Assembly: GCF_020520425.1 (NCBI RefSeq)
Contig: NC_079489.1
Span: 17,198,001-17,262,000 of the forward strand
DNA length: 64,000 nucleotides
DNA from: Spinacia oleracea
Lineage: Eukaryota > Streptophyta > Magnoliopsida > Caryophyllales > Amaranthaceae
Direction of reading: 5' to 3'
The number at the start of each line of letters is the position of its first letter. Position 1 is the first letter of the stretch. Shown in pieces: positions 1 through 64,000 of the stretch. Under the pieces are notes generated by a model. It saw nothing but the letters and a program-made list of their open reading frames with translations. It searched no databases and was not told where the DNA came from. The position numbers were made by a program, and so were the translations under genes.

Positions 1-410
1 CACCAAAAAGCTGTGGCCCTATACATACAATTGACACAGGCATTACACAACATATTACAGTCAACATCCAACAATGATCAGAAATCAACATGACAGAACA
101 CCAACCTAGTTAGAAATATGTTCGAGTTGACAGAACAATTTCAGACACTCTCTCTCACCGCTAACTTGAACTCTTGAAGATGTAATGAACACCAACATAA
201 TGGATGTAAGCAATAGCTAAACTACCCTTTCCAATTAGGCTGGTTCATTACATAAGATCATAACTTTAGCATCCTAGAGGCTAGTAGAGACCATCTGCTG
301 ATACACCCATTAGCATCCCAAAATTTTATTAAATTAATATCCTTAAGCATAACAAAATGATCTTCCTCTATGGTGTGGTTGACCAAGAGTGAATATTCCC
401 GCCAATTGAT

Positions 411-508
411 CAAAAGGCAAGAGATACAATTCCTGATTTCCTTCACAGTCATGATTGACCAAAAGGCAAGAGATACAATTCCTGATTTCCTTCACAGTCA
501 TGATTGAT
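411..508. repeat. 49-bp direct tandem duplication (two copies)
   Basis: A unit beginning CAAAAGGCAAGAGATACAAT occurs at 411 and again at 460 with essentially no differences, so the duplication is recent. It lies inside the presumed bZIP intron. Confidence 0.85.
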
Positions 509-1769
509 CCCACCAATTGTCAGAAAAATAATTGGTTCTAGGGGAAATAAAACAGTAGAATACGAAGTATATAAGAACTTCAAAGAGGAAAAAAAAAGAT
601 AAAGCACAATGGTATCCAAGGAGGTGAAACCGTCCTTCTGAATTAAATCTTAGAAATCCCTTGTTTTCTACTCCCATAATTCAAACATACTTCCAGACTG
701 GAGTGACCCAAGAGGATTAGGCAAAAAGGCAAAGGAACCTAAGGATTTATAAATGTGCAACAAATGGCAGAAAAATGAACTCACCAACTTTTGACCTTAT
801 AAACAATGACTTGAGTTCTTGAAATCATCTTAGAAATCCTAACAAGCACTTTGTACATTATTGGAAATGGACAAAAATGAAACAAAACCTTGCTTGAGTT
901 GATATCATGTCTTTCGGCATTGCTAACAAACAAAAGAAATTTCTTCACCTAGCTATTTGATTATGGAGTAGAAGAATCTAGCATTGGATAAAAAACTATG
1001 AAAAAATACAAGAGATATTCCCTTGGCAACACATATATAACGCACGGTGACGTCACACCATACTGCCAAGACTACCATATATGACGAAGAGTTGTAACGG
1101 TTGCCAGAAAATATAAAGCTTTCACATTTGTATTTGATGGTAAGTAAAACAATAAAATTTATCTTAAATGAGGGCACGCGTTTTGGGTGGTTCAGAAATT
1201 GGGATCCACCAATCTATTAGGATTCTATTTTCCCCACTCAATTATCATACAGCCCTCTGTGCAAGGATTATTTTGAATCCCCTACTTTGAGGAATGTAAA
1301 CTGTGTGGACTGAACCCAAGTGCTTGAAAATCAGTATTATCACCCAATATGTCCCAACTTCCAAGATGTGAAATTGATCATTTACAGTGAACATGAATTA
1401 AAATCTAGCTGAATGCAACGGTTAAAAAAAACGTTAAACTTTTGGCTTATAGGGACTTTGAAGACTCCTTCACATAGGAAAACATGTGATTAGGAAATTA
1501 GAAATAGACCCAAAAAATTCTGATAACCAGTAAAGTGCCTCGATTTCCCTCGTGCTACCAAATTCTCTGAACACCACTCCCATGCGTTAACCACATTTTG
1601 GAACGTGCAAACTGGGCTATGGTTCACAGTCTCAACACAAGATTATCCCATTCATTGGTCTAGGATTTAAGTTAAATTTTCCCTATTTTATAATTACAAT
1701 AGCACAACAAATTATGCAACCCCCTCCCTCTTTTGGCTAAGCGTTAAAGTTGTACCTCAAAATATATAG

Positions 1770-1870
1770 CTACCCGAGTGGCTGAGTGCATAGTCTACTC
1801 AACCCCTACTACCAACAAGTTGTACTTCAAAGTTCAAATTTCAAACTTGGAGCTGAAGCTTTCCCAAGTG
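1770..1870 (+). repeat. Possible degenerate tRNA-derived SINE
   Basis: The string CCCGAGTGGCTGAGTGCATA resembles a tRNA-type A box, and GTTCAAATTTC about 65 bases further on resembles a B box. I see no clear poly-A tail or target duplication, so this is only a suggestion. Confidence 0.25.
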
Positions 1871-2595
1871 CTAACAACCAATTAAGTACATGAAGATAAG
1901 ACCCCAAGTTGTAAACATGAACAACAAAATTAGCTATACTATCATAGAAAAACAATGTCCCATCAGCATTCACATTTGGTATTATAGATGGCTGGAGATT
2001 TACATGAAAAACCTCTAAAAGTACAGTCACATACAATCCTTGTATTGCCTAGAAAATAAATCACATATAATCAATCTTTATAGATTAAATCTTATTCAAA
2101 GATCACCCTCGACTAAGTTTTCTTACATATGCCCATATCAGAACAGAATGTCTGTTCCTTCATCTATTTGCCATCCACCCAACCAATACCTTGTCCCAGC
2201 GTATCTATCTATCCTTTCTTTAATAATTGTGGGTCTGAAGATGAGACTTGATGGTAATACGATTAAAAGACAGTCAATGGCAATATGTTTACATTCTACT
2301 GAGCCATAATATACTTCCTAAAAGAGCTCACCTTGATAGCATCTCTCACTAAATTACAAGCACCAACCTTACCTCATAAAACCTGGATAACAAATATATA
2401 CATAAATTTCACAAAACATGAACTTAGCTCTTAATACATCATTATTCGAACTATAATTCAGTTCTGACACATGTTCAACACATTGCATACATATGTTCAC
2501 AGTAAAAAAAACGACTTTAAAGAGTCTAGAAGAAGCCAACCTGAAGTTTATCATGCCATTTATTACAACAGACACTAGCTAAAACATGAACACGC

Positions 2596-2622
2596 AAAAA
2601 AAAAAAAAAAAAAAAAAAAAAA
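2596..2622. repeat. A27 homopolymer
   Basis: Uninterrupted run of about 27 A on the plus strand (T on the coding strand of the bZIP gene), inside the presumed intron and about 190 bp downstream of the splice donor. Confidence 0.9.
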
Positions 2623-2814
2623 TTACCTCTTAGCAATATCTCAAAATTCCTTCATTTATTCTAATGCTAATGCTATCACATTTTACCAAATTTTTCAAAT
2701 TGGGAAATTATTCACATCTCTACAATAAATACCTTACATTCAAAGAATTCTACTAAGAAAACAAAACAATTTAAATAAAAGGGGCGTCAAAAATTAACAG
2801 CACCAATTAATTAC

Positions 2815-3404
2815 CTCTTTGCACGCTTGGGATCAATAAGAGCAAGCTCGGCAAGCTTAGCAGCTGACATAGCCTTCTTAGCTTCAGCATTAGAAGCATC
2901 CTCTCCGCCAGAAACAAGCATTTCCGGTTTAATTGTGGTCGACCCATCCATTGATTGACTATGCTGGTGCCTCGCCCTCGGCCTGTCCCCCATCCAGCCA
3001 CCACCCGCCACCGCCTTCCCCGCCCCAGATGACGTCTCCCCCACCTGAAATCCCGAATTGGCCGACGTCGCCGAATTCACCTTGTCCATATCAATGTACA
3101 TAGAAAACAAATCCTCCTCCGTTTCGTCCGACAATGACGGGCCATCAGGACCACCTCCAACAACACCGAGATCGCTGTCAAAGCTAATATCATCAGGAAG
3201 AGTTAAAATCTCGGAATGGGCTCTCCTATGACCCATATGCTTCGGCGGATTATCCGGCATTCTGCTCAAATCATTGCTAAACGACGTCGTTTGCGTTTGT
3301 TGTTGCAATGCTGGAGTCGGCGATGTTGAGGAGGGTGAAAACGGCGAGAATCTTCCCGTCGGAGGTAATCCAGCGCCAGAGCCGGCGAGCTTATCCTTGT
3401 CCAT
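2815..3404 (-). CDS. bZIP transcription factor, group I (VIP1/PosF21/RF2a-like), exon 1 only
   Basis: Exon 1 encodes about 197 residues from ATG at 3404. The reading frame continues to a stop just after the splice donor AG|GTAATT at 2815/2814, so the exon ends in ...DPKRAKR. Seen directly: a Ser/Pro/Thr-rich N-terminus, the block [17 protein letters not shown], an acidic stretch with [16 protein letters not shown], and the sequence leading into the basic region. These blocks are typical of plant group I bZIP factors (VIP1, PosF21, bZIP18/29/52). In those, the RAHSE serine is a 14-3-3/phosphorylation site controlling nuclear entry, and the protein acts in vascular, osmotic and mechanical responses. 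The basic region and leucine zipper must lie on later exons, which are not in this window. The start has good context and no alternative upstream ATG is needed. Confidence 0.88.
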
Positions 3405-3750
3405 TATTCCAAAACTCTGAAACCCTAAATTGTTGATTTTGGGGGGAAATGATAGTGATAATAAACCCTAGAAATCATTCAAATTTGGGGAAATTGAAGG
3501 TGAAATGAGATCTGAAAAGAGAAATTCAATTGAAAAACAGGGGAAAGGGGAGGTGAAGGTGGGGGATCTGTGATGTTAGCATGAAGAAATGGGAGGAAAA
3601 GGGTGATTACGTTTGCAAGATTCGACTTTTTTTAAGGAGAGAGAAAGAGGAGAAATTTTGAAGAGACTTTCTCAACAAGATGAATGGGCCACCTGGACAA
3701 TGTAATGCGGTTTTTATATGTGGGGAAATTATTTTTTTATTTTTTAATAA
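3405..3750 (-). promoter_or_regulatory. bZIP 5' leader and core promoter; TATA box at 3711-3718
   Basis: On the minus strand a TATAAAAA motif lies at 3718-3711, about 310 bp upstream of the ATG, so transcription probably starts near 3680. The leader is purine-rich with no long open frame. A Helitron-like insertion begins at 3751, only about 30 bp upstream of the TATA box, so the native upstream promoter has been displaced. Confidence 0.5.
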
Positions 3751-4605
3751 TCAAATTAATTTATACTACTCCGTATTATTAAATCTCTAATGTAAGGAAT
3801 GTCACATTGCCACGTGTCACTATGATTTGGCAAGGGAAACTACAATGTGACATGTCATATCTAGTACTCCCTCCATTTCTTTTTGATGTATCCATTTGGA
3901 ATCTGGTGTGGTTTTTAAGAAAATTGGAATATTGGTTGGGTATAGGTGTAATGATTGGGTGTAAGAGATTATAATAAATAAAGGAGTGAGAAAATAATAA
4001 AGAAATAAGGTAAGAGAGAGGAGTGATAATGATGGGTGATAAAGGGGGTGAGAGAGTGGGTACATGGGGAAGGGAAAAGAATTAAATATTATGGGTGGGA
4101 AAAATTAGGTGGGATTATGGGTATAATCTTTAGGTATTTTGGTAATTAGATAGAAATGTAAGGTTATTTTAGGATAAAATGTATGTCCAAAAATAGAATA
4201 GATTCTAAATGGATACAACAATATGAAACGCTTAAAATGGAAACGGATACAACAAAAAGAAACGGAAGGAGTACTATTTAAAAAGGAAGATCATAAATCA
4301 TTAGATGATGTGTGTCATCCACGTCTTTCATCCATTTAATTTATTCTTATTTTCATTTTTTTCTTTTGTTATTTATTATACGAATTATTTTACAGCTTCA
4401 ACATCTCTTCCATATATTTCATCTTCCTCATTCAACATCAATACACCATTTAATTCATAGTTTTTTTTTCAACTTTTAAATTTCAACTCTATATAAATCA
4501 TATATTCCCATTAAAATCGCAAGTCCTCAACAAAATTAGCACTTTAAAATACCGTTTAACAACAACTATATAATTGTCCGTTCATTGAACGGGATCATAA
4601 GCTAG
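3751..4605 (+). mobile_element. Non-autonomous Helitron-like element, copy 1 (with nested MITE)
   Basis: The element begins TC after an A (A|TCAAATT) and ends CTAG before a T. It has a 3' hairpin CCGTTCA-T-TGAACGG about 9-10 bases before CTAG. TC...hairpin...CTRR inserted between A and T is the hallmark of Helitrons. The boundaries are fixed independently by the fact that the first 108 bp recur exactly from the base after CTAG. There is no Rep/helicase coding region, so it is non-autonomous. A 405-bp MITE sits inside it. Confidence 0.6.
3867..4271. mobile_element. Stowaway-like MITE, 405 bp
   Basis: The left end CTCCCTCCATTTCTTTTTG and the right end CAAAAAGAAACGGAAGGAG form terminal inverted repeats that continue inward (GTATCCATTT). 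They are flanked by TA on both sides. The element is nested in the Helitron-like element. Confidence 0.85.
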
Positions 4606-4713
4606 TCAAATTAATTTATACTACTCCGTATTATTAAATCTCTAATGTAAGGAATGTCACGTTGCCACGTGTCACTATGATTTGACAAGGGAAACTACGA
4701 TGTGACATGTCAT
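4606..4713 (+). mobile_element. Second, truncated Helitron-like copy joined head-to-tail
   Basis: The 108 bp starting TCAAATTAATTTATACTACT repeat 3751-3858 with only a few substitutions and follow immediately after the CTAG of the first copy. Similarity stops abruptly at GTCAT|GTGCGC. No further hairpin-CTAGT end is seen before 5300. Confidence 0.7.
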
Positions 4714-5297
4714 GTGCGCACACATGCATTACTCAATTTTATTATCACAAGAAAATGTTAGTGTTAATGTTCGAAACCATGACTTCTTATTCATAATGTA
4801 AAGTCATAAGTCATAACTATCTCTACATTGATATAAAGTATAAATTTAAAGTAATGAAAAAAGACAAAAGCCATTCTTATAAATATTAAAACTTTAATGT
4901 CCAATATACTCCGTATATTTGAATAACAACCTATTACATATTTTTTTGCTTTATCCTTTCTTAATTACTCATATCATACATATAAAAATGATAGTTAATT
5001 GTTACACTGCTTTTTTAGATAATCAATTGTGTGTTTTACCAAAAATATACATTTTTTGTTAGTCAATTTATAATAATTGATACTTTAAGAAATTTCTTAT
5101 GTTTATAAGTGAATTAGAAAAAACAAAGTTTTGCACATAGTATCAATCAAGTAAAACTTGAAAAAATAAAGTATTTGAACATAGGAACTATTCTTAAAAT
5201 TCTCGTATGTTTAGAGGAAATTATATAATATGATAATAAATTAAATAAAACAAACACAAAAAGTTTTGCAAGGAAAACAATCATTAATCGGACAAAG
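4714..5297. other. AT-rich intergenic sequence
   Basis: No gene, RNA or recognised repeat seen apart from short fragments resembling MITE ends (ACTCCGTAT). Confidence 0.6.
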
Positions 5298-5649
5298 AAC
5301 CACTACAAAAAAACCTCGTATAGCGACGGATTTATATTTGTTTCTAATTTAGAGACGGAATATTCATAATCCATCTCTGAATTCATTTAGAGACGGAAAT
5401 TGTAAATCCTTCTCTAATTTAAAGACGAATTTATATATCCGTCTCTAATTAATCTGTCCCTAATGTGTTTTAGCAATTTGTTCGATGTAATTTTGAAACC
5501 TAAAGTCTAGGAGCAATTTCTCCTAAGTTCTTGTAGAAAGTTAGATCTAAATTAGAGATGGAATGTTAAATCCGTCCCTAATTTAGAGACGGAATTTCTA
5601 GATCCTGTTTCTAATATTTCTTTTAATTATTATTAATTTCACACATAGA

Positions 5650-5730
5650 AGTATACAATTTGTAGTTGGTTAGATTTTTCTCCTCGTGACTTTGAGGTCA
5701 CAAGTTTGAGTCCTACAAACATCGGTTCTT
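5650..5730 (+). repeat. tRNA-like/SINE-like stretch in the outer CACTA left arm
   Basis: GTAGTTGGTTAGAT resembles an A box (tAGyTCAGTTGGTTAGAg in tRNAs) and GGTCACAAGTTTGAGTCCT resembles a B box at the usual spacing. It may be a short SINE or a degenerate tRNA copy. No tail or duplication could be defined. Confidence 0.35.
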
Positions 5731-6279
5731 GCAACGCACTACTACAAAAATAAGCAAAGAGACCCATTCAAAAGGGCCTAAGAGACCCTCTGAGAGGGGG
5801 TCTCTATCTCAAATGTCTCTTTGATAAAGAGACCTTCTCATATGAGGGGGTCTCTTTGTTAAAAATAATAGACCTTTTAAGTAAGAAAGGGGGTCTGTTA
5901 TGTAAGGCATGGAAAAATTAATTTAGAAGGGAAAGAGACCCCATATCTAAGATAAAAGGTATGTGTTCGTATCACAGAGACCCACTAGGTAAGATAGCAG
6001 GTCTCTTCGTTCGTTTCGCGGAGATCCACTAGGTAAGATAACAGGTCTCTTTGTTCGTTTCACAGAGACCCACTAGGTAAGATACCAGGTCTCTTTGCAA
6101 TATTTTATTTTAAAAAAATAAAATAATACGCTACACCTCTGTAGCTCCATAAAAACAAAAATGACAATATTTTTATTAATAAATAAATAAATATTACATC
6201 AAAATCTTCTACAACTTGTGCAATAATAAAAACCTCTACAAAAACAAATAATCCATGACTGGACAGATCTTCAAACTTA

Positions 6280-8000
6280 AAAATTTACATTTGTAAATCT
6301 AAAAGTTGTTCGAAATACTGAGAAACTGTAATAGGATGTCTTTCAATTAGAGGAATAGATCTTGAAGAATGAGCATCACCAATACCAGGCCTACCATACT
6401 TATGTCATGTAGTGGGAAATGAATTCAAGTTTGACTTAAACCTGGTTGAATTTCTATCCGCCAGAGACACCATGATGCTTCCTTCCATCTCTGGAACAAT
6501 GATAATGTGCGAAGGTGAGTCATAAGTCCTCTGCATCCCAATTCCACTGCATCAACAAAACAACATCACCAACAGGCATCAGCACCTCAGCAAACCTGTT
6601 AAGTTCAGAGCCAAAAGACCCAAATGCAAGCATTCGGAATACTGAAACAACACAGTAAATAGAAGGTAATCTACTCGTAAAAAGAAGACAAAATATTTTC
6701 TAAAAATCCAGTATACGTTCCTGAGGCTTGTTATAACAATTAACAAAGTACCTGGTTAAGGATTTTAGGCTAGCCAACGGTAAAAAAGGTGATTTCACGT
6801 ATTGCTTTAATTATATCAACATGCAATCTCAGTAGGCAAAATATGAAGATATATTAGGAGACTAAGCGGTCAAATCCATGCAAAAATCTAATAAGGACTA
6901 TGTTATTATCAGAAGTTCAAAACATGTTACACACATTATCAGAAGATATCTCTATTTTTAGCATTGATGCCATCAAGACTTGGTAAGAACTGAATGTAAG
7001 TGGTGGGTGCAAGCTGAGGGAGAGACTAACACCATTACTACAAAATGTAACAAAACTCATATGAGAAGCTTTACCAAATAAGAAAACAACATAACTAATG
7101 TTGAAGCTCGAGTATGGTCACAGAGATTATTCTAGAGGTTCCTAAAAACTGAGAATTTTACACCAAGTTAGACTGAGATGATAAAGACAAAAAGTGTGTA
7201 TAGTCAAAACTGTCTAAGCTAACAAATCTAAAATAGTGAACGGTGAAAGAGTGGACGAGATTGCGTGGCTCCTCATAATCACAGTGAACAGCTTACCTAC
7301 TGACCATGTCCTTCATAACTCGTGGTACCAGTACATAACTATTCTTGCAATTCTCGTACAAATATCTCCATATCCTATTCATCGTAGTCGCCTCTCTGGT
7401 AAAGCCAAATTCATATGCAATCTTATGAAGGAAAAAAGTATGAATTAAACTTTCCATTCATGAAACAACATGAGTAAACAGACAAGTGCTTGAAGAGGCA
7501 GAATATGTTCAGCCTTGACAATAATTTGATAAACATGATTGATGAAAAAATCTAGTTGGAAGCATATGTGTCGAAGCAAGAGTTATATACAATAGCTGAC
7601 AATATGCATCAGAACTTGAGCTAATGGCAGCTAATGGTTATATCTATAAAAATAAGATAATTAAGTTAGCCTCGAAGCATCTCTCACCCAGCACAAGAAA
7701 AGAAATGTTGAAGATACAGACTAGCTGCATATGCTTGTATCAGTACCTTTAATTGTCGCTTTAAGCCACTCAAGGAGGAGAGCCATTTGGTCTTTTCTTT
7801 TACTTGTCCCAACCGCAAACGCTGCAGTACAATGAAAGTTGTTTAATGTGCAAACAAGTGCATTCAGGAGATAGACAGCATACTGAACAATCCATTACCT
7901 AAAGAACCAACATGCATTGACTTGCGCATGAGCTCGCTTTGGAGTTCATGTAGGGAATTTAAGGCTTTTTGGCACTCATTACTCATGAATTCATTCTCTT
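6280..8000 (-). pseudogene. Captured, decayed exons of a coiled-coil host gene inside the inner CACTA
   Basis: On the minus strand several exon-like pieces with splice-like borders appear, in this order. About 7990-7900 encodes ECQKALNSLHELQSELMRKS then MHVGSLG and ends before GTAATGG. About 7823-7747 begins after an ACTGCAG acceptor and encodes, with a frameshift, GQVKEKTKWLSSLSGLKRQL. About 6640-6290 encodes VFRMLAFGSFGSELNRFAEV and, after another frame change, HIIIVPEMEGSIMVSLADRN. The first two look like consecutive exons of one long coiled-coil protein; a kinesin-type stalk is possible, but I cannot name the gene with confidence. Frameshifts and stops show it is not functional. Such capture is the known Pack-CACTA behaviour. 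Confidence 0.45.
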
Positions 8001-8794
8001 TGGTTAATTATTGGCAGCATAAGCCTCTTCAAATACTGACAAAGCATGAAGCATTTTATCTCAATAGACAAATGCAGTAAAACAATACAAAGTTAATCCA
8101 CCCGTTAAGAGTCTTAAGAGATCATGTGTATCCTAAGCTACAAGTACAACTTATATGTATCCTCACTGTGCTCATGAGATCCAAAATAGTATACAATAAA
8201 CAAAATAGACAAACTTATTCCAAAACAAGTCTTAAAAACATTAGCAAGCGGTGCATATATCATTTTGTATAGCTCAAACTCACTCATATAGCTCAAATAA
8301 ATCATTGAGCTATAGCTCTAATAAATCAATTAAACCATTGAAACCATCAAACTACGAATGAGAACACACTCAAACTCACACTCATACAGCTCAAATAAAT
8401 TATTGAAACCATCAAATTACGAATGTGAAGACCTTGAAACTTCTCAGTTGAATATGAATATATTGGTACAAATATATAAAAAGTTAACAACAACAGAGTA
8501 AAAGACTTATAAAAGTTCATTTAAACCAAATTTCTTCAAAAAGAGAAAATTATAGGAAACGAAGACCTACCACAATTATTTTGAAATCTACAGAATTCAA
8601 GTAAAATATCAAACAATTTAATGTTAAACATTAACACAGTACCACAAGTTCCCAATTCAATTCAAAGGTTCCAAATTATTTAACAAATAGTGACAAATAG
8701 CCTTAGAATAGAGCATCAAGTTCAATCATTTCCAGTATATATACATAGATCACATCAAATCAAAACAAACAAAACCAAATCTCGACCCCTAATT

Positions 8795-10180
8795 TGTTAG
8801 GTTATGATACATATGACATTACATAGATCATGCGGAAACAACCATTAACCCAGGACAACATATTATTTACACATAATCATATAGCATAATTTAGATGCAT
8901 ACTCTTTGTTGCGTGCCCTCCCTAGCTGCGCCCGAACCGAACAAGAACAAGTCTTTAGGACTCCAAGTGTCGTCCCTCCGTAGATAGTCCACAGCACGTC
9001 CGGATCCGCCTTAAGATTGACCAACTAGAATCGCCCTTAAGGTACTAGAAAATTTCGGCACTTTATGAGCAAGATGTGTGTTTTAATTTTCTCTCAAAAA
9101 AACTCACTTTTGAATACTTTGAAACTTGTGTATAAATAATGACCCCTAGGCCTTTATTTATAGAGTTATGGAAAAGGAATCGTAATCCTAGTAGGATACG
9201 AATTAATTGAAATTAGAATCCTACATGAATTCTATTTAATTAATTTATCCAATTAGGAATAGGAATTTAATCATACACTAACTCTTGTAGATTTAGGAAT
9301 CACGCATGAGCACAAACTCACACACACACGGCAGCCACAAGGGCTGCCCATGCGCGTGCGAGCAGCAGCCCACGCAGCGCGGCCCATGCATCCGTGGCCT
9401 TGGCGCGCGCTGGGCCTGCCTAGTGGTAGGCCTGGGCGCTGCCTTGGCTGGGCTTGTGGCGCGCGCGTGCTTGCTGGGCGATGGCCCGGCTTCGTGCTGG
9501 GCCTTCGTCCGGCAGGCCTCGTCCGATGCTAATTCGTACGATACGCTTCCGATTAAATTTCCAGTTCCGGAATTTATTTCCGATACGAACAATATTTAAT
9601 ATTTCCGATTCCAGAATTAATTTCCGTTTCGAACAAATATTTAATATTTCCGTTTCCGGAATTATTTTCCGATTCCGGTAATATTTCCGATTCTGACAAT
9701 ATTTCCGTTTCCGGCAATATTTCCGATTCTGGTAATATTTCCATTTCCAATAATATTTTCCGATACGTACCATGTTTCCGTTTCCGGCAACATCTACGAC
9801 TTGGATAATATTCATATTTCCGATACGATCCATATTTCCGTTTCCGGCCATATCATCGTTTCCGGAGTATTCATTTCTTGCCTGTGACGATCTTAGCTCC
9901 CACTGAAACCAAGATCCGTCGGTTCCGAATATTCATAGATGGAGTATTTAATGCCATTAAATACTTGATCCGTTTACGTACTATTTGTGTGACCCTACGG
10001 GTTCAGTCAAGAGTAAGCTGTGGATTAATATCATTAATTCCACTTGAACTGAAGCGGCCTCTAGCTAGGCATTCAGCTCACTTGATCTCACTGAATTATT
10101 AACTTGTTAATTAATACTGAACCACATTTATTAGACTTAACATAGAATGCATACTTGGACCAAGGGCATTATTTCCTTCA
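8795..10180 (-). repeat. 3' LTR of the copia element
   Basis: 1386 bp. It contains an AT-rich part, a GC-rich block (about 9340-9530) and a TTTCCG-rich minisatellite (about 9545-9865). Long minus- and plus-strand open frames here arise from base composition and are not treated as genes. Confidence 0.93.
9545..9865. repeat. TTTCCG-rich minisatellite within the copia LTR
   Basis: Irregular tandem units of about 12-24 bp built on AATATTTCCGTTTCCGG and AATATTTCCGATTCTGG. The same array is present in the other LTR at about 18636-18956. Confidence 0.8.
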
Positions 10181-10195
10181 GTCTCCCACTTGTCC
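10181..10195 (-). promoter_or_regulatory. Polypurine tract of the copia element
   Basis: The minus-strand sequence GGACAAGTGGGAGAC abuts the start of the 3' LTR (TGAAGGAAA...). It is the usual form and position of a copia polypurine tract for plus-strand priming. Confidence 0.75.
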
Positions 10196-12399
10196 TTAGG
10201 GACAAGTGTGCATTTCCTAATTCCTTTGTCGCTCGATGCTTGCTCTTGAACATAAGGTAAGAGTTGTCATCCTTATTATGTCCAGAGGTGTTCCTCGGTT
10301 TCAGAGTTCAACTGATCAAATAAACAGATAATCATAGCCTATGATTCATCCGAGCACGGCCATGCATTTCACAGTTTCTAGCTCTCCGAGTGGCCTTGTA
10401 CAACTTTTAAGCATCTCATCCCGATTTATGGGAGGACAATCCCAATCTTGCGATCTTGAGATTAGACTTCGTTTGATAGGTGATTACCTGAGCGTTGCCT
10501 TTATAGCCTCCTTTTACGGTGCGACGGTTGGTCAACGTCAAAGCAACCAGTTCTCAAACAAGTAATCTCAAATCACTCAGGTATTGAGGATTTAGTGTCT
10601 AATAATTTAATGAAATTTACTTATGACAGATTTTCATCTCTTACAGTAAAGTTTCATAGGTCTTGTCCGATACTAGTCTTCCCAAAGTAAGTATCTATGC
10701 AAATGATTATGACATTGCCATGTCCACATAGTTCAAGAAACAGAACTACTAGTCATCTTGCATTCTAATCGTCTAACGTTTTCTATGCGTCCAATTTTAT
10801 AGAAAACTCCGATTAGGGACCATTTTCAACCTTTGACATTCAAGTTCACTTGATAGACATTTCTTAGTCACAGGACTGGTCCTGACAGTCTATCTTGAAT
10901 ATATCGTCAAATTTGAAGGGACTCATCATTTAATACTAAACCAAGATTAAATGGAATATGAAAATACATTTCATATATGATAAATGTTCAACCCCAATGT
11001 TTTATAACCATGGGCCTCAAACCCATCTTCTAAAACAATTCATGGAATTCAAAGCTATGCTTGATTTCCAGTGCTACAACGTGAGTGTTGCTTCTCACTT
11101 GTTGCATAGGTTTAGTTATCATGCTTTGCCAATCTTAATATCCTTTTCATCGAATGTTCTTCGAGATATGATGATAAGATCTTTTCGAGTTTGTTTCTTA
11201 TGTGATCTAGTCTTTCTTACTTCGATGGTGGTATTACTCATTTTGCAATGAAGAACCATCAAGTTAGCAGACGTTTTTCTTGCTTCAAGAGTGGTTCTAC
11301 GCATTTTTCAATGAAGAACCATCGAGCCAGCAGACAGGTGATCTACCCAAGTTCAGTGAAGAACTTTAAACAACCCTGTTTTATTGCTTCTTAGGCAATA
11401 ATTACTTTTACTTCAACTGTTTAGGTTGCTAGTGATGCTTTGTTTGGATTTACTTATCCAAGCAGTTCACAGATATGTGGAAGACTTTCCAGCTGTATCT
11501 TAGAACATAGAAATTAATATTTTAATTTCCCACGCAACAACTCATGGTCTCCAATCCATGTTGCCATTTCAAAACACGATGCTCTATAGCTCGTCCTTAT
11601 CAATGGTTAACTCCAAAGGGTCTTGCTTGATCCTTTGCCAGTGTTTATGCGTGTAGCATCAATATTTAGCATATCTTTATTTCCTTGAATCAAGAACTAT
11701 TCCTATGTACCTTTTCAAGTACCATAAGTATTCTTGATCTCAATCTAGTTGATCTTCACTTAGATCAATAGAGATTGGTATATGTTCGTCATGCCTAAAG
11801 TCATACGATACGTTTTTGGCGATCCTCATATTATATCATACATGATAAATTCTTTTGCAGAATAATTCCCAATTGAATTCTATTCATGTAACTTTAGCTC
11901 ATTCAATTTTAGTAGATACTGAATCCAGCTAAATTCTTTGACATATAATATAGGTTAAGAATCTCATTTAGACTCTTTGATGTTTAACTTAGTAAATGCT
12001 TATACATAGTTCAAACATTCTTTACTTAGATTTATTCACATGGGTCGAATATCTCCAATGGAGACTTTCGTGTTTGATTTAGTAAATGCCATTACTTAAT
12101 CTAAAACAATATTATAAGATCTTTGTAAATAGATCTTAATACCCAATATGTACTAAGTTTCGCCATGGTCCATCATTGATGAATAATTTCAAATCTAAGT
12201 CATTAGCATTTGAATGTTATTTCACAATAGAGAGATATGTGTGTGATACACATAGGACCAAATAAGTTTTTATGTACTCCCACTAAACTTCTTATACATC
12301 TATAAGAATCATGTATATTTTATGAAACTAAAATACTTATTAGCTTCACTAAAATACAGTTCCAACTCCCAATTGCTTGCTTAAATCTGTACTTAGATT

Positions 12400-13290
12400 T
12401 TATAAGCTAGCTTTCTCTTTCAAGCATTTATTTGGATCCACAAATCCTATGACATACCATGTGCATAGTTTATTCCAACATTTGATTGAGGAATACGTTT
12501 TGTCATCCAATTGCCATATGTACCAATATGCAATCATTGCTTGAATTATAGACTTAAGCATTACGATTTTGCATGAGGTTTCAACACAATCCATGCCATG
12601 AATTTGCTTGTAACCTTTAGCAACTAATCTAGCTTTGTGTGTGAACACAATTCCATGTTTGATGGTTTTTATCCTTAAAACAAACTTGCAACCGATAGGT
12701 GTGAAACTATTCTTGCAAATCAACAAAATTTCAATTTTGTCATCAAAACATTGAGTATGTTTTATGGCCTTTAACCATTTAAAACATTTGAGTCTATATA
12801 TGGCCTCTAACCATTTTAGGGAATCTGGGTTTCGTCATAGCTTTCTTACAAGTCACAAACTCATTAATCTACATGATAATAGTTTGACTGCAAGTTGTAG
12901 GTTTCTTCACTATCTAATGGAAGAATCGCATAGCTTCAATGACCTGAACTCCATGTTTCTTCACTATCTAATAGAAGAATCTCATAGTTCCAGTGACTTG
13001 AACTCTATGCCTACTAGGGTATAGAACATCAAACAATCGAATATCAAATAGCCACTTGAAAGTCCTTTGAATATTCTGTTCTCCTTGAAGCACTTGTGAA
13101 GTCTTCTAAGAGATGTCTATTCTTTAAAACCACTTCTAAAGTCCTTAAAGAATAAGTTCGGATTTTCTGAAGCACTTCGAAAAGCCTCCGGAATGTCCGT
13201 TTATGTTTGTTGTTCGTCTCGAAGACTTTCGAGGTCTATTTTCTCCCACTTGTCATTTTGGAAACGAATCTCCAAAAGGACATTATTTCG
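12400..13290 (-). pseudogene. Decayed copia pol (integrase C-terminus to reverse transcriptase start)
   Basis: At 12726-12400 a 108-codon open frame carries HKARLVAKGYKQIHGMD followed by MLKSI and WQLDDKT, which are recognisable remnants of the N-terminal copia reverse transcriptase. At about 13290-13200 the block SKMTSGRK with upstream LLEIMSF matches the usual linker after integrase, out of frame. No continuous gag, protease, integrase or RT frame exists in the 7.7-kb interior. The YVDD motif was not found. The copy cannot encode its own enzymes. Confidence 0.7.
12901..13008. repeat. 54-bp imperfect tandem duplication
   Basis: GTTTCTTCACTATCTAAT starts at 12901 and again at 12955. The two 54-bp units differ by scattered substitutions. 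It lies in decayed copia pol. Confidence 0.8.
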
Positions 13291-16200
13291 AGCAAACAAA
13301 CATTATGTTCTCAAAAATTCGTGGTAGAAACAATACCCTTGTGTCTCATTTGAATAAATCACAATGAAACATATATCTATACTTGGGCCTTAGTTTGTTG
13401 AATAACAAACACTAAGCTCCCACTGAGTTTAGCAACTCTCTAGATATATATTATCGAAAAGATATTCTGAAATTACTTTTCAATAGTTTTGACGAATTTG
13501 GTTTAGTTTGGTGGTAGTTGAGCATTTTGTTTTAGAAATTATAGGAAAAGTCTTTATGATCCATCATTGATCGAATCAAGTACTAATTGACTTCGATTAT
13601 TCCAACTAAGATATGCCATATCTTATGGACCTTGATTGTGAAATTACAACACACAATCATTGATGATCATATTTGGTCTCAAGTAATCATCAACATGATC
13701 TAACCTAGATCTTTATGATTTCTTGCCAAGTGGATTTTATACTTCTGAATCTTTGAACTAGTCAAACAGATTCAACTTATATCACATTTGAGTAAATAAA
13801 CCTATATTCACTCAAATCCATGTGAAATAATAAAGTCATAAAATCTTTCTTTAGCTTTGAACTCTATTGTCTAGGCGTTCTAACAATAGTTCATATTCTT
13901 TGTTACTTTCAACAAGTAAGACTAGCTTGTCTTAAGTTGATCTAGAAATCAACCAACTTTCAAAAAGTCCATCAAAATAGAGCTTATGAATGTTAACTTG
14001 TTGATATGGTCTAAGCAACAATGCCAAAGATTAGTGGAACTCAAATCAAGGGGTTGATTTGAACCTAGTAAAGTTCTTTTAAAGAGTTGTTTGTTTTAAT
14101 CAAGCATATTGACTCAACCTGTAATTGACCATTTCATTCAAATAAACAAACAAACATTGTTTTTGTTTTTCTTGAATGTGAGTCTTTCTGTGTTTGAAAA
14201 CAGAAATTTAGGTATGTTGATTATGGAACAAAATAGCCATTTAGTTCCAGCCTTTGAAAGGACTTAAAACAAACTAGATGACCCTACAACTAATGTAGCA
14301 TTGCCATGCTTCATTTCCCACTTGTAGGTCATTAGTGTATCCTAGCTTCCATCGTTTGAGTTATTACCGAAGTAAGCACCTCAAGCGGTATATGATACCA
14401 AGGAAGTTTGATTGCTAGGTCACTTCTCTTTAAACATAAACTTATAGGTAGAAACGGAATTGTAAATTCCTTTCATTTGTTCCTTGTTTTCCTATTTCTT
14501 GTACCCTTTCTTATAGTCTTAAGAATTGAATTCTTTAGCGTTGACTTTTATACTTTGTTAGACATGTCCAATGTCACCAACAAGGTTCTTTACCATTTTA
14601 ATTTATGTTGAATATTTTTGTTTCAACTGGATGATCTTACCAGAAGCTTCTAAAGTTCTCTAAGCATCGATCTATTCGAATGTCTAGGGACTAGACTCAT
14701 TCGAGAATTAAATGGACAAAGATATTAGGTTGTTAACCATTGGTAAAGCTGAGCGTATTAAACTCAATGCTTTATGATCTCAAAACTACAGTGTATTTTG
14801 AATTCACAAGCACCAATTGGTTTGCCATTCGATTTTGATATTCGAAAACAACCATAAAAGTCGATATAAGAAACGTACATTTTAAATTGCTCATTTTCTC
14901 TCATTTCCGTGAATCGTTCTTGGATTCACTACCAATCGAGGAAATTTACTGTTACCTTTCTAAAAGGATTTATTGCAGTGCAAGATATTTAATTATAAAC
15001 AATAATTAAAACATACATTGAAGCATGCAAAGTCTAAACATTTATCATGAATAATAACTTGAAATTAAAGCAACCATGCAATTCAAACAAGTTATTAGCA
15101 TTTTATTCGATTTTATTGTTCCGGCAGGTGTGAATAAAATGATTCCAAGATCCTAAAATCATTGAAGAACTAAGCACAGTTTGTCGACTTAATCCTAGAA
15201 CATCTTAGGTAAGCAAAAGCCTTTTGCTAATAGTCTAGAAACTATTCTTGGTTGATAGGTACGTCTAAGAACTTATTAGGTAAACCTATCGAATTTGCCA
15301 CGACATAAAAGGACTCCTTACTTATATCGTTGAGTTTCACCAAAACTAACATGTACTCACAATTATTTGTGTACCTTGCCCCTTTAGGACCAATAAGTAA
15401 CACCTCGCTGAGCGAAAACTATTACTAGATTGATGTAAAGGATATCCAAGCAAGTGTATATTTTGGCATGGCACCTTTTAACTCAATTTTTTAAGTTTGG
15501 AACTTAAGGCTCTTACTATGTTGGTTAGATTTTAAGTGAACTAAAATCCTTAATCATGCAACATAATCAAGCTTTTGATCTCATGCATTTTAAGACATAT
15601 TTAAAGCAATAAATAACTTAAAACATGCATAAGATATTTGTGATCTAGTATGGCCCGACTTCATCTTGAAGCTTTGACTTCAAAGTCCGTCTTGAAAATC
15701 TCCGTGGGAGGCACCATTTTCTTCAAATAGGATAAGCTATAACTAATTACAACTATTTGATGGTTCGCAGACCATATTTGAATTGAAAAATAACTTTGGT
15801 ACTTTAGACCAATTACATTCAAATTAATGGTACGCAGACCATATTTTCTATCCTATTTGGGCCATACTAGTCACTTCATAACCTGCAAAACAGTACATAT
15901 AAAATATATACCATTCACCCATTCATTATCATGAATGGCCCACATAGCTGGTTAGTAAAACACATTATGCATCACGTAAACATTTGCAGCAATTAATCAA
16001 GGGCACCAATAATCTACCAATTATTCAGTCCTTATTAATTCTAATCAAGTTGTTTTAACCTTAAGGATTTGTAGACCTAATCAAGAGTTTATGACTAAAA
16101 AGCGCTCCCACTTAAACCAATAAATTCATATGCTTTACCAATTTTAAACATAAAAATGTATTTCTAGTCCAACCGGAAACATACAAATTTAATTAAAATT

Positions 16201-16445
16201 TAAAGCTCATATCAATTTATAATTGAATCCAAAAATTTAATTTAATTTCAGTCGTATTTAAATTAATTCATGATTTTAATTTTAGTAAAATAATTAGAAT
16301 AAATAACATTTATTATAATTATAATATTCAAAATTAAAATCCAAGAAAATAATTCAAATTATTAATTTTAAAATTAATTAAAATTACGTGAACTGAAATT
16401 TTCAAATTAAACATTCAAAACGATCTAATCGTAACGCAAACACCC

Positions 16446-17105
16446 TACGCGTTGCACGCCCATGGACCGTACGCACACAGCCATTGCTGGCCATGTGCGC
16501 GCAGCCCATGCGCTCGTCGCATAGCTGCTGCTTCCCTATCGCAAGCCTCCGCACACATTGTGCTCGCTGCGCGCGCCAGCGCTCATCGCACGCGAGCTAT
16601 CGCTCGCAGTGAGCGCGCGCGACATCGCTCGCTGGGCGCGCGACATCGCTCGCTGGGCGCGCGAGCCATCGCTCGCTGGGCGCGCGACATCGCTCGCTGG
16701 GCGCGCGACATCGCTCGCTGTGCGCGCGAGCCATCGCTCGCTGGCGCGCGAGCCATCGCTCGCTGGGCGCGCGACATCGCTCGCTGGGCGGGCGACATCG
16801 CGCGCTGTGCGCGCGAGTGATGCTGGGCGCAGCGCTCGTGGCACGCGAGCTTGCGCTCGCTGCGCGCGAGGCTGCGCGCTCTTGTGCGAGGCAGCGCGCG
16901 CTGTGGCGCAGCTCGCTTGCTGCCCACACGCGACTGCCTTGGCTCGCCATTCGCCCATGCTCATTCGTTCATTGCTCGTGGCACACGACACAAGGCAGGG
17001 CTGCTGCCTTGTGCTCGTGCACTACGCCCTTGCTCATTGCATTCGTGCCGCACGGGCGACGAGCTCCCTTGCTCGTCGTCGCATGCCCGCATTATACAAC
17101 ACCCC
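16446..17105. repeat. GC-rich island with 21-bp CpG-dense tandem repeats in the copia leader
   Basis: A sharp switch from AT-rich to very GC-rich sequence. At about 16600-16830 a 21-bp unit GCGCGCGACATCGCTCGCTGG and a variant with GAGCC repeat about ten times. Open frames on both strands come from the absence of A/T-rich stops and I do not call them genes. It sits between the primer binding site and the position expected for gag, that is in the 5' leader of the minus-strand element. Confidence 0.8.
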
Positions 17106-17867
17106 TTAAGGGTAACACGAAGCGTCCATTGCTTCGTGCGTGCAAGTTATATGAACGAATCGCATAAAATTTAAAATTTATATTTAAAATTAATGACAAA
17201 TTAATAAATATTATTAATTTCATAATTTTAGGGCGAAAAAATCGAAAATTTATTATCCAATTGATTTCCGATTGTTATGGATTCAAGTCTAGGTCATAAA
17301 AATTTAAAATTTATCGTAAATTTACAATTTTTATGGTGGTTTTTAATCATAGGTTTCTAATTAAATTACAATTAATTATGAAAATCAAATTAATTCTAAA
17401 TTATTCTAATTTTCAACAAATTAATCATAATTACAAATTAGATTGCATAATTAACAAGACTAGGCATTCAAACTTGTTAAACATATGCAGTAGGTCAATC
17501 AAAAATTCAAGATTTATCAACAAGAATCGCAAATATTTAATTTAACATCTTAAATTTACGAAATTTTGCATTCGAAAAACTAAAACCTTCGAAAAGTCAT
17601 AGTTAGGCTTCGAATTTGAGAATTCTGGGTTCGGCAGAAAAATACTATTTTTGTCAAAATTTTAGAATGCCTTTTACATGCGGAATTGACACAAAAATCA
17701 CTCAATTCGGATGAGTAACGAAGAAACTGCCGAAAAACTGCGTACGTATAATTAAATAAACGCAATTTGCAATTAATTAACAATTACGAAAATTAATCAC
17801 CCCTTTTAATTCTTGCAAATTTGTAATATTTAACCATGTTCATGCAATTTAGATTATGAAAATAATA
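17106..17867. other. AT-rich part of copia 5' untranslated leader
   Basis: No coding potential. Contains runs such as AAATTTAAAATTTATA and lies between the GC-rich island and the primer binding site. Confidence 0.6.
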
Positions 17868-17885
17868 AGGGGCTCGTGATACCAC
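17868..17885 (-). promoter_or_regulatory. Primer binding site (tRNA-iMet type) of the copia element
   Basis: On the minus strand the sequence GTGGTATCACGAGCCCC follows the end of the 5' LTR directly. It resembles the canonical plant copia site TGGTATCAGAGC. Confidence 0.75.
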
Positions 17886-19271
17886 TGTTAGGTTATGATA
17901 CATATGACATTACATAGATCATGCGGAAACAACCATTAACCCAGGACAACATATTATTTACACATAATCATATAGCATAATTTAGATGCATACTCTTTGT
18001 TGCGTGCCCTCCCTAGCTGCGCCCGAACCGAACAAGAACAAGTCTTTAGGACTCCAAGTGTCGTCCCTCCGTAGATAGTCCACAGCACGTCCGGATCCGC
18101 CTTAAGATTGACCAACTAGAATCGCCCTTAAGGTACTAGAAAATTTCGGCACTTTATGAGCAAGATGTGTGTTTTAATTTTCTCTCAAAAAAACTCACTT
18201 TTGAATACTTTGAAACTTGTGTATAAATAATGACCCCTAGGCCTTTATTTATAGAGTTATGGAAAAGGAATCGTAATCCTAGTAGGATACGAATTAATTG
18301 AAATTAGAATCCTACATGAATTCTATTTAATTAATTTATCCAATTAGGAATAGGAATTTAATCATACACTAACTCTTGTAGATTTAGGAATCACGCATGA
18401 GCACAAACTCACACACACACGGCAGCCACAAGGGCTGCCCATGCGCGTGCGAGCAGCAGCCCACGCAGCGCGGCCCATGCATCCGTGGCCTTGGCGCGCG
18501 CTGGGCCTGCCTAGTGGTAGGCCTGGGCGCTGCCTTGGCTGGGCTTGTGGCGCGCGCGTGCTTGCTGGGCGATGGCCCGGCTTCGTGCTGGGCCTTCGTC
18601 CGGCAGGCCTCGTCCGATGCTAATTCGTACGATACGCTTCCGATTAAATTTCCAGTTCCGGAATTTATTTCCGATACGAACAATATTTAATATTTCCGAT
18701 TCCGGAATTAATTTCCGTTTCGAACAAATATTTAATATTTCCGTTTCCGGAATTATTTTCCGATTCCGGTAATATTTCCGATTCTGACAATATTTCCGTT
18801 TCCGGCAATATTTCCGATTCTGGTAATATTTCCATTTCCAATAATATTTTCCGATACGTACCATGTTTCCGTTTCCGGCAACATCTACGACTTGGATAAT
18901 ATTCATATTTCCGATACGATCCATATTTCCGTTTCCGGCCATATCATCGTTTCCGGAGTATTCATTTCTTGCCTGTGACGATCTTAGCTCCCACTGAAAC
19001 CAAGATCCGTCGGTTCCGAATATTCATAGATGGAGTATTTAATGCCATTAAATACTTGATCCGTTTACGTACTATTTGTGTGACCCTACGGGTTCAGTCA
19101 AGAGTAAGCTGTGGATTAATATCATTAATTCCACTTGAACTGAAGCGGCCTCTAGCTAGGCATTCAGCTCACTTGATCTCACTGAATTATTAACTTGTTA
19201 ATTAATACTGAACCACATTTATTAGACTTAACATAGAATGCATACTTGGACCAAGGGCATTATTTCCTTCA
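17886..19271 (-). repeat. 5' LTR of the copia element
   Basis: 1386 bp, offset exactly 9091 from the other LTR and identical to it by eye except for G instead of A near 18703. Confidence 0.93.
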
Positions 19272-20090
19272 TAATTAACATATCTACCCAATAAAATGCA
19301 AATAAGAACATTAAAGAGATGAGATCGGGATACCTGAGTTACCCTGTAGGTGGGGACAGTACTCTTATAGGTTCCTTCCTTTTGAGCTTTTGGAAACTAA
19401 ACCTCGTTAAAAGAATTGGTTTTCCTTTCAACTACGGATTATGAAACCCTAACAGTTGATTTAATATTAGTCAAGAGTGACCAACTCGGTATAGCGGCGG
19501 AGTAGGAGGTGGTTTACCAGGGTGGTGGAGGTGTGGGTTATGGCTGTGTGGGCGGCGAGGGGAGGTTATGGCGGTGTGGGCGGCGACGAGAGACAATATC
19601 ATCGAGAGACAACTAGAGGAGAGAGAAAGGCTGAGACTCCAATAGAGATTTTACAAATGAACTAAGGAAGAAAAACGAACAAGGGCATCACACGGGCAAT
19701 TGGGCATTACATACGTTTCCATAGTGCGTATAATTTTATTATACTTCATTTTAATTTGGGGTAAAAGAGACCCGTGGCCTCACTTAAGGGTCTATTCTTT
19801 ATCATATCATTTTAGGTTTTGCGGACCCCAAGTGTATAAAATAGACCCGTGGGGTATTTAAGAGGTATTTTTCTTATCATGTTTTGTGGAGGTGTGGACC
19901 CCAGTACACATAACGGACCAGTGAGCTCACTTAGGGGGTTTCTTTTTTATCCTCCCTTGGGTAATTTGTGGACCACGGGAAACATAAGAGACCCTTTATC
20001 TCTAATATTAGATCTATTTTGTTAAAGAGACCCCTTATGTCATCCAAAGGGTCTTTTATTAAGGATCTCTTTGCCCATTTTTGTAGTAAA
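19272..20090. other. Remainder of the inner CACTA element
   Basis: Continues the sequence interrupted by the copia element. It includes a GGTGG/GGCGG-rich stretch (about 19490-19590) and the right subterminal repeats with GAGACCC and GGGTCT motifs. No intact gene. It may contain a captured 5' leader of the same host gene as 6280-8000, but I cannot show this. Confidence 0.5.
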
Positions 20091-20250
20091 CTAGGGATTC
20101 CCCTTATCCCTTCCCCCTGCAATAAAATAATCACAACTAAATTAGTAACTATGGTTAGTTGCTAAATTTAGAGGCGGATTCAAAAATTTGTCCCTAAATT
20201 TTAGACGGATTTGATTTGTCGCTATATGAGATTTTTTTTTTGTAGTGAAC

Positions 20251-20820
20251 AAATAACAAAAACAATAAAATTCAGGGCATCGCCTGGGTCACTAACTAGT
20301 TCATTTATAAAAAGTCATACGACATCTACATAAAGATTTGAATTTAACAAATACATAACAATCGAACCAAAATAAAATTTTCTTTCACCATAACAATAAT
20401 CATAGTATATTGAACATTGTATACCCTCTTTTATATCGCTATGATTTACAGCCTTCTTCGGCGAGGGAGTCTATAGATCTGTTGTAGCCGTGACAAATAT
20501 GATTTCTGTCTGATTTGTATGATGGTAGTCGAAAGACTGACCTCCTCTTCGATCGAGCACAAATCTTTACCAAAGAAACAACATGAACTAAACTAAACAC
20601 ACAAAACTTAACTAGAATCAAATCCACCATAGGGGTACTTACTACACTGAAAATGTGTAGTTTAACTCTCATCAAACGCAAAAAACAAAAAACAGAATTG
20701 AAGAGAACCGGTTGGAAATAACCAAATTTTCGCCCTAAAAACCCTGATTTTTATGTGGGGAAATTAAATTGATACGGAGTAATTTTTTTTTTTTAACGGA
20801 GTATTAAAAGAAAATTTATA
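20251..20820. other. Intergenic; no recognised gene
   Basis: An 80-codon minus-strand open frame (20681-20439) has no features I recognise and was not called. The stretch after 20700 has a GAACCGGTT palindrome and short T runs only. Confidence 0.5.
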
Positions 20821-21100
20821 CTCCCTTCATATTTTTTAGGTGTCACCTGACTCACATGTTGACTGACACAAGTATTAAAGAAGCATAGTTAAGTTTGATG
20901 ACCTAATTTGTGAACTAGCGTTTATAGCCTTCATTTAAATTCTTTATTTTTAAATTAAAAATCAATCTTTTATTTTGCAAACAAATAAACTAACTTATAC
21001 GAAGTATGAAATATAGTTGCCTTTATACAGAAAAATCCTCCATATGACGTTAACAATATAAAAAGTAGTGATTGTGACTCTTAAAAAAATACGGAGGGAG
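20821..21100. mobile_element. Stowaway-like MITE, 280 bp
   Basis: The left end CTCCCTTCATATTTTTTAGG and the right end CTTAAAAAAATACGGAGGGAG are inverted repeats continuing into GTGTCAC/GTGACTC, with TA on both flanks. Confidence 0.85.
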
Positions 21101-21130
21101 TACTCTGTAATTTTCGTTTTAAAAAATCAA

Positions 21131-21165
21131 CTAGCTAGAGTGTAGCGGGGGGCATGCCCCAGTTT
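21131..21165 (-). mobile_element. Possible Helitron 3' terminus on the minus strand
   Basis: Read on the minus strand, a perfect 12-bp palindrome GGGGCATGCCCC (21160-21149) is followed after about 14 bases by CTAG (21134-21131) and then T. This is the Helitron 3' end pattern. The 5' end was not identified, so the element size (extending to higher coordinates) is unknown. Confidence 0.45.
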
Positions 21166-21312
21166 CTACTTTAAATAATATAATTTATTTTTAGCATGAA
21201 TGATTGTTACTTTGAACCATTTTCTCTACTTAAAAATTATTTTGTACGGAGTATCAAATTAAATGTTTTGTCATGAACATCTAGTGAAAGTATAAAATAA
21301 TTATAAGAGTTA

Positions 21313-21620
21313 CTCCTTTCGTCCCAAAATTATAGTCTTGTTTTCTATTTCAGGCGTCCTAAATTTATAGTCTTGTTTCCTTATTTAATTTGAACATTAT
21401 TTTTCTCACTTTCCCATACACTATATTTCATTTTCCCACCTTCTCATACACTATATTTCATTTTCCCACTTTACCATACACTTTCCTATACATTATATTC
21501 AACTTTTTACACTTTTCAATACATTATATTCCACTTTTCCACTTTTCCATCACTATATTCCACTTTTCTTAAAACTCGTGTTTTTAGTCAAACATGACTA
21601 TAATTTTGGGACAGAAGAAG
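21313..21620. mobile_element. Stowaway-like MITE, 308 bp, with internal short repeats
   Basis: The ends CTCCTTTCGTCCCAAAATTA and TAATTTTGGGACAGAAGAAG are inverted repeats extending through TAGTC/GACTA, with TA flanks. The centre repeats units like CATACACTATATTTCATTTTC four to five times. Confidence 0.85.
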
Positions 21621-21904
21621 TAGTACATAATACTTCGTAATAAACATTCATTATTATTCCAAGTTATATATTTATGTGTAGTAAAATCAAATCAAATACT
21701 TACTCCGTTCTTATTTACATGACACGATTTTCTTTTAGGAAAATTTCTTTTTAGTTGACACAATTCTATTATGGAAAAGTTTTATATGGTGAATTATCAT
21801 CTTTACCCTCCCTTTTAAAGAGGTGAAAGTGATGGTCGTTGGTTGTTTTTAATTAAGGGGCACTTTTATCCTTTAACTTTCTCTTTTACCTCTCCTCAAT
21901 ATGC

Positions 21905-24481
21905 CTAGTTAACCGGCTAAAGGTAATCTTGCAAGACTTGATTTGGCCATGCGTTTTCCCCTAAACGTATTATGGGAGATAATTGTCTACTTGCTCATGA
22001 AATTATGACGTTTCTGAAGAGAAGAACGAAAGGATTGCAGAGAATGGCAGTACTTAAAATAGATATGAACAAGGCATATGATAGGGTAAGTTGGCAGTTC
22101 ATTGGTTGGCTTCTAGATAGCGTGGGATTTCCAGCTAAATGGAGACACTAGGTACTACAATGTATCTCTACAATATCATATTCCATTCTAGTTAATGGCG
22201 AGCCAACTGAAGTGTTCAAGCCAAGATATGGCTTCCGACAAGGGGACCCGTTATCACCGTATCTCTTTATCTTGGTCATGGAAGTCCTTTATAATTAAGA
22301 TGATGATCAAGTTAGAAGAAAAAGGCAAGATTAAAGGAATCAAGATCACCAGAGCATCCCCATCTATAACGCATTTATTTTTTGCAGATGATTCTCTCTT
22401 CTGTTTTAAAGCAGATTCTCGTTGGTGCAGGTATGTTGGAAGCACAATTGACTTATTTTGTAAATTGTCGGCTGAAGCAATCAATTTTGAGAAGTCAAAC
22501 ATTATGTTTAGTCCTAATACGCCACTCCCAATTACAGAAGAATTGAAAGAAATCATTGGCACTCCATGCACGGACAAATTGGGAAGATATTTGGGCTGCA
22601 ATGTAGAAGTTGATAGTCGTTCCTCGCAAGCTTACTCGCAGTTGGTAGAGAAAGTGCAACATTTAGGCATACAACAAGGAACTTCTGGTTAAGCAAGCTA
22701 TGCGCCTATATCACAATCCCCGTACACTCCTTTCCGGTGTGTACAAGATAACCTACAATTCCACGTACTCCACTGGAGACAAGGTTGACGGAGAATATTC
22801 ATTACGAGGCCTCTTGGGATTATAGAGGAATGTGAAAGAGTGTAGCTCAAGTTAGAGGAGGATTTAGTAAAGTTCTACATAGTGGGGATACTATTATACG
22901 GAGAGAAAGGTGGACACAGTCGTGGAAAATTCAATACAGGAAAAATGTTATACCTCCGTTTCCACAGAGTTCAGTGAAGTCCCTTTTCAACCAAGGAGAT
23001 ATAACATGGAATTCCATGTTGGTTTGGAGTATGGAGTATGTTTAAAATAAATCCAGCTTATGAAATTCTTAGCACTCACATAGATGAGGAAGACAAACAA
23101 GATCAATACCATTGGACTGACAACCCGTCTGCACGGCTCACTGTTAAAGCTGTTTATGCTTCCTTAGTTGGGGATCAAGGAATCAGTGGAAATGCAGCGG
23201 TAGAAGCAAAATTCGAGAAAGAATGAAGCATAAAGGAATTAAGGAATTAAGGTTAATGGAAAGCAGGAAACTGAAGAACACATCTTTAGAAACTGTTGCA
23301 TTATATTGCCCGACATGTTTGGCAGGTAAGCACTTTGGGAATCAGAATACAAGAGAACTGGTCTCTTAGTTGCAAGCAGTGGATTTTAAACTGCACGTTG
23401 GTTATCTTACATGTGGAGGGAGGATGGTCTGGATAGTAGTAGAGCAATAGAATTCTTGATAATATATATTATGGGCTCTATGGATTCACACAAGTAATTT
23501 AGTATTTAGAGGAGTTCACACACACCCAAATAACATTATGCAAAGTATATTTAATTTGAAACAAATGGCATTTAAAGCCATTAAGGAAAGAAGAAGGCTG
23601 CTAGGAAATGGATGCAACAACACCTTGGCTAGCACAAGATAGCGAGTGCATTAAGGGCAACAGTGTTAATTGTCCTGTAACAATCATAGTGGATGGAGCG
23701 TGGAAGAGAAATAAGAGGACAACAATATAGACGCTGCAAATGCAATTGGTTGGTGCATAGAAACTAATGGAAGTGTTATTGTGGAAGGTTTTACACGGGT
23801 TTTCAGTTGTAGTGACGTAGTGTCCTAGTTACTGAAGCGCTGGCACTGCTGCAAGGGATTAAAGAATTGAAGCAAGGAGAAGAGGTCTCACGGATGTGCT
23901 TATCCTTATAGATTGTGTTAATCTGATTACAGCAATGCGTCAAACACGTACCTAATTGTCCTTTTGAAAAGTGGCATCTGTTTGTAGTGACATAGTTAGG
24001 ATAGCTAGTAGTATGAATACTCCCTCCATCCCTTAATACTTGTACCGGTTTGACCGGTGCGGAGTTTAAGATCGACATTTGAATTGACTTATTAATTTAA
24101 TGGGTATTAGTTGATAGTGGGGTATTTTTTTAATATAGTTAGTGGGTAATGTGTAAGAGGTGGAGAGTGGTGAGTGGGGGTGTTAATTTTTAAATGATTT
24201 TTTCTAGGGAATAGGGGTGTAGGTGGGGTTAGTAAGTAAGTGTAAAAATAATATAATATTGGTATAAAATTCCATTTATATAAGCGGTGCAAGTATTAAG
24301 GGACGACCCGAAAAGGAAAGCGGTGCGAGTATTAAGAGACGGAGGGAGTAATGTTTTTATTGCTAAATGTGATAGAAGTAGGATAACTACAGCTCATGAT
24401 CTTGCCTGTATGGCTAGAAAGAATGGGCGGTAATTTCTTGGTTTCTGTTTGTATCAACTGTTCAAAAATAATAATAATAAT
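21905..24481 (+). mobile_element. 5'-truncated, dead L1-type LINE (RT to RNase H)
   Basis: Translations in shifting plus frames give LINE reverse-transcriptase landmarks in order: VLKIDMNKAYDRVSW (about 22050), [16 protein letters not shown] (about 22230), THLFFADDSLFCFKA (about 22370). Then comes a C-terminal region and an RNase H-like domain with IIVDGAWKRN (about 23690), TEALALLQGIKELK (about 23830) and AHDLACMARKNG near the end. Frameshifts and stops (for example in the first block after KWRH) make it non-functional. It ends in a TAATAATAATAA tail typical of plant L1s. ORF1 and the endonuclease are missing. A MITE is inserted near the 3' end. Confidence 0.85.
24020..24348. mobile_element. 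Stowaway-like MITE, 329 bp, inserted in the LINE
   Basis: The ends CTCCCTCCATCCCTTAATAC and TATTAAGAGACGGAGGGAG are inverted repeats with TA on both sides. An internal near-copy of the right end lies at about 24285-24310. LINE RNase H sequence resumes in frame on the other side, which dates the MITE after the LINE. Confidence 0.85.
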
Positions 24482-26590
24482 GCATAACATAAAACATATT
24501 CATGTGGATCGGATCTTGTTTGTTTCGTCTCATAAGTATTTTAATATTATCAAAAAAAATTATAATTTTTGTTAATGTATAATTAGAGATATAAATGACA
24601 CAAAATGTGCATTGACAAACGTGAAAATAGAAATTGGAACATCATTATGGAATGGAGGGAGTAATTATAAATAAACTACTGATTATAAGAAGAAGAACTT
24701 TTTCATTTTATTTTTAACGAATGAATTCTTTTTATGTGTGTTTTTTGTGGTTGTATTTTCCTTTCTTCCTCACACTTCATTATTAGTCTTCACATTCATA
24801 TATTTACCATTGATGAAAACATAGTTTTTTTTATATGTAATATGATGAAAAAATAGTTAATTATACATGCTACTACGTATATTACACAAAAATTATGCCA
24901 TTAGAGGATCTCCTATGTCTCGAATTTAAACTAAATACTTCGTATATCATAAACCATAAAATCGTAAATGAGAACTGTGACGTTTTGGTCACAAAAAGAA
25001 GTTGATGCTCATATTTTCCACATGCTGTAAAATCTTGCTTTTGCCATTAGAATTTAGATGCACCTGAAATCACTAAAAGATGTTATATTGTCCCGTTCTC
25101 AATGTCATAAAATTCGGCTTACAATCCAGCTTCTTTACGTCACTCCGTGTATTCCACTTTTACGTTTAAAATGGTTGTTTACATCATGTCCATAAAATGT
25201 TCGATAAAATGCTTGAACGAAATGTAGACTCTTAATGACTTTCATGACGTCATTATGCCCACTTAAAGTCGTATTAATATTAAATACAAATGACATTCCC
25301 ATCTCGTAGAATATAAAAAATACCCTTGGTTGCACCTAATAATTTTCACCACCTCGAGTCATTAGCATTATTATGTTCATGTTACTCACCGTGTATCCTT
25401 TATGTAAAATCAAATTTGTCTAATTTATCCCGTCCAAACAAATTATCTACTTCACCATCAAATATGCCGATTGTAATGGATTTCCCAAATATAGAAGAAC
25501 ATGATATTGAGCCCAATTGAACAAAATTCAGAAATAATACTCTAGTGGCTTTAATAACTACTACTTAATAATTAGAAAGATCATGGTAGGAAAACAACAA
25601 ACCTGCAAACGAACTCAATAAACTCCTTAGCTTTAATTTATCTTTTTCAAGAAACGTGTCACAACACTATTATTGTTCGTGAAATAATCTAAATTATCAA
25701 ATTAAAGAAAAAACTAAAAACCTTATTTCAAATCAGAACCATAGCAAAAATTGGTAGATAGCATGAATGTAGAAACAAATTAGAGCGAAAGATATTGCTT
25801 AAAATGGATTAAAAAAAGATAAATATAGGGAAGACAAATTTACCTCAACTAAAATAAAATAAGAGAACCTTTGCACCGATTTTGAACAATTTTAGATTTG
25901 AAGACAAAAATGCACCCAACTTGTAAATTTCTTGGAAAAAAATTATGAACAGAAGATTAAGATTGTTGCAATAGAGGAACCCGAATGAAAATTGGGTGTG
26001 GGTATAAAAACTAATTATATTCATAAACTCCTACCTTTTGAAATTCATCCATTTATAAATTGATTAGTTAATTAATTAATGATTTTAAAGTTACTAAAAA
26101 CCTTTGAATGAAGGAATGAATGAGTTTGAATGAAACCGTATGAATTAACTTTGTCATTGATTTTGAAGGCCGAAGGAAGTTAGAGAGATAATGGAGGTGA
26201 AACATTTTCCATAAATCTTTGTAGCATCATAAAGTTTTTATTATATTTTTATATAAAAAAAAGGAATGGAGGATGCCACATGTCATAAGTGAATTTTAAA
26301 AATAAAAAGAGGAACCAATAGAGGAGATGCCAAATGTCACCAAATCATGAGTGATTTAGGTTTTTAAATACTAGGTATTGAGTGACTCAAAGTTACGGAG
26401 TATTCATTTACAACCAAGTTTTATTCATTTACGTCCAAATTTATTCATTTAAACTCAAATTTTATTAATTTTATACTCAGATATTATTCATTTACTTCAA
26501 CTTTATTTTTTCTCTTTTTTATTTTTATCTTTGCTTACCCATTTATTTACGTAAATGTCATGTGATTTGTATTCATGAAGAATAATTTAT
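24482..26590. other. AT-rich intergenic region with MITE scraps
   Basis: A right-hand MITE end (ATGGAATGGAGGGAGTA near 24650) lacks a matching left end. Around 26400-26500, several short repeats of TTATTCATTTAC are visible. No gene recognised. Confidence 0.5.
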
Positions 26591-26594
26591 AAGG

Positions 26595-26663
26595 GGGGGT
26601 TCTGTTCACCTTTAAAAATTAAGTTTCAGTTCCAATAAGTTCAGATAAGTTCCAATAAGATTC

Positions 26664-26758
<95 letters not shown>

Positions 26759-27316
26759 TAATAATAATAAATAAATAATAATAAAAATAATAATTAAATA
26801 TTTAAATAATTATTCTTATATTATTATTCTTCTTCTTCTTAATATTCTTCTTCTTCTTATTATTATTATTCTTATTCTTATTATTATTAGTGATATATTA
26901 CTATTATGATTATAAATAACCCGGCACGATATTAACCCAAACCGATAAGAACCCAAATTCGGCGAACATTGACCCATTACATTCAAACCCGATTTACCCG
27001 ATCTGACATGAAGATGACCAATATGATTCTCAAATCCGTTTAAACCCAACCCCTTTTAAACTCGTTCCCGTTTAAACCCGTACCCGTTAATACCCAAAAC
27101 CGTTTCAACCCGTTCCCGTTTAATCCTAAACCCGTTAAAATTCGAACTCGTTTCAACCCATACCCGTTGAATCCTAAACCCGTTAAAATCCGAACTCGTT
27201 TCAACTTGTACCCATTAAAACCCGAACACGTTAAAATCCGAACCCGTTTCAACCCATACCCGTAAAAATCAGAAAACGTTATTTATTATTATTTATTATA
27301 TATATATTATTGATTA

Positions 27317-27356
<40 letters not shown>

Positions 27357-27530
27357 AATTATTATTAATTATTAATTATTTTTTATTTTTTATTATTATT
27401 ATTAATTTTTATTATTATGATTTATTTTAATAATAATTTATTATTATTATTATTAAAAGTTTCAATAAGTTCAGATAAGTTCAGATAAGTTCAGATAAAT
27501 TCAGGTCAAATAAGTTGAACATAACGCACC
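26595..27530. repeat. Composite element packed with microsatellites and a CCCGTT minisatellite
   Basis: The outer ends GGGTTCTGTTCACCTTTA and (reverse) CAGGGTGCGTTATGTTCAAC look like degenerate inverted repeats of a GTTCTGTTCA-type MITE. Inside each end, AATAAGTTCAGATAAGTTC occurs in the same orientation. The centre consists of an (AAT)n tract (about 26664-26800), TTC/ATT-rich runs (26816-26893), an AACCCGTTNCCGTTT minisatellite (27040-27262) and an (ATT)n tract (about 27283-27455). Confidence 0.6.
27040..27262. repeat. CCCGTT minisatellite (about 20-bp units)
   Basis: Roughly ten imperfect units of the form AACCCGTTAAAATCCGAACTCGTTTC. The open frame read through it on the minus strand reflects only the repeat period. 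Confidence 0.75.
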
Positions 27531-28453
27531 CTGATTGATCTAAGTCATCATTCAAAAATTATGACTTCTCACAAAATATCAAAAAGCTACAGGGCCTTGA
27601 CCCCCCCCAACACTCAAACACAGCTCTGACGGAGAAATTTCTTCCCAAAGTTTTTTTTTATGGGAAATCATCAATACAAACATATTCGGAATTACCACCG
27701 GTATCCATCCCACCTTGCAATAATTGAGCTACTTTACACATAATGTACATCAAACTCACATTCGATTTGGTATGACAAAATCACTTATCTTGGGCATCTA
27801 TGGTGAACACAAACTCTTAGGTACATCCGTTACACAATATATATTATAAGACAAATTTAAAATTAATAAAAAAATGATAAAAAGTTACCTTGATACTAAC
27901 ACATAGTATAATGTAAAAAGTTATTTATTTTTAGTAAATAATTTTCTTTAATATTATTCTTTCAAAATCACTCATAATGTATAAAGTCATATCACCCTTT
28001 ACCATGTTTATCCATAAAAACTACTTCATAATATAAAAATATTAAAACATATTAAAAGTTACAAAAAAGTTGGATAAAATTACTACAATATACAATAAAT
28101 TAATTGTACACCGGGAGCGTACAAGACCTATTATGAACACGAATCGTCGAGACTATAACTCTACGAGATTATGAGGCGGAGAAAGTTAAAATTACGCAAA
28201 AAAAAAGAAGTTACTTGTTTATCCAACAAAATTAAGTAGGTTCTCACCCGTACCCCTATATTATTGGGTATTGTTTTTAAAAGCTACACATTGTACCCCT
28301 TAATTACATCAATTGAACCAATGATACCCTATGATTCAATAATAACGGATCTATTTCTTTGAAGTTCATCCTAGCACCGGTATGACGGCTTGGAAATACG
28401 CCACCATGACACTCCATTATCATTGTGTGACAATAAAGAGAAGATGATGATGT
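27531..28453. other. AT-rich intergenic region, nothing recognised
   Basis: No open frame with recognisable content and no terminal repeats found. Confidence 0.5.
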
Positions 28454-28470
28454 AACAAACACAATTACTA

Positions 28471-28658
28471 CCAATTGAGGTTGACATGAGTGATTAAGGG
28501 CCTCTTGCTCCTTAACCAAGGTCTCGGGTTTGAGCCTTGGGTATGGAAAAAATCTCAACTGGGAGGGATGTTGCCCATCGAGGTACCCATGCAAACTCCC
28601 TCGGGAAATTAGTCCACTTGCCAAAGGCGGTAAGAACTCCTCGTAGTAGAACCAAAAA
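28471..28658 (+). mobile_element. tRNA-derived SINE, 188 bp, with 17-bp target duplication
   Basis: Flanked by the perfect duplication AACAAACACAATTACTA at 28454-28470 and 28659-28675. Inside, TGACATGAGTGATTAAGGGC resembles a pol III A box and GGTCTCGGGTTTGAGCC a B box, at tRNA-like spacing. An A-rich tail (CCAAAAAAA) precedes the right duplication. The minus-strand open frame across it is a shadow. Confidence 0.82.
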
Positions 28659-28837
28659 AACAAACACAATTACTAAAAGTTAAGTTGACGAAAAGGTTAT
28701 AGTGCAAAAAATAATTGCACCCAAGGGATACCACGAGTAACTTTTCATAACAATGTACTATTTATTTTAACGTATATTATTGAACTTATTTAAGCTTATT
28801 TTATTTGAAAAAAAACTTATTTTATTTGAACATAAAC

Positions 28838-28840
<3 letters not shown>

Positions 28841-28912
<72 letters not shown>
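28841..28912. repeat. (TA)n microsatellite
   Basis: About 72 bp of TA dinucleotides with one interruption near 28877. Confidence 0.95.
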
Positions 28913-28915
<3 letters not shown>

Positions 28916-29542
28916 ATTTTTTTGGTACAAATCTGTATATGTAAACATATGGAACACTTATTTTTCTAAACTATCCAAATTTACTTTATCTGAAATTAGT
29001 CAAACAAATGGAATAAAACAGAGCCAAAAAAAACTCAAAAACACAGGACACACTGTAGAAAAACCCAAATTAAATTAACAAATCAAACTTACGCTCTAAA
29101 TACGAAAAAATGAGAAGGGAAAAGAGGAATTGTGGTGGTGTTAACAGTTGAGATCAGCCATTAAGTGGTGGCAGGAGGTGGCGAATCGTCAAGCGATGGC
29201 AATCGGAGAACCTTCGCGGTGGTTCGCAATAGAGGATTGACATCAAGACGGTGGACCGGTGGTTGTTGTGGTGGCTAGCGTTTTGGCAGTCGGAGAAAGG
29301 CGGACATCTTCCTGCCCCCTGGTAAGATCACAATTTGTTATTTTGTGATCTTAAACACTTCAATGTACTATTTATATAGTTGTTGTGTCCATTTCAACAG
29401 AGTATATGTTAATTTTGTTTAATTAATAGAGCATTTGATTTATGGATGCTTAAATTTCCCAATTTTATTCCAAAATTGATTTATGAAATCAATAAAAGCA
29501 CTCCCAAGTCCCAATTGATGGTTTAGGAAAGTAGCCAATGTT
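28913..29542. other. Intergenic, 3' side of the RLP pseudogene
   Basis: A G-rich stretch with GGTGG motifs at 29130-29320 has no open frame of note. Otherwise AT-rich. Confidence 0.5.
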
Positions 29543-31279
29543 CTAGCAAGAAGAAATCTTCAAGAAACAGTTAATTTCATACATTATAAACAAGTTTATC
29601 CTTGATCTGAGCTTAGCTTCTCTGCCTGTGTTGTTGACTTGTTGCCCGCTTCTTCTCCTTCTTCTCTGCGTTATATTATCTTCCTTACGCAGGGTTTTCA
29701 TGACAACCCTATGAAGATGATTGCAGTACCATTCTCTATATCTCTTGATGTAAATAATAGGCCTTACAAAGATGGTGATCCCTACCTGAAACCCGACTCC
29801 AGCACCCTTGAACATCCCTTCTATCTCGCTCTTTGAACTCCAATCTGATCCCTGTGAAGAGGTTGTTGGATTTGCTCCTGGATTATGTTCTGTCAACGGT
29901 GGGCCGTATAGTCTTTGGTTGCCTTTGTATGAAGATGCGTCGAATAATTTAAGTTGAGAGCCTATTGGGACCTTTCCTGACAGCTTGTTGAAGTATAGGT
30001 TCAAGTAGCTAAGGAAATCCAAGTTTGCAAGCTGTGTAGGTATCTTCCCACTGAAGGCGTTACAGGAGAGATCCAACGATTCAATCTGGTTCAGATTCCC
30101 GAATGATGATGGGATATGGCTGGAGAAGGAATTGTAGCTCTCCATTAAGATTTCCCAACTCTCTTGGTAGCTCTCCATTAAAAGCATTGTTGGAGAAGTC
30201 AATGCTAGTGAAGACTGTTAGGATGTATTGCAGCTCATATGTATTACCTTTGTAGGTGAGTGAAACAGAATTTTGATAGTAAACTCCAGAAAGTTCTATA
30301 ACAGTTTGCACATAGCTTGGTTTTGATAGCACCTTTGTTGTTCCAACCATCATCGATAGACGTCCACTTGACAAGTATTTGTGCTTTTAGTTCACCATTG
30401 AAGCAATTGGAAGCTAGGTCTACTATTTGAAGCCGTGGCCAATTTGAGTGGCTATCTGGGCAGACCATGGTTCCATGGAACTTGTTGGATCTAAGGATGA
30501 GAACTTGCAAGTTGGACAAGTTTTTCAAGTGACAACGAAAGGTGTCATTCAACTGATTATTCTCAAGATCTAATACCTTTAATTCTTTGTAGTTGGCAAG
30601 TGATTGTGGAACCCTTCCTTGCAGAAAATTCTTATTTAAGTCAAGAGTTTGTAAGCTGCAAGCTATTGTGAACTTAGCAGGGATACCACCAAATATATTT
30701 CCTTTCAAATTCAATACACGGGGTCGAGGCATGGAAGCAAAACAATCAGGGATTTTGCCACCCAAATGATTGTGGTTTAGTTCAAGAAGCTTTAGATATG
30801 TGGCGTTGCATAGTATTGTAGGGATGCTCCCAAATAAGTTATTTCTTGAAAACGACATATAGCGAGCCTCTGAGAGATAGTTTCCAATGTCAGGGTCGAT
30901 GGAAGTGACATTATTGGAATGGAGGTCTATTTACTGGGGTAAGTTTGAGATTGTCAAAGGTAGTTCTAGTTCCATTAGGTGGTTGGACGAAAGGTTGAAT
31001 GACTCTGGTGATGCCGCTCAAATCCAGGCCAATGACTCGGCCGTTGGAGTTCTCGCATGTGACACCGCTCCAGTGACAACAGTCTATGCTTTGATTCCAC
31101 CCTTGAAGGTTGTCTGATGCCTCATATTCAAACGTAAGATTGTTTTTCAATTCGAGGAGTAAAAACATCTGATCATCAAGACATTGGCTAGAAACAAAAT
31201 GTGTACAGAGGCAGCTGTATTGCCAAACAAAAAATATGAGAGAAGGCCACGATGAACAAACGAGTGGGATTTTCTTCAT
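29543..31279 (-). pseudogene. LRR receptor-like protein (Ve1/Cf type) pseudogene
   Basis: Starts at 31279 with a signal peptide and a cap domain (LLLELKNNLTFEYEASDNL, then CCHWSGVTCENSNGRVIGLDL), ending in a stop after TPVNRPPFQ. The next recognisable part (about 30900) is already a late LRR, DIGNYLSEARYMSFSRNNLF, so most of the LRRs that usually number more than 20 are deleted. LRRs continue to about 30350, where frameshifts at about 30330 and 30200 break the frame. The last piece (30202-29543) has the final LRRs, the acidic spacer, a weakened transmembrane segment and a basic tail, but no kinase. Intact members of this family sit in the plasma membrane and detect pathogen or apoplastic signals with SOBIR1. 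This copy cannot make such a protein. Confidence 0.85.
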
Positions 31280-32540
31280 TTCAAGGAGGGGCCGAAGATG
31301 GGTTTGGAAAAATTTATTGTATATTTGTATTTCCTTAGTGTGGAACAGGAAGTTTGCTGAGAATTAGCCATGAATTACCGCCCATTACAATTGAAGGGGA
31401 CATGAATATTTGGAGGAATTCTATAAGTATTGACCAACTTCTGATATTTGTTAGTGTTGTCTTAGAATTTTGTGGCATAATCAACTATATACGACATAGC
31501 GGACCCTTCTTTGGGGTTTTTTCTTCTTCTTTAAGTGTAGAAGAAAAATAGGGAGTAATTGGTACTTCTAGCAGACAATGAATGAGTCACCAGTTGCAAG
31601 CACGTAGTTGTATGAAAGATCAAGAGTGTGGAGCAACTTCAGGCCGTGTTTGAAAACAAATCTAAAGTCTTAAGTTCTCTTAATCAGTTTCAGACTTTAA
31701 CACTGTGCCACTCCTTGCAGGTTATTGCAGCTTAACTGCTAAAGTCAAAGCTGTACTGATCTTAAGTTTCTTCTTGTATATATGTGATGATGGGATACAC
31801 CACAAATATATGCAATTGTAGTTTTGGTGGGTCTTATGATTGATTGATTGGTACTTTGAAATCTATATTAAGCCCAAATTTTTTAGCAAAATCAACTAAT
31901 CATCTCCAAGTTGACTTTGAAATTTGTGGGATGAATTTGAAGCTGATCTCTTTGGAAAAATTATGGTTCTCATGGAATGATATAACTTAGACATCTTAAA
32001 ACTAAAAGTAAAATTTGGAGCATCCCATCATTACGAGTTTATGACTGTAAATATCATACTATGTATGTTCTTACGCAATTTTGTGGATGACAATCATGAC
32101 ATGGTTTTGTTCATAACTTTTCTGAATATCCTTGTACCTGGAAAGCATAATAATTTTGGTCCTAGCCCTTCTTTTGTATAAGAACGAATGATTATCTTGC
32201 GAGTGTAAATCTAGTATTCCCTTGTCAAAATAAGATCACAAGTGAATGAAGAACTTCAGTACCTCATACCGGTAAATCTGTCACCCCAAGTAGTAGCTGC
32301 TCCTATTTCACTGGCATTCTTTAACTGTAGTGTTTCAGGTTCGGTTTAGTTGGATATGATTTCATATGAAATTATCGACCTTTGACCTTTGTAGTGATTA
32401 AACATTTATATATTGGTTTCTATAGGAGTTTGGACTCATAGCGACTTGTCTAGAGAATCAGTTTATTGCTTTTCCATGTTTGTGATCCTTCACAAGTTTA
32501 CAGTACTGACATATCAAATTTCCATTTGGTTTTCTATATT
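31280..32540. other. Intergenic between RLP pseudogene and MYB relic
   Basis: No TATA box stands out for the RLP pseudogene. The right part (after about 31750) may be intron or leader sequence of the MYB relic, but no exon is recognisable. Confidence 0.4.
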
Positions 32541-33480
32541 CAGGTGGAACAAGACTTTGATTCCAGCTGAGATAAGTCGTGGAAGTGGAGTGATGAAGAT
32601 AAGTGCTTAAGAGTTACTAGGACATAAAATCTGGCATAGAATTGCCCAGTTTTGTCCCTAGAAGAACCCTTGACATTGTACAGAAAGGTGAAACTTTGGA
32701 TCTTTATTTAATTACTCGTATGATTAAATTAGTTTGACTAATTTCTAAATGCCTTTTCCTTAGCAGATGGGTTTCCGTTCTTGATCCATCGTTGAACCTG
32801 GGTGAATAGACTGAAGAAGATGATTTGAAGTTAAAAGCAGCCATAGCTGAACATGGATACTGCTGCTCCAAAGTTGCTACTTGTGTGTTCTTTTCATACT
32901 TGTGAAAACCATTTCATAATCTCTGTTTCTGAGTTTTCACTTTTCTCACTGGTCATCACCATCTATACCTTGTCATTTGATATCATTTGCATTTAAGTCC
33001 TTAGGGGAGTAGTTCTCTGAGTTTCCTGAGATGAAAACTAGGAACAAAATACTTGCTGATGCAAAACTATCTTAATTGGGAAATTGGAAGCAGTTTAGGG
33101 AATTGAATTTATGAGAGGGTGAGTCATTCATAAATGGTGGGAAGTCGTTGGTGATGGAGCCCATTACGGAATGTTGGATGGTAAATGTAACGAAACATAA
33201 AGGGGTAGTGCTATTATTATTTGTTCACAGATGGTCTCATGGCTCGTACTCACTAAAAGATTGAATGCGATGCTTCATTTTGCCTATGTATGTCTTCAAT
33301 TCTGTGAATTATATTCCTGAATTTTATAAACGATGTTGTTGCTTGAAGGTCACATGATATAAGAGGATTCTCAAGTTTGGAAGCATCACCAATCTGGCCG
33401 ATGTATCTTGTCCTAACTTGGACAAAGACCAGTAGTAAGTACTGTGAGGCCTGGAAGTTGCTTGAGGTAGATGATTAGAC
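32541..33480 (+). pseudogene. Relic of a 4R-MYB (SNAPc4-like) gene
   Basis: Two exon-like pieces are separated by an intron. At 32544-32688 the translation gives RWNKTLIPAEISRG, then, after frame changes, WSDEDKCLR and IWHRIAQFCP. At 32765-32895 it gives VLDPSLNLGE, a stop, then TEEDDLKLKAAIAEHGYCCS and KVATC. These match the way successive MYB repeats read in plant 4R-MYB proteins related to SNAPC4 (W-T-E-E-D, D-LKLK-A-I-AEHGY-C-WSKVA). One expected W is replaced by a stop and another by C. A fainter continuation (TSSKYCEAWKLLEV, about 33430) may be the next repeat end. The relative would be a nuclear DNA-binding factor for snRNA promoters; this copy is not functional. Identity rests on motif reading only. 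Confidence 0.55.
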
Positions 33481-34130
33481 CACTTGATCAATGGCCTCAT
33501 CTTCGATATTTCGAGGCAATAGAAGTTAAAGATCCACTGTATTTAGTCTTTTAATTAATGCCTTCTGTTGCAATGCTGTCATTTATATGTCACTGCCAGT
33601 TTTCTGGGGTTCTGTCACAATTTTAAGATCTTATATTTCCTCTCTTTTTTATTCCATTCTGTTGGCCGTTGTCTGCCATAAAAGGGTGATTTGATTATTT
33701 ATTCATGTAGTCATGACTGCCAATGAAATGTACCTAGTAAATGAAAGAATTCCTCTGAAATTTATGTCTGTTTGATTTCCAGGACATTCAACCTCTTGCA
33801 TAAACTTAAATTGTGGAACATGAACGATTTTACAAAAGGAAACTACAGCAGTTACTTCAATGCACGAAGTTGGTGGTTCTCCTTGACAATGGTGATCGAA
33901 ATTAGTATAATCATCTATTCTTTAGACAGCCAAGATGCGTCCTTGACTCGCTATTTGGATTAAGGAAGGCCAATCCTTTCGTGTACCACTCAATCACTTT
34001 CTCCTGCAATCAGGTATCAGCATATTCATCAGTAATTACAGTACTATAACTTTGATAGTGCAATATAGTGAGTTCATTGACTAGAGGCGTTAGTGGTAGA
34101 AACAACGAAAAATAGTTGATTGGACGTGTT
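33481..34130. other. 3' flank of the receptor kinase gene
   Basis: AT-rich. A 63-codon plus-strand frame at 33772-33963 has no recognisable content and may be MYB-relic sequence. The region probably includes the kinase 3' UTR next to 34130. Confidence 0.4.
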
Positions 34131-37100
34131 TTAGATTCGTGTACCTCTTGGCAAGTTACGCTTATGTTTGGGACTGAGAAGGATGTTTCTAGCTTTTTGC
34201 AGCTCACTTATTGCTTCACTTATCTTCATCCGATCACGTGGTAAATGACTTGAGCAAGCAACTCCAATCTTTATCACCGACACCATGCACTCCTCTGTTT
34301 TTCGAAGCATTTCATGGGGTTTTGGTCCCCTTTTGTCAGGTTCGTCACTTTCATCCTCCATTAGTGTAGAGTCAACAATATGTAGCACTTGGTGAGGCAA
34401 TGCTGCCTTTGCAAACATATGGAGGTTGAAATCTTCCTTGAACATATTATCGGTTGGTCTCCTTTTTGTCATTAGCTCAAGCAGTAAGATTCCGTAACTG
34501 TATAGATCAGCTTCAGGGGATGCTTCACCTCCCAAGCCGTACTCTAGGACAAATAAAATTATATCCAAAGTTAAAACTCAAATACCTATACTTGCTTATA
34601 ATTTGTTAGTTTCTGTATCCTCAGTCCTTGATTAGTTTATCAATTTTCTTTTGATATTTGATTTCACAAAGCAAGGAGTTAATTATGATTAAATAAATTT
34701 CTTTGATGACAAAAAAGCTTCATGTTATATCCTAGAATTAGGGGAAAAAAAAAGTTTAGGTACAAAAAGAGGATAATATATGCTTTTGGTTATCTAATGA
34801 GCCAATTAAGATAAAGTTATTAAGATGTCATGAACTGAAGAAAAAATATACCCTTTAAGCAAAATAATTACCTGGAGCGGCATAGCCAACAGTCCCCCTG
34901 ACTCCAATTGAACTGCTTTGGTTTGGGTGGAGGGGTTGACCAAGAACCTTTGCTAACCCGAAATCTCCGACATGGGCAACCATGTCATTATCAAGCAATA
35001 TGTTGTTTGGTTTAAGGTCGCAGTGCACTATCGGGGTTTCACACTCACATTGGAGATAGTTGAGTGCATGAGCCACGTCAATGGCTATATTCACCCTTTG
35101 GAGAAGGCTCAGGTAACCACTTTTATATAACCATTTATCAAGACTTCCATTGGGCATGAACTCATAGACAAGAGCTTTGAAATCATTTCTTTTGAAGTCT
35201 ATACTTGAGCAAGCTGTTAGTATCCCAACCAGATTACGGTGACGAATATACCTTAATGCCTCACACTCTGCCATGAAACTCTTAGACCCACCTCGTTGTT
35301 GCAAGTTGAGTACTTTTACTGCCACTGTCTTTCCATCAAGAATCCCTTTGAAAACAGATCCAAAAGTACCCGAACCGAGTAGATTTTCTTGAGAAAATCC
35401 ATCTGTTGCTTTGAGTAGCATGTCATATGATACTTTCAAGAACCTCTCCTTTACTAGTGCGTCTGATGAAGAAGTAGATTTTCTTTTTTTGCTCTGACCT
35501 TTCAAGTATAGCCATATGCATATCGCCATGACCAACACCCCAACAAATGCACTAGCCGTTATAATTGTCAGCTTGAGAGCACGAGACATTCTCCTTTTCT
35601 TCCTTTCATTCTCCACACATCTTGGTAGGTGTAGCTTAGAACTTCCTCCACAAAGGTTTTTGTTACCAACAAAAGATGTTGCACTTGAATTTGCAAAAAC
35701 TCCTTTTGTTGGAACTCTTCCCTCGAAATTGTTGTGAGATAAGTTTAAGACTATCAACGGAAAAGTAGCAAAATATTCTGGAACGGGTCCAGAAAGATTG
35801 TTCTGAGAAAGATCAAGTTTCAAAAGGCTTTTTAAAGAGGCAAATGATGGAGGAATAAGACCATGGAAGAAATTATCTTCCATGTATAATTCTTGTAGAG
35901 CAGGTAAACTGCTAAAGACATCCGGAATACTCCCAAAAAATTTATTATTTGACATTGAAAACACTTCTAAATTTATTTGCTTGCTAATCTCCATAGTTAG
36001 AGGCCCTTGAAAATGATTTTGATCTAACCATAATTGAATGAAGTTTGTAGTTTTTGCAAACAGCTCAATGGGTAAGGAACCATTGAATTGATTATATGAT
36101 AAATACAAGTATAACAAGTTTGCACAATTACCAAGGCTTGAAGGTACTCTGCCTTGCAACTTATTTTCATAAAAATTGAGATTGCTCAAATGCGATAAAT
36201 TTCCGAATGAACTGGGAATTTCACCTGTTAGTCTATTGAAACTTAGATCTAGAATCTCTAGATTTTGAAGCTCCCCAAGATCTCGAGGAACGGTTCCTGT
36301 TAGGCCACTTGATTTCATGGATAAAATCCTAAGATTGTTTAGATTACCAAGACCTACAGGGATTCCTCCAGTGACTTGATTTCCTTCAATCCAAATCTCA
36401 ATTAAATTGGTTGAAAGATTAGCCAGAACTTTTGGAACTAATCCTGTGAATTGGTTGTTCCCCACATCCAGGCTTTCCAATTTGCTACAGTTAACTAGTT
36501 TAGTAATAAAGTTGATGTCTCCTGATAAATTATTATTACTAATGACTAGCCTTTGCAGGTTATAGAGGTGGCCAAAATGTAGATTGGAAATGGTGCCTTT
36601 GAAGTAGTTGTTTGATAACTCAATGGATCGAAGACTTGTGAGGTTATGTATGGAGATTGGTAATGGCCCCGAAAAATAGTTATAAGCAAGTTGTAGATAT
36701 TGTAATTGAGGAAGTGTTAAGGCTATATGTGGCGGAATACTTCCTCGCAATTGGTTGTAAGCCAAGTACAATATCTGAAGAGAGGAGAGATTGAAGATGG
36801 ACGGGGGAATTATACCTGACAGTTGATTCATAGACAAGTCTAATATTTGAAGCGAGGAGAGGTTAGAGATGGACGGGGGAATTATACCTGAGAGTTGATT
36901 TGTTGAGAGCTCCAAACTAGTTAAGTTGGTCAACTTAGGAATGTTGTCCGGAATAGGACCTGTAAATGCATTTGTGTGGCCCTTAATACGTACCAAAGAT
37001 GTAAGATTCAGTATCAGTTTAAAGATAGGCCCAGAGAGTTTATTTTTGTGAAGCCAAAGCCATTTGAGGTTGGACAACGCTCCTAATTCCATCGGAAGTT

Positions 37101-37599
37101 CACCTTCTAGATTGTTGATAGCAAGAGAAAGATTTTGTAAGTTGATGCAACTTGATAAACTGGCTGGAATTCCTCCACTGAGGGTGTTGTTAGGAAGATA
37201 TAGTGATTGTAGCCTCAAAAGACGGCCGATTTCAGGGGGAATTGAGCCATGTAGGCTATTACTGTCAAGCCAAATGATATTTAGAAAACTAAGGTTCCCT
37301 ATGAAGGGTGATATGGTTCCTGACAAACCTCTACCAAACAGCTTTAGGCCAGTTACTCTTTTATGTTTGCGGCCGCAAATGACACCCTCCCATAAACAAT
37401 GGTGAAGAGAGTGATTCCATGAGCTTAAAACTCCGTTGGGATGAAGATCGATTAATTGACTCTTGATTGCTAGCAATGCCATATAGTCTGTTTCGTTACT
37501 AATGGCATTAGCTACTCTAAGTGGATGTGGCTGCATTGCAATTACAACAACCAAGAGGATAACAGCTGCTTGTGTGTATAACAGAGGTTGTGGCTTCAT
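34131..37599 (-). CDS. LRR receptor-like kinase, subfamily XII (EFR/Xa21/FLS2-like), apparently intact
   Basis: Two exons: 37599-34872 and 34543-34131, with intron GT...AG of 328 bp (donor CCAG|GTAATT, acceptor CCTAG|AGTACG). They join in frame at the conserved AAPE|Y position and give 1046 aa. Order: signal peptide (residues 1-31), LRRNT cap with C68/C75 (SSWNHSLHHCLWEGVICG), about 22 LRRs to about residue 625, C-terminal cap (NLCGG), transmembrane segment about 675-699, and a kinase. The kinase has glycine loop GSGTFGSV (741-748), VAVK lysine 762, HCD at 859-861 and DFG at 879-881; C before D makes it a non-RD kinase. Non-RD LRR-XII kinases are plasma-membrane immune receptors (EFR, FLS2, Xa21) working with BAK1-type co-receptors. 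The ligand cannot be told from sequence. All catalytic motifs are present and no frameshift is seen. Confidence 0.92.
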
Positions 37600-37648
37600 T
37601 TTCTCTTCTTTTGTATTATTTGGTGATTTTTAGCTTCCTTTCTTACTC

Positions 37649-37657
37649 TATATATAG
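37649..37657 (-). promoter_or_regulatory. TATA box of the LRR-XII kinase
   Basis: TATATATAG on the minus strand, about 50 bp upstream of the ATG at 37599, which implies a short leader. Confidence 0.55.
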
Positions 37658-37888
37658 ATATTTAAGCAATATAGTACTCCATTAAATTTGTCGTCAACTT
37701 CTTTCTGTTGTTTAACATCAAGAGTATACAAATAATGCAGTCGTCGTTTACTTTCGAATTTGAAAATGATATTCCATTTGTGTGGTTGTTTACTTGTATG
37801 GAAAAACATCTTAATGTGAAATACTCTTTCTGAGTTTGAAATAAGTTCTCATTTCTCTAACATACAAATTTTAGGAGAGAGTATATAG

Positions 37889-37970
37889 TACAATTTCATT
37901 GACTTTGGCGAGTAAAGGAGGTTAGGCTCTACAATTTCATTGACTTTGGTGAGTAAAGGACGTTAGGCTT
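37889..37970. repeat. 41-bp tandem duplication upstream of the kinase gene
   Basis: TACAATTTCATTGACTTTGG starts at 37889 and 37930. The units differ by three or so bases. It lies about 300 bp upstream of the kinase ATG. Confidence 0.8.
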
Positions 37971-38038
37971 TCTTTGTAACATAAAGAGATCGAAAAAGAG
38001 ACGAAACTGATAAGTTAGTTGAAATTGAAAAGATAGTA

Positions 38039-38362
38039 CTCCCTCCGTATTTTTTCAAGAGATACACTTGTCTTTTTCGGCCGTATTTATTTAAGAGATA
38101 CACTTGCCATTTTTAGTAACTTATCAACCCCACCATCTAATTAAATAATACATCTAATATACCCTATCACCCACCATCCTATGAAACAAATATTTTCATA
38201 AACCCACCCCACCCTCCACCTACCAAAATGACATGGTCCCACATATTTAATTATTAAAATATCTATCCAACCCCACTTGCTTTATTATTTTATTTCATTC
38301 AATTATTCTTCTTAATACCCGTACCCGACCAAGTGTATCTCTTAAAAAAAATACGGAGGGAG
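38039..38362. mobile_element. Stowaway-like MITE, 324 bp
   Basis: Left CTCCCTCCGTATTTTTTCAA and right TTAAAAAAAATACGGAGGGAG are inverted repeats, continuing with AGAGATACACTTG/CAAGTGTATCTCT. TA flanks on both sides. The TIR-proximal 45 bp is duplicated in tandem on the left. Confidence 0.9.
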
Positions 38363-38881
38363 TAGTTGAACTGATAAGGTGTTCACCTGACAATGAATTT
38401 GAAGGTTGTACGAAGTATGAAACAAGTAAAAATATACATGAATTAAACGCTTGTAGATTGATAGAATTTTGTTTCGTAATTTAATTCAATAAGTATACGT
38501 TATATTTAGATTTCTTTACGTCATCTGATTTTTTACCAGCTTTTTTTTTTTTTTTTGAGGGAGATTTTTACCAGTCAGTCATGATAGAAAAAGTACTATA
38601 ACACGTTAGCATACTCAAAATTCTATTATTTCTCATATTAAAAAATAAAATAGTTTAAATGAAAAAGGCAAAAGAATTTGAAGTTACAAGTGTTGCGAAC
38701 TTGCAACCATTTATTGAGATGAAATTAAGTGAGTTTGAATTATGATGCAGTGTCTTAGGAGTATTATTGAAGTCTAATATGGCGGCGTTGGCGAGCCTTG
38801 TTTTGGGCCCGGATACAGGAACAATGAAGGAGACGTTATTTAACTTTTCCGGATAAAGTTGACTACTGTACTTAATAAATA

Positions 38882-39139
38882 CTTCCTCCGTCTTTTAATA
38901 CTCGCAACGTTTGTTAGTTTTACGCATGTCAATGCACAACTTTGATTATTTATATCTTAAATTTTTTTATGCAAAAATTATAAAAAGTTGATATTTTGAA
39001 AATACATATCGAGACGAATCTAACAAGATCCCACATGACTATGTTTTATCTTATATAAAAAATACTACGAATAGTCAAAGTAGATTATATGAATAGTGGT
39101 AAAAGTCCAAACGTTGCGAGTATTAAAAGACGGAGGAAG
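38882..39139. mobile_element. Stowaway-like MITE, 258 bp
   Basis: Left CTTCCTCCGTCTTTTAATAC and right GTATTAAAAGACGGAGGAAG are perfect inverted repeats continuing into TCGCAACGTTTG. TA on both flanks. Confidence 0.9.
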
Positions 39140-39299
39140 TACGAAGTATCTTAATAAATTAAGTCAATGTATTTAGTCTTCAAATCTTCACCTCTCATTA
39201 TGCGAAACATCTATCATGCACAGATTAAGTACACACAAATGAACTTTTTTGGTAACGGGTTGCTAGTTTGGAAGATTGGATAGGTGGTCTTTAGTACAT

Positions 39300-39534
39300 T
39301 TTTTCCCTCTGTCCTTAAAAGAAGATTATCCCAAATAATATTTTTCATTTTATTAAAAGAAAAAAAAAGGCGAAAGGAAAGCAAGTGGGTTGGTAGTTTT
39401 ATTATTTTGCTAATTTAAATAATTAAATGTGAGAGGAAACATGTGAGGATTACATACTATAAATGACATGGGACAAACTCAAAAAGACATACTAAAAAGA
39501 AAATTAGGAGAATTTTTTATAGGGATGGAGGAAG
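39300..39534. mobile_element. Degenerate Stowaway-like MITE
   Basis: Left TTTTCCCTCTGTCCTTAAAA and right TTTTTTATAGGGATGGAGGAAG are approximate inverted repeats. A TA follows the right end. The left boundary is not sharp. Confidence 0.55.
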
Positions 39535-39887
39535 TATCTTTATTTGTATTTGTAAAATTTTAATGTGTATTTTTAGACTTTCAATCAAGCTTCTATTTCT
39601 CCTACGTTTTTAAGTATTAGCAATTCAGTGTCTCTAGTCCTTTAAGTCACTGCAGTGCATTCTTTTTATCTCATTAATCTAAATCTTTCATATTAGTCGT
39701 CAACAAATCAACAATGATAGTTCCCAATACATTATCAACATGAAAACTATACTAGTCTTTCTTAAATAATTTTACTAGGGGGGGGAGTAAAAGTCTTGAT
39801 ATAGTAACCAGTCAAAGGAGAAATCACATTACGATGGTACGTAAAATAGTTAGCATTTAGTCAGTTTAATTTATACTCGCACGTAGG

Positions 39888-40093
39888 ATGTTGAGTGTGG
39901 AGTTATACCCGTTCTTCCAAGAGGTTAACTTGGAGCATATACCAAGACAATGGAACAAGACGACGGATTGTATGGCTAAGAAGGCAAGGACCCTTGAAGA
40001 CGAAGTCAATATAACTATACATTTTCCCATTCCTCCTAGTTATTGTATTCAACTTTATTTGTATAACTGTAATAGGCTAAAGGCCATGACTTG
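39888..40093 (+). pseudogene. LINE RNase H C-terminal fragment
   Basis: The 68-codon frame contains FQEVNLEHIPRQWNKTTDCM followed by AKKAR. This resembles the HxxREQNxxADxLAK end of the RNase H domain in plant L1 ORF2 and related proteins. It is isolated, with no other LINE domain beside it. Confidence 0.5.
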
Positions 40094-40219
40094 ATTTAAT
40101 CTATTCAAGGTTTCCGTTTTCAACCAAAATGAAAAACTAAATAGCATCACATCATTGAATTAATTAATTTCTTCAGTGAATTAAATCGTAGACATCCATT
40201 TCATGATTTCAGTTCCATA

Positions 40220-41130
40220 TTGTTATAAATTAAGGACCTTTTAGGCTTGAATGTTGATTTGTATGACAATTTGATGTTTGAATAATGAGAAAAAATAATT
40301 AAAGAAATTAAAACACACACAAAGATTTAAGGTGGTTCACTCTTCAATGAGCTACATCCACCATGGGGGAGAGTTTGGAGCTTGTATTACTCTTCAATGG
40401 AGAAAGGATTACAAAGAGGAATTCTCAAAGGTGAAGAAGATAGAATTCTATGTATGCTTAGATCTAGGGTTTCAACCTCACTTGTGTTTCTCTCTCTTAA
40501 TTCTGAAAAACTCATTACATTTGGTATTTATAGTGTTAGACATCAAACCAATCTAAGGGACAAGAAAAGGCCACGTCGATTGAAACTTGCGGAGAAGAAA
40601 ACAGTTTACCCGCAGAGTTCGGTCGAACCTTTAAAGGGTTCGGCTAAACCAAGGTCAGGTTCGACCGAACTTACCCAAAAAGTTCGGGCGAACCTCCAAA
40701 ATCATAGCTACTGATCTCTTCAGGTTCGGCCGAACATTCTAAGAGTTCGGCCGAACTTCCAGTAGGTTCGGCCGTACCTCCAGCAGGTTCGGCCGAACTT
40801 CCCTTGTTGCGTGACAGCTTCTCGTAAAATGGTCATAACTCCCTCATTTCTCATCTAAAATGAGCTTATGACCAGGCGTTGGAAAGCTATTGAGCCAAGC
40901 TTTCACCTCCAACTTGAATCAACTCAATCTAATGAGTAGATCATGAGATATGTCCATTTGAAGTCAGACCTTCCACTATAACACCTTAACATCCTTCAAG
41001 GAAGATTCGAGGCACACATAACACATACTTCATAACTTACTACATTTGGGAATTGATATTGATTACAAACAACCTCATAACTCATAAGCATTATAGCGGA
41101 TCTCACTATTGGCAATTACCATTGATCAGA
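40220..41130. repeat. LTR-like segment with palindromic GGTTCGGCCGAACC repeats
   Basis: The stretch AAGATTTAAGGTGGTTCACTC followed by tandem GGTTCGGCCGAAC units (40612-40805) has the feel of a retrotransposon LTR, perhaps a solo or truncated copy. I could not define terminal TG...CA with a target duplication. The two overlapping plus-strand open frames here are not called as genes. Confidence 0.35.
40612..40805. repeat. Array of GTTCGGCCGAAC palindromes
   Basis: About eight GTTCGG.CGAAC units, several of them perfect 12-bp palindromes, separated by 8-30 bp of variable sequence such as TTCCAGTAG and CTCCAGCAG. Confidence 0.8.
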
Positions 41131-41713
41131 TGCTTTAGATGCTTACATCTTGGAGAATTCGCTCACTCTTATCTGATTTGAGTATAAATAATGTTACATT
41201 GCATATGCATGCAGAAGAACTACAGTAGTACACACATTGACAGGATTCGATCCCTCTCATAGTCTCATTTAGCCATGTCAAATATGTGTATATAGTGGCG
41301 GATGTTCTACATGGCTCGGGTGGACCCGGTCCCCCGTCTTCAAAATTTTGTTGCATATTTTTAGTTACGGCCCCCCTAAAATTTATGTATACTCCGTAAT
41401 AGTATAAATTACATACTATATTGCTCGATTTTTCTATTGCCTCCACCTTGTAAAAGTGTCCAAGATCCGTCGATGTGTATATTGATCTAGTTGTAACTTG
41501 TAAGACATTGCGTCAAACATTTATTATCAGTAATAGGTCACTTTTGACATATTTCAATTTTCATGATGTTGTGTTGCTATGAAATTTACGACATTTCTAA
41601 CATCTTTTGTTAATGAATTTATATTACGTAATTTAGTGTGTTGTTCGATTATTTTGAGTAACACTTGTGAATTGTGATTTACTCTGTAAATTGATCGAAA
41701 TAAAATTAATTAC
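41131..41713. other. Intergenic sequence left of the Tat element
   Basis: A stretch at 41290-41400 (GGCGGATGTTCTACATGGCT, later GGCCCCCCTAAAATTTATG) resembles the end of a degraded mobile element. Nothing can be assigned firmly. Confidence 0.35.
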
Positions 41714-42243
41714 TGTTCCGGCGGCGGACTCGGAACAGGAAAAGGATGACTGACTCCCGACTGAGGTTGCTGACTGGATCCTGCACAGTGAAGCCGTTAA
41801 CTAGCCTCGGGGGTGATCCGAGAATTACCCCTCCGATGCTTAAGTCAGATTATGCTGGTAGCTCTGTAATAAATGCTCATAAGAATGATTGGATTGGAAT
41901 TGCGTACCTTTGGCATTGATGGGGGTCCGTATATATAGACGGGTTATTTGTACGGAGGACCCGGGTTATTACCCGTTGGTTCCGGATCCTCCCTTTCGGC
42001 TCTGATAGGCAGATGATGTCAGAGAACTGCCGACTGGGTTTGTAAACCCTGGATGCCGACTGCACCTTTGGTGCTTCTTGTGAGTATATGTCTATGTTAC
42101 AGCTGTTATGGGTTGTCCTACCGGCATACCGGTAGGGCTACCCGTACAACTAGCCCCCTCAGAGTGACTACAGCTGGTTTTTACGGTCTGTAGTTGCTCT
42201 GATAAAAAGAAAAAAGCGAAAGCTGGGGTAAGCCCCCTATACA
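41714..42243 (-). repeat. 3' LTR of the Tat element
   Basis: 530 bp, offset exactly 11355 from the other LTR. The 62-codon minus-strand open frame seen in both LTRs is not treated as a gene. Confidence 0.93.
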
Positions 42244-42262
42244 ACTAGCCCCCTCGGGGACG
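42244..42262 (-). promoter_or_regulatory. Polypurine tract region of the Tat element
   Basis: The minus strand reads CCCCGAGGGGGCTAGT directly before the 3' LTR. The G-rich run is in the expected place for plus-strand priming. Confidence 0.55.
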
Positions 42263-42454
42263 ATCAACACCCCACGGGTGTGATTGTTCTGTAGATGGTT
42301 GTTTTACAGTGCGGTTTTTAGCTCAATACTTGTTCTGATGTCACGACTAGCCCCCATTAGGACAAGGATTGATTGCTTTAAGTGGAAGGTTTTTTGTATG
42401 CCGGCTGCCCATGTTTGTGTTTGATTCTCTTGGCTGACTGTTATCCTTGATTTC

Positions 42455-42692
42455 TTTGAATGACTAGTCCCCTTGAGTTTCTAGGCTGACTAGCCCCCTT
42501 GACTTTTTAGGCTGACTAGCCCTCTTGACTTTATTAGGCTGACTAGCCCCCTTGACTTTTTAGGCTGACTAGCCCCCTTGACTTTTTAGGCTGACTAGCC
42601 CCCTTGACTTTATTAGGCTGACTAGCCCCCTTGACTTTATTAGGCTGACTAGCCCCCTTGACTTTATTAGGCTGACTAGCCCCCTTGACTGA
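42455..42692. repeat. 27-28-bp minisatellite in the Tat 3' region
   Basis: About eight units of GGCTGACTAGCCCCCTTGAC followed by TTTATTA or TTTTTA, nearly identical to each other. The unit core CTAGCCCCCT also occurs in the LTR and next to the polypurine tract, so the array may have grown from that sequence. Confidence 0.9.
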
Positions 42693-42834
42693 CACGTGGT
42701 GACGGTTCATTTTTCTTTATGCGCGTGGCGGGAGATTTTGAAAAGTGTTTTGGACACGTGTCGGCCATCCGACAAGTGTGGGGAGTTGTGATATTTTCAA
42801 CCGCCCATATCTGCTTCTTGTCGTTTCAACTTCC

Positions 42835-42855
42835 TTTCGTTCTTTTAAATAACCG
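42835..42855 (+). promoter_or_regulatory. Possible TATA element for the antisense gene
   Basis: TCTTTTAAATAACCG contains a TATA-like TTTAAATAA about 395 bp upstream of the antisense ATG at 43243, followed by a pyrimidine-rich leader. Weak evidence. Confidence 0.3.
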
Positions 42856-43242
42856 TTTCTTCTTTTTTTTTTCTTCATTTCCGCTCTTTCTTATTTTCCT
42901 TTGCCAATTTTCGCGCTGCCAATTTGCTCTCTTTCTCTCTCTTGTTTTTCCTCTTAATTTTTGTCCGTTTCTTCCTGCCGTACTTTTCCGTTGGGGTTTG
43001 GTTGTCTCTCTTGGTAAGTTTTGAACTTAGTCTGGTTTTTTTTTTTAGGTTGTCTGCTGTTTTGTTAAGGTTTGGCTGTCTGATTTTCTCGTGTTGCTCT
43101 TTCAGTTGGGTTGTTTGAGGGACTTTGCAGCTGTTTGAGAGTGAATTTCCAGAATTAGGTACGGTTTCTGGTCTTACTTTCTCTTTTTGTCGGGTGTTTA
43201 TGTTCTTTGCTTGCATGCGTTTTGAGTGGGGGTAGCCAAAAC

Positions 43243-46200
43243 ATGACTGGTAGGGTTGGGGTTAGTAACGTGATAGATCTGTCAGACACAAGTAGCGATT
43301 CTGGTATAGAACTAAATATGGACGGGAATACGGCCGGTAGTAATGCTAAGAATGCTGGGTGGGGGGTAAAATCGAACACGCCACCTCCTTTTGCGGAGTT
43401 TATGGGTGGGAATCCTGTTACCGGCCCTTTTATACCCATGACTGCGGCTCAGTTTACTCGCTCACAACAGCTACATGGCCTGCGGGCACGAATGGAGAGA
43501 GAGCTTAGGCCGAATGAGCATAACGTGCCGGCTGGGGAGCCGATATTAGACGTAGATCCGATTTCGGTTAGGTACCATTTGCGGGATTATCGGGAATTTA
43601 CTCAGCCTGGCGGCTCTGGTCTTGGGGAGTACGGTACTAACATCGGCAATATATATGTTTCTAGGGTCATGCCGTCAGACGCCGAACCGTCTACAAGTAA
43701 TCGACGGGCCGGGAAGGATCCTGCCGTCCATGATGCGGGTGAGGTTGATGCCGCCGTTAGTGGTGATGTGCCTTCCACCCCTGGCGACTCCATACTGGAG
43801 TCTTCTGAGTCTGGGTCTCCCGGGCTAAGGGCGCCGCCCATTGCCGACTCTGATGAAGATGAGGAGGATGCTGCGATTTTGCAGCAAGTGTTTGAAGAAG
43901 AGGCCTTGGACGCCGATGTGAATTTCAAAGGTGAGGCTGCCGCGTTCTTGGTTCCGGCCCCTCCTCCTAATGATTCTGCTGCCCTCACCACTGAGATAGA
44001 TAGTGACTTTGTAAAAGAGGCCGCTGCCAACCGGCATTCTGAGGTTGGTGGTCGCTTTTTGGGTTTACCTGAGGGCTACAAGTTGACTGTGCCGAAAGAA
44101 GAGCAAACGGTGGCCGACTGTCCCGTAGGTCATGTTGTTGTATACACGAAGATGTTCGACTATGGGTTGCGCTTTCCCTTGCACCCGTTCATTGAGAAGG
44201 TTCTGCGGGCCTGGAATGTCGGCCTCGTTCAATTATCGCCCATAGTTATTCGCAATCTGGTTGCGTACACTTGGTTATTTTCATTCAAACAGTGGCCCTT
44301 GACCCTCAACCTTTTCAAAAAACTGCACTGGCTGAAGCGTGATGGGAAAGATACCGGCTGGTGGACGATCTTTACCAAGAGTCAGCGTCAGACTGTGAGC
44401 CCCCGGCTCTCCAGCTGCAAGGACTGGAAGGACCACTTCTATTTCATGGCTGTTCCCGAAGATTACCCCCTTCGGCGTACATTCTACCAGCCTAAACCTA
44501 GGATGGAACAATTTGACCAAGCCGACCTTGGGCCCCGAGAGCAACGTGCGTACGACAGGCTGCTGGTTGACTATGTTGACGTTGGGCTGTCTAAGCCTAA
44601 AACCTTGCCGGCTTTTTGGCTTCCTCCTGCCGGTTATATTCTTAGTCCTGCCGCTTTGGGCGCAGTCGGTCTTGCACCTACACATCCCCTTGGTAAATGC
44701 AGTTGTTTGCCTGCACTCGTTATCTGCTGTATTTGTTTATATTTCTTGGATCTCTGTTGTGTCGTGTTGCGTTTGTTAAAAAAAAAATTCTGACTTCCTC
44801 GTTCATTTATTTATTTATTTATATTATTTTTCTTAGGGCACCATCTTTTAAACAAGGCTTCACTCGGCCTTGACAAGAATTGGAGGGTTGCTGAACAGTG
44901 TCCGGCGGGTCCTGCTGAGAAATATTACACTGTTTCTACTTTCTGCGCGAAAGCTTGTCGTGGTCGGTCAGCCAGCTTTGTGACTCCTTCTGCCGTTGTG
45001 GACCGAGGTGTTGTTCCTCGCGTTGTTCGAACAAAGGTTCCGGCAGCTGACCAGGCTACATCCTCAGCCCAAGACGAAATGACTACTGGCAGGTTTGCTT
45101 CTCTTCCTACCGGTCGGGGGGGACATGCTACTCGGAAGAGGTCTTCCAGCCAGGCGAAGGCCAGTTCTCCCAAACGGTCAAAAAATGACGCTGCGAAGAC
45201 AGCGCAAGAGAAGGTGAAAGACGTCTACGCCAGCGTCGACAAGCCCTTGCAGACATCTGGCGCTGGAAAGAAGATTGCTGAACAGCCTGCTCAGTCGGTT
45301 GAGATTTTGGATGCTGACCTTTTGTCCAAATTGAACCGGAAGCAGGTGTTGAGCGATTTGATTAGCGACCCGATCCATCCTGCGCCTGTGTCGAGGCATA
45401 GCCCTTCCATGAACCGGTCTGCCAGCTCGGCCTCTAAGTATGGGGTTATAGTTCGTTCTGGGGGGGTTCATCGAGGACAAAACTGTTGTGCTATCTCCGG
45501 ATATTCTTGCCGGTCTAGCCGCTGCTCCCGGTCATGCTGAAGAGCACTGGCAGCCGCAGAATGATGTTCTGAGGGGTGAGTCTATCCTTTTTGACCGTCC
45601 TAAAGACGGAGGTACACTGGGCTACCGGTCTCTGCGCCAAGTTGTTACACCCGCCGACGGTACGCCCCAGGAGATTGAGACGCCGGCTGCACAGTTGATG
45701 CATGACCTGTACTCGGTATTTTACTTCCCTCTTTGACTTGCTTGTTTTTTATACTTGCTTTTATTTTCGGCTCTGAGCGATTTTACTTTCCTCAGGTGAC
45801 GCAATCTGCTACCGAGCTTGTGGCGTGCTATCGGAGCTATCAGCGTCGTTTAAAACGATCGCAAGCTGAGAAAGAGAAGCTTCAGACGGACCTTGCTGAA
45901 TCGGTCAGGACTGAAGGTGACTGCCGGAAGGAGATTGCGAGACTTGAGCTGGATGTTATTGCCGCAGGCAATAGGAAGGCTGAACTAGAGCTTCTTCCAG
46001 CCAAGTTGACGGCCGAAGAGCAGAAGACGGCTGAGCTGCAGATCAAGCTGGATGCGGCGCTGCAGGCGGCCCAAGATGCTGAGAAAGCTGCTAAGGATGA
46101 TCGCAAGGCTGTGGCGCTGAAGGCTGTGCAGAAATTCATGAAGTCTGACTTCTACTGCGAGGAGATGAAGGGGCGCTACAATGGTGGGTGGACTGCAGCT

Positions 46201-46410
46201 CATCGTTGTGCCGTCAAAGCCTTGACGCTGACTGAGGATGCCTGGGGTAAGGTGGAGGGATCCTATGAAGAGGGTGGCCATATTGATCCGACTGGCATGG
46301 AGACCCAGACCTTCCCAGACATCGTCATTCAGAATGCTGACCCTCGCCTTCTGCCCGACAGGGAGATTCCCGAGTCTGCTTACTGGAGTGATGCAGACTA
46401 CTCAGCTTGA
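43243..46410 (+). CDS. Antisense spliced gene of the Tat element (Transposase_28-like domain plus coiled coil)
   Basis: Three exons on the plus strand: 43243-44692, 44837-45715 and 45796-46410, with introns GT...AG of 144 and 80 bp (donors CTTG|GTAAAT and CTCG|GTATTT; acceptors TCTTAG|GG and CCTCAG|GT). Joined, they would encode about 980 aa. The N-terminal 280 residues are acidic and low-complexity. A globular region follows (RFPLHPFIEKVLRAW, QLSPIVIRNLVAYTW, WLKRDGKDTGWWTI), which resembles the plant domain called putative gypsy-type transposon (Pfam Transposase_28). Exon 2 is basic and disordered. Exon 3 is a long coiled coil (residues from KRSQAEKEKLQTDLAES on). A run of seven G at 45460-45466 shifts the frame by one base in exon 2, so this copy may be inactive or the run may be miscounted. 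First ATG chosen; an upstream TTG-led extension is not credible. Extra antisense frames are known in Tat elements, but their role is unknown. Confidence 0.75.
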
Positions 46411-47248
46411 CGGTCTTGGCAGTCATCACCAGGCTCTTCTTGTGGTTCTTCCAACAGTTTTTTCCGGCCTCATACTTGTTAATGTCTGTTGGTAGCTTTT
46501 GAATATCATTTAGCGGATGTAACTTATAAACAATTTCCTTTTTTGGTACCTTTTAGCTGTTTGTGGCACTTTGTCTTTTGCCGTGTGTTAACTGTTTCAA
46601 GAACGTTATTGTCGTCTTGGCTGCGCCGTCTGAGGCGTATGTTTGTGCCTTTTAGCAGCTACTCACTCCGCATTTAGTTATTTTTGGGTGGTGGCTGTCG
46701 TCCCTGTATTTGTTTAAAACCTATGTGATGCACTTGATGGATTATCCGTTTGTTTTTATTCAATTTGTCACGTAATGGCGTCGTTTTGCCTTTGATTTTA
46801 TTATATATTGCATCTTGCCTCTTGTCGACTGGGCCAATGTGTTCAACCCTTGCATATGCTTATGTCGTATTTTGCCTCGTTGCTGACTGAGCCAATGTGC
46901 TCAACCTTTTATTTCGTTTTGTCGTATCTTGCAACATTGCTGACTGAGCCAATGTGCTCAACCTTTTATTTCGCTTTGTCGTATCTTGCAACATTGCTGA
47001 CTGAGCCAATGTGCTCAACCTTTTATTTCGTTTTGTCGTATCTTGCAACATTGCTGACTGAGCCAATGTGCTCAACCTTTTATTTCGTTTTGTCGTATCT
47101 TGCAACATTGCTGACTGAGCCAATGTGCTCAACCTTTTACTTCGTTTTGTTTATGCCGTATAGTTTCCCTGGAATATAGTTGTAGCTCATATATTAGATT
47201 TCAAAATATGGCACTGTCGGCCCTACTACATCATGTTTTCATACAACT
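46411..47248. other. Tat 3' untranslated region between pol and the antisense gene
   Basis: Converging ends of the antisense gene and pol. Apart from the 57-bp minisatellite no feature is seen. Confidence 0.6.
46820..47150. repeat. 57-bp minisatellite in the Tat 3' region, about five units
   Basis: Units of GCTGACTGAGCCAATGTGCT followed by CAACCTTTTATTTCG and TTTTGTCGTATCTTGCAACATT repeat every 57 bp. The inner units are nearly identical and the first is diverged. Because 57 is divisible by three, open frames run through it on both strands; these are not genes. Confidence 0.92.
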
Positions 47249-49534
47249 TCACACATGGAATTTTCTTAAAGTATCTGCGTTCCATGAGTTCTTCAGCGGT
47301 GTTCCATTCATCTCCATTAGTCTGTATGATCCAGCTACCACTTCTTCCCATATCTGGTAGGGCCCTTCCCAATTTGCAGTCAGTTTTCCTTGTTTTTGAG
47401 CTTTGCCGGTTGCTGCCGTCCGGCGGAGTACAAGGTCGCCTACCTCCAGCTTCCTATGTTTTACTCGCTTGTTGTAGGCCCTGCTCATTCTGTTTTTGTA
47501 TGCGGCCGACCTAATTTCCGCCTGCAGTCTGACCTCTGGTAGGAAATCAAGCTGGTGTCTGAGTAAGCTGTCGTTTCCCTGTTCTTCATAATGCTGGATG
47601 CGAAAGGTGGGTAGTGCTACTTCAGCCGGTATGACTGCTTCTGATCCGAAACACAGTTTGAAAGGACTCTCTCCTGTTGCTTCTTTAACCGTCGTTCTGT
47701 TACCCCATAGAACCTCTGGGACTGTGTCTGCCCACTTGCCCTTGAACTCATCCAACTTTTTCTTAAGGGCTACGAGTATTTGTTTGTTTGCAGCCTCGGC
47801 TTGCCCGTTGCTCTGCGGGTGGCAGACTGAGGCATATGCGAATTTGATCCGGTAGTCTGCCAAGAATGCTCGTATAGGTTCGCAGTCGAACTGGCATCCG
47901 TGGTCGAATACTATTGCTGTCGGTATTCCAAATCTTGTTATGATGTTTTTCCAGATGAACTTCCGTACCTGGTTGGCTGTTATTTTTGCTACCGGCTCGG
48001 CCTCAATCCATTTTGTGAAGTAATCGACGGCAACAATCAAGAACTTCCTGCCTCCTGAGGCTGTTGTGAAGGGTCCCACGATATCCATTCCCCACTGGGC
48101 GAATGGGATTGGATTCAAAATGGGCATCAAGTCGTTTGCTGGCATACGTATTACTGGGGCAAATAGCTGGCATTTTTCGCATTTCTTGACGTAGCTCTGT
48201 GCGTCCTCCAGCATGGTTGGCCAGTAGTAACCTTGTCTTTGGCAGATCAAAGCAAGTGTTTTTCCTCCTACATGGTTTCCGCATATTCCTTCATGCATTT
48301 CTTCGATTAACCTTGCGGATTCGTATGCCGTCAAACACCGCAGCAGGGGGAGGCTGAAGGCTCTTTTATAGATTTGCCCCTGATATATGACGTACCAGCA
48401 GATGTCTTTTTTGATTTTCTTTGCCTCCCTGATATCGGCCGGGAGAACTCCAGTCGTCTTGTACGCCCAGATATCATCGTACCACTCTTTGTTTGCCGTG
48501 ATGGCCATTATTTCCTTTCCTTTTTCCTCCGTACTCCTTCTGTGCATGATTTCTATCATTACTGATCGACTGAGCTCGATTGTTTTCGAACTGGCCAGTT
48601 TTGCTAGGCTGTCTGCGGCAGTGTTCAACGCTCTGGGGACCAATTCGATGTCAAAAGCTTCTAACTTCGCTGTCAGCGTCTTCAGTTTTTCTTGATACCG
48701 CCGCATTGACGGCTCTTTTGTTTCATACTCTCCCGAAAACTGATTTGCCACCAACTGAGAATCCGTTGTCATTACTATCCTCTTGGCATCTGCCAACAAG
48801 CATAGCTGTACCCCTGCAATGGCTGCTTCATATTCTGCTTCGTTGTTCGAAGCTGCGAAAGTGAATCTGATTGCGTATTCGAACTTATCTCCTGTCGGAG
48901 AGATCATGACAACGCCGGCTCCCGCTCCCGACTGAGCGGCTGAACCGTCTACTGATACTTTCCAGGATTCTGCTTTGGTTTCCTCTTCTTGATAGGATGC
49001 TTCAACTACGAAGTCAGCCAAAGCTTGTGCTTTTATTGCATTGCGCGGGTGAAACTCAAGATCGTACTCCGACAGCTCTATTGCCCATCGCAACAGTCTG
49101 CCGGCTGTATCCATTTTTTGCAAAGCCTTCTCTAGTGGAAAGTTCGTCAGAATTTGTATGGTATGTGCGTCAAAATATGGTCTGAGCTTTCTGGCGGCTA
49201 TCAGGACTGCATAGGCCACTTTCTCTATCAGCGAGTATCTTGCTTCTGCCGGATTCAAAATGTGGCTGACAAAGTATATCGGCTGCTGGACTTTGTCTTT
49301 TTCACTGATTAGTACGGCAGCAACGGTTTGGGCTGAAGCGGACACATATAATTGTAGCTTGTCGCCCTCTTCCGGCCTGGCTATCGTCGGTAAAGCACGA
49401 AGATGTTCTTTTACCTTCTCGAAGGCCCTTTCCTCGGTTTCCCCCCACCGGAGTTTTCCATTCTGCTTAAGAGTGTTAAAAAATGGAATCGACCTGTCGG
49501 CTGATTTGCTAACAAATCTTGTCAGAGCCGCCAT
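47249..49534 (-). CDS. Tat pol part 2: RNase H, second RNase H (aRNH) and integrase
   Basis: 761 codons. Residues 1-180 hold the degenerate first RNase H (NPAEARYSLIEKVAYAVL, AIKAQALADFV) whose first catalytic Asp is lost (LYVSAS). Residues 190-320 hold the archaeal-type RNase H with D196, E235, D258 and D308. The integrase zinc finger follows (H414, H421 and CEKC at 452-455), then the core triad D484, D544, E580, and a C-terminal domain ending GKLTANWEGPYQIWEEV. The usual TDNG around the second Asp reads FDHG, which may weaken activity. The frame is offset from the upstream gag-pro-RT frame and overlaps its end by 13 bases. There is no heptameric slippery site at the overlap, so the shift looks like a one-base deletion near 49545 rather than programmed frameshifting. 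The apparent ATG at 49534 is therefore internal. Confidence 0.88.
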   Translation of the reverse strand: MAALTRFVSKSADRSIPFFNTLKQNGKLRWGETEERAFEKVKEHLRALPTIARPEEGDKLQLYVSASAQTVAAVLISEKDKVQQPIYFVSHILNPAEARYSLIEKVAYAVLIAARKLRPYFDAHTIQILTNFPLEKALQKMDTAGRLLRWAIELSEYDLEFHPRNAIKAQALADFVVEASYQEEETKAESWKVSVDGSAAQSGAGAGVVMISPTGDKFEYAIRFTFAASNNEAEYEAAIAGVQLCLLADAKRIVMTTDSQLVANQFSGEYETKEPSMRRYQEKLKTLTAKLEAFDIELVPRALNTAADSLAKLASSKTIELSRSVMIEIMHRRSTEEKGKEIMAITANKEWYDDIWAYKTTGVLPADIREAKKIKKDICWYVIYQGQIYKRAFSLPLLRCLTAYESARLIEEMHEGICGNHVGGKTLALICQRQGYYWPTMLEDAQSYVKKCEKCQLFAPVIRMPANDLMPILNPIPFAQWGMDIVGPFTTASGGRKFLIVAVDYFTKWIEAEPVAKITANQVRKFIWKNIITRFGIPTAIVFDHGCQFDCEPIRAFLADYRIKFAYASVCHPQSNGQAEAANKQILVALKKKLDEFKGKWADTVPEVLWGNRTTVKEATGESPFKLCFGSEAVIPAEVALPTFRIQHYEEQGNDSLLRHQLDFLPEVRLQAEIRSAAYKNRMSRAYNKRVKHRKLEVGDLVLRRTAATGKAQKQGKLTANWEGPYQIWEEVVAGSYRLMEMNGTPLKNSWNADTLRKFHV

Positions 49535-52500
49535 TCTTCCTGCAGCCTTTGTACATCTTTGATGCTTTTTGGTTGAGGCAGACTGAGTATCGCTTCTACC
49601 TTATCTGGGTTTGCGTCTATGCCTCTCTCGCTGACAAGGAAACCCAAGAATTTCCCCGATTTCACTCCGAACACACATTTCTTGGGGTTTAGTTTCATTT
49701 GGTAACGGCGCAGAGTTTCAAACGTTTCCCTGAGGTCATCTAAATGATCGGTCTCCAATTTGCTTTTCACTATGGAGTCGTCGACGTATACTTCAATGTT
49801 GCGGCCTTTTTGGTTTGCGAACACTCTGTCGACCAGTTTTTGGTACGTTGCCCCAGCGTTCTTTAACCCAAACGGCATAGCCTTGTAACAGAATACTCCC
49901 CCCTCAGTGATGAATGCTGCTTTTTTCCTGTCGGCCTTTGCGAGGCTGACTTGGTGGTACCCGGAGAATGCGTCAAGGAAACTGAGCAGCGCGTGGCCAG
50001 ATGTGGAGTCGACTAGCCTGTCGATTCTTGGTAGTGGGTAGCAGTCTTTTGGGCATGCTCTATTAAGGTTTGTGAAATCTACGCACATTCTCCACGAGCC
50101 GTTTGACTTCTTAACCATTACGACGTTGGCCAACCACTCTGGGTAGTCGCATGGTTCAATAAATCCTGCTGCCAACAACTTTTCTACCTCTTCCTGTATT
50201 GCTTGATTTTTTTCTGTTGAGAAGTTTCTTTTCTTTTGCTTTACCGGCCTGACTGCTCTGTCGACATTCAGTCGGTGCTCGATTACCTCCGAGCTTATAC
50301 CGGGAATTTCGTCTGCGGAAAATGCGAACACATCCGCATGTTCTCTCAACAGACCGATCATGTTTACCCGCAACTGGGGGTCAATGTCGGTTCCTAATTT
50401 TACTGTTCTGCCAGTTTCTCCTTCTACCAGCTCGACTTCTTCTGACCTTCCTCCGGCCTCTACCCTAGGTAGAGAAGTCCCCTTTTCGATGCTTTCGATT
50501 GTGGGTGACTCCCTTTTCTGCCTTTTCTCCTTCTTGGGCAAAAGAGATGACTCGCCCCCCAATCTTGGGGCTTGACCCTTTGCCGGTCTTTTCATTGCTG
50601 CCTCTCTCGCTATATTCCTAGATGGGGTCAGTCGGCCTGGTGTTTTTAATGCCGTCAAGTAGCATGATCTTGCTGAATCTTGACTGCCTCGGATTCTTTC
50701 AGCCTTCTCAAAGTTAGACATGTATATCATAGTTAGATGGTATGTTGATACCACTGCTTGTGCATCGTGGATGAATGGCCGGCCCACTATTATGTTGTAT
50801 GCAGCAGGCACTTTGATTACTAAGAAGTCTACCATTAGGTCCCTTGCGGCTCTACCTTCTCCAATCTGCACTGGTAGCCTGATGCTACCTTCCGGGAAGA
50901 CTGTGGCTCCGGAGAATCCTATCACAGGATAGTTGACTCGTGTGAGTTCTGTCTCGTCTATTTTCAGCTGAACGAAGGCTTCCCAAAAGATAATGTTCGC
51001 TGAACTCCCTCCATCCACCAGTATTCGTTTCACTGGGAAGTTTGCTATTTCGAGGCCCAAAACCAGTGGATCGTCGTGAGGGTATATAATTCCGCGACAG
51101 TCGTCTGGGGTGAATGAAATATTTGGCATGACTTGGGTTGCCGGCCATTTTATGGTGCTGTGGTAGTTTACCAGGTGGCGGTGTTCGCCCAGACTTCTGC
51201 CGGCTCCACTGATTGTTCCTCCATGGCACGGTCCTCCAGATATGACCCATACTGTCGGCCCCTTCTGGCCACTGTTTCTAGCCTCCCCATTCCGACTGGT
51301 TTCTGGTGCTTTCTGCTCTATTCGGAGCGGTGTTTGGGTGGATGGTAATCTGTTGTTTGTGTTATTGCTTTGCCAATTGCTATTCTCTTGGTTGTTGTTG
51401 TTCTGTCGGGCTTTATATTGTGTCAGATAGCCTCTCCTGATCATATCCTCGATGTTATCCTTCAAATCTCTGCAGTTTTCCGTATAGTGTCCACAGTCAT
51501 CATGGAATGCGCAGTACTTCGACTGTGGTCGGGGTTTGTCGCTCATTGGTGGAGGCCTCTTCCAGTTTTCGTTCTTGTTGACATTGTAAATCGCGGCTCT
51601 TGGGGCGTTCAATGGAGTGTATTCGTGGAATGTGGGGTATATGCTGGTTGATTGTTTCTGGTAATCCCTCCCTCTTGGGTCTTTCCTCTGTTCGTCCTTT
51701 CTGAACCCCCTGTTCTGATTCTGCTGCGCCGGCTGAACCGGCCTTGGTGCGGCATTTCTGGTCTGTGCCGACTGATAGTGATTTGGGATTGTCATCAGCT
51801 CGTCGCTTTTGATGTATTCGTGGGCCTTTATCAGTGCGCTTCCCAAATCGGTGAAGGATTTTCTTCCCAAGTATTTTTTGAACTCGCAGTGGTTCATTCC
51901 TCTCATCAGGGCCACCACAGCTATCTCTTGCTGCAAGTTTGGTATGCTGGTGGACTCGTTGTTGAATCTGGTGAGGTAATCTCTTAAGGATTCTCCGCTT
52001 CTCTGGGTGACTGCCATCAGCTCTCCCGACGTTTTCTTTCTCTGCTGCCGGCTGATGAACCGTAGCATGAACTCTGTTTCTAACTGTCGGTAATTATATA
52101 CCGACCCCTTTGGTAGTCCCTTATACCAGCCGGATGCCACTCCCAGCAGTGTTGAGGGAAATATCTTGCACCACATGGCGTCGGAATCTGTATACAACAT
52201 CATATGTTGCTCAAATGTGTTGCAGTGGACCTCCGGATCTGTGGATCCGTCGTACTTGCAGAGTGGGAACTTCAATTTCTCCATTGGTTCCTCCAGAATG
52301 TCCGCGCACAGGGGGGAGTTTGCAGGTTGGATGGTGTAACGGCGCGACGCGTATCTCTGGGGTGCTTCTCTTGTCTCTTCGATGACCATGGGTTCCGGCC
52401 GACTGCGCAGAGCAATCGCCTGGTTTGTATTTGGGTGTTGTTCTTGTTGCACTAGGATCTGTTCTCCGAATAGGTTTCTTATCGGCAATCTCTTCCGTTT

Positions 52501-52953
52501 TTCGCCGACTGGTGTTTCTGCAGTCTGGTGTATGACTGTCCTGGGTACAGGTTCTGTGTTTGCCTTTCTTGCTGGCTTCAAGGCCGACAACGCGGCCATC
52601 ACCGCTCTTGCTGTAGCCAACTGTTCCTCCGAGAACTGACCGGCGAGTTCAGACGGCATTTGCGTATCGTCCTGGGCTGGGCTTTTGGGCTCTTCTTCTG
52701 AGTCGTCGTCCTCGACTGAGTATCCCAGAACATGCAAGGGTGTTGCTGCAGTCGTAGTTTTGCTGACGACCGACTGGCTCCCTAGCTGGGGGGTGGGTTG
52801 GTCATTGACGGGTGTTATTATTGGTTCTGCCGAGAATAGCGTGGGTTTCAATGGGGTTGTTGTTTTTGTCGTCTGCGTACTCTGTGGGGTTGCTTTCGAG
52901 GCCTGCTTTTTGCTTCTCTTATACGAATCTGACTGCGTACTCTCCATTTTCAA
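49522..52953 (-). CDS. Tat gag-protease-reverse transcriptase polyprotein (frame ends early)
   Basis: 1143 codons from ATG at 52953. The first 215 residues are low-complexity. The retrotransposon gag domain is at about 220-385 (EFMLRFISRQQRKKTSGELM, SLRDYLTRFN). The Tat-type zinc knuckle YCAFHDDCGHYTENC is at about 480-494. Protease has the active site VDGGSS at about 646. RT runs from about 880 with FLDAFSGYHQ (about 992), FGLKNAGATYQKLVDRVF and catalytic YVDD at 1056-1059. Translation ends prematurely at 49522, just after DVQRL, where the normal product would continue into RNase H; the downstream domains are in another frame. Gag, protease and RT are fused in one frame, as usual for the lineage. 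The protein would make virus-like particles and cDNA in the cytoplasm if complete. Confidence 0.9.
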   Translation of the reverse strand: MKMESTQSDSYKRSKKQASKATPQSTQTTKTTTPLKPTLFSAEPIITPVNDQPTPQLGSQSVVSKTTTAATPLHVLGYSVEDDDSEEEPKSPAQDDTQMPSELAGQFSEEQLATARAVMAALSALKPARKANTEPVPRTVIHQTAETPVGEKRKRLPIRNLFGEQILVQQEQHPNTNQAIALRSRPEPMVIEETREAPQRYASRRYTIQPANSPLCADILEEPMEKLKFPLCKYDGSTDPEVHCNTFEQHMMLYTDSDAMWCKIFPSTLLGVASGWYKGLPKGSVYNYRQLETEFMLRFISRQQRKKTSGELMAVTQRSGESLRDYLTRFNNESTSIPNLQQEIAVVALMRGMNHCEFKKYLGRKSFTDLGSALIKAHEYIKSDELMTIPNHYQSAQTRNAAPRPVQPAQQNQNRGFRKDEQRKDPRGRDYQKQSTSIYPTFHEYTPLNAPRAAIYNVNKNENWKRPPPMSDKPRPQSKYCAFHDDCGHYTENCRDLKDNIEDMIRRGYLTQYKARQNNNNQENSNWQSNNTNNRLPSTQTPLRIEQKAPETSRNGEARNSGQKGPTVWVISGGPCHGGTISGAGRSLGEHRHLVNYHSTIKWPATQVMPNISFTPDDCRGIIYPHDDPLVLGLEIANFPVKRILVDGGSSANIIFWEAFVQLKIDETELTRVNYPVIGFSGATVFPEGSIRLPVQIGEGRAARDLMVDFLVIKVPAAYNIIVGRPFIHDAQAVVSTYHLTMIYMSNFEKAERIRGSQDSARSCYLTALKTPGRLTPSRNIAREAAMKRPAKGQAPRLGGESSLLPKKEKRQKRESPTIESIEKGTSLPRVEAGGRSEEVELVEGETGRTVKLGTDIDPQLRVNMIGLLREHADVFAFSADEIPGISSEVIEHRLNVDRAVRPVKQKKRNFSTEKNQAIQEEVEKLLAAGFIEPCDYPEWLANVVMVKKSNGSWRMCVDFTNLNRACPKDCYPLPRIDRLVDSTSGHALLSFLDAFSGYHQVSLAKADRKKAAFITEGGVFCYKAMPFGLKNAGATYQKLVDRVFANQKGRNIEVYVDDSIVKSKLETDHLDDLRETFETLRRYQMKLNPKKCVFGVKSGKFLGFLVSERGIDANPDKVEAILSLPQPKSIKDVQRLQEEWRL

Positions 52954-52973
52954 GGGTGATGATTATGATTGAT

Positions 52974-53016
52974 TTCTTTTTTCTTTTTTTCTTTTTTTTT
53001 TTTTTTTTTTTTTTTG
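52974..53016. repeat. T-rich homopolymer in the Tat 5' leader
   Basis: Poly-T on the plus strand (A-rich in the sense of the element), directly upstream of the gag ATG, broken by three C. Length may be unreliable. Confidence 0.85.
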
Positions 53017-53047
53017 CCTGGCTGTGGGTTCTGCTTACAAGTGGGGG

Positions 53048-53068
53048 TCCCCTCCTTCTAGCACCAAT
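53048..53068 (-). promoter_or_regulatory. Primer binding site region of the Tat element
   Basis: The minus strand reads ATTGGTGCTAGAAGGAGGGG immediately after the 5' LTR end CCGGAACA. Position is right for a primer binding site; I cannot name the tRNA. Confidence 0.55.
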
Positions 53069-53598
53069 TGTTCCGGCGGCGGACTCGGAACAGGAAAAGG
53101 ATGACTGACTCCCGACTGAGGTTGCTGACTGGATCCTGCACAGTGAAGCCGTTAACTAGCCTCGGGGGTGATCCGAGAATTACCCCTCCGATGCTTAAGT
53201 CAGATTATGCTGGTAGCTCTGTAATAAATGCTCATAAGAATGATTGGATTGGAATTGCGTACCTTTGGCATTGATGGGGGTCCGTATATATAGACGGGTT
53301 ATTTGTACGGAGGACCCGGGTTATTACCCGTTGGTTCCGGATCCTCCCTTTCGGCTCTGATAGGCAGATGATGTCAGAGAACTGCCGACTGGGTTTGTAA
53401 ACCCTGGATGCCGACTGCACCTTTGGTGCTTCTTGTGAGTATATGTCTATGTTACAGCTGTTATGGGTTGTCCTACCGGCATACCGGTAGGGCTACCCGT
53501 ACAACTAGCCCCCTCAGAGTGACTACAGCTGATTTTTACGGTCTGTAGTTGCTCTGATAAAAAGAAAAAAGCGAAAGCTGGGGTAAGCCCCCTATACA
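53069..53598 (-). repeat. 5' LTR of the Tat element
   Basis: 530 bp. See the whole-element entry for boundaries and target duplication. Confidence 0.93.
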
Positions 53599-53603
53599 AT
53601 TAC

Positions 53604-54410
53604 ATTAAATTTATAATAAGTTGTTCTAAGTGTTTTATTACTCCGTATATGTTTCCACTAAAGTACGAATACAAGAGTTCCTTGGTGTGCTTCAAGATCG
53701 ATTTCACCGGGAAAGGTCGTGGCTCACTTGAGTTTAGTTTAGTTATTCCTCTCTGCGTTTCCTTGCGAAGCTTGTATTTTTGTTTTGTTTTGTTTTTTCT
53801 TTCTAATTTCTTCTATGCGTTTAGTCATTCCTCTCTGCATTTTCTTGTCAAGGGCCTGAATCAATGTGAATCCTTTTTATTAAGTTCTTTATGCTTTAAA
53901 AAATATGTCCAATAATTAAAACTTTGACCATAAATTCTCACTATTATATCTATAAAAAATTCTATCATTTTCACCGGTGCTTCACCGGGCTTTTTAAATG
54001 TGTCTTGTACACTCGCGTGTTAAATCCTTTTCTTGTAAACAAAGAAAAATGACCGAAATCAATGGAAAGGAAGAACGAATATAGGGACTCTGTCGAATTT
54101 CAGAAATCCGGTAAAAAAAAACCGTAAACGTAAAACAAATAAATAAATAAAGAGATTGAATGAGCTTAAGAAATACTGAAATAGGTACCCCACTTGAGTA
54201 TACAAGGCAACAAATAAGCAATCATTCCATAAATTGTAGCACAAAAAGCACCCAAAACTTGGGTTGTGCTTGAGCTTTTTTATGAAACAGAGAGAAAAAC
54301 AAAGCATGAGGAACTATGAAAACAAAACACAAACAAATGAAAATTCTAATTATACAATGATGGATGATGAGTTTTGGAGTCATGGAACTTATTTTTGGCA
54401 GAAGTGTCCA
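53604..54410. other. Intergenic and 3' flank of the SKIP16-like gene
   Basis: No gene recognised. The stretch 54240-54410 next to the stop codon is probably 3' UTR of the F-box gene. Minus-strand open frames here are AT-rich and featureless. Confidence 0.5.
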
Positions 54411-57400
54411 TCAGAAAATATACTCCGGCTTCACAAGAGGAAAGCGTGCCACTCCAACCTCAAATTCTTCACCTTTTGGCGCAGCCAATCTAGCAAGAAA
54501 ATCAGAGTAAATTCAGCTTTCCGCTAACCATGTAAAAAACAGCAAAACCATAGGTCATCCAACAATAAGATGGAAGTGACCGGTGAGTCTAATTTTACTG
54601 AACACAAACATTTATATGAGACAGTCTAGCAATGACTTGATATGAAACTAAAAGTATCCTTTTGGGAGAACTTTTTAGTTTTTCACAATAACTTAGCATG
54701 AGAATGTCTCCCACTAAAACTTGCTCTTCACTAAAAAGGACACAATCCGAAACTTGTTAATACCTTCCAGGGACATATGTAAAAGAACCTTCAATGGAGC
54801 CAGGTGTACATTGCTGTTTTGAGCAGCTCTCGTACACAAATTCTTTCTCACCGGCAAACAGCAAAGGGTACTGAAAAGGTAAACAGGAAAAATTAGTCAA
54901 ACTCTTTTCAGATTAAAAGAGTGAAGTGAGCGGTTCAAATTCAAGTTCGGTTATCTTTCTTAATCAACTTGACTGGAAGTAGTTTGAAGCACTCGTTAAA
55001 TGTTTAGAACTCTTTGTTATCTAAATCTCAAGGACAGGGCCTTGACCTATTCCCGAACATTCAGCAGAGCATATTTTATGTTCCTCAGACAAAGAATATA
55101 CAAAAAACAGTTGTGAGTAGCAACTAAATCAACAGGAAAATTGATATGAGAAAAAGGAATATGAACCCGATGAAATATAGGAATAAGAATGCTTCACTTC
55201 CTTCAATTGGTGCACTTATGCTATCTCTTTTGATCGTTAAATTCAATGGGGAAATCCCAGCACTTAAAAAGTGCACACCTTTCTCTGATTCATTATTTAG
55301 ATAAGAAGGGTAAGCTCGCAATCTATTTGCTCTACTGCTAGGAGCACTATTTCCTTTGACCATTAGTTAATATTGATGGTATACCTGGAAGTTGTTTACC
55401 CATTTTGAGGATCGCCCAGCTTTAACTGACACGAGGGCACCAAAAACCCTAACTGAAGGTTTCTTCCACAATTACACATCAGAATTTACTTTTTACTTTC
55501 GGAAGTTTTAAAGTGCCCTTTTTGTTTCGACAACACATAAGTTTGACATGTTCCCCCACGTACAAAGTAAATACAAAATGGCTACAGATCTCAAGATCCT
55601 GCAAGTAATAGAAGTCCATCCACAAACGAAAATTCGGTGCCAATGTCCACTATAGACTTGGAAAGTACCTACTCATTACTCAGTTAAGAGTTTCGTGCAA
55701 CTTGAGGTGAAGACTCTCTAAATCCTACTTCTCTCAGCAGCTGAACGAACTATGGTACACTTCCTCAAGTTCTGTTCAAGCAAGTGCTTCTCTAGCACAA
55801 CCATGAATTTGAGAATGCAAAAGAAAAATCAAGACTTGCTTCCTACTATATTCATAAGCTAACAATTCGATCTGACAAAAGAAGGAATTGACTGGCCGAT
55901 ATTGGCAAACCAGGAGCAGGCATGGTAGTCTCTCTTATAAATAACTGAATAAGATTGTCCTGTGTGTAATGAAGATCTTAAGGATATTTACTTGAGTCAC
56001 AACTTAAGACACACAATATAGCTGAGGATGGAAACATTCATTGTGGAAACAGACTTCAGACTGAAAACAAATTAAGTTCTTCACGTATATTCATGATTAC
56101 ATCATAAATAATGATATAAACCAGCACTGATCCCAAGAAGGTGAAATGTAAGAGTGATGGAAGCTAGATCATAAATTACATTTAAAAGCAGGAATGCAGG
56201 ATAAAGGGGACTGGAATCGATTAACCCTCATCTTCTTCGCCATCAAAAAATACTCAACATGTTAATCATCTAAGACTGTTATCAGGTCACACCAATGACT
56301 ACAATTAGCTGTTCTGTTTCCGGCTATAGATATACCTTTTTTACAATATACGAAGCATTAGAAATTAATGATGAGGAATCAAGAGTAAAGACAGATTTAT
56401 TTCAGAAATGGGCTAAAAGATGAATATGTGGCCTCGTAGCAAGCTCTCATGGAGTTGGATCATGCAAAACATGTTATTAGATGTGCTGTGGCCCAAAAGG
56501 CAAAACTGTACTAATATAAACACAGGGGCTAATCAATTTCAATCACATTTATAGAAACAAGATAGGTGTGCAACTCATAGATAAAAGCTACCTTTCCTAT
56601 AACAGCTTCTCCGTCAACATCATGCTTTACAACCTCGTTTTCTCGGATGATCCAACGTCTCCGGTACAGCTGACAAGAGTCATATGTCATTCCATGTGAT
56701 TTACACCCCTCAGGTAAAAGGGACATCCGGATTGAGTAAGCAAACAAGAATTCTGGACTTCCAAGGTCACTCTTTTCAGGAACAAGAACAGCAGATGCGC
56801 GTACCTGACATGAAATTCCACGCATTGGCCATCAAATCCAGCAATAAAAAATGAACATGTAGTAGCGGTATGTTACAGTGTTCAGTTACAAGATCAAGAA
56901 CGTGTTAAGAGACAAGTGAAAAATAAAAAATTTACAGTATATCTTAAAGGAAGTTAAAACCAAGCAATAGCAAGCACGAAAATAGGAGTATTTCAAAGTA
57001 CAAGTGCACCAAGAACATAAAACATTTGGGTCAAAAGGGTTCGACATTACAAATGCTTTTAATAAAATTTGTAATGAGTCTAGTATCAGGTGCAGGAACC
57101 ATATAGCATGAATTGATCAAACTAACAGGATAATAGATAAATAAAACAATATTGACAACATGCTACGAGCAAAGACAGCAACAATAATTTCGTGCAAGTA
57201 TACTGCATCCTCATAGATCTTATGCCACAAATGAAAGCTAGCATAGTTTGGAAACTCAACATCCATGACAAGAGAAAATTTATTATTGGGTGACTATCAG
57301 TAAAACATACTTCCTCCTTTTTTCAGATGCAACAATTTCATTTTTGGGCTTGCCAAAGCATAACTTAAACCGTCAATATTTTTAATTATCAAGTTATCAA

Positions 57401-59856
57401 CAAGTAAAATTATAAAAAAATATTTTAAAAATATACATTGAGACGAATATAGCAAGATCCCTCATGACAATGTTTTTCCTAAAGTATAAATCACCAAAAA
57501 CTGAGAAAGTAGAGTGTATGAATCCTGTAAAAATCAAAGTGTAGCGTCTAAAAGAAGCTGGAGGAAATATATGACTTACACAGCTTAGGAAACAAGCAAG
57601 TTACGTATATTTACCAGCCGACTCTTCTATATCATATACCCTACTGAAATGAAAAATATCCATGCTCAATTGAAGATAAACTAGCATGTAAGTTCACTTG
57701 AACTCTACTAAACATAATATTATCTTAGTGCCGGAGTGCCGGAACTAGAGTAAAATGAGGTGCATAAAGTCATGACGCAAGTTGAATGTAACTCGTGATA
57801 TTTCATCACACAAAGTGTGGAGCATTTGCACATAGTCGCTAGATTATTATGACAATAATTTGTAAAAAACCAAGCCATTTTTCTTTATGCAATAGTAGAT
57901 GACTTATTTGATATACATTTTTCCCAGCTACAGTACCTGTACACCATTTGTCACAGCAGTGGAGCAGAGAGGTGGTTTATCTGGAAACTGACTAATGATC
58001 TTCTGATTACCTTTCTCAACAACCGTTATCATACCACTGTGCAAACGACGACTATGCTCCTCCAACCACAATAATAATCCATCACATTGTTGATTACTAC
58101 TAGAATTCAATAATGTATCAGGAACACAAGGCATCATTTCCCCGTCTTCTCTAAGCAAAGTGGTGCCAACATAAAGTTGATTATTGGCACAATTGAGGCA
58201 GAAGATCTTTTCATTTGCTGTAATAGAGGACGCTACAGCAATAAACTTGGATGCATGTGAAAAATTTAAGTCTTGTGTTATACGCTGCGACTCCAAAGCA
58301 GCATGCCTTAGCGGTAGTAAATTCACATTCACCAGGTGCCTATACACAGAGTACCCTCCAATAAGACCCAACAGGTTCTCTGAAAATTCCTGACCATCAT
58401 GGAAGCGATAAAGTAATCTTGTAGGAAGTGGCAACTTCACTTTTAAGCGTATTTCCACTTCATTCAACTCCTCCTCAGAAGCACCCTTTCTCAAAGTTGC
58501 TAGCACCTCTGGAAAATTGCTTCCCAACCAACTTTTAAGACTATCCCAACACCTTTTGACACGTTTGACAAGAGGCCAAGAATACATACTGAAAGCTTCC
58601 CTCCATAGTTGATAAGCTACCTGGAGACCACCACAATCCGAATTGAGATTAGCAAGAAAAAACTGAGTTAAATGATTAATAATATGTAATGATGTAACAA
58701 GGATTCGGCCAGCAAGTAATTTACAGACACACACACGCGCGCACGCGCATAAAGACACTGGAAATCACATCTTACTAAATTTACATCATACAAGTTTAAG
58801 GGACTGGACAAAAGCCATCCAATAATACATGGAGACAGAAGGAAAAAAAGAAATCCGCATTTCGCTAGGAAAACCTCGGTATAAGTGGATCAGTTGATGC
58901 AACCTTTTGTAGTTAACAAGACAGCAGAGTAAATGATGTTGACCAAGAGTCCAAGACACTAGAACAAATAATGATATGAGAAGATATTTCTGCCAAACTA
59001 ATCAATTTTTGACTCCTCCAATTGAACAAGGGGTTGAGGTTCAACCAAGAATTCATATTCTACCTTGAAAAACTGTGAAATTTTTTTACTTGTAAAGGGT
59101 TCCATTGGTTCCACTATTCAACCAATATACAAGAATTCAGTACAATTAACCAACAAATCCCGTGATTTCTTAATGTGTTCAATTTTCTACAAAACAATTT
59201 CCCACTGAAATCATAGCTAAAACCTATCAAAAAACTCACAGCCGTTTCTGTTAATAATCACAAATTCTGAAACTTTGATCAAAATTAGATTATCTGACAA
59301 AAATCACCATCAATAGCCAATAAAAACTTGATACTTCCAATACATTTCAACTCCCTGTAATTAAATCCATGATACACATAAAGCTAAACCCTTTCTTAAA
59401 AAAATATTCATCAATTCCTATCCAACCGAAACCAATACACAAAACCCATTACCCAAATCATTGATACTTCATAAAGCAAGAAATATACAAAGATCCACAA
59501 TTTAACTCTTATAAAGTATCAAAAACAAATCAGAGAAAATGAAATCAATCATGCAGAAACTCCCAACATCTGGTGTCACATAAATAACCAATATTTGGGA
59601 CCTCAAAAATTTAGTAAAAAAAATGTGAATTTACCTTGAAGGAGGGAGCTGGGGATCCAAAAGGGTCAATGGGGGAAGAGAGATTAAGGTCATTGGAAGA
59701 ATAAAGAGACCAAAAGTAATCATCAGAAGTCCAATCCCTGAATCTCTTGCTAACACAAGAAACAATAGCAGTTTCATTTGGGTCTAATTTTGAGAGGATT
59801 ACATGAATTGCTAAATCCCCTAAACCCTCAAATCCTCCTCCTATCCCTTCTTCCAT
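54411..59856 (-). CDS. SKIP16: F-box protein SKIP16-like (F-box, SMI1/KNR4-type and ApaG domains), complete
   Basis: Five exons: 59856-59635, 58620-57937, 56804-56592, 54870-54764 and 54489-54411, all with GT...AG borders that join in frame to 434 aa; Arabidopsis SKIP16 is about the same length. Exon 1 is the F-box (LGDLAIHVILSKLDPNETAI, VSCVSKRFRDW). Exon 2 holds the SMI1/KNR4-like region (VKLPLPTRLLYRFHDGQEFS, LLGLIGGYS). Exons 3-5 form the ApaG/DUF525 domain (IRMSLLPEGC, SCQLYRRRWIIREN, GEAVIGK|YPLLFAGEKEFVYESC, GSIEGSFT) ending EYIF. F-box proteins recruit targets to SCF ubiquitin ligases by binding SKP1/ASK; the target of SKIP16 is not known to me. The first ATG was chosen; longer N-terminal extensions would need a TTG start. 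All key residues look intact. A MITE lies in intron 2. Confidence 0.92.
57310..57567. mobile_element. Degenerate Stowaway-like MITE in SKIP16 intron 2
   Basis: Left CTTCCTCCTTTTTTCAGATGC and right GCGTCTAAAAGAAGCTGGAGG are approximate inverted repeats, with TA near both ends. It sits between exons 2 and 3 of the F-box gene and does not touch splice sites. Confidence 0.65.
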
Positions 59857-60772
59857 TTCCTTTCCTTTTCTCTCTCCTCTTTCTTGTCTTTGAATTAGAT
59901 TTTCAACAACAAACAAGTACGTGTTGCCTATATTGGTATAGTGTTGTTGATTAGTGGCGTGTCCTACGGCCTGGGGAACAAATTAAATGTTATAGGTGGA
60001 GGCTGGAGTCTGGAGAGTGGAGGTTTATTTGTGCGGAAATCGCCCGTTTGATCTTGGTGATTGTCTGCTTGACAACAAGTTGGTCAAGTGACACATTTTT
60101 TGTAAAGAAAAAAAAATAAAATAAAAATTGATATTCAAAACAAAATGGAAAAAATATACAGTACTCTCGGAAAAATTGAACTTTTTTTTTTGGACGGATA
60201 TACTGTTGTACCCGAAAAAATTGATCCATTCATCTATTCTTCCCCATTTCTCATCCAATTTTTCAATTTTTTTTAAATCTCAACTTAATTTCATCCTTTA
60301 ATCTTATCAAATCTCGTTTTTGATGGCTAAGTCGTCAAAGTTATCATAGAATTGATCATTAAAGCGTTGTTTCTCTCCCTAATTTCCCTATACTTCAAGT
60401 TACAAGTTTTTTTTTTATTTTCCTAAATAAAAAGACAAGCTTTATTGTTTTTTAAATTATAAACACGTGCAAGAAAAAAAAACATTGCGCTCAATTAATG
60501 TTGAGACATCAATACCCCCATCAAACCATTATCATTTATCAATAAACCTTTAAACCTTTACTTCCTTTGTTAGTGGTTATCAACCAATTTCAATACAATT
60601 TATATTATTACTAGTTATAAAAACCTACTTAGTATGTAACAAGTTCTTTTATACTTCATATTTGAATTATTCTGTTGAGTATTTACCAAAAACAACATCC
60701 TATTTAGATTATACTGGAAAAAAAAATACCCTTAGCATAGACGTACAATGGATAATAAAATAAGGAGTAAGT
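59857..60772. other. SKIP16 5' leader and upstream region
   Basis: The leader has AGAGAGG/GGAAAGGAAATGGAAG purine-rich sequence. No clear TATA box. Minus-strand frames at 59990-60258 have no recognisable content. Otherwise AT-rich. Confidence 0.4.
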
Positions 60773-60925
60773 GTGTGTTCTGTTCATTTGATTTTCACTT
60801 ATTTTATCTGAATTTAGTAGAACTTATTTTAGTTATAAGTTGTACTTGGTCAACTCTTATTTTTCTTGAACTTATCATAACATGTTCTTGAAATAAGTGA
60901 AAAGAAAGTGAACACAACAACGCCT
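60773..60925. mobile_element. MITE of the GTTCTGTTCA type, about 150 bp
   Basis: Left GTGTTCTGTTCATTTGATTTTC and right GAAAGTGAACACAACAACGCC form imperfect inverted repeats continuing into CACTTATTT/AAATAAGTG. The outermost bases resemble the ends of the composite element at 26595-27530. Confidence 0.6.
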
Positions 60926-60987
60926 AAGTTAATACCTCGAAATATATTATGATTATATGAGTCTATCTTTGAACTCTTTTACTAATT

Positions 60988-61339
60988 GGAAAATTTGGTA
61001 ATATTAAACCAACCTTTGGCCGATTTTCTTTTATTAATCCCACCTACGACATATTTTTTAATAATCTCACATTTACTACCTAACGACTTTCATTGGGCTT
61101 AAGTGATCGATAACCGGTGAAAAAGTCAACGAGCTGGTGATGAATTGATGATAATGACTAAATATATTGAAAGATAGTATTGCCACATAGGGACATATTA
61201 TCGCCTACAACAGGTTTATGACCTGTTAGACACAATAAAAGTCGTTGGGTAGTAAAGGTGGGATTATTAAAAATTATGTTGTGGTGGGATTAATAAAAGA
61301 AAATCGGCCAAAGGTTGGATTAATATTACCAAATTTTCC
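60988..61339. mobile_element. Mutator-like MITE, 352 bp, long inverted repeats, 9-bp duplication
   Basis: The first 110 or so bases (GGAAAATTTGGTAATATTAA, then CAACCTTTGGCCGATTTTC) recur in inverted order at the right end with few mismatches. A perfect 9-bp duplication TTACTAATT flanks the element at 60979-60987 and 61340-61348. A 9-bp duplication and long TIRs indicate the MULE superfamily. No coding region. Confidence 0.9.
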
Positions 61340-61661
61340 TTACTAATTTAATGTTATCATGTTATTCGTGTATTTGTAAAAGATGACTTTCTCGCTTTCT
61401 CTGTATTTAATATTGGAATATACAGTATTATGTACGAACTACGGAAACTATCGTTAATTCTATTTGTATTAAAATAAAAAGAGTTGATACAATTGAATGA
61501 TTTTATGCCTTTTCCAACTTGCTATTAACCAATACAAAAAAATTCTTACAAAGGGGGAAAAAAATAACACAACTAACAAAAAATTACTTCTTGTCAAAAA
61601 AAAAAAAAAAAAGAACTAACAGAAAATAAATAAAAATAAACTATTTAAAAAAGAAAAGCCA

Positions 61662-61730
61662 TGAACGGGATGAGAGTTTGCTGAACGTGATGAGAGTTTG
61701 CTAGTTTGCTGAACGTGATGAGAGTTTGCT
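61662..61730. repeat. TGAACGTGATGAGAGTTTGC tandem repeat, three units
   Basis: Copies at 61662, 61682 and 61710, the last separated by an 8-bp partial unit TAGTTTGC. Confidence 0.85.
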
Positions 61731-62057
61731 GCATCAGCAAATGTCCCTCGTAATTATGCAGACAGAAAATCTCAGCTTCTACAACCTAAAATTCAGGGGG
61801 AAATTATTTGTTAATCATTTACATCAAGACATAATTAAAGGTTATTTTTCGACATTTAAATTCGCAAAAAATTACAGAATATAGTATAGTAAAGTAAATC
61901 TACTTCTAAGTTATCGTGGCGTCGTCTCAAAATACTTTTGCGTATTTGTAGGCTTTGACGTAAACATTTATGGTATGCTTTCGCAGTTAGGGGCGGAGCT
62001 GGTTCTTTGGACGTGGGGTCATTTGTATAAAATACGGAGTAGTTTTTTTTATATAAA

Positions 62058-62080
62058 ACTAGCTTTCTATGCACGTGCTT
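62058..62080 (-). mobile_element. Possible Helitron 3' terminus on the minus strand
   Basis: On the minus strand the 8-bp palindrome GCACGTGC is followed after 8 bases by CTAGT. The stem is short, so this is weaker than the end at 21131. Confidence 0.3.
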
Positions 62081-63330
62081 ATGATTTCAAAATGCACACA
62101 CAATAATACGAAGCAATTAATTGGTGAATTACTTTTTTCCCCTTTTCATTCATACTTTTTCCTAGTTTTGATATCTTGTGATTTGGGTAAACATATTTTA
62201 AAATGATTCCTCCTTTTATGGTAAATATAAAATATTTTGGGTTAAATTTGCTTATAATTTTCTGATTAAAATGAAGAGTAAAATAGACAATGTTGACATC
62301 ACCTCATGTGTTTCCTTGTATAATATAATAAAGATTTGACCATTTGCACCACTAAAATAAAGAAATAACATTAAACACCCCCTAATTATTTTTCTTTCTT
62401 TCACATTATTTCATGCATTCCCTTATATAATAGGATGATAGAATGGTTTATTTTTTAGTTCTTTTCCGGGTTTTCTTTATTTTTCTTCTCCTTGCTCAAT
62501 TGAAGCGGAGATATGAAAGCTAATGTTGATCGATTTTTGGCAAAAATCCAAGAAGATGTCAAAATTTTTGAAATACGCCAAATTTTCATATAATTCTCAA
62601 TCTACTGTCCACGTAAGCATAACTTAGTTTTTTTTTCATGTTCGGCAATTAACCAGCAATTTAAATGGCGGTTACATAAAGAACCAAACCGTAAAAATTA
62701 ACGTCTGAATTCACTAACTTAAACCTTACTGTCGCACAATCACGTGGATCAAGATCCAATAACTTAAACATTTCGTTCACCGTTTAAAAACCTCAAAAAG
62801 GAAATCACCACCCTCAGGCACTACTTACTCTCTTCTAAATCTCTCTGTTCCTCTCAAATTTCAACCCTCCATTTCCCTCCATCCCCTCAAATCCAACGTG
62901 GTGGCGGGCTTCCGACAAAGATATGCTTTGTATTCTTTTGTTCTGGTTATGTTTGTAGAAGAGAATGATAATGTAATGTCACCCAAGGAGAAAAACCTCC
63001 AATTCAATTGGCCAATTATTTAATACAAAACCACAAGTTCAATTATGGTTTACTATATTTATAACTAATTGACTTGGTAATTTAGCATTGAATCGTTTTA
63101 AAAAAATAAGTCAGTGTAATTACCAATAAATAATTACATAATTAAATTTAGAGATTAGTTATAATGTAATAAAGAGTTGGAGTGAACGGGAAAGATGAGA
63201 AACGTCCACCGTCACTTTAGTCTTAAAACACATAGTAACCAAACTTGTAAACATCTAGTTGCGAAACTTGTGAACGAAATTTGAACCGAGGAAAGTAATG
63301 TCTAAGGCAATATATTGTACTTCCGAGTTC

Positions 63331-63348
63331 ATATATATATATATATAT
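63331..63348. repeat. (AT)9 microsatellite
   Basis: Eighteen bases of AT dinucleotides. Confidence 0.9.
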
Positions 63349-63539
63349 CAATTAATTTTGGGTGAGGATGAAAAATGTAAAGAATATTGGAAAAATTGAG
63401 AAAAATATGAAATAGCGGTGCAAGGTGAGGTTAAATAAATTGAATACGCACATAACACACACCTGAGGATGCTTAAATTTGAATCTAACACACGAGGATA
63501 GGCTTTCGTGATGAAAATGATTAAACGTACGCAGTAATT

Positions 63540-63731
63540 TTGTCGAATCCCTTAACCTGTTTATTCATATATTTTTCTGGATATAGGGGGAGTCGTAATT
63601 TACTTACACGCATAGTCGCAGATGGGAATGCCTTGTTGGCTTTTGGGTTGAGAAGGCTCGATATTGAATCTAATCTGCATTATGTCATATCATTCGTTGA
63701 GGAAAGGCATAAAGAAGATATTATTTTATAA
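63540..63731 (+). pseudogene. Possible fragment of an F-box/Sel1-like repeat protein
   Basis: The 63-codon frame includes GSRNLLTRIVADGNALLAFG, then LRRLDIESNLHYVISFVEER and H. The spacing of GRNLL...ADGN.ALL.G...L...ERH resembles a repeat in plant F-box proteins of the At2g35280 type. Only one unit is present, there is no F-box, and identity is weak. The region to 64000 shows nothing more. Confidence 0.25.
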
Positions 63732-64000
63732 CACGCCAAATGTATTCGCAACATAGACGGCATTCGGTTTAAATAGCAGAGCATTGATTAGTACCAAGTA
63801 TTACCGTTGAACTAGTTTTGACTTTTGACTTTTGACTGCCTAAACAAAACATGCATCTAAACCTGCTAAAATCGCGATAAATTGTTATTTTTTGACTGGA
63901 TATTGCCCAGAAAACAGTACATAACCTAGTCCCTCTCTCCGGCCACTAGTGTTGAATACGGAGTAATTTAGTTGTTATCGACTTTTCATACAGCACAGTG

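Follow-up and report, generated by a model that had tools for sequence, protein, structure and literature searches.

Is the long frame that lies antisense between pol and the 3′ LTR of a Ty3/gypsy retrotransposon a genuine spliced gene, and where does its protein end? We examined a locus in a 64-kb window of the Spinacia oleracea genome (the window being the whole stretch of DNA analysed), for which a preliminary description had proposed three antisense exons encoding a protein of about 980 residues, either an accessory protein of the element or a host gene taken over long ago. Our favoured reading, to which we give a probability of roughly three in four, is that a Retand-lineage retrotransposon here carries its antisense accessory gene (TRP28/Transposase_28), that this gene is spliced, and that programmed UGA readthrough adds a short tail to its product.

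A Retand-lineage element carrying a three-exon antisense gene

The Ty3/gypsy element that carries the antisense gene lies on the minus strand, has LTRs that are 99.8% identical and is a recent insertion (Table 1). A 5-bp duplication, ATTAC, is present at 41709-41713 and 53599-53603, so the true LTR may stop one base short of the coordinate given. The second of its open frames contains, in one frame and in this order, RT_RNaseH (80-178), RVT_3 (216-335), H2C2 (Integrase_H2C2, 429-479) and rve (498-594). An additional RNase H (aRH) between RNase H and integrase is given in a passage of PMC6317226 as a trait of Ogre and Retand; the window element has this arrangement, which it would share with Ogre too, and its pol-3′ LTR region of about 5.0 kb (42245 to 47249) holds an antisense PF04195 frame, as is characteristic of Retand. 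On these sequence features we assign the element to the Retand lineage of the Tat clade of Ty3/gypsy. A search of the 64-kb window against Rfam at the gathering threshold gave no match.

Table 1. Features of the element and of its antisense gene, in window coordinates
Feature	Position	Strand	Basis or remark
3′ LTR	41714..42244	-	531-nt direct repeat, 1 mismatch vs 53069-53599
5′ LTR	53069..53599	-	same 531-nt direct repeat
gag to RT open frame	49522..52962	-	Retrotrans_gag E 3.8e-15, RVT_1 E 2.1e-31
Open frame with RNase H, RVT_3 (second RNase H) and integrase	47249..49600	-	domain order in text
Exon 1	43243..44692	+	open frame; ATG, acidic stretch, Transposase_28 (residues 299-364)
Intron 1	44693..44836	+	GT-AG, phase 1, 30% GC
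Exon 2	44837..45715	+	basic linker; frame broken in window copy at G-run near 45460
Intron 2	45716..45795	+	GT-AG, phase 0, 35% GC
Exon 3	45796..46410	+	long helix (residues 3-116, model) and tail; ends TGA 46408-46410
Candidate leaky-stop hexamer TGA CGG	46408..46413	+	copy comparison, genome motif matches
Conserved in-frame putative readthrough tail, 23 residues, RSWQSSPGSSCGSSNSFFRPHTC	46411..46479	+	coding pattern
Second stop	46480..46482	+	TAA here; TAA, TAG or TGA in other copies
Stem P1 5′ arm, predicted	46418..46430	+	begins 8th nt 3′ of TGA; centroid fold, alignments
Stem P1 3′ arm, predicted	46687..46699	+	centroid fold, alignments
Inner stem 5′ arm GGCAC, predicted	46565..46569	+	alignments
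Inner stem 3′ arm GTGCC, predicted	46645..46649	+	alignments
Further possible stem, AGCTG with CAGCT	46555-46559 with 46656-46660	+	alignments

The antisense gene occupies the strand opposite to gag-pol, and its three exons, splice sites and frame agree with the preliminary description after refinement of the borders. Joined, the exons code over 2941 nt (~980 codons), with a single frame break at the G-run. There is no stop in the coding frame of any of the four exon pieces; the other five frames contain 11-42 stops in exon 1, 3-11 in exon 2 before the G-run, 2-7 after it and 3-18 in exon 3. At the G-run, 23 of 29 siblings read on, two are like the window, three are otherwise shifted and one is unreadable, and the break is atypical of the family. 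Judged by its sequence, the antisense gene is real.

Selection on the exons and conservation of the splice borders

All relatives (loci designated L0xx) were drawn from one genome. Against L039, L040 and L041, dN/dS was 0.08-0.19 on every exon piece (exon 1, 0.078-0.079 against L039/L040; the two pieces of exon 2, 0.08-0.18 against L039-L041), far from a value near 1; pol, for comparison, gave 0.055 (L039, 774 codons) and 0.033 (L040, 296 codons). Among ten siblings exon 1 had a dN/dS of 0.14-0.26 in eight, the other two showing three nonsynonymous and no synonymous changes. In DNA alignments to L039 and L040 the exon pieces scored 73-81% as against 53-59% for the introns, third positions changed in excess in all four exon pieces, and all three exon indels in L040 were multiples of three. 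These patterns indicate purifying selection on every exon piece, as had been suggested from the open frame.

The introns are near saturation among these same-genome relatives. The GT and AG of intron 2 are kept in all 29 siblings; for intron 1, readable siblings retain GT in 25/25 and AG in 24/25. Divergent loci keep the intron 2 GT in 8/8 and AG in 7/8, and both borders of intron 1 in four of six readable cases. GT/AG borders are mostly kept in families with about 33% exon 3 protein identity. Conserved borders around fast-diverging introns are thus found across families, the pattern expected of a spliced gene. Searching viral_contigs and genome_contigs with exon 1 yielded no confirmed relatives.

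The predicted protein

The Transposase_28-like domain recognised earlier matches the PF04195 profile with an E-value of 9.8e-7 and 29.4 bits, above the curated cut-off of 26.2 bits, and the linker encoded by exon 2 is basic (33 K/R, 17 D/E in 206 residues), also as described. An acidic stretch exists (16 D/E and 2 K/R per 60 residues) but sits at about residues 181-240 and not at the very N-terminus, where it had been placed. For the proposed coiled coil, an AlphaFold2 single-sequence model of exon 3 has one helix, with a pLDDT of 76-94 up to residue 100 that drops beyond (whole-model mean only 63.7). The modelled helix fits a coiled coil, but a crude heptad test of exon 3 residues 1-125 was not significant (201/500 shuffles equally good). 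The protein probably acts in the nucleus, regulating the element and binding nucleic acid; a role as movement protein or silencing suppressor, also suggested earlier, is not supported, nothing pointing to either.

A UGA-CGG stop followed by a conserved coding tail

A leaky-stop candidate and a conserved C-terminal tail, both overlooked in the preliminary description, lie just 3′ of the interval it considered (43243..46410). Of 59 copies, 56 have TGA as their first stop, whereas the second stop varies; the hexamer is TGACGG in 48, TGAAGG in three (one family: L044, L073, L075) and one of eight others in a single copy each, counts that are not independent since 30 of the 59, window included, are close siblings. 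An extended motif had 191 matches in the genome against none for the reversed control. The stop/tail motif had no match in viral_contigs and is absent from four more distant PF04195 loci (L095-L098). According to a passage of PMC3542737, type II readthrough, known from tobra-, peclu-, furo-, pomo-, alpha- and coltiviruses, involves UGA followed by CGG or CUA and, in most cases, an extended stem that starts some 8 nt 3′; the window hexamer has this form.

Behind the first stop the tail begins in frame in 52 of the 59 copies, two of these with altered ends; the other seven (L039, L040, L041, L042, L068, L072, L086) do not have it in frame. In the tail core (Fitch, A1 columns 21-41), changes at the three codon positions number 3, 8 and 31. 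In-frame coding sequence under selection therefore continues past the stop, as it would in type II readthrough. Against this count the first three tail codons, which lack clear coding constraint, and those 7 of the 33 changes within codons 24-41 that are at first or second positions. The exon 3 proteins of L043-L047 are only 33-43% identical to that of the window, with the same TGA present, and despite this divergence the tail shares 16-18 of 23 residues with the window in the four sequences compared.

Two other peptides over the block behind the stop, a hydrophobic one in a plus frame and an acidic one in a minus frame, were rejected because, by eye, third-position changes in A1 codons 24-41 are synonymous in the exon 3 frame and several are not in the other two. 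Our initial reading of the block as conserved RNA structure without coding was overturned by the triplet pattern.

A predicted long-range stem

The 13-nt P1 arm is complementary at all 13 positions to a conserved arm about 260 nt downstream. The arms pair 13/13 in five of the seven sequences tested, and 11 and 12 of 13 in L073 and L091, the two tested from the TGA AGG family; in six of the seven, 0-1 of 500 shuffles paired equally well. RNAalifold recovers P1 and the inner stem unaided. In five of 33 sequences (L067, L068, L070, L084, L087) P1 pairs with a probability under 0.5. Fourfold sites have changed 0 and 1 times at two positions within the P1 arm, as against 3-7 times at five positions outside it. 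The arms thus lie at the distance from the stop seen in type II readthrough and carry few synonymous changes, but covariation is absent, with no pair changed on both sides, and in a shuffle control the columns as aligned pair no better than shuffled ones; the argument for a stem is therefore one of conserved, complementary arms in which synonymous change is suppressed. Folded as a single sequence, the stretch has no unusual stability (z -1.57, 6/100 shuffles equally good).

Proposed expression of the gene and alternative explanations

By analogy with maize Grande, a promoter probably lies between the 3′ LTR and 43243; we propose that the plus-strand transcript it would drive is spliced to a three-exon mRNA for a protein of ~980 residues. 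Being antisense to the genomic RNA, the introns would survive every round of transposition. The majority of ribosomes would terminate at UGA, and a minority, aided by CGG and by the long-range stem starting 8 nt downstream, would read through and append the conserved 23-residue tail, which is Ser/Cys-rich, giving two protein forms. It is likely that several deeply diverged families of a plant LTR retrotransposon use type II readthrough (UGA-CGG plus long-range stem) in this way, giving the regulator encoded by the spliced antisense gene a second form with a longer C-terminus.

The tail might instead be reached by alternative splicing at a phase 0 acceptor, GGCAG/TCATCA (46422/46423), joining it to exon 2 or to part of exon 3 and removing the UGA. 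In favour, every column of GGCAG is fully or almost fully conserved (30-33 of 33), the phase is that of intron 2, and clear coding constraint sets in only with the codons CAG/TCA. However, the 17 bases before the candidate CAG contain 5 T, where the acceptors of the gene's two introns have 12 and 8, and splicing leaves unexplained both the kept TGA CGG hexamer and the near-constant fourfold sites of TCA TCA, which are complementary to the distant arm; we consider it unlikely. Somewhat more doubtful is a block that acts only as a structural or protein-binding DNA or RNA element of both convergent transcripts (in 3′ end formation, packaging or as a TRP28 binding site), its tail untranslated. The P1 arms do constitute an inverted repeat lying between two convergent genes, and few positions of the region are better conserved, yet 31 of the 42 changes in columns 21-41 fall at third positions of the exon 3 frame, outside the arm.

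Introns are unusual in retroelement genes, which would fit an ancient capture of a host gene. We nevertheless hold capture to be the least probable origin: homologues are present in families of this genome that have diverged deeply, and a survey of Retand elements (PMC11963269, Vicient 2025) found the gene in 97% of clusters, reported no similarity outside transposable elements and states that transduced genes usually lie in sense orientation. The abundance of antisense TRP28 ORFs in that survey would suit an ordinary Retand ORF as published, the tail being the relic of a longer frame cut by a nonsense mutation. A relic would decay, whereas the same TGA persists in L043-L047, and most of the tail in the four sequences compared, which makes this very improbable. 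Readthrough of a spliced antisense gene remains our preferred reading.

Comparison with known systems

Retand antisense genes have long been reported with no function attached to them, and the conserved three-exon structure and purifying selection argue that they are real protein genes. The published TRP28 ORFs are likewise antisense, located between pol and the 3′ LTR and marked by PF04195, and tandem repeats in this region are common to the survey elements and ours; they are described as unspliced ORFs from ORF Finder, where we find three exons (PMC11963269). The survey also lists separate Smc-like antisense ORFs, which may correspond to our helical exon; a single gene may thus have been broken up by ORF scans into TRP28 and Smc-like frames. 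A word search of that paper found neither intron nor coiled, and splice and exon only in reference titles; in the portions of the literature consulted we met no mention of introns for this gene, and a search for Retand with readthrough returned nothing.

Accessory genes are also antisense in Grande (gene 23), RIRE2, Retand and PvRetro13, and gene 23 is driven by a promoter of its own and encodes a nuclear product; the passages of PMC7264820 consulted describe no splicing or readthrough of these ORFs and urge the study of antisense and spliced transcripts. If our reading is true, type II readthrough would extend from RNA viruses to the antisense gene of a plant retrotransposon, and antisense genes, introns and viral recoding would be combined in one retroelement. 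The type II viruses, as excerpted from PMC3542737, share UGA CGG and the extended stem about 8 nt 3′ of the stop, here predicted; in contrast to them, our candidate is an intron-bearing antisense gene of an LTR retrotransposon, with an extension of only 23 residues and readthrough deduced from sequence. A signal of viral type would make the gene accessible to precise tests, by way of two protein forms, the short conserved tail and a cassette of 300 nt.

Among plant LTR retrotransposons, SIRE1 offers a parallel for readthrough, its env-like gene being expressed via stop codon suppression according to a mention in PMC2829016, but SIRE1 is a Sirevirus of Ty1/copia with the stop between pol and env, as opposed to a C-terminal tail on an antisense Ty3/gypsy gene. 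Splicing in a Tat-clade element likewise has a counterpart in the gag-pol intron of Ogre, mentioned in PMC6317226.

Structure of the antisense gene and its host element

The antisense TRP28 gene is itself already known. In this copy it follows the preliminary description of three plus-strand exons between the 3' LTR and pol, with the borders listed in the table. The exons have a GC content of 53-55% and the introns of 30-35%. When exon 2 is divided at its G-run frame break, the chosen frame contains no stops in any of the four exon pieces and every other frame has at least two, in keeping with the earlier claim of a frame open save for one break. This break is uncommon, since 23 of 29 siblings (close copies in the same genome) read on, two resemble the window copy, three are otherwise shifted and one is unreadable. 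The proposed Transposase_28 domain was recovered by a profile search, in which the PF04195 match in exon 1 exceeds the cut-off.

Coordinates of the retrotransposon and of the exons of its antisense gene
Feature	Position	Strand	Remarks
LTR retrotransposon	41714-53599	minus	two LTRs, 531 nt each, one mismatch between them
Exon 1	43243-44692	plus	between 3' LTR and pol
Exon 2	44837-45715	plus	between 3' LTR and pol
Exon 3	45796-46410	plus	between 3' LTR and pol

The retrotransposon is flanked by a 5-bp duplication, ATTAC. One frame encodes its gag and RT, and another its integrase and two RNase H domains; these two frames overlap at 49522-49600. Despite the near-identical LTRs, this copy may thus carry a broken or shifted pol. 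A 26-nt tandem repeat occupies 42421-42690, in the interval that separates the 3' LTR from the first exon of the antisense gene, and the promoter of this gene should be expected in that region.

Conservation of introns and reading frame amongst relatives

The genome searched for relatives comprises 894 Mb in 242 contigs, about 879 Mb of it on six. Amongst the best candidates scored there, PF04195 was present at no fewer than 150 sites; exon 3 had at least 151 matches, and the antisense gene at least 40 at the DNA level. We examined 30 loci around exon 3 (including the window copy), nine divergent loci (L039-L047) and 10 exon 1 loci, together with four pol pieces and 33 downstream pieces, eight of which were second fetches. 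In all four of the nine divergent elements whose downstream part was covered, pol follows the antisense gene and is encoded on the opposite strand.

Intron borders are conserved amongst copies, near-completely in siblings and mostly in divergent loci. Both GT and AG of intron 2 are kept in 29/29 siblings, and in readable siblings intron 1 retains GT in 25/25 and AG in 24/25. The divergent-locus reading covered L039-L042 and L044-L047, and gave GT in 8/8 and AG in 7/8 for intron 2, the loss being in L041. Read by eye, both borders of intron 1 are present in L039, L040, L045 and L046, L044 has the donor only and L042 is not clearly readable; in L041 and L047 the alignable part of exon 1 stops short of the border. 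As far as sequence can show, the intron structure can be considered settled.

The preliminary description also proposed selection on the joined frame, and dN/dS is indeed not near 1, at 0.08-0.19 against L039, L040 and L041 in every alignable exon piece (exon 1 of L041, which is not alignable, is outside this set). The corresponding pol values are 0.055 for L039 (774 codons) and 0.033 for L040 (296 codons). In the comparisons with the six more distant loci, most dS values are saturated, and the five obtainable ratios are 0.26-0.46. Exon 1 gives 0.14-0.26 in eight of 10 siblings, the remaining two having three nonsynonymous and no synonymous changes, and for exon 3 the ratio is 0.10-0.29 in 24 of 29, with 0.59-0.88 in four very close siblings and one sibling lacking synonymous change. 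Premature stops occur in exon 1 of 1/10 siblings and in exon 3 of 5/29. At the DNA level, alignment to L039 and L040 shows third-position differences to be about 2-5 times as frequent as those at first or second positions in all four pieces, an excess that is weaker in L042, L045 and L046. All three exon indels in L040 are multiples of three; four of those in L039 break this rule, including one of 275 bases, and the L045 and L046 alignments are too diverged for exon indels to be judged.

A conserved, probably coding tail behind the stop codon

Approximately the first 200 bases behind the stop are 81-88% identical to L039 and L040, compared with 53-59% for the introns. This block was initially read as a non-coding RNA element, a reading overturned by the codon-column pattern in an alignment of 33 sequences whose identity to the window is 57-100%. 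Columns 26, 29, 32, 35, 38 and 41 are variable and their neighbours almost unchanged; in the exon 3 frame the variable columns are the third bases of the codons for Ser Ser Cys Gly Ser Ser, and the block was therefore re-read as coding. Mapped on a tree built from the block, the changes at the three codon positions number 3, 8 and 31 in columns 21-41 (binomial p ~1e-7, with columns not fully independent) and 8, 11 and 40 in columns 3-41, where the first three tail codons show no clear third-position excess.

In the window the tail reads RSWQSSPGSSCGSSNSFFRPHTC. In the four loci compared (L045, L046, L047 and L074), 16-18 of 23 residues match the window; for L045-L047, protein identity to the window in exon 3 is 33-36%. 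Our stop survey covered 59 copies read in frame, made up of 30 close siblings (window included), nine divergent and 20 further copies. The tail begins in frame in 52 of these, including L021 and L067 with altered ends, and does not in L039, L040, L041, L042, L068, L072 and L086.

The first stop is TGA in 56/59 copies and TAA in 3/59, and the stop hexamer is TGACGG in 48 and TGAAGG in three, with eight others once each. In L041 a TAA precedes the TGA by two codons, L078 has TAA at the stop position itself, L039 has lost the stop region, and L042, scored as TGA, loses the frame near its end. The second stop is not fixed, being TAA, TAG or TGA. The pattern TGANGGNNNNGGCAGTCATCACC has 191 genome matches and its reversed control none.

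A predicted stem downstream of the stop

Thirteen bases from 46418, 8 nt behind the TGA, are complementary at 13/13 positions (three G-U included) to 46687-46699. Both arms of this predicted stem, P1, are present in 58/59 copies when up to three mismatches per arm are allowed, and neither in L072. Pairing is 13/13 in the window, L074, L086, L092 and L093, 12 in L091 and 11 in L073; it was equalled by 0-1 of 500 shuffles in six sequences and by 28 of 500 in L073, the seven coming from fewer than seven families. RNAalifold recovers P1 and a GGCAC/GTGCC stem unaided, and the P1 pair probability over 33 sequences has a mean of 0.82 and a median of 0.98, falling below 0.5 in L067, L068, L070, L084 and L087. 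Folded as a single sequence, the window strand shows no unusual stability (z -1.57; minus strand -0.90). None of the pairs changed on both sides, and partners shuffled among sequences pair equally well. Two fourfold sites within a P1 arm have 0 and 1 changes, and five outside have 3-7.

Proposed readthrough and a rival, alternative splicing

In type II readthrough, CGG or CUA follows the UGA, and most instances also have an extended stem that often starts about 8 nt 3' (PMC3542737). The sequence features around the antisense gene stop fit this class. The strongest competing explanation is that splicing to an alternative acceptor would skip the stop instead; a weak pyrimidine tract at the candidate site (5 T in 17, versus 12 and 8 at the acceptors of the two introns) counts against it, and such splicing leaves the preserved stop hexamer unexplained. 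For readthrough strength, the multi-copy family of L044, L073 and L075 is a natural comparison. This family has TGA AGG; its arms stand closer together, spanning 198-200 nt in total, and its tail ends differently, in GVAAFKD or GVAVFKD.

For plant retrotransposons, readthrough is already known from SIRE1 (mentioned in PMC2829016). In the open-licence literature we found no paper combining Retand with readthrough and, amongst the matches listed, judged by title and abstract start, none dealing with antisense-gene readthrough in plant LTR retrotransposons or with introns of antisense gypsy retrotransposon genes. In the text of the Retand survey (PMC11963269), no words start with intron or coiled, and those with splice or exon occur in reference titles alone. 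Any function of the antisense gene beyond readthrough is inferred; PMC7264820 and PMC11963269 give a nuclear location for the product of Grande gene 23 and a DNA-binding prediction for TRP28.

Further observations

Beyond the stem, a 57-nt tandem array at about 46812-47150 lies within 46411-47249, between the convergent antisense gene and pol; L039 and L040 have related arrays of differing extents. In four more distant PF04195 loci (L095-L098) the TGA-CGG block is absent behind the domain. Several plus-strand open pieces are found there, which suggests that these loci may have exon structures of their own. Elsewhere in the window, a 1386-nt direct repeat, 99.9% identical, at 8795-10180 and 17886-19271 (9091 bases start to start) perhaps represents the LTRs of another recent element. 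Minus-strand open frames at 34131-34577 and 34855-37629 read, by eye, like one LRR receptor-like kinase.
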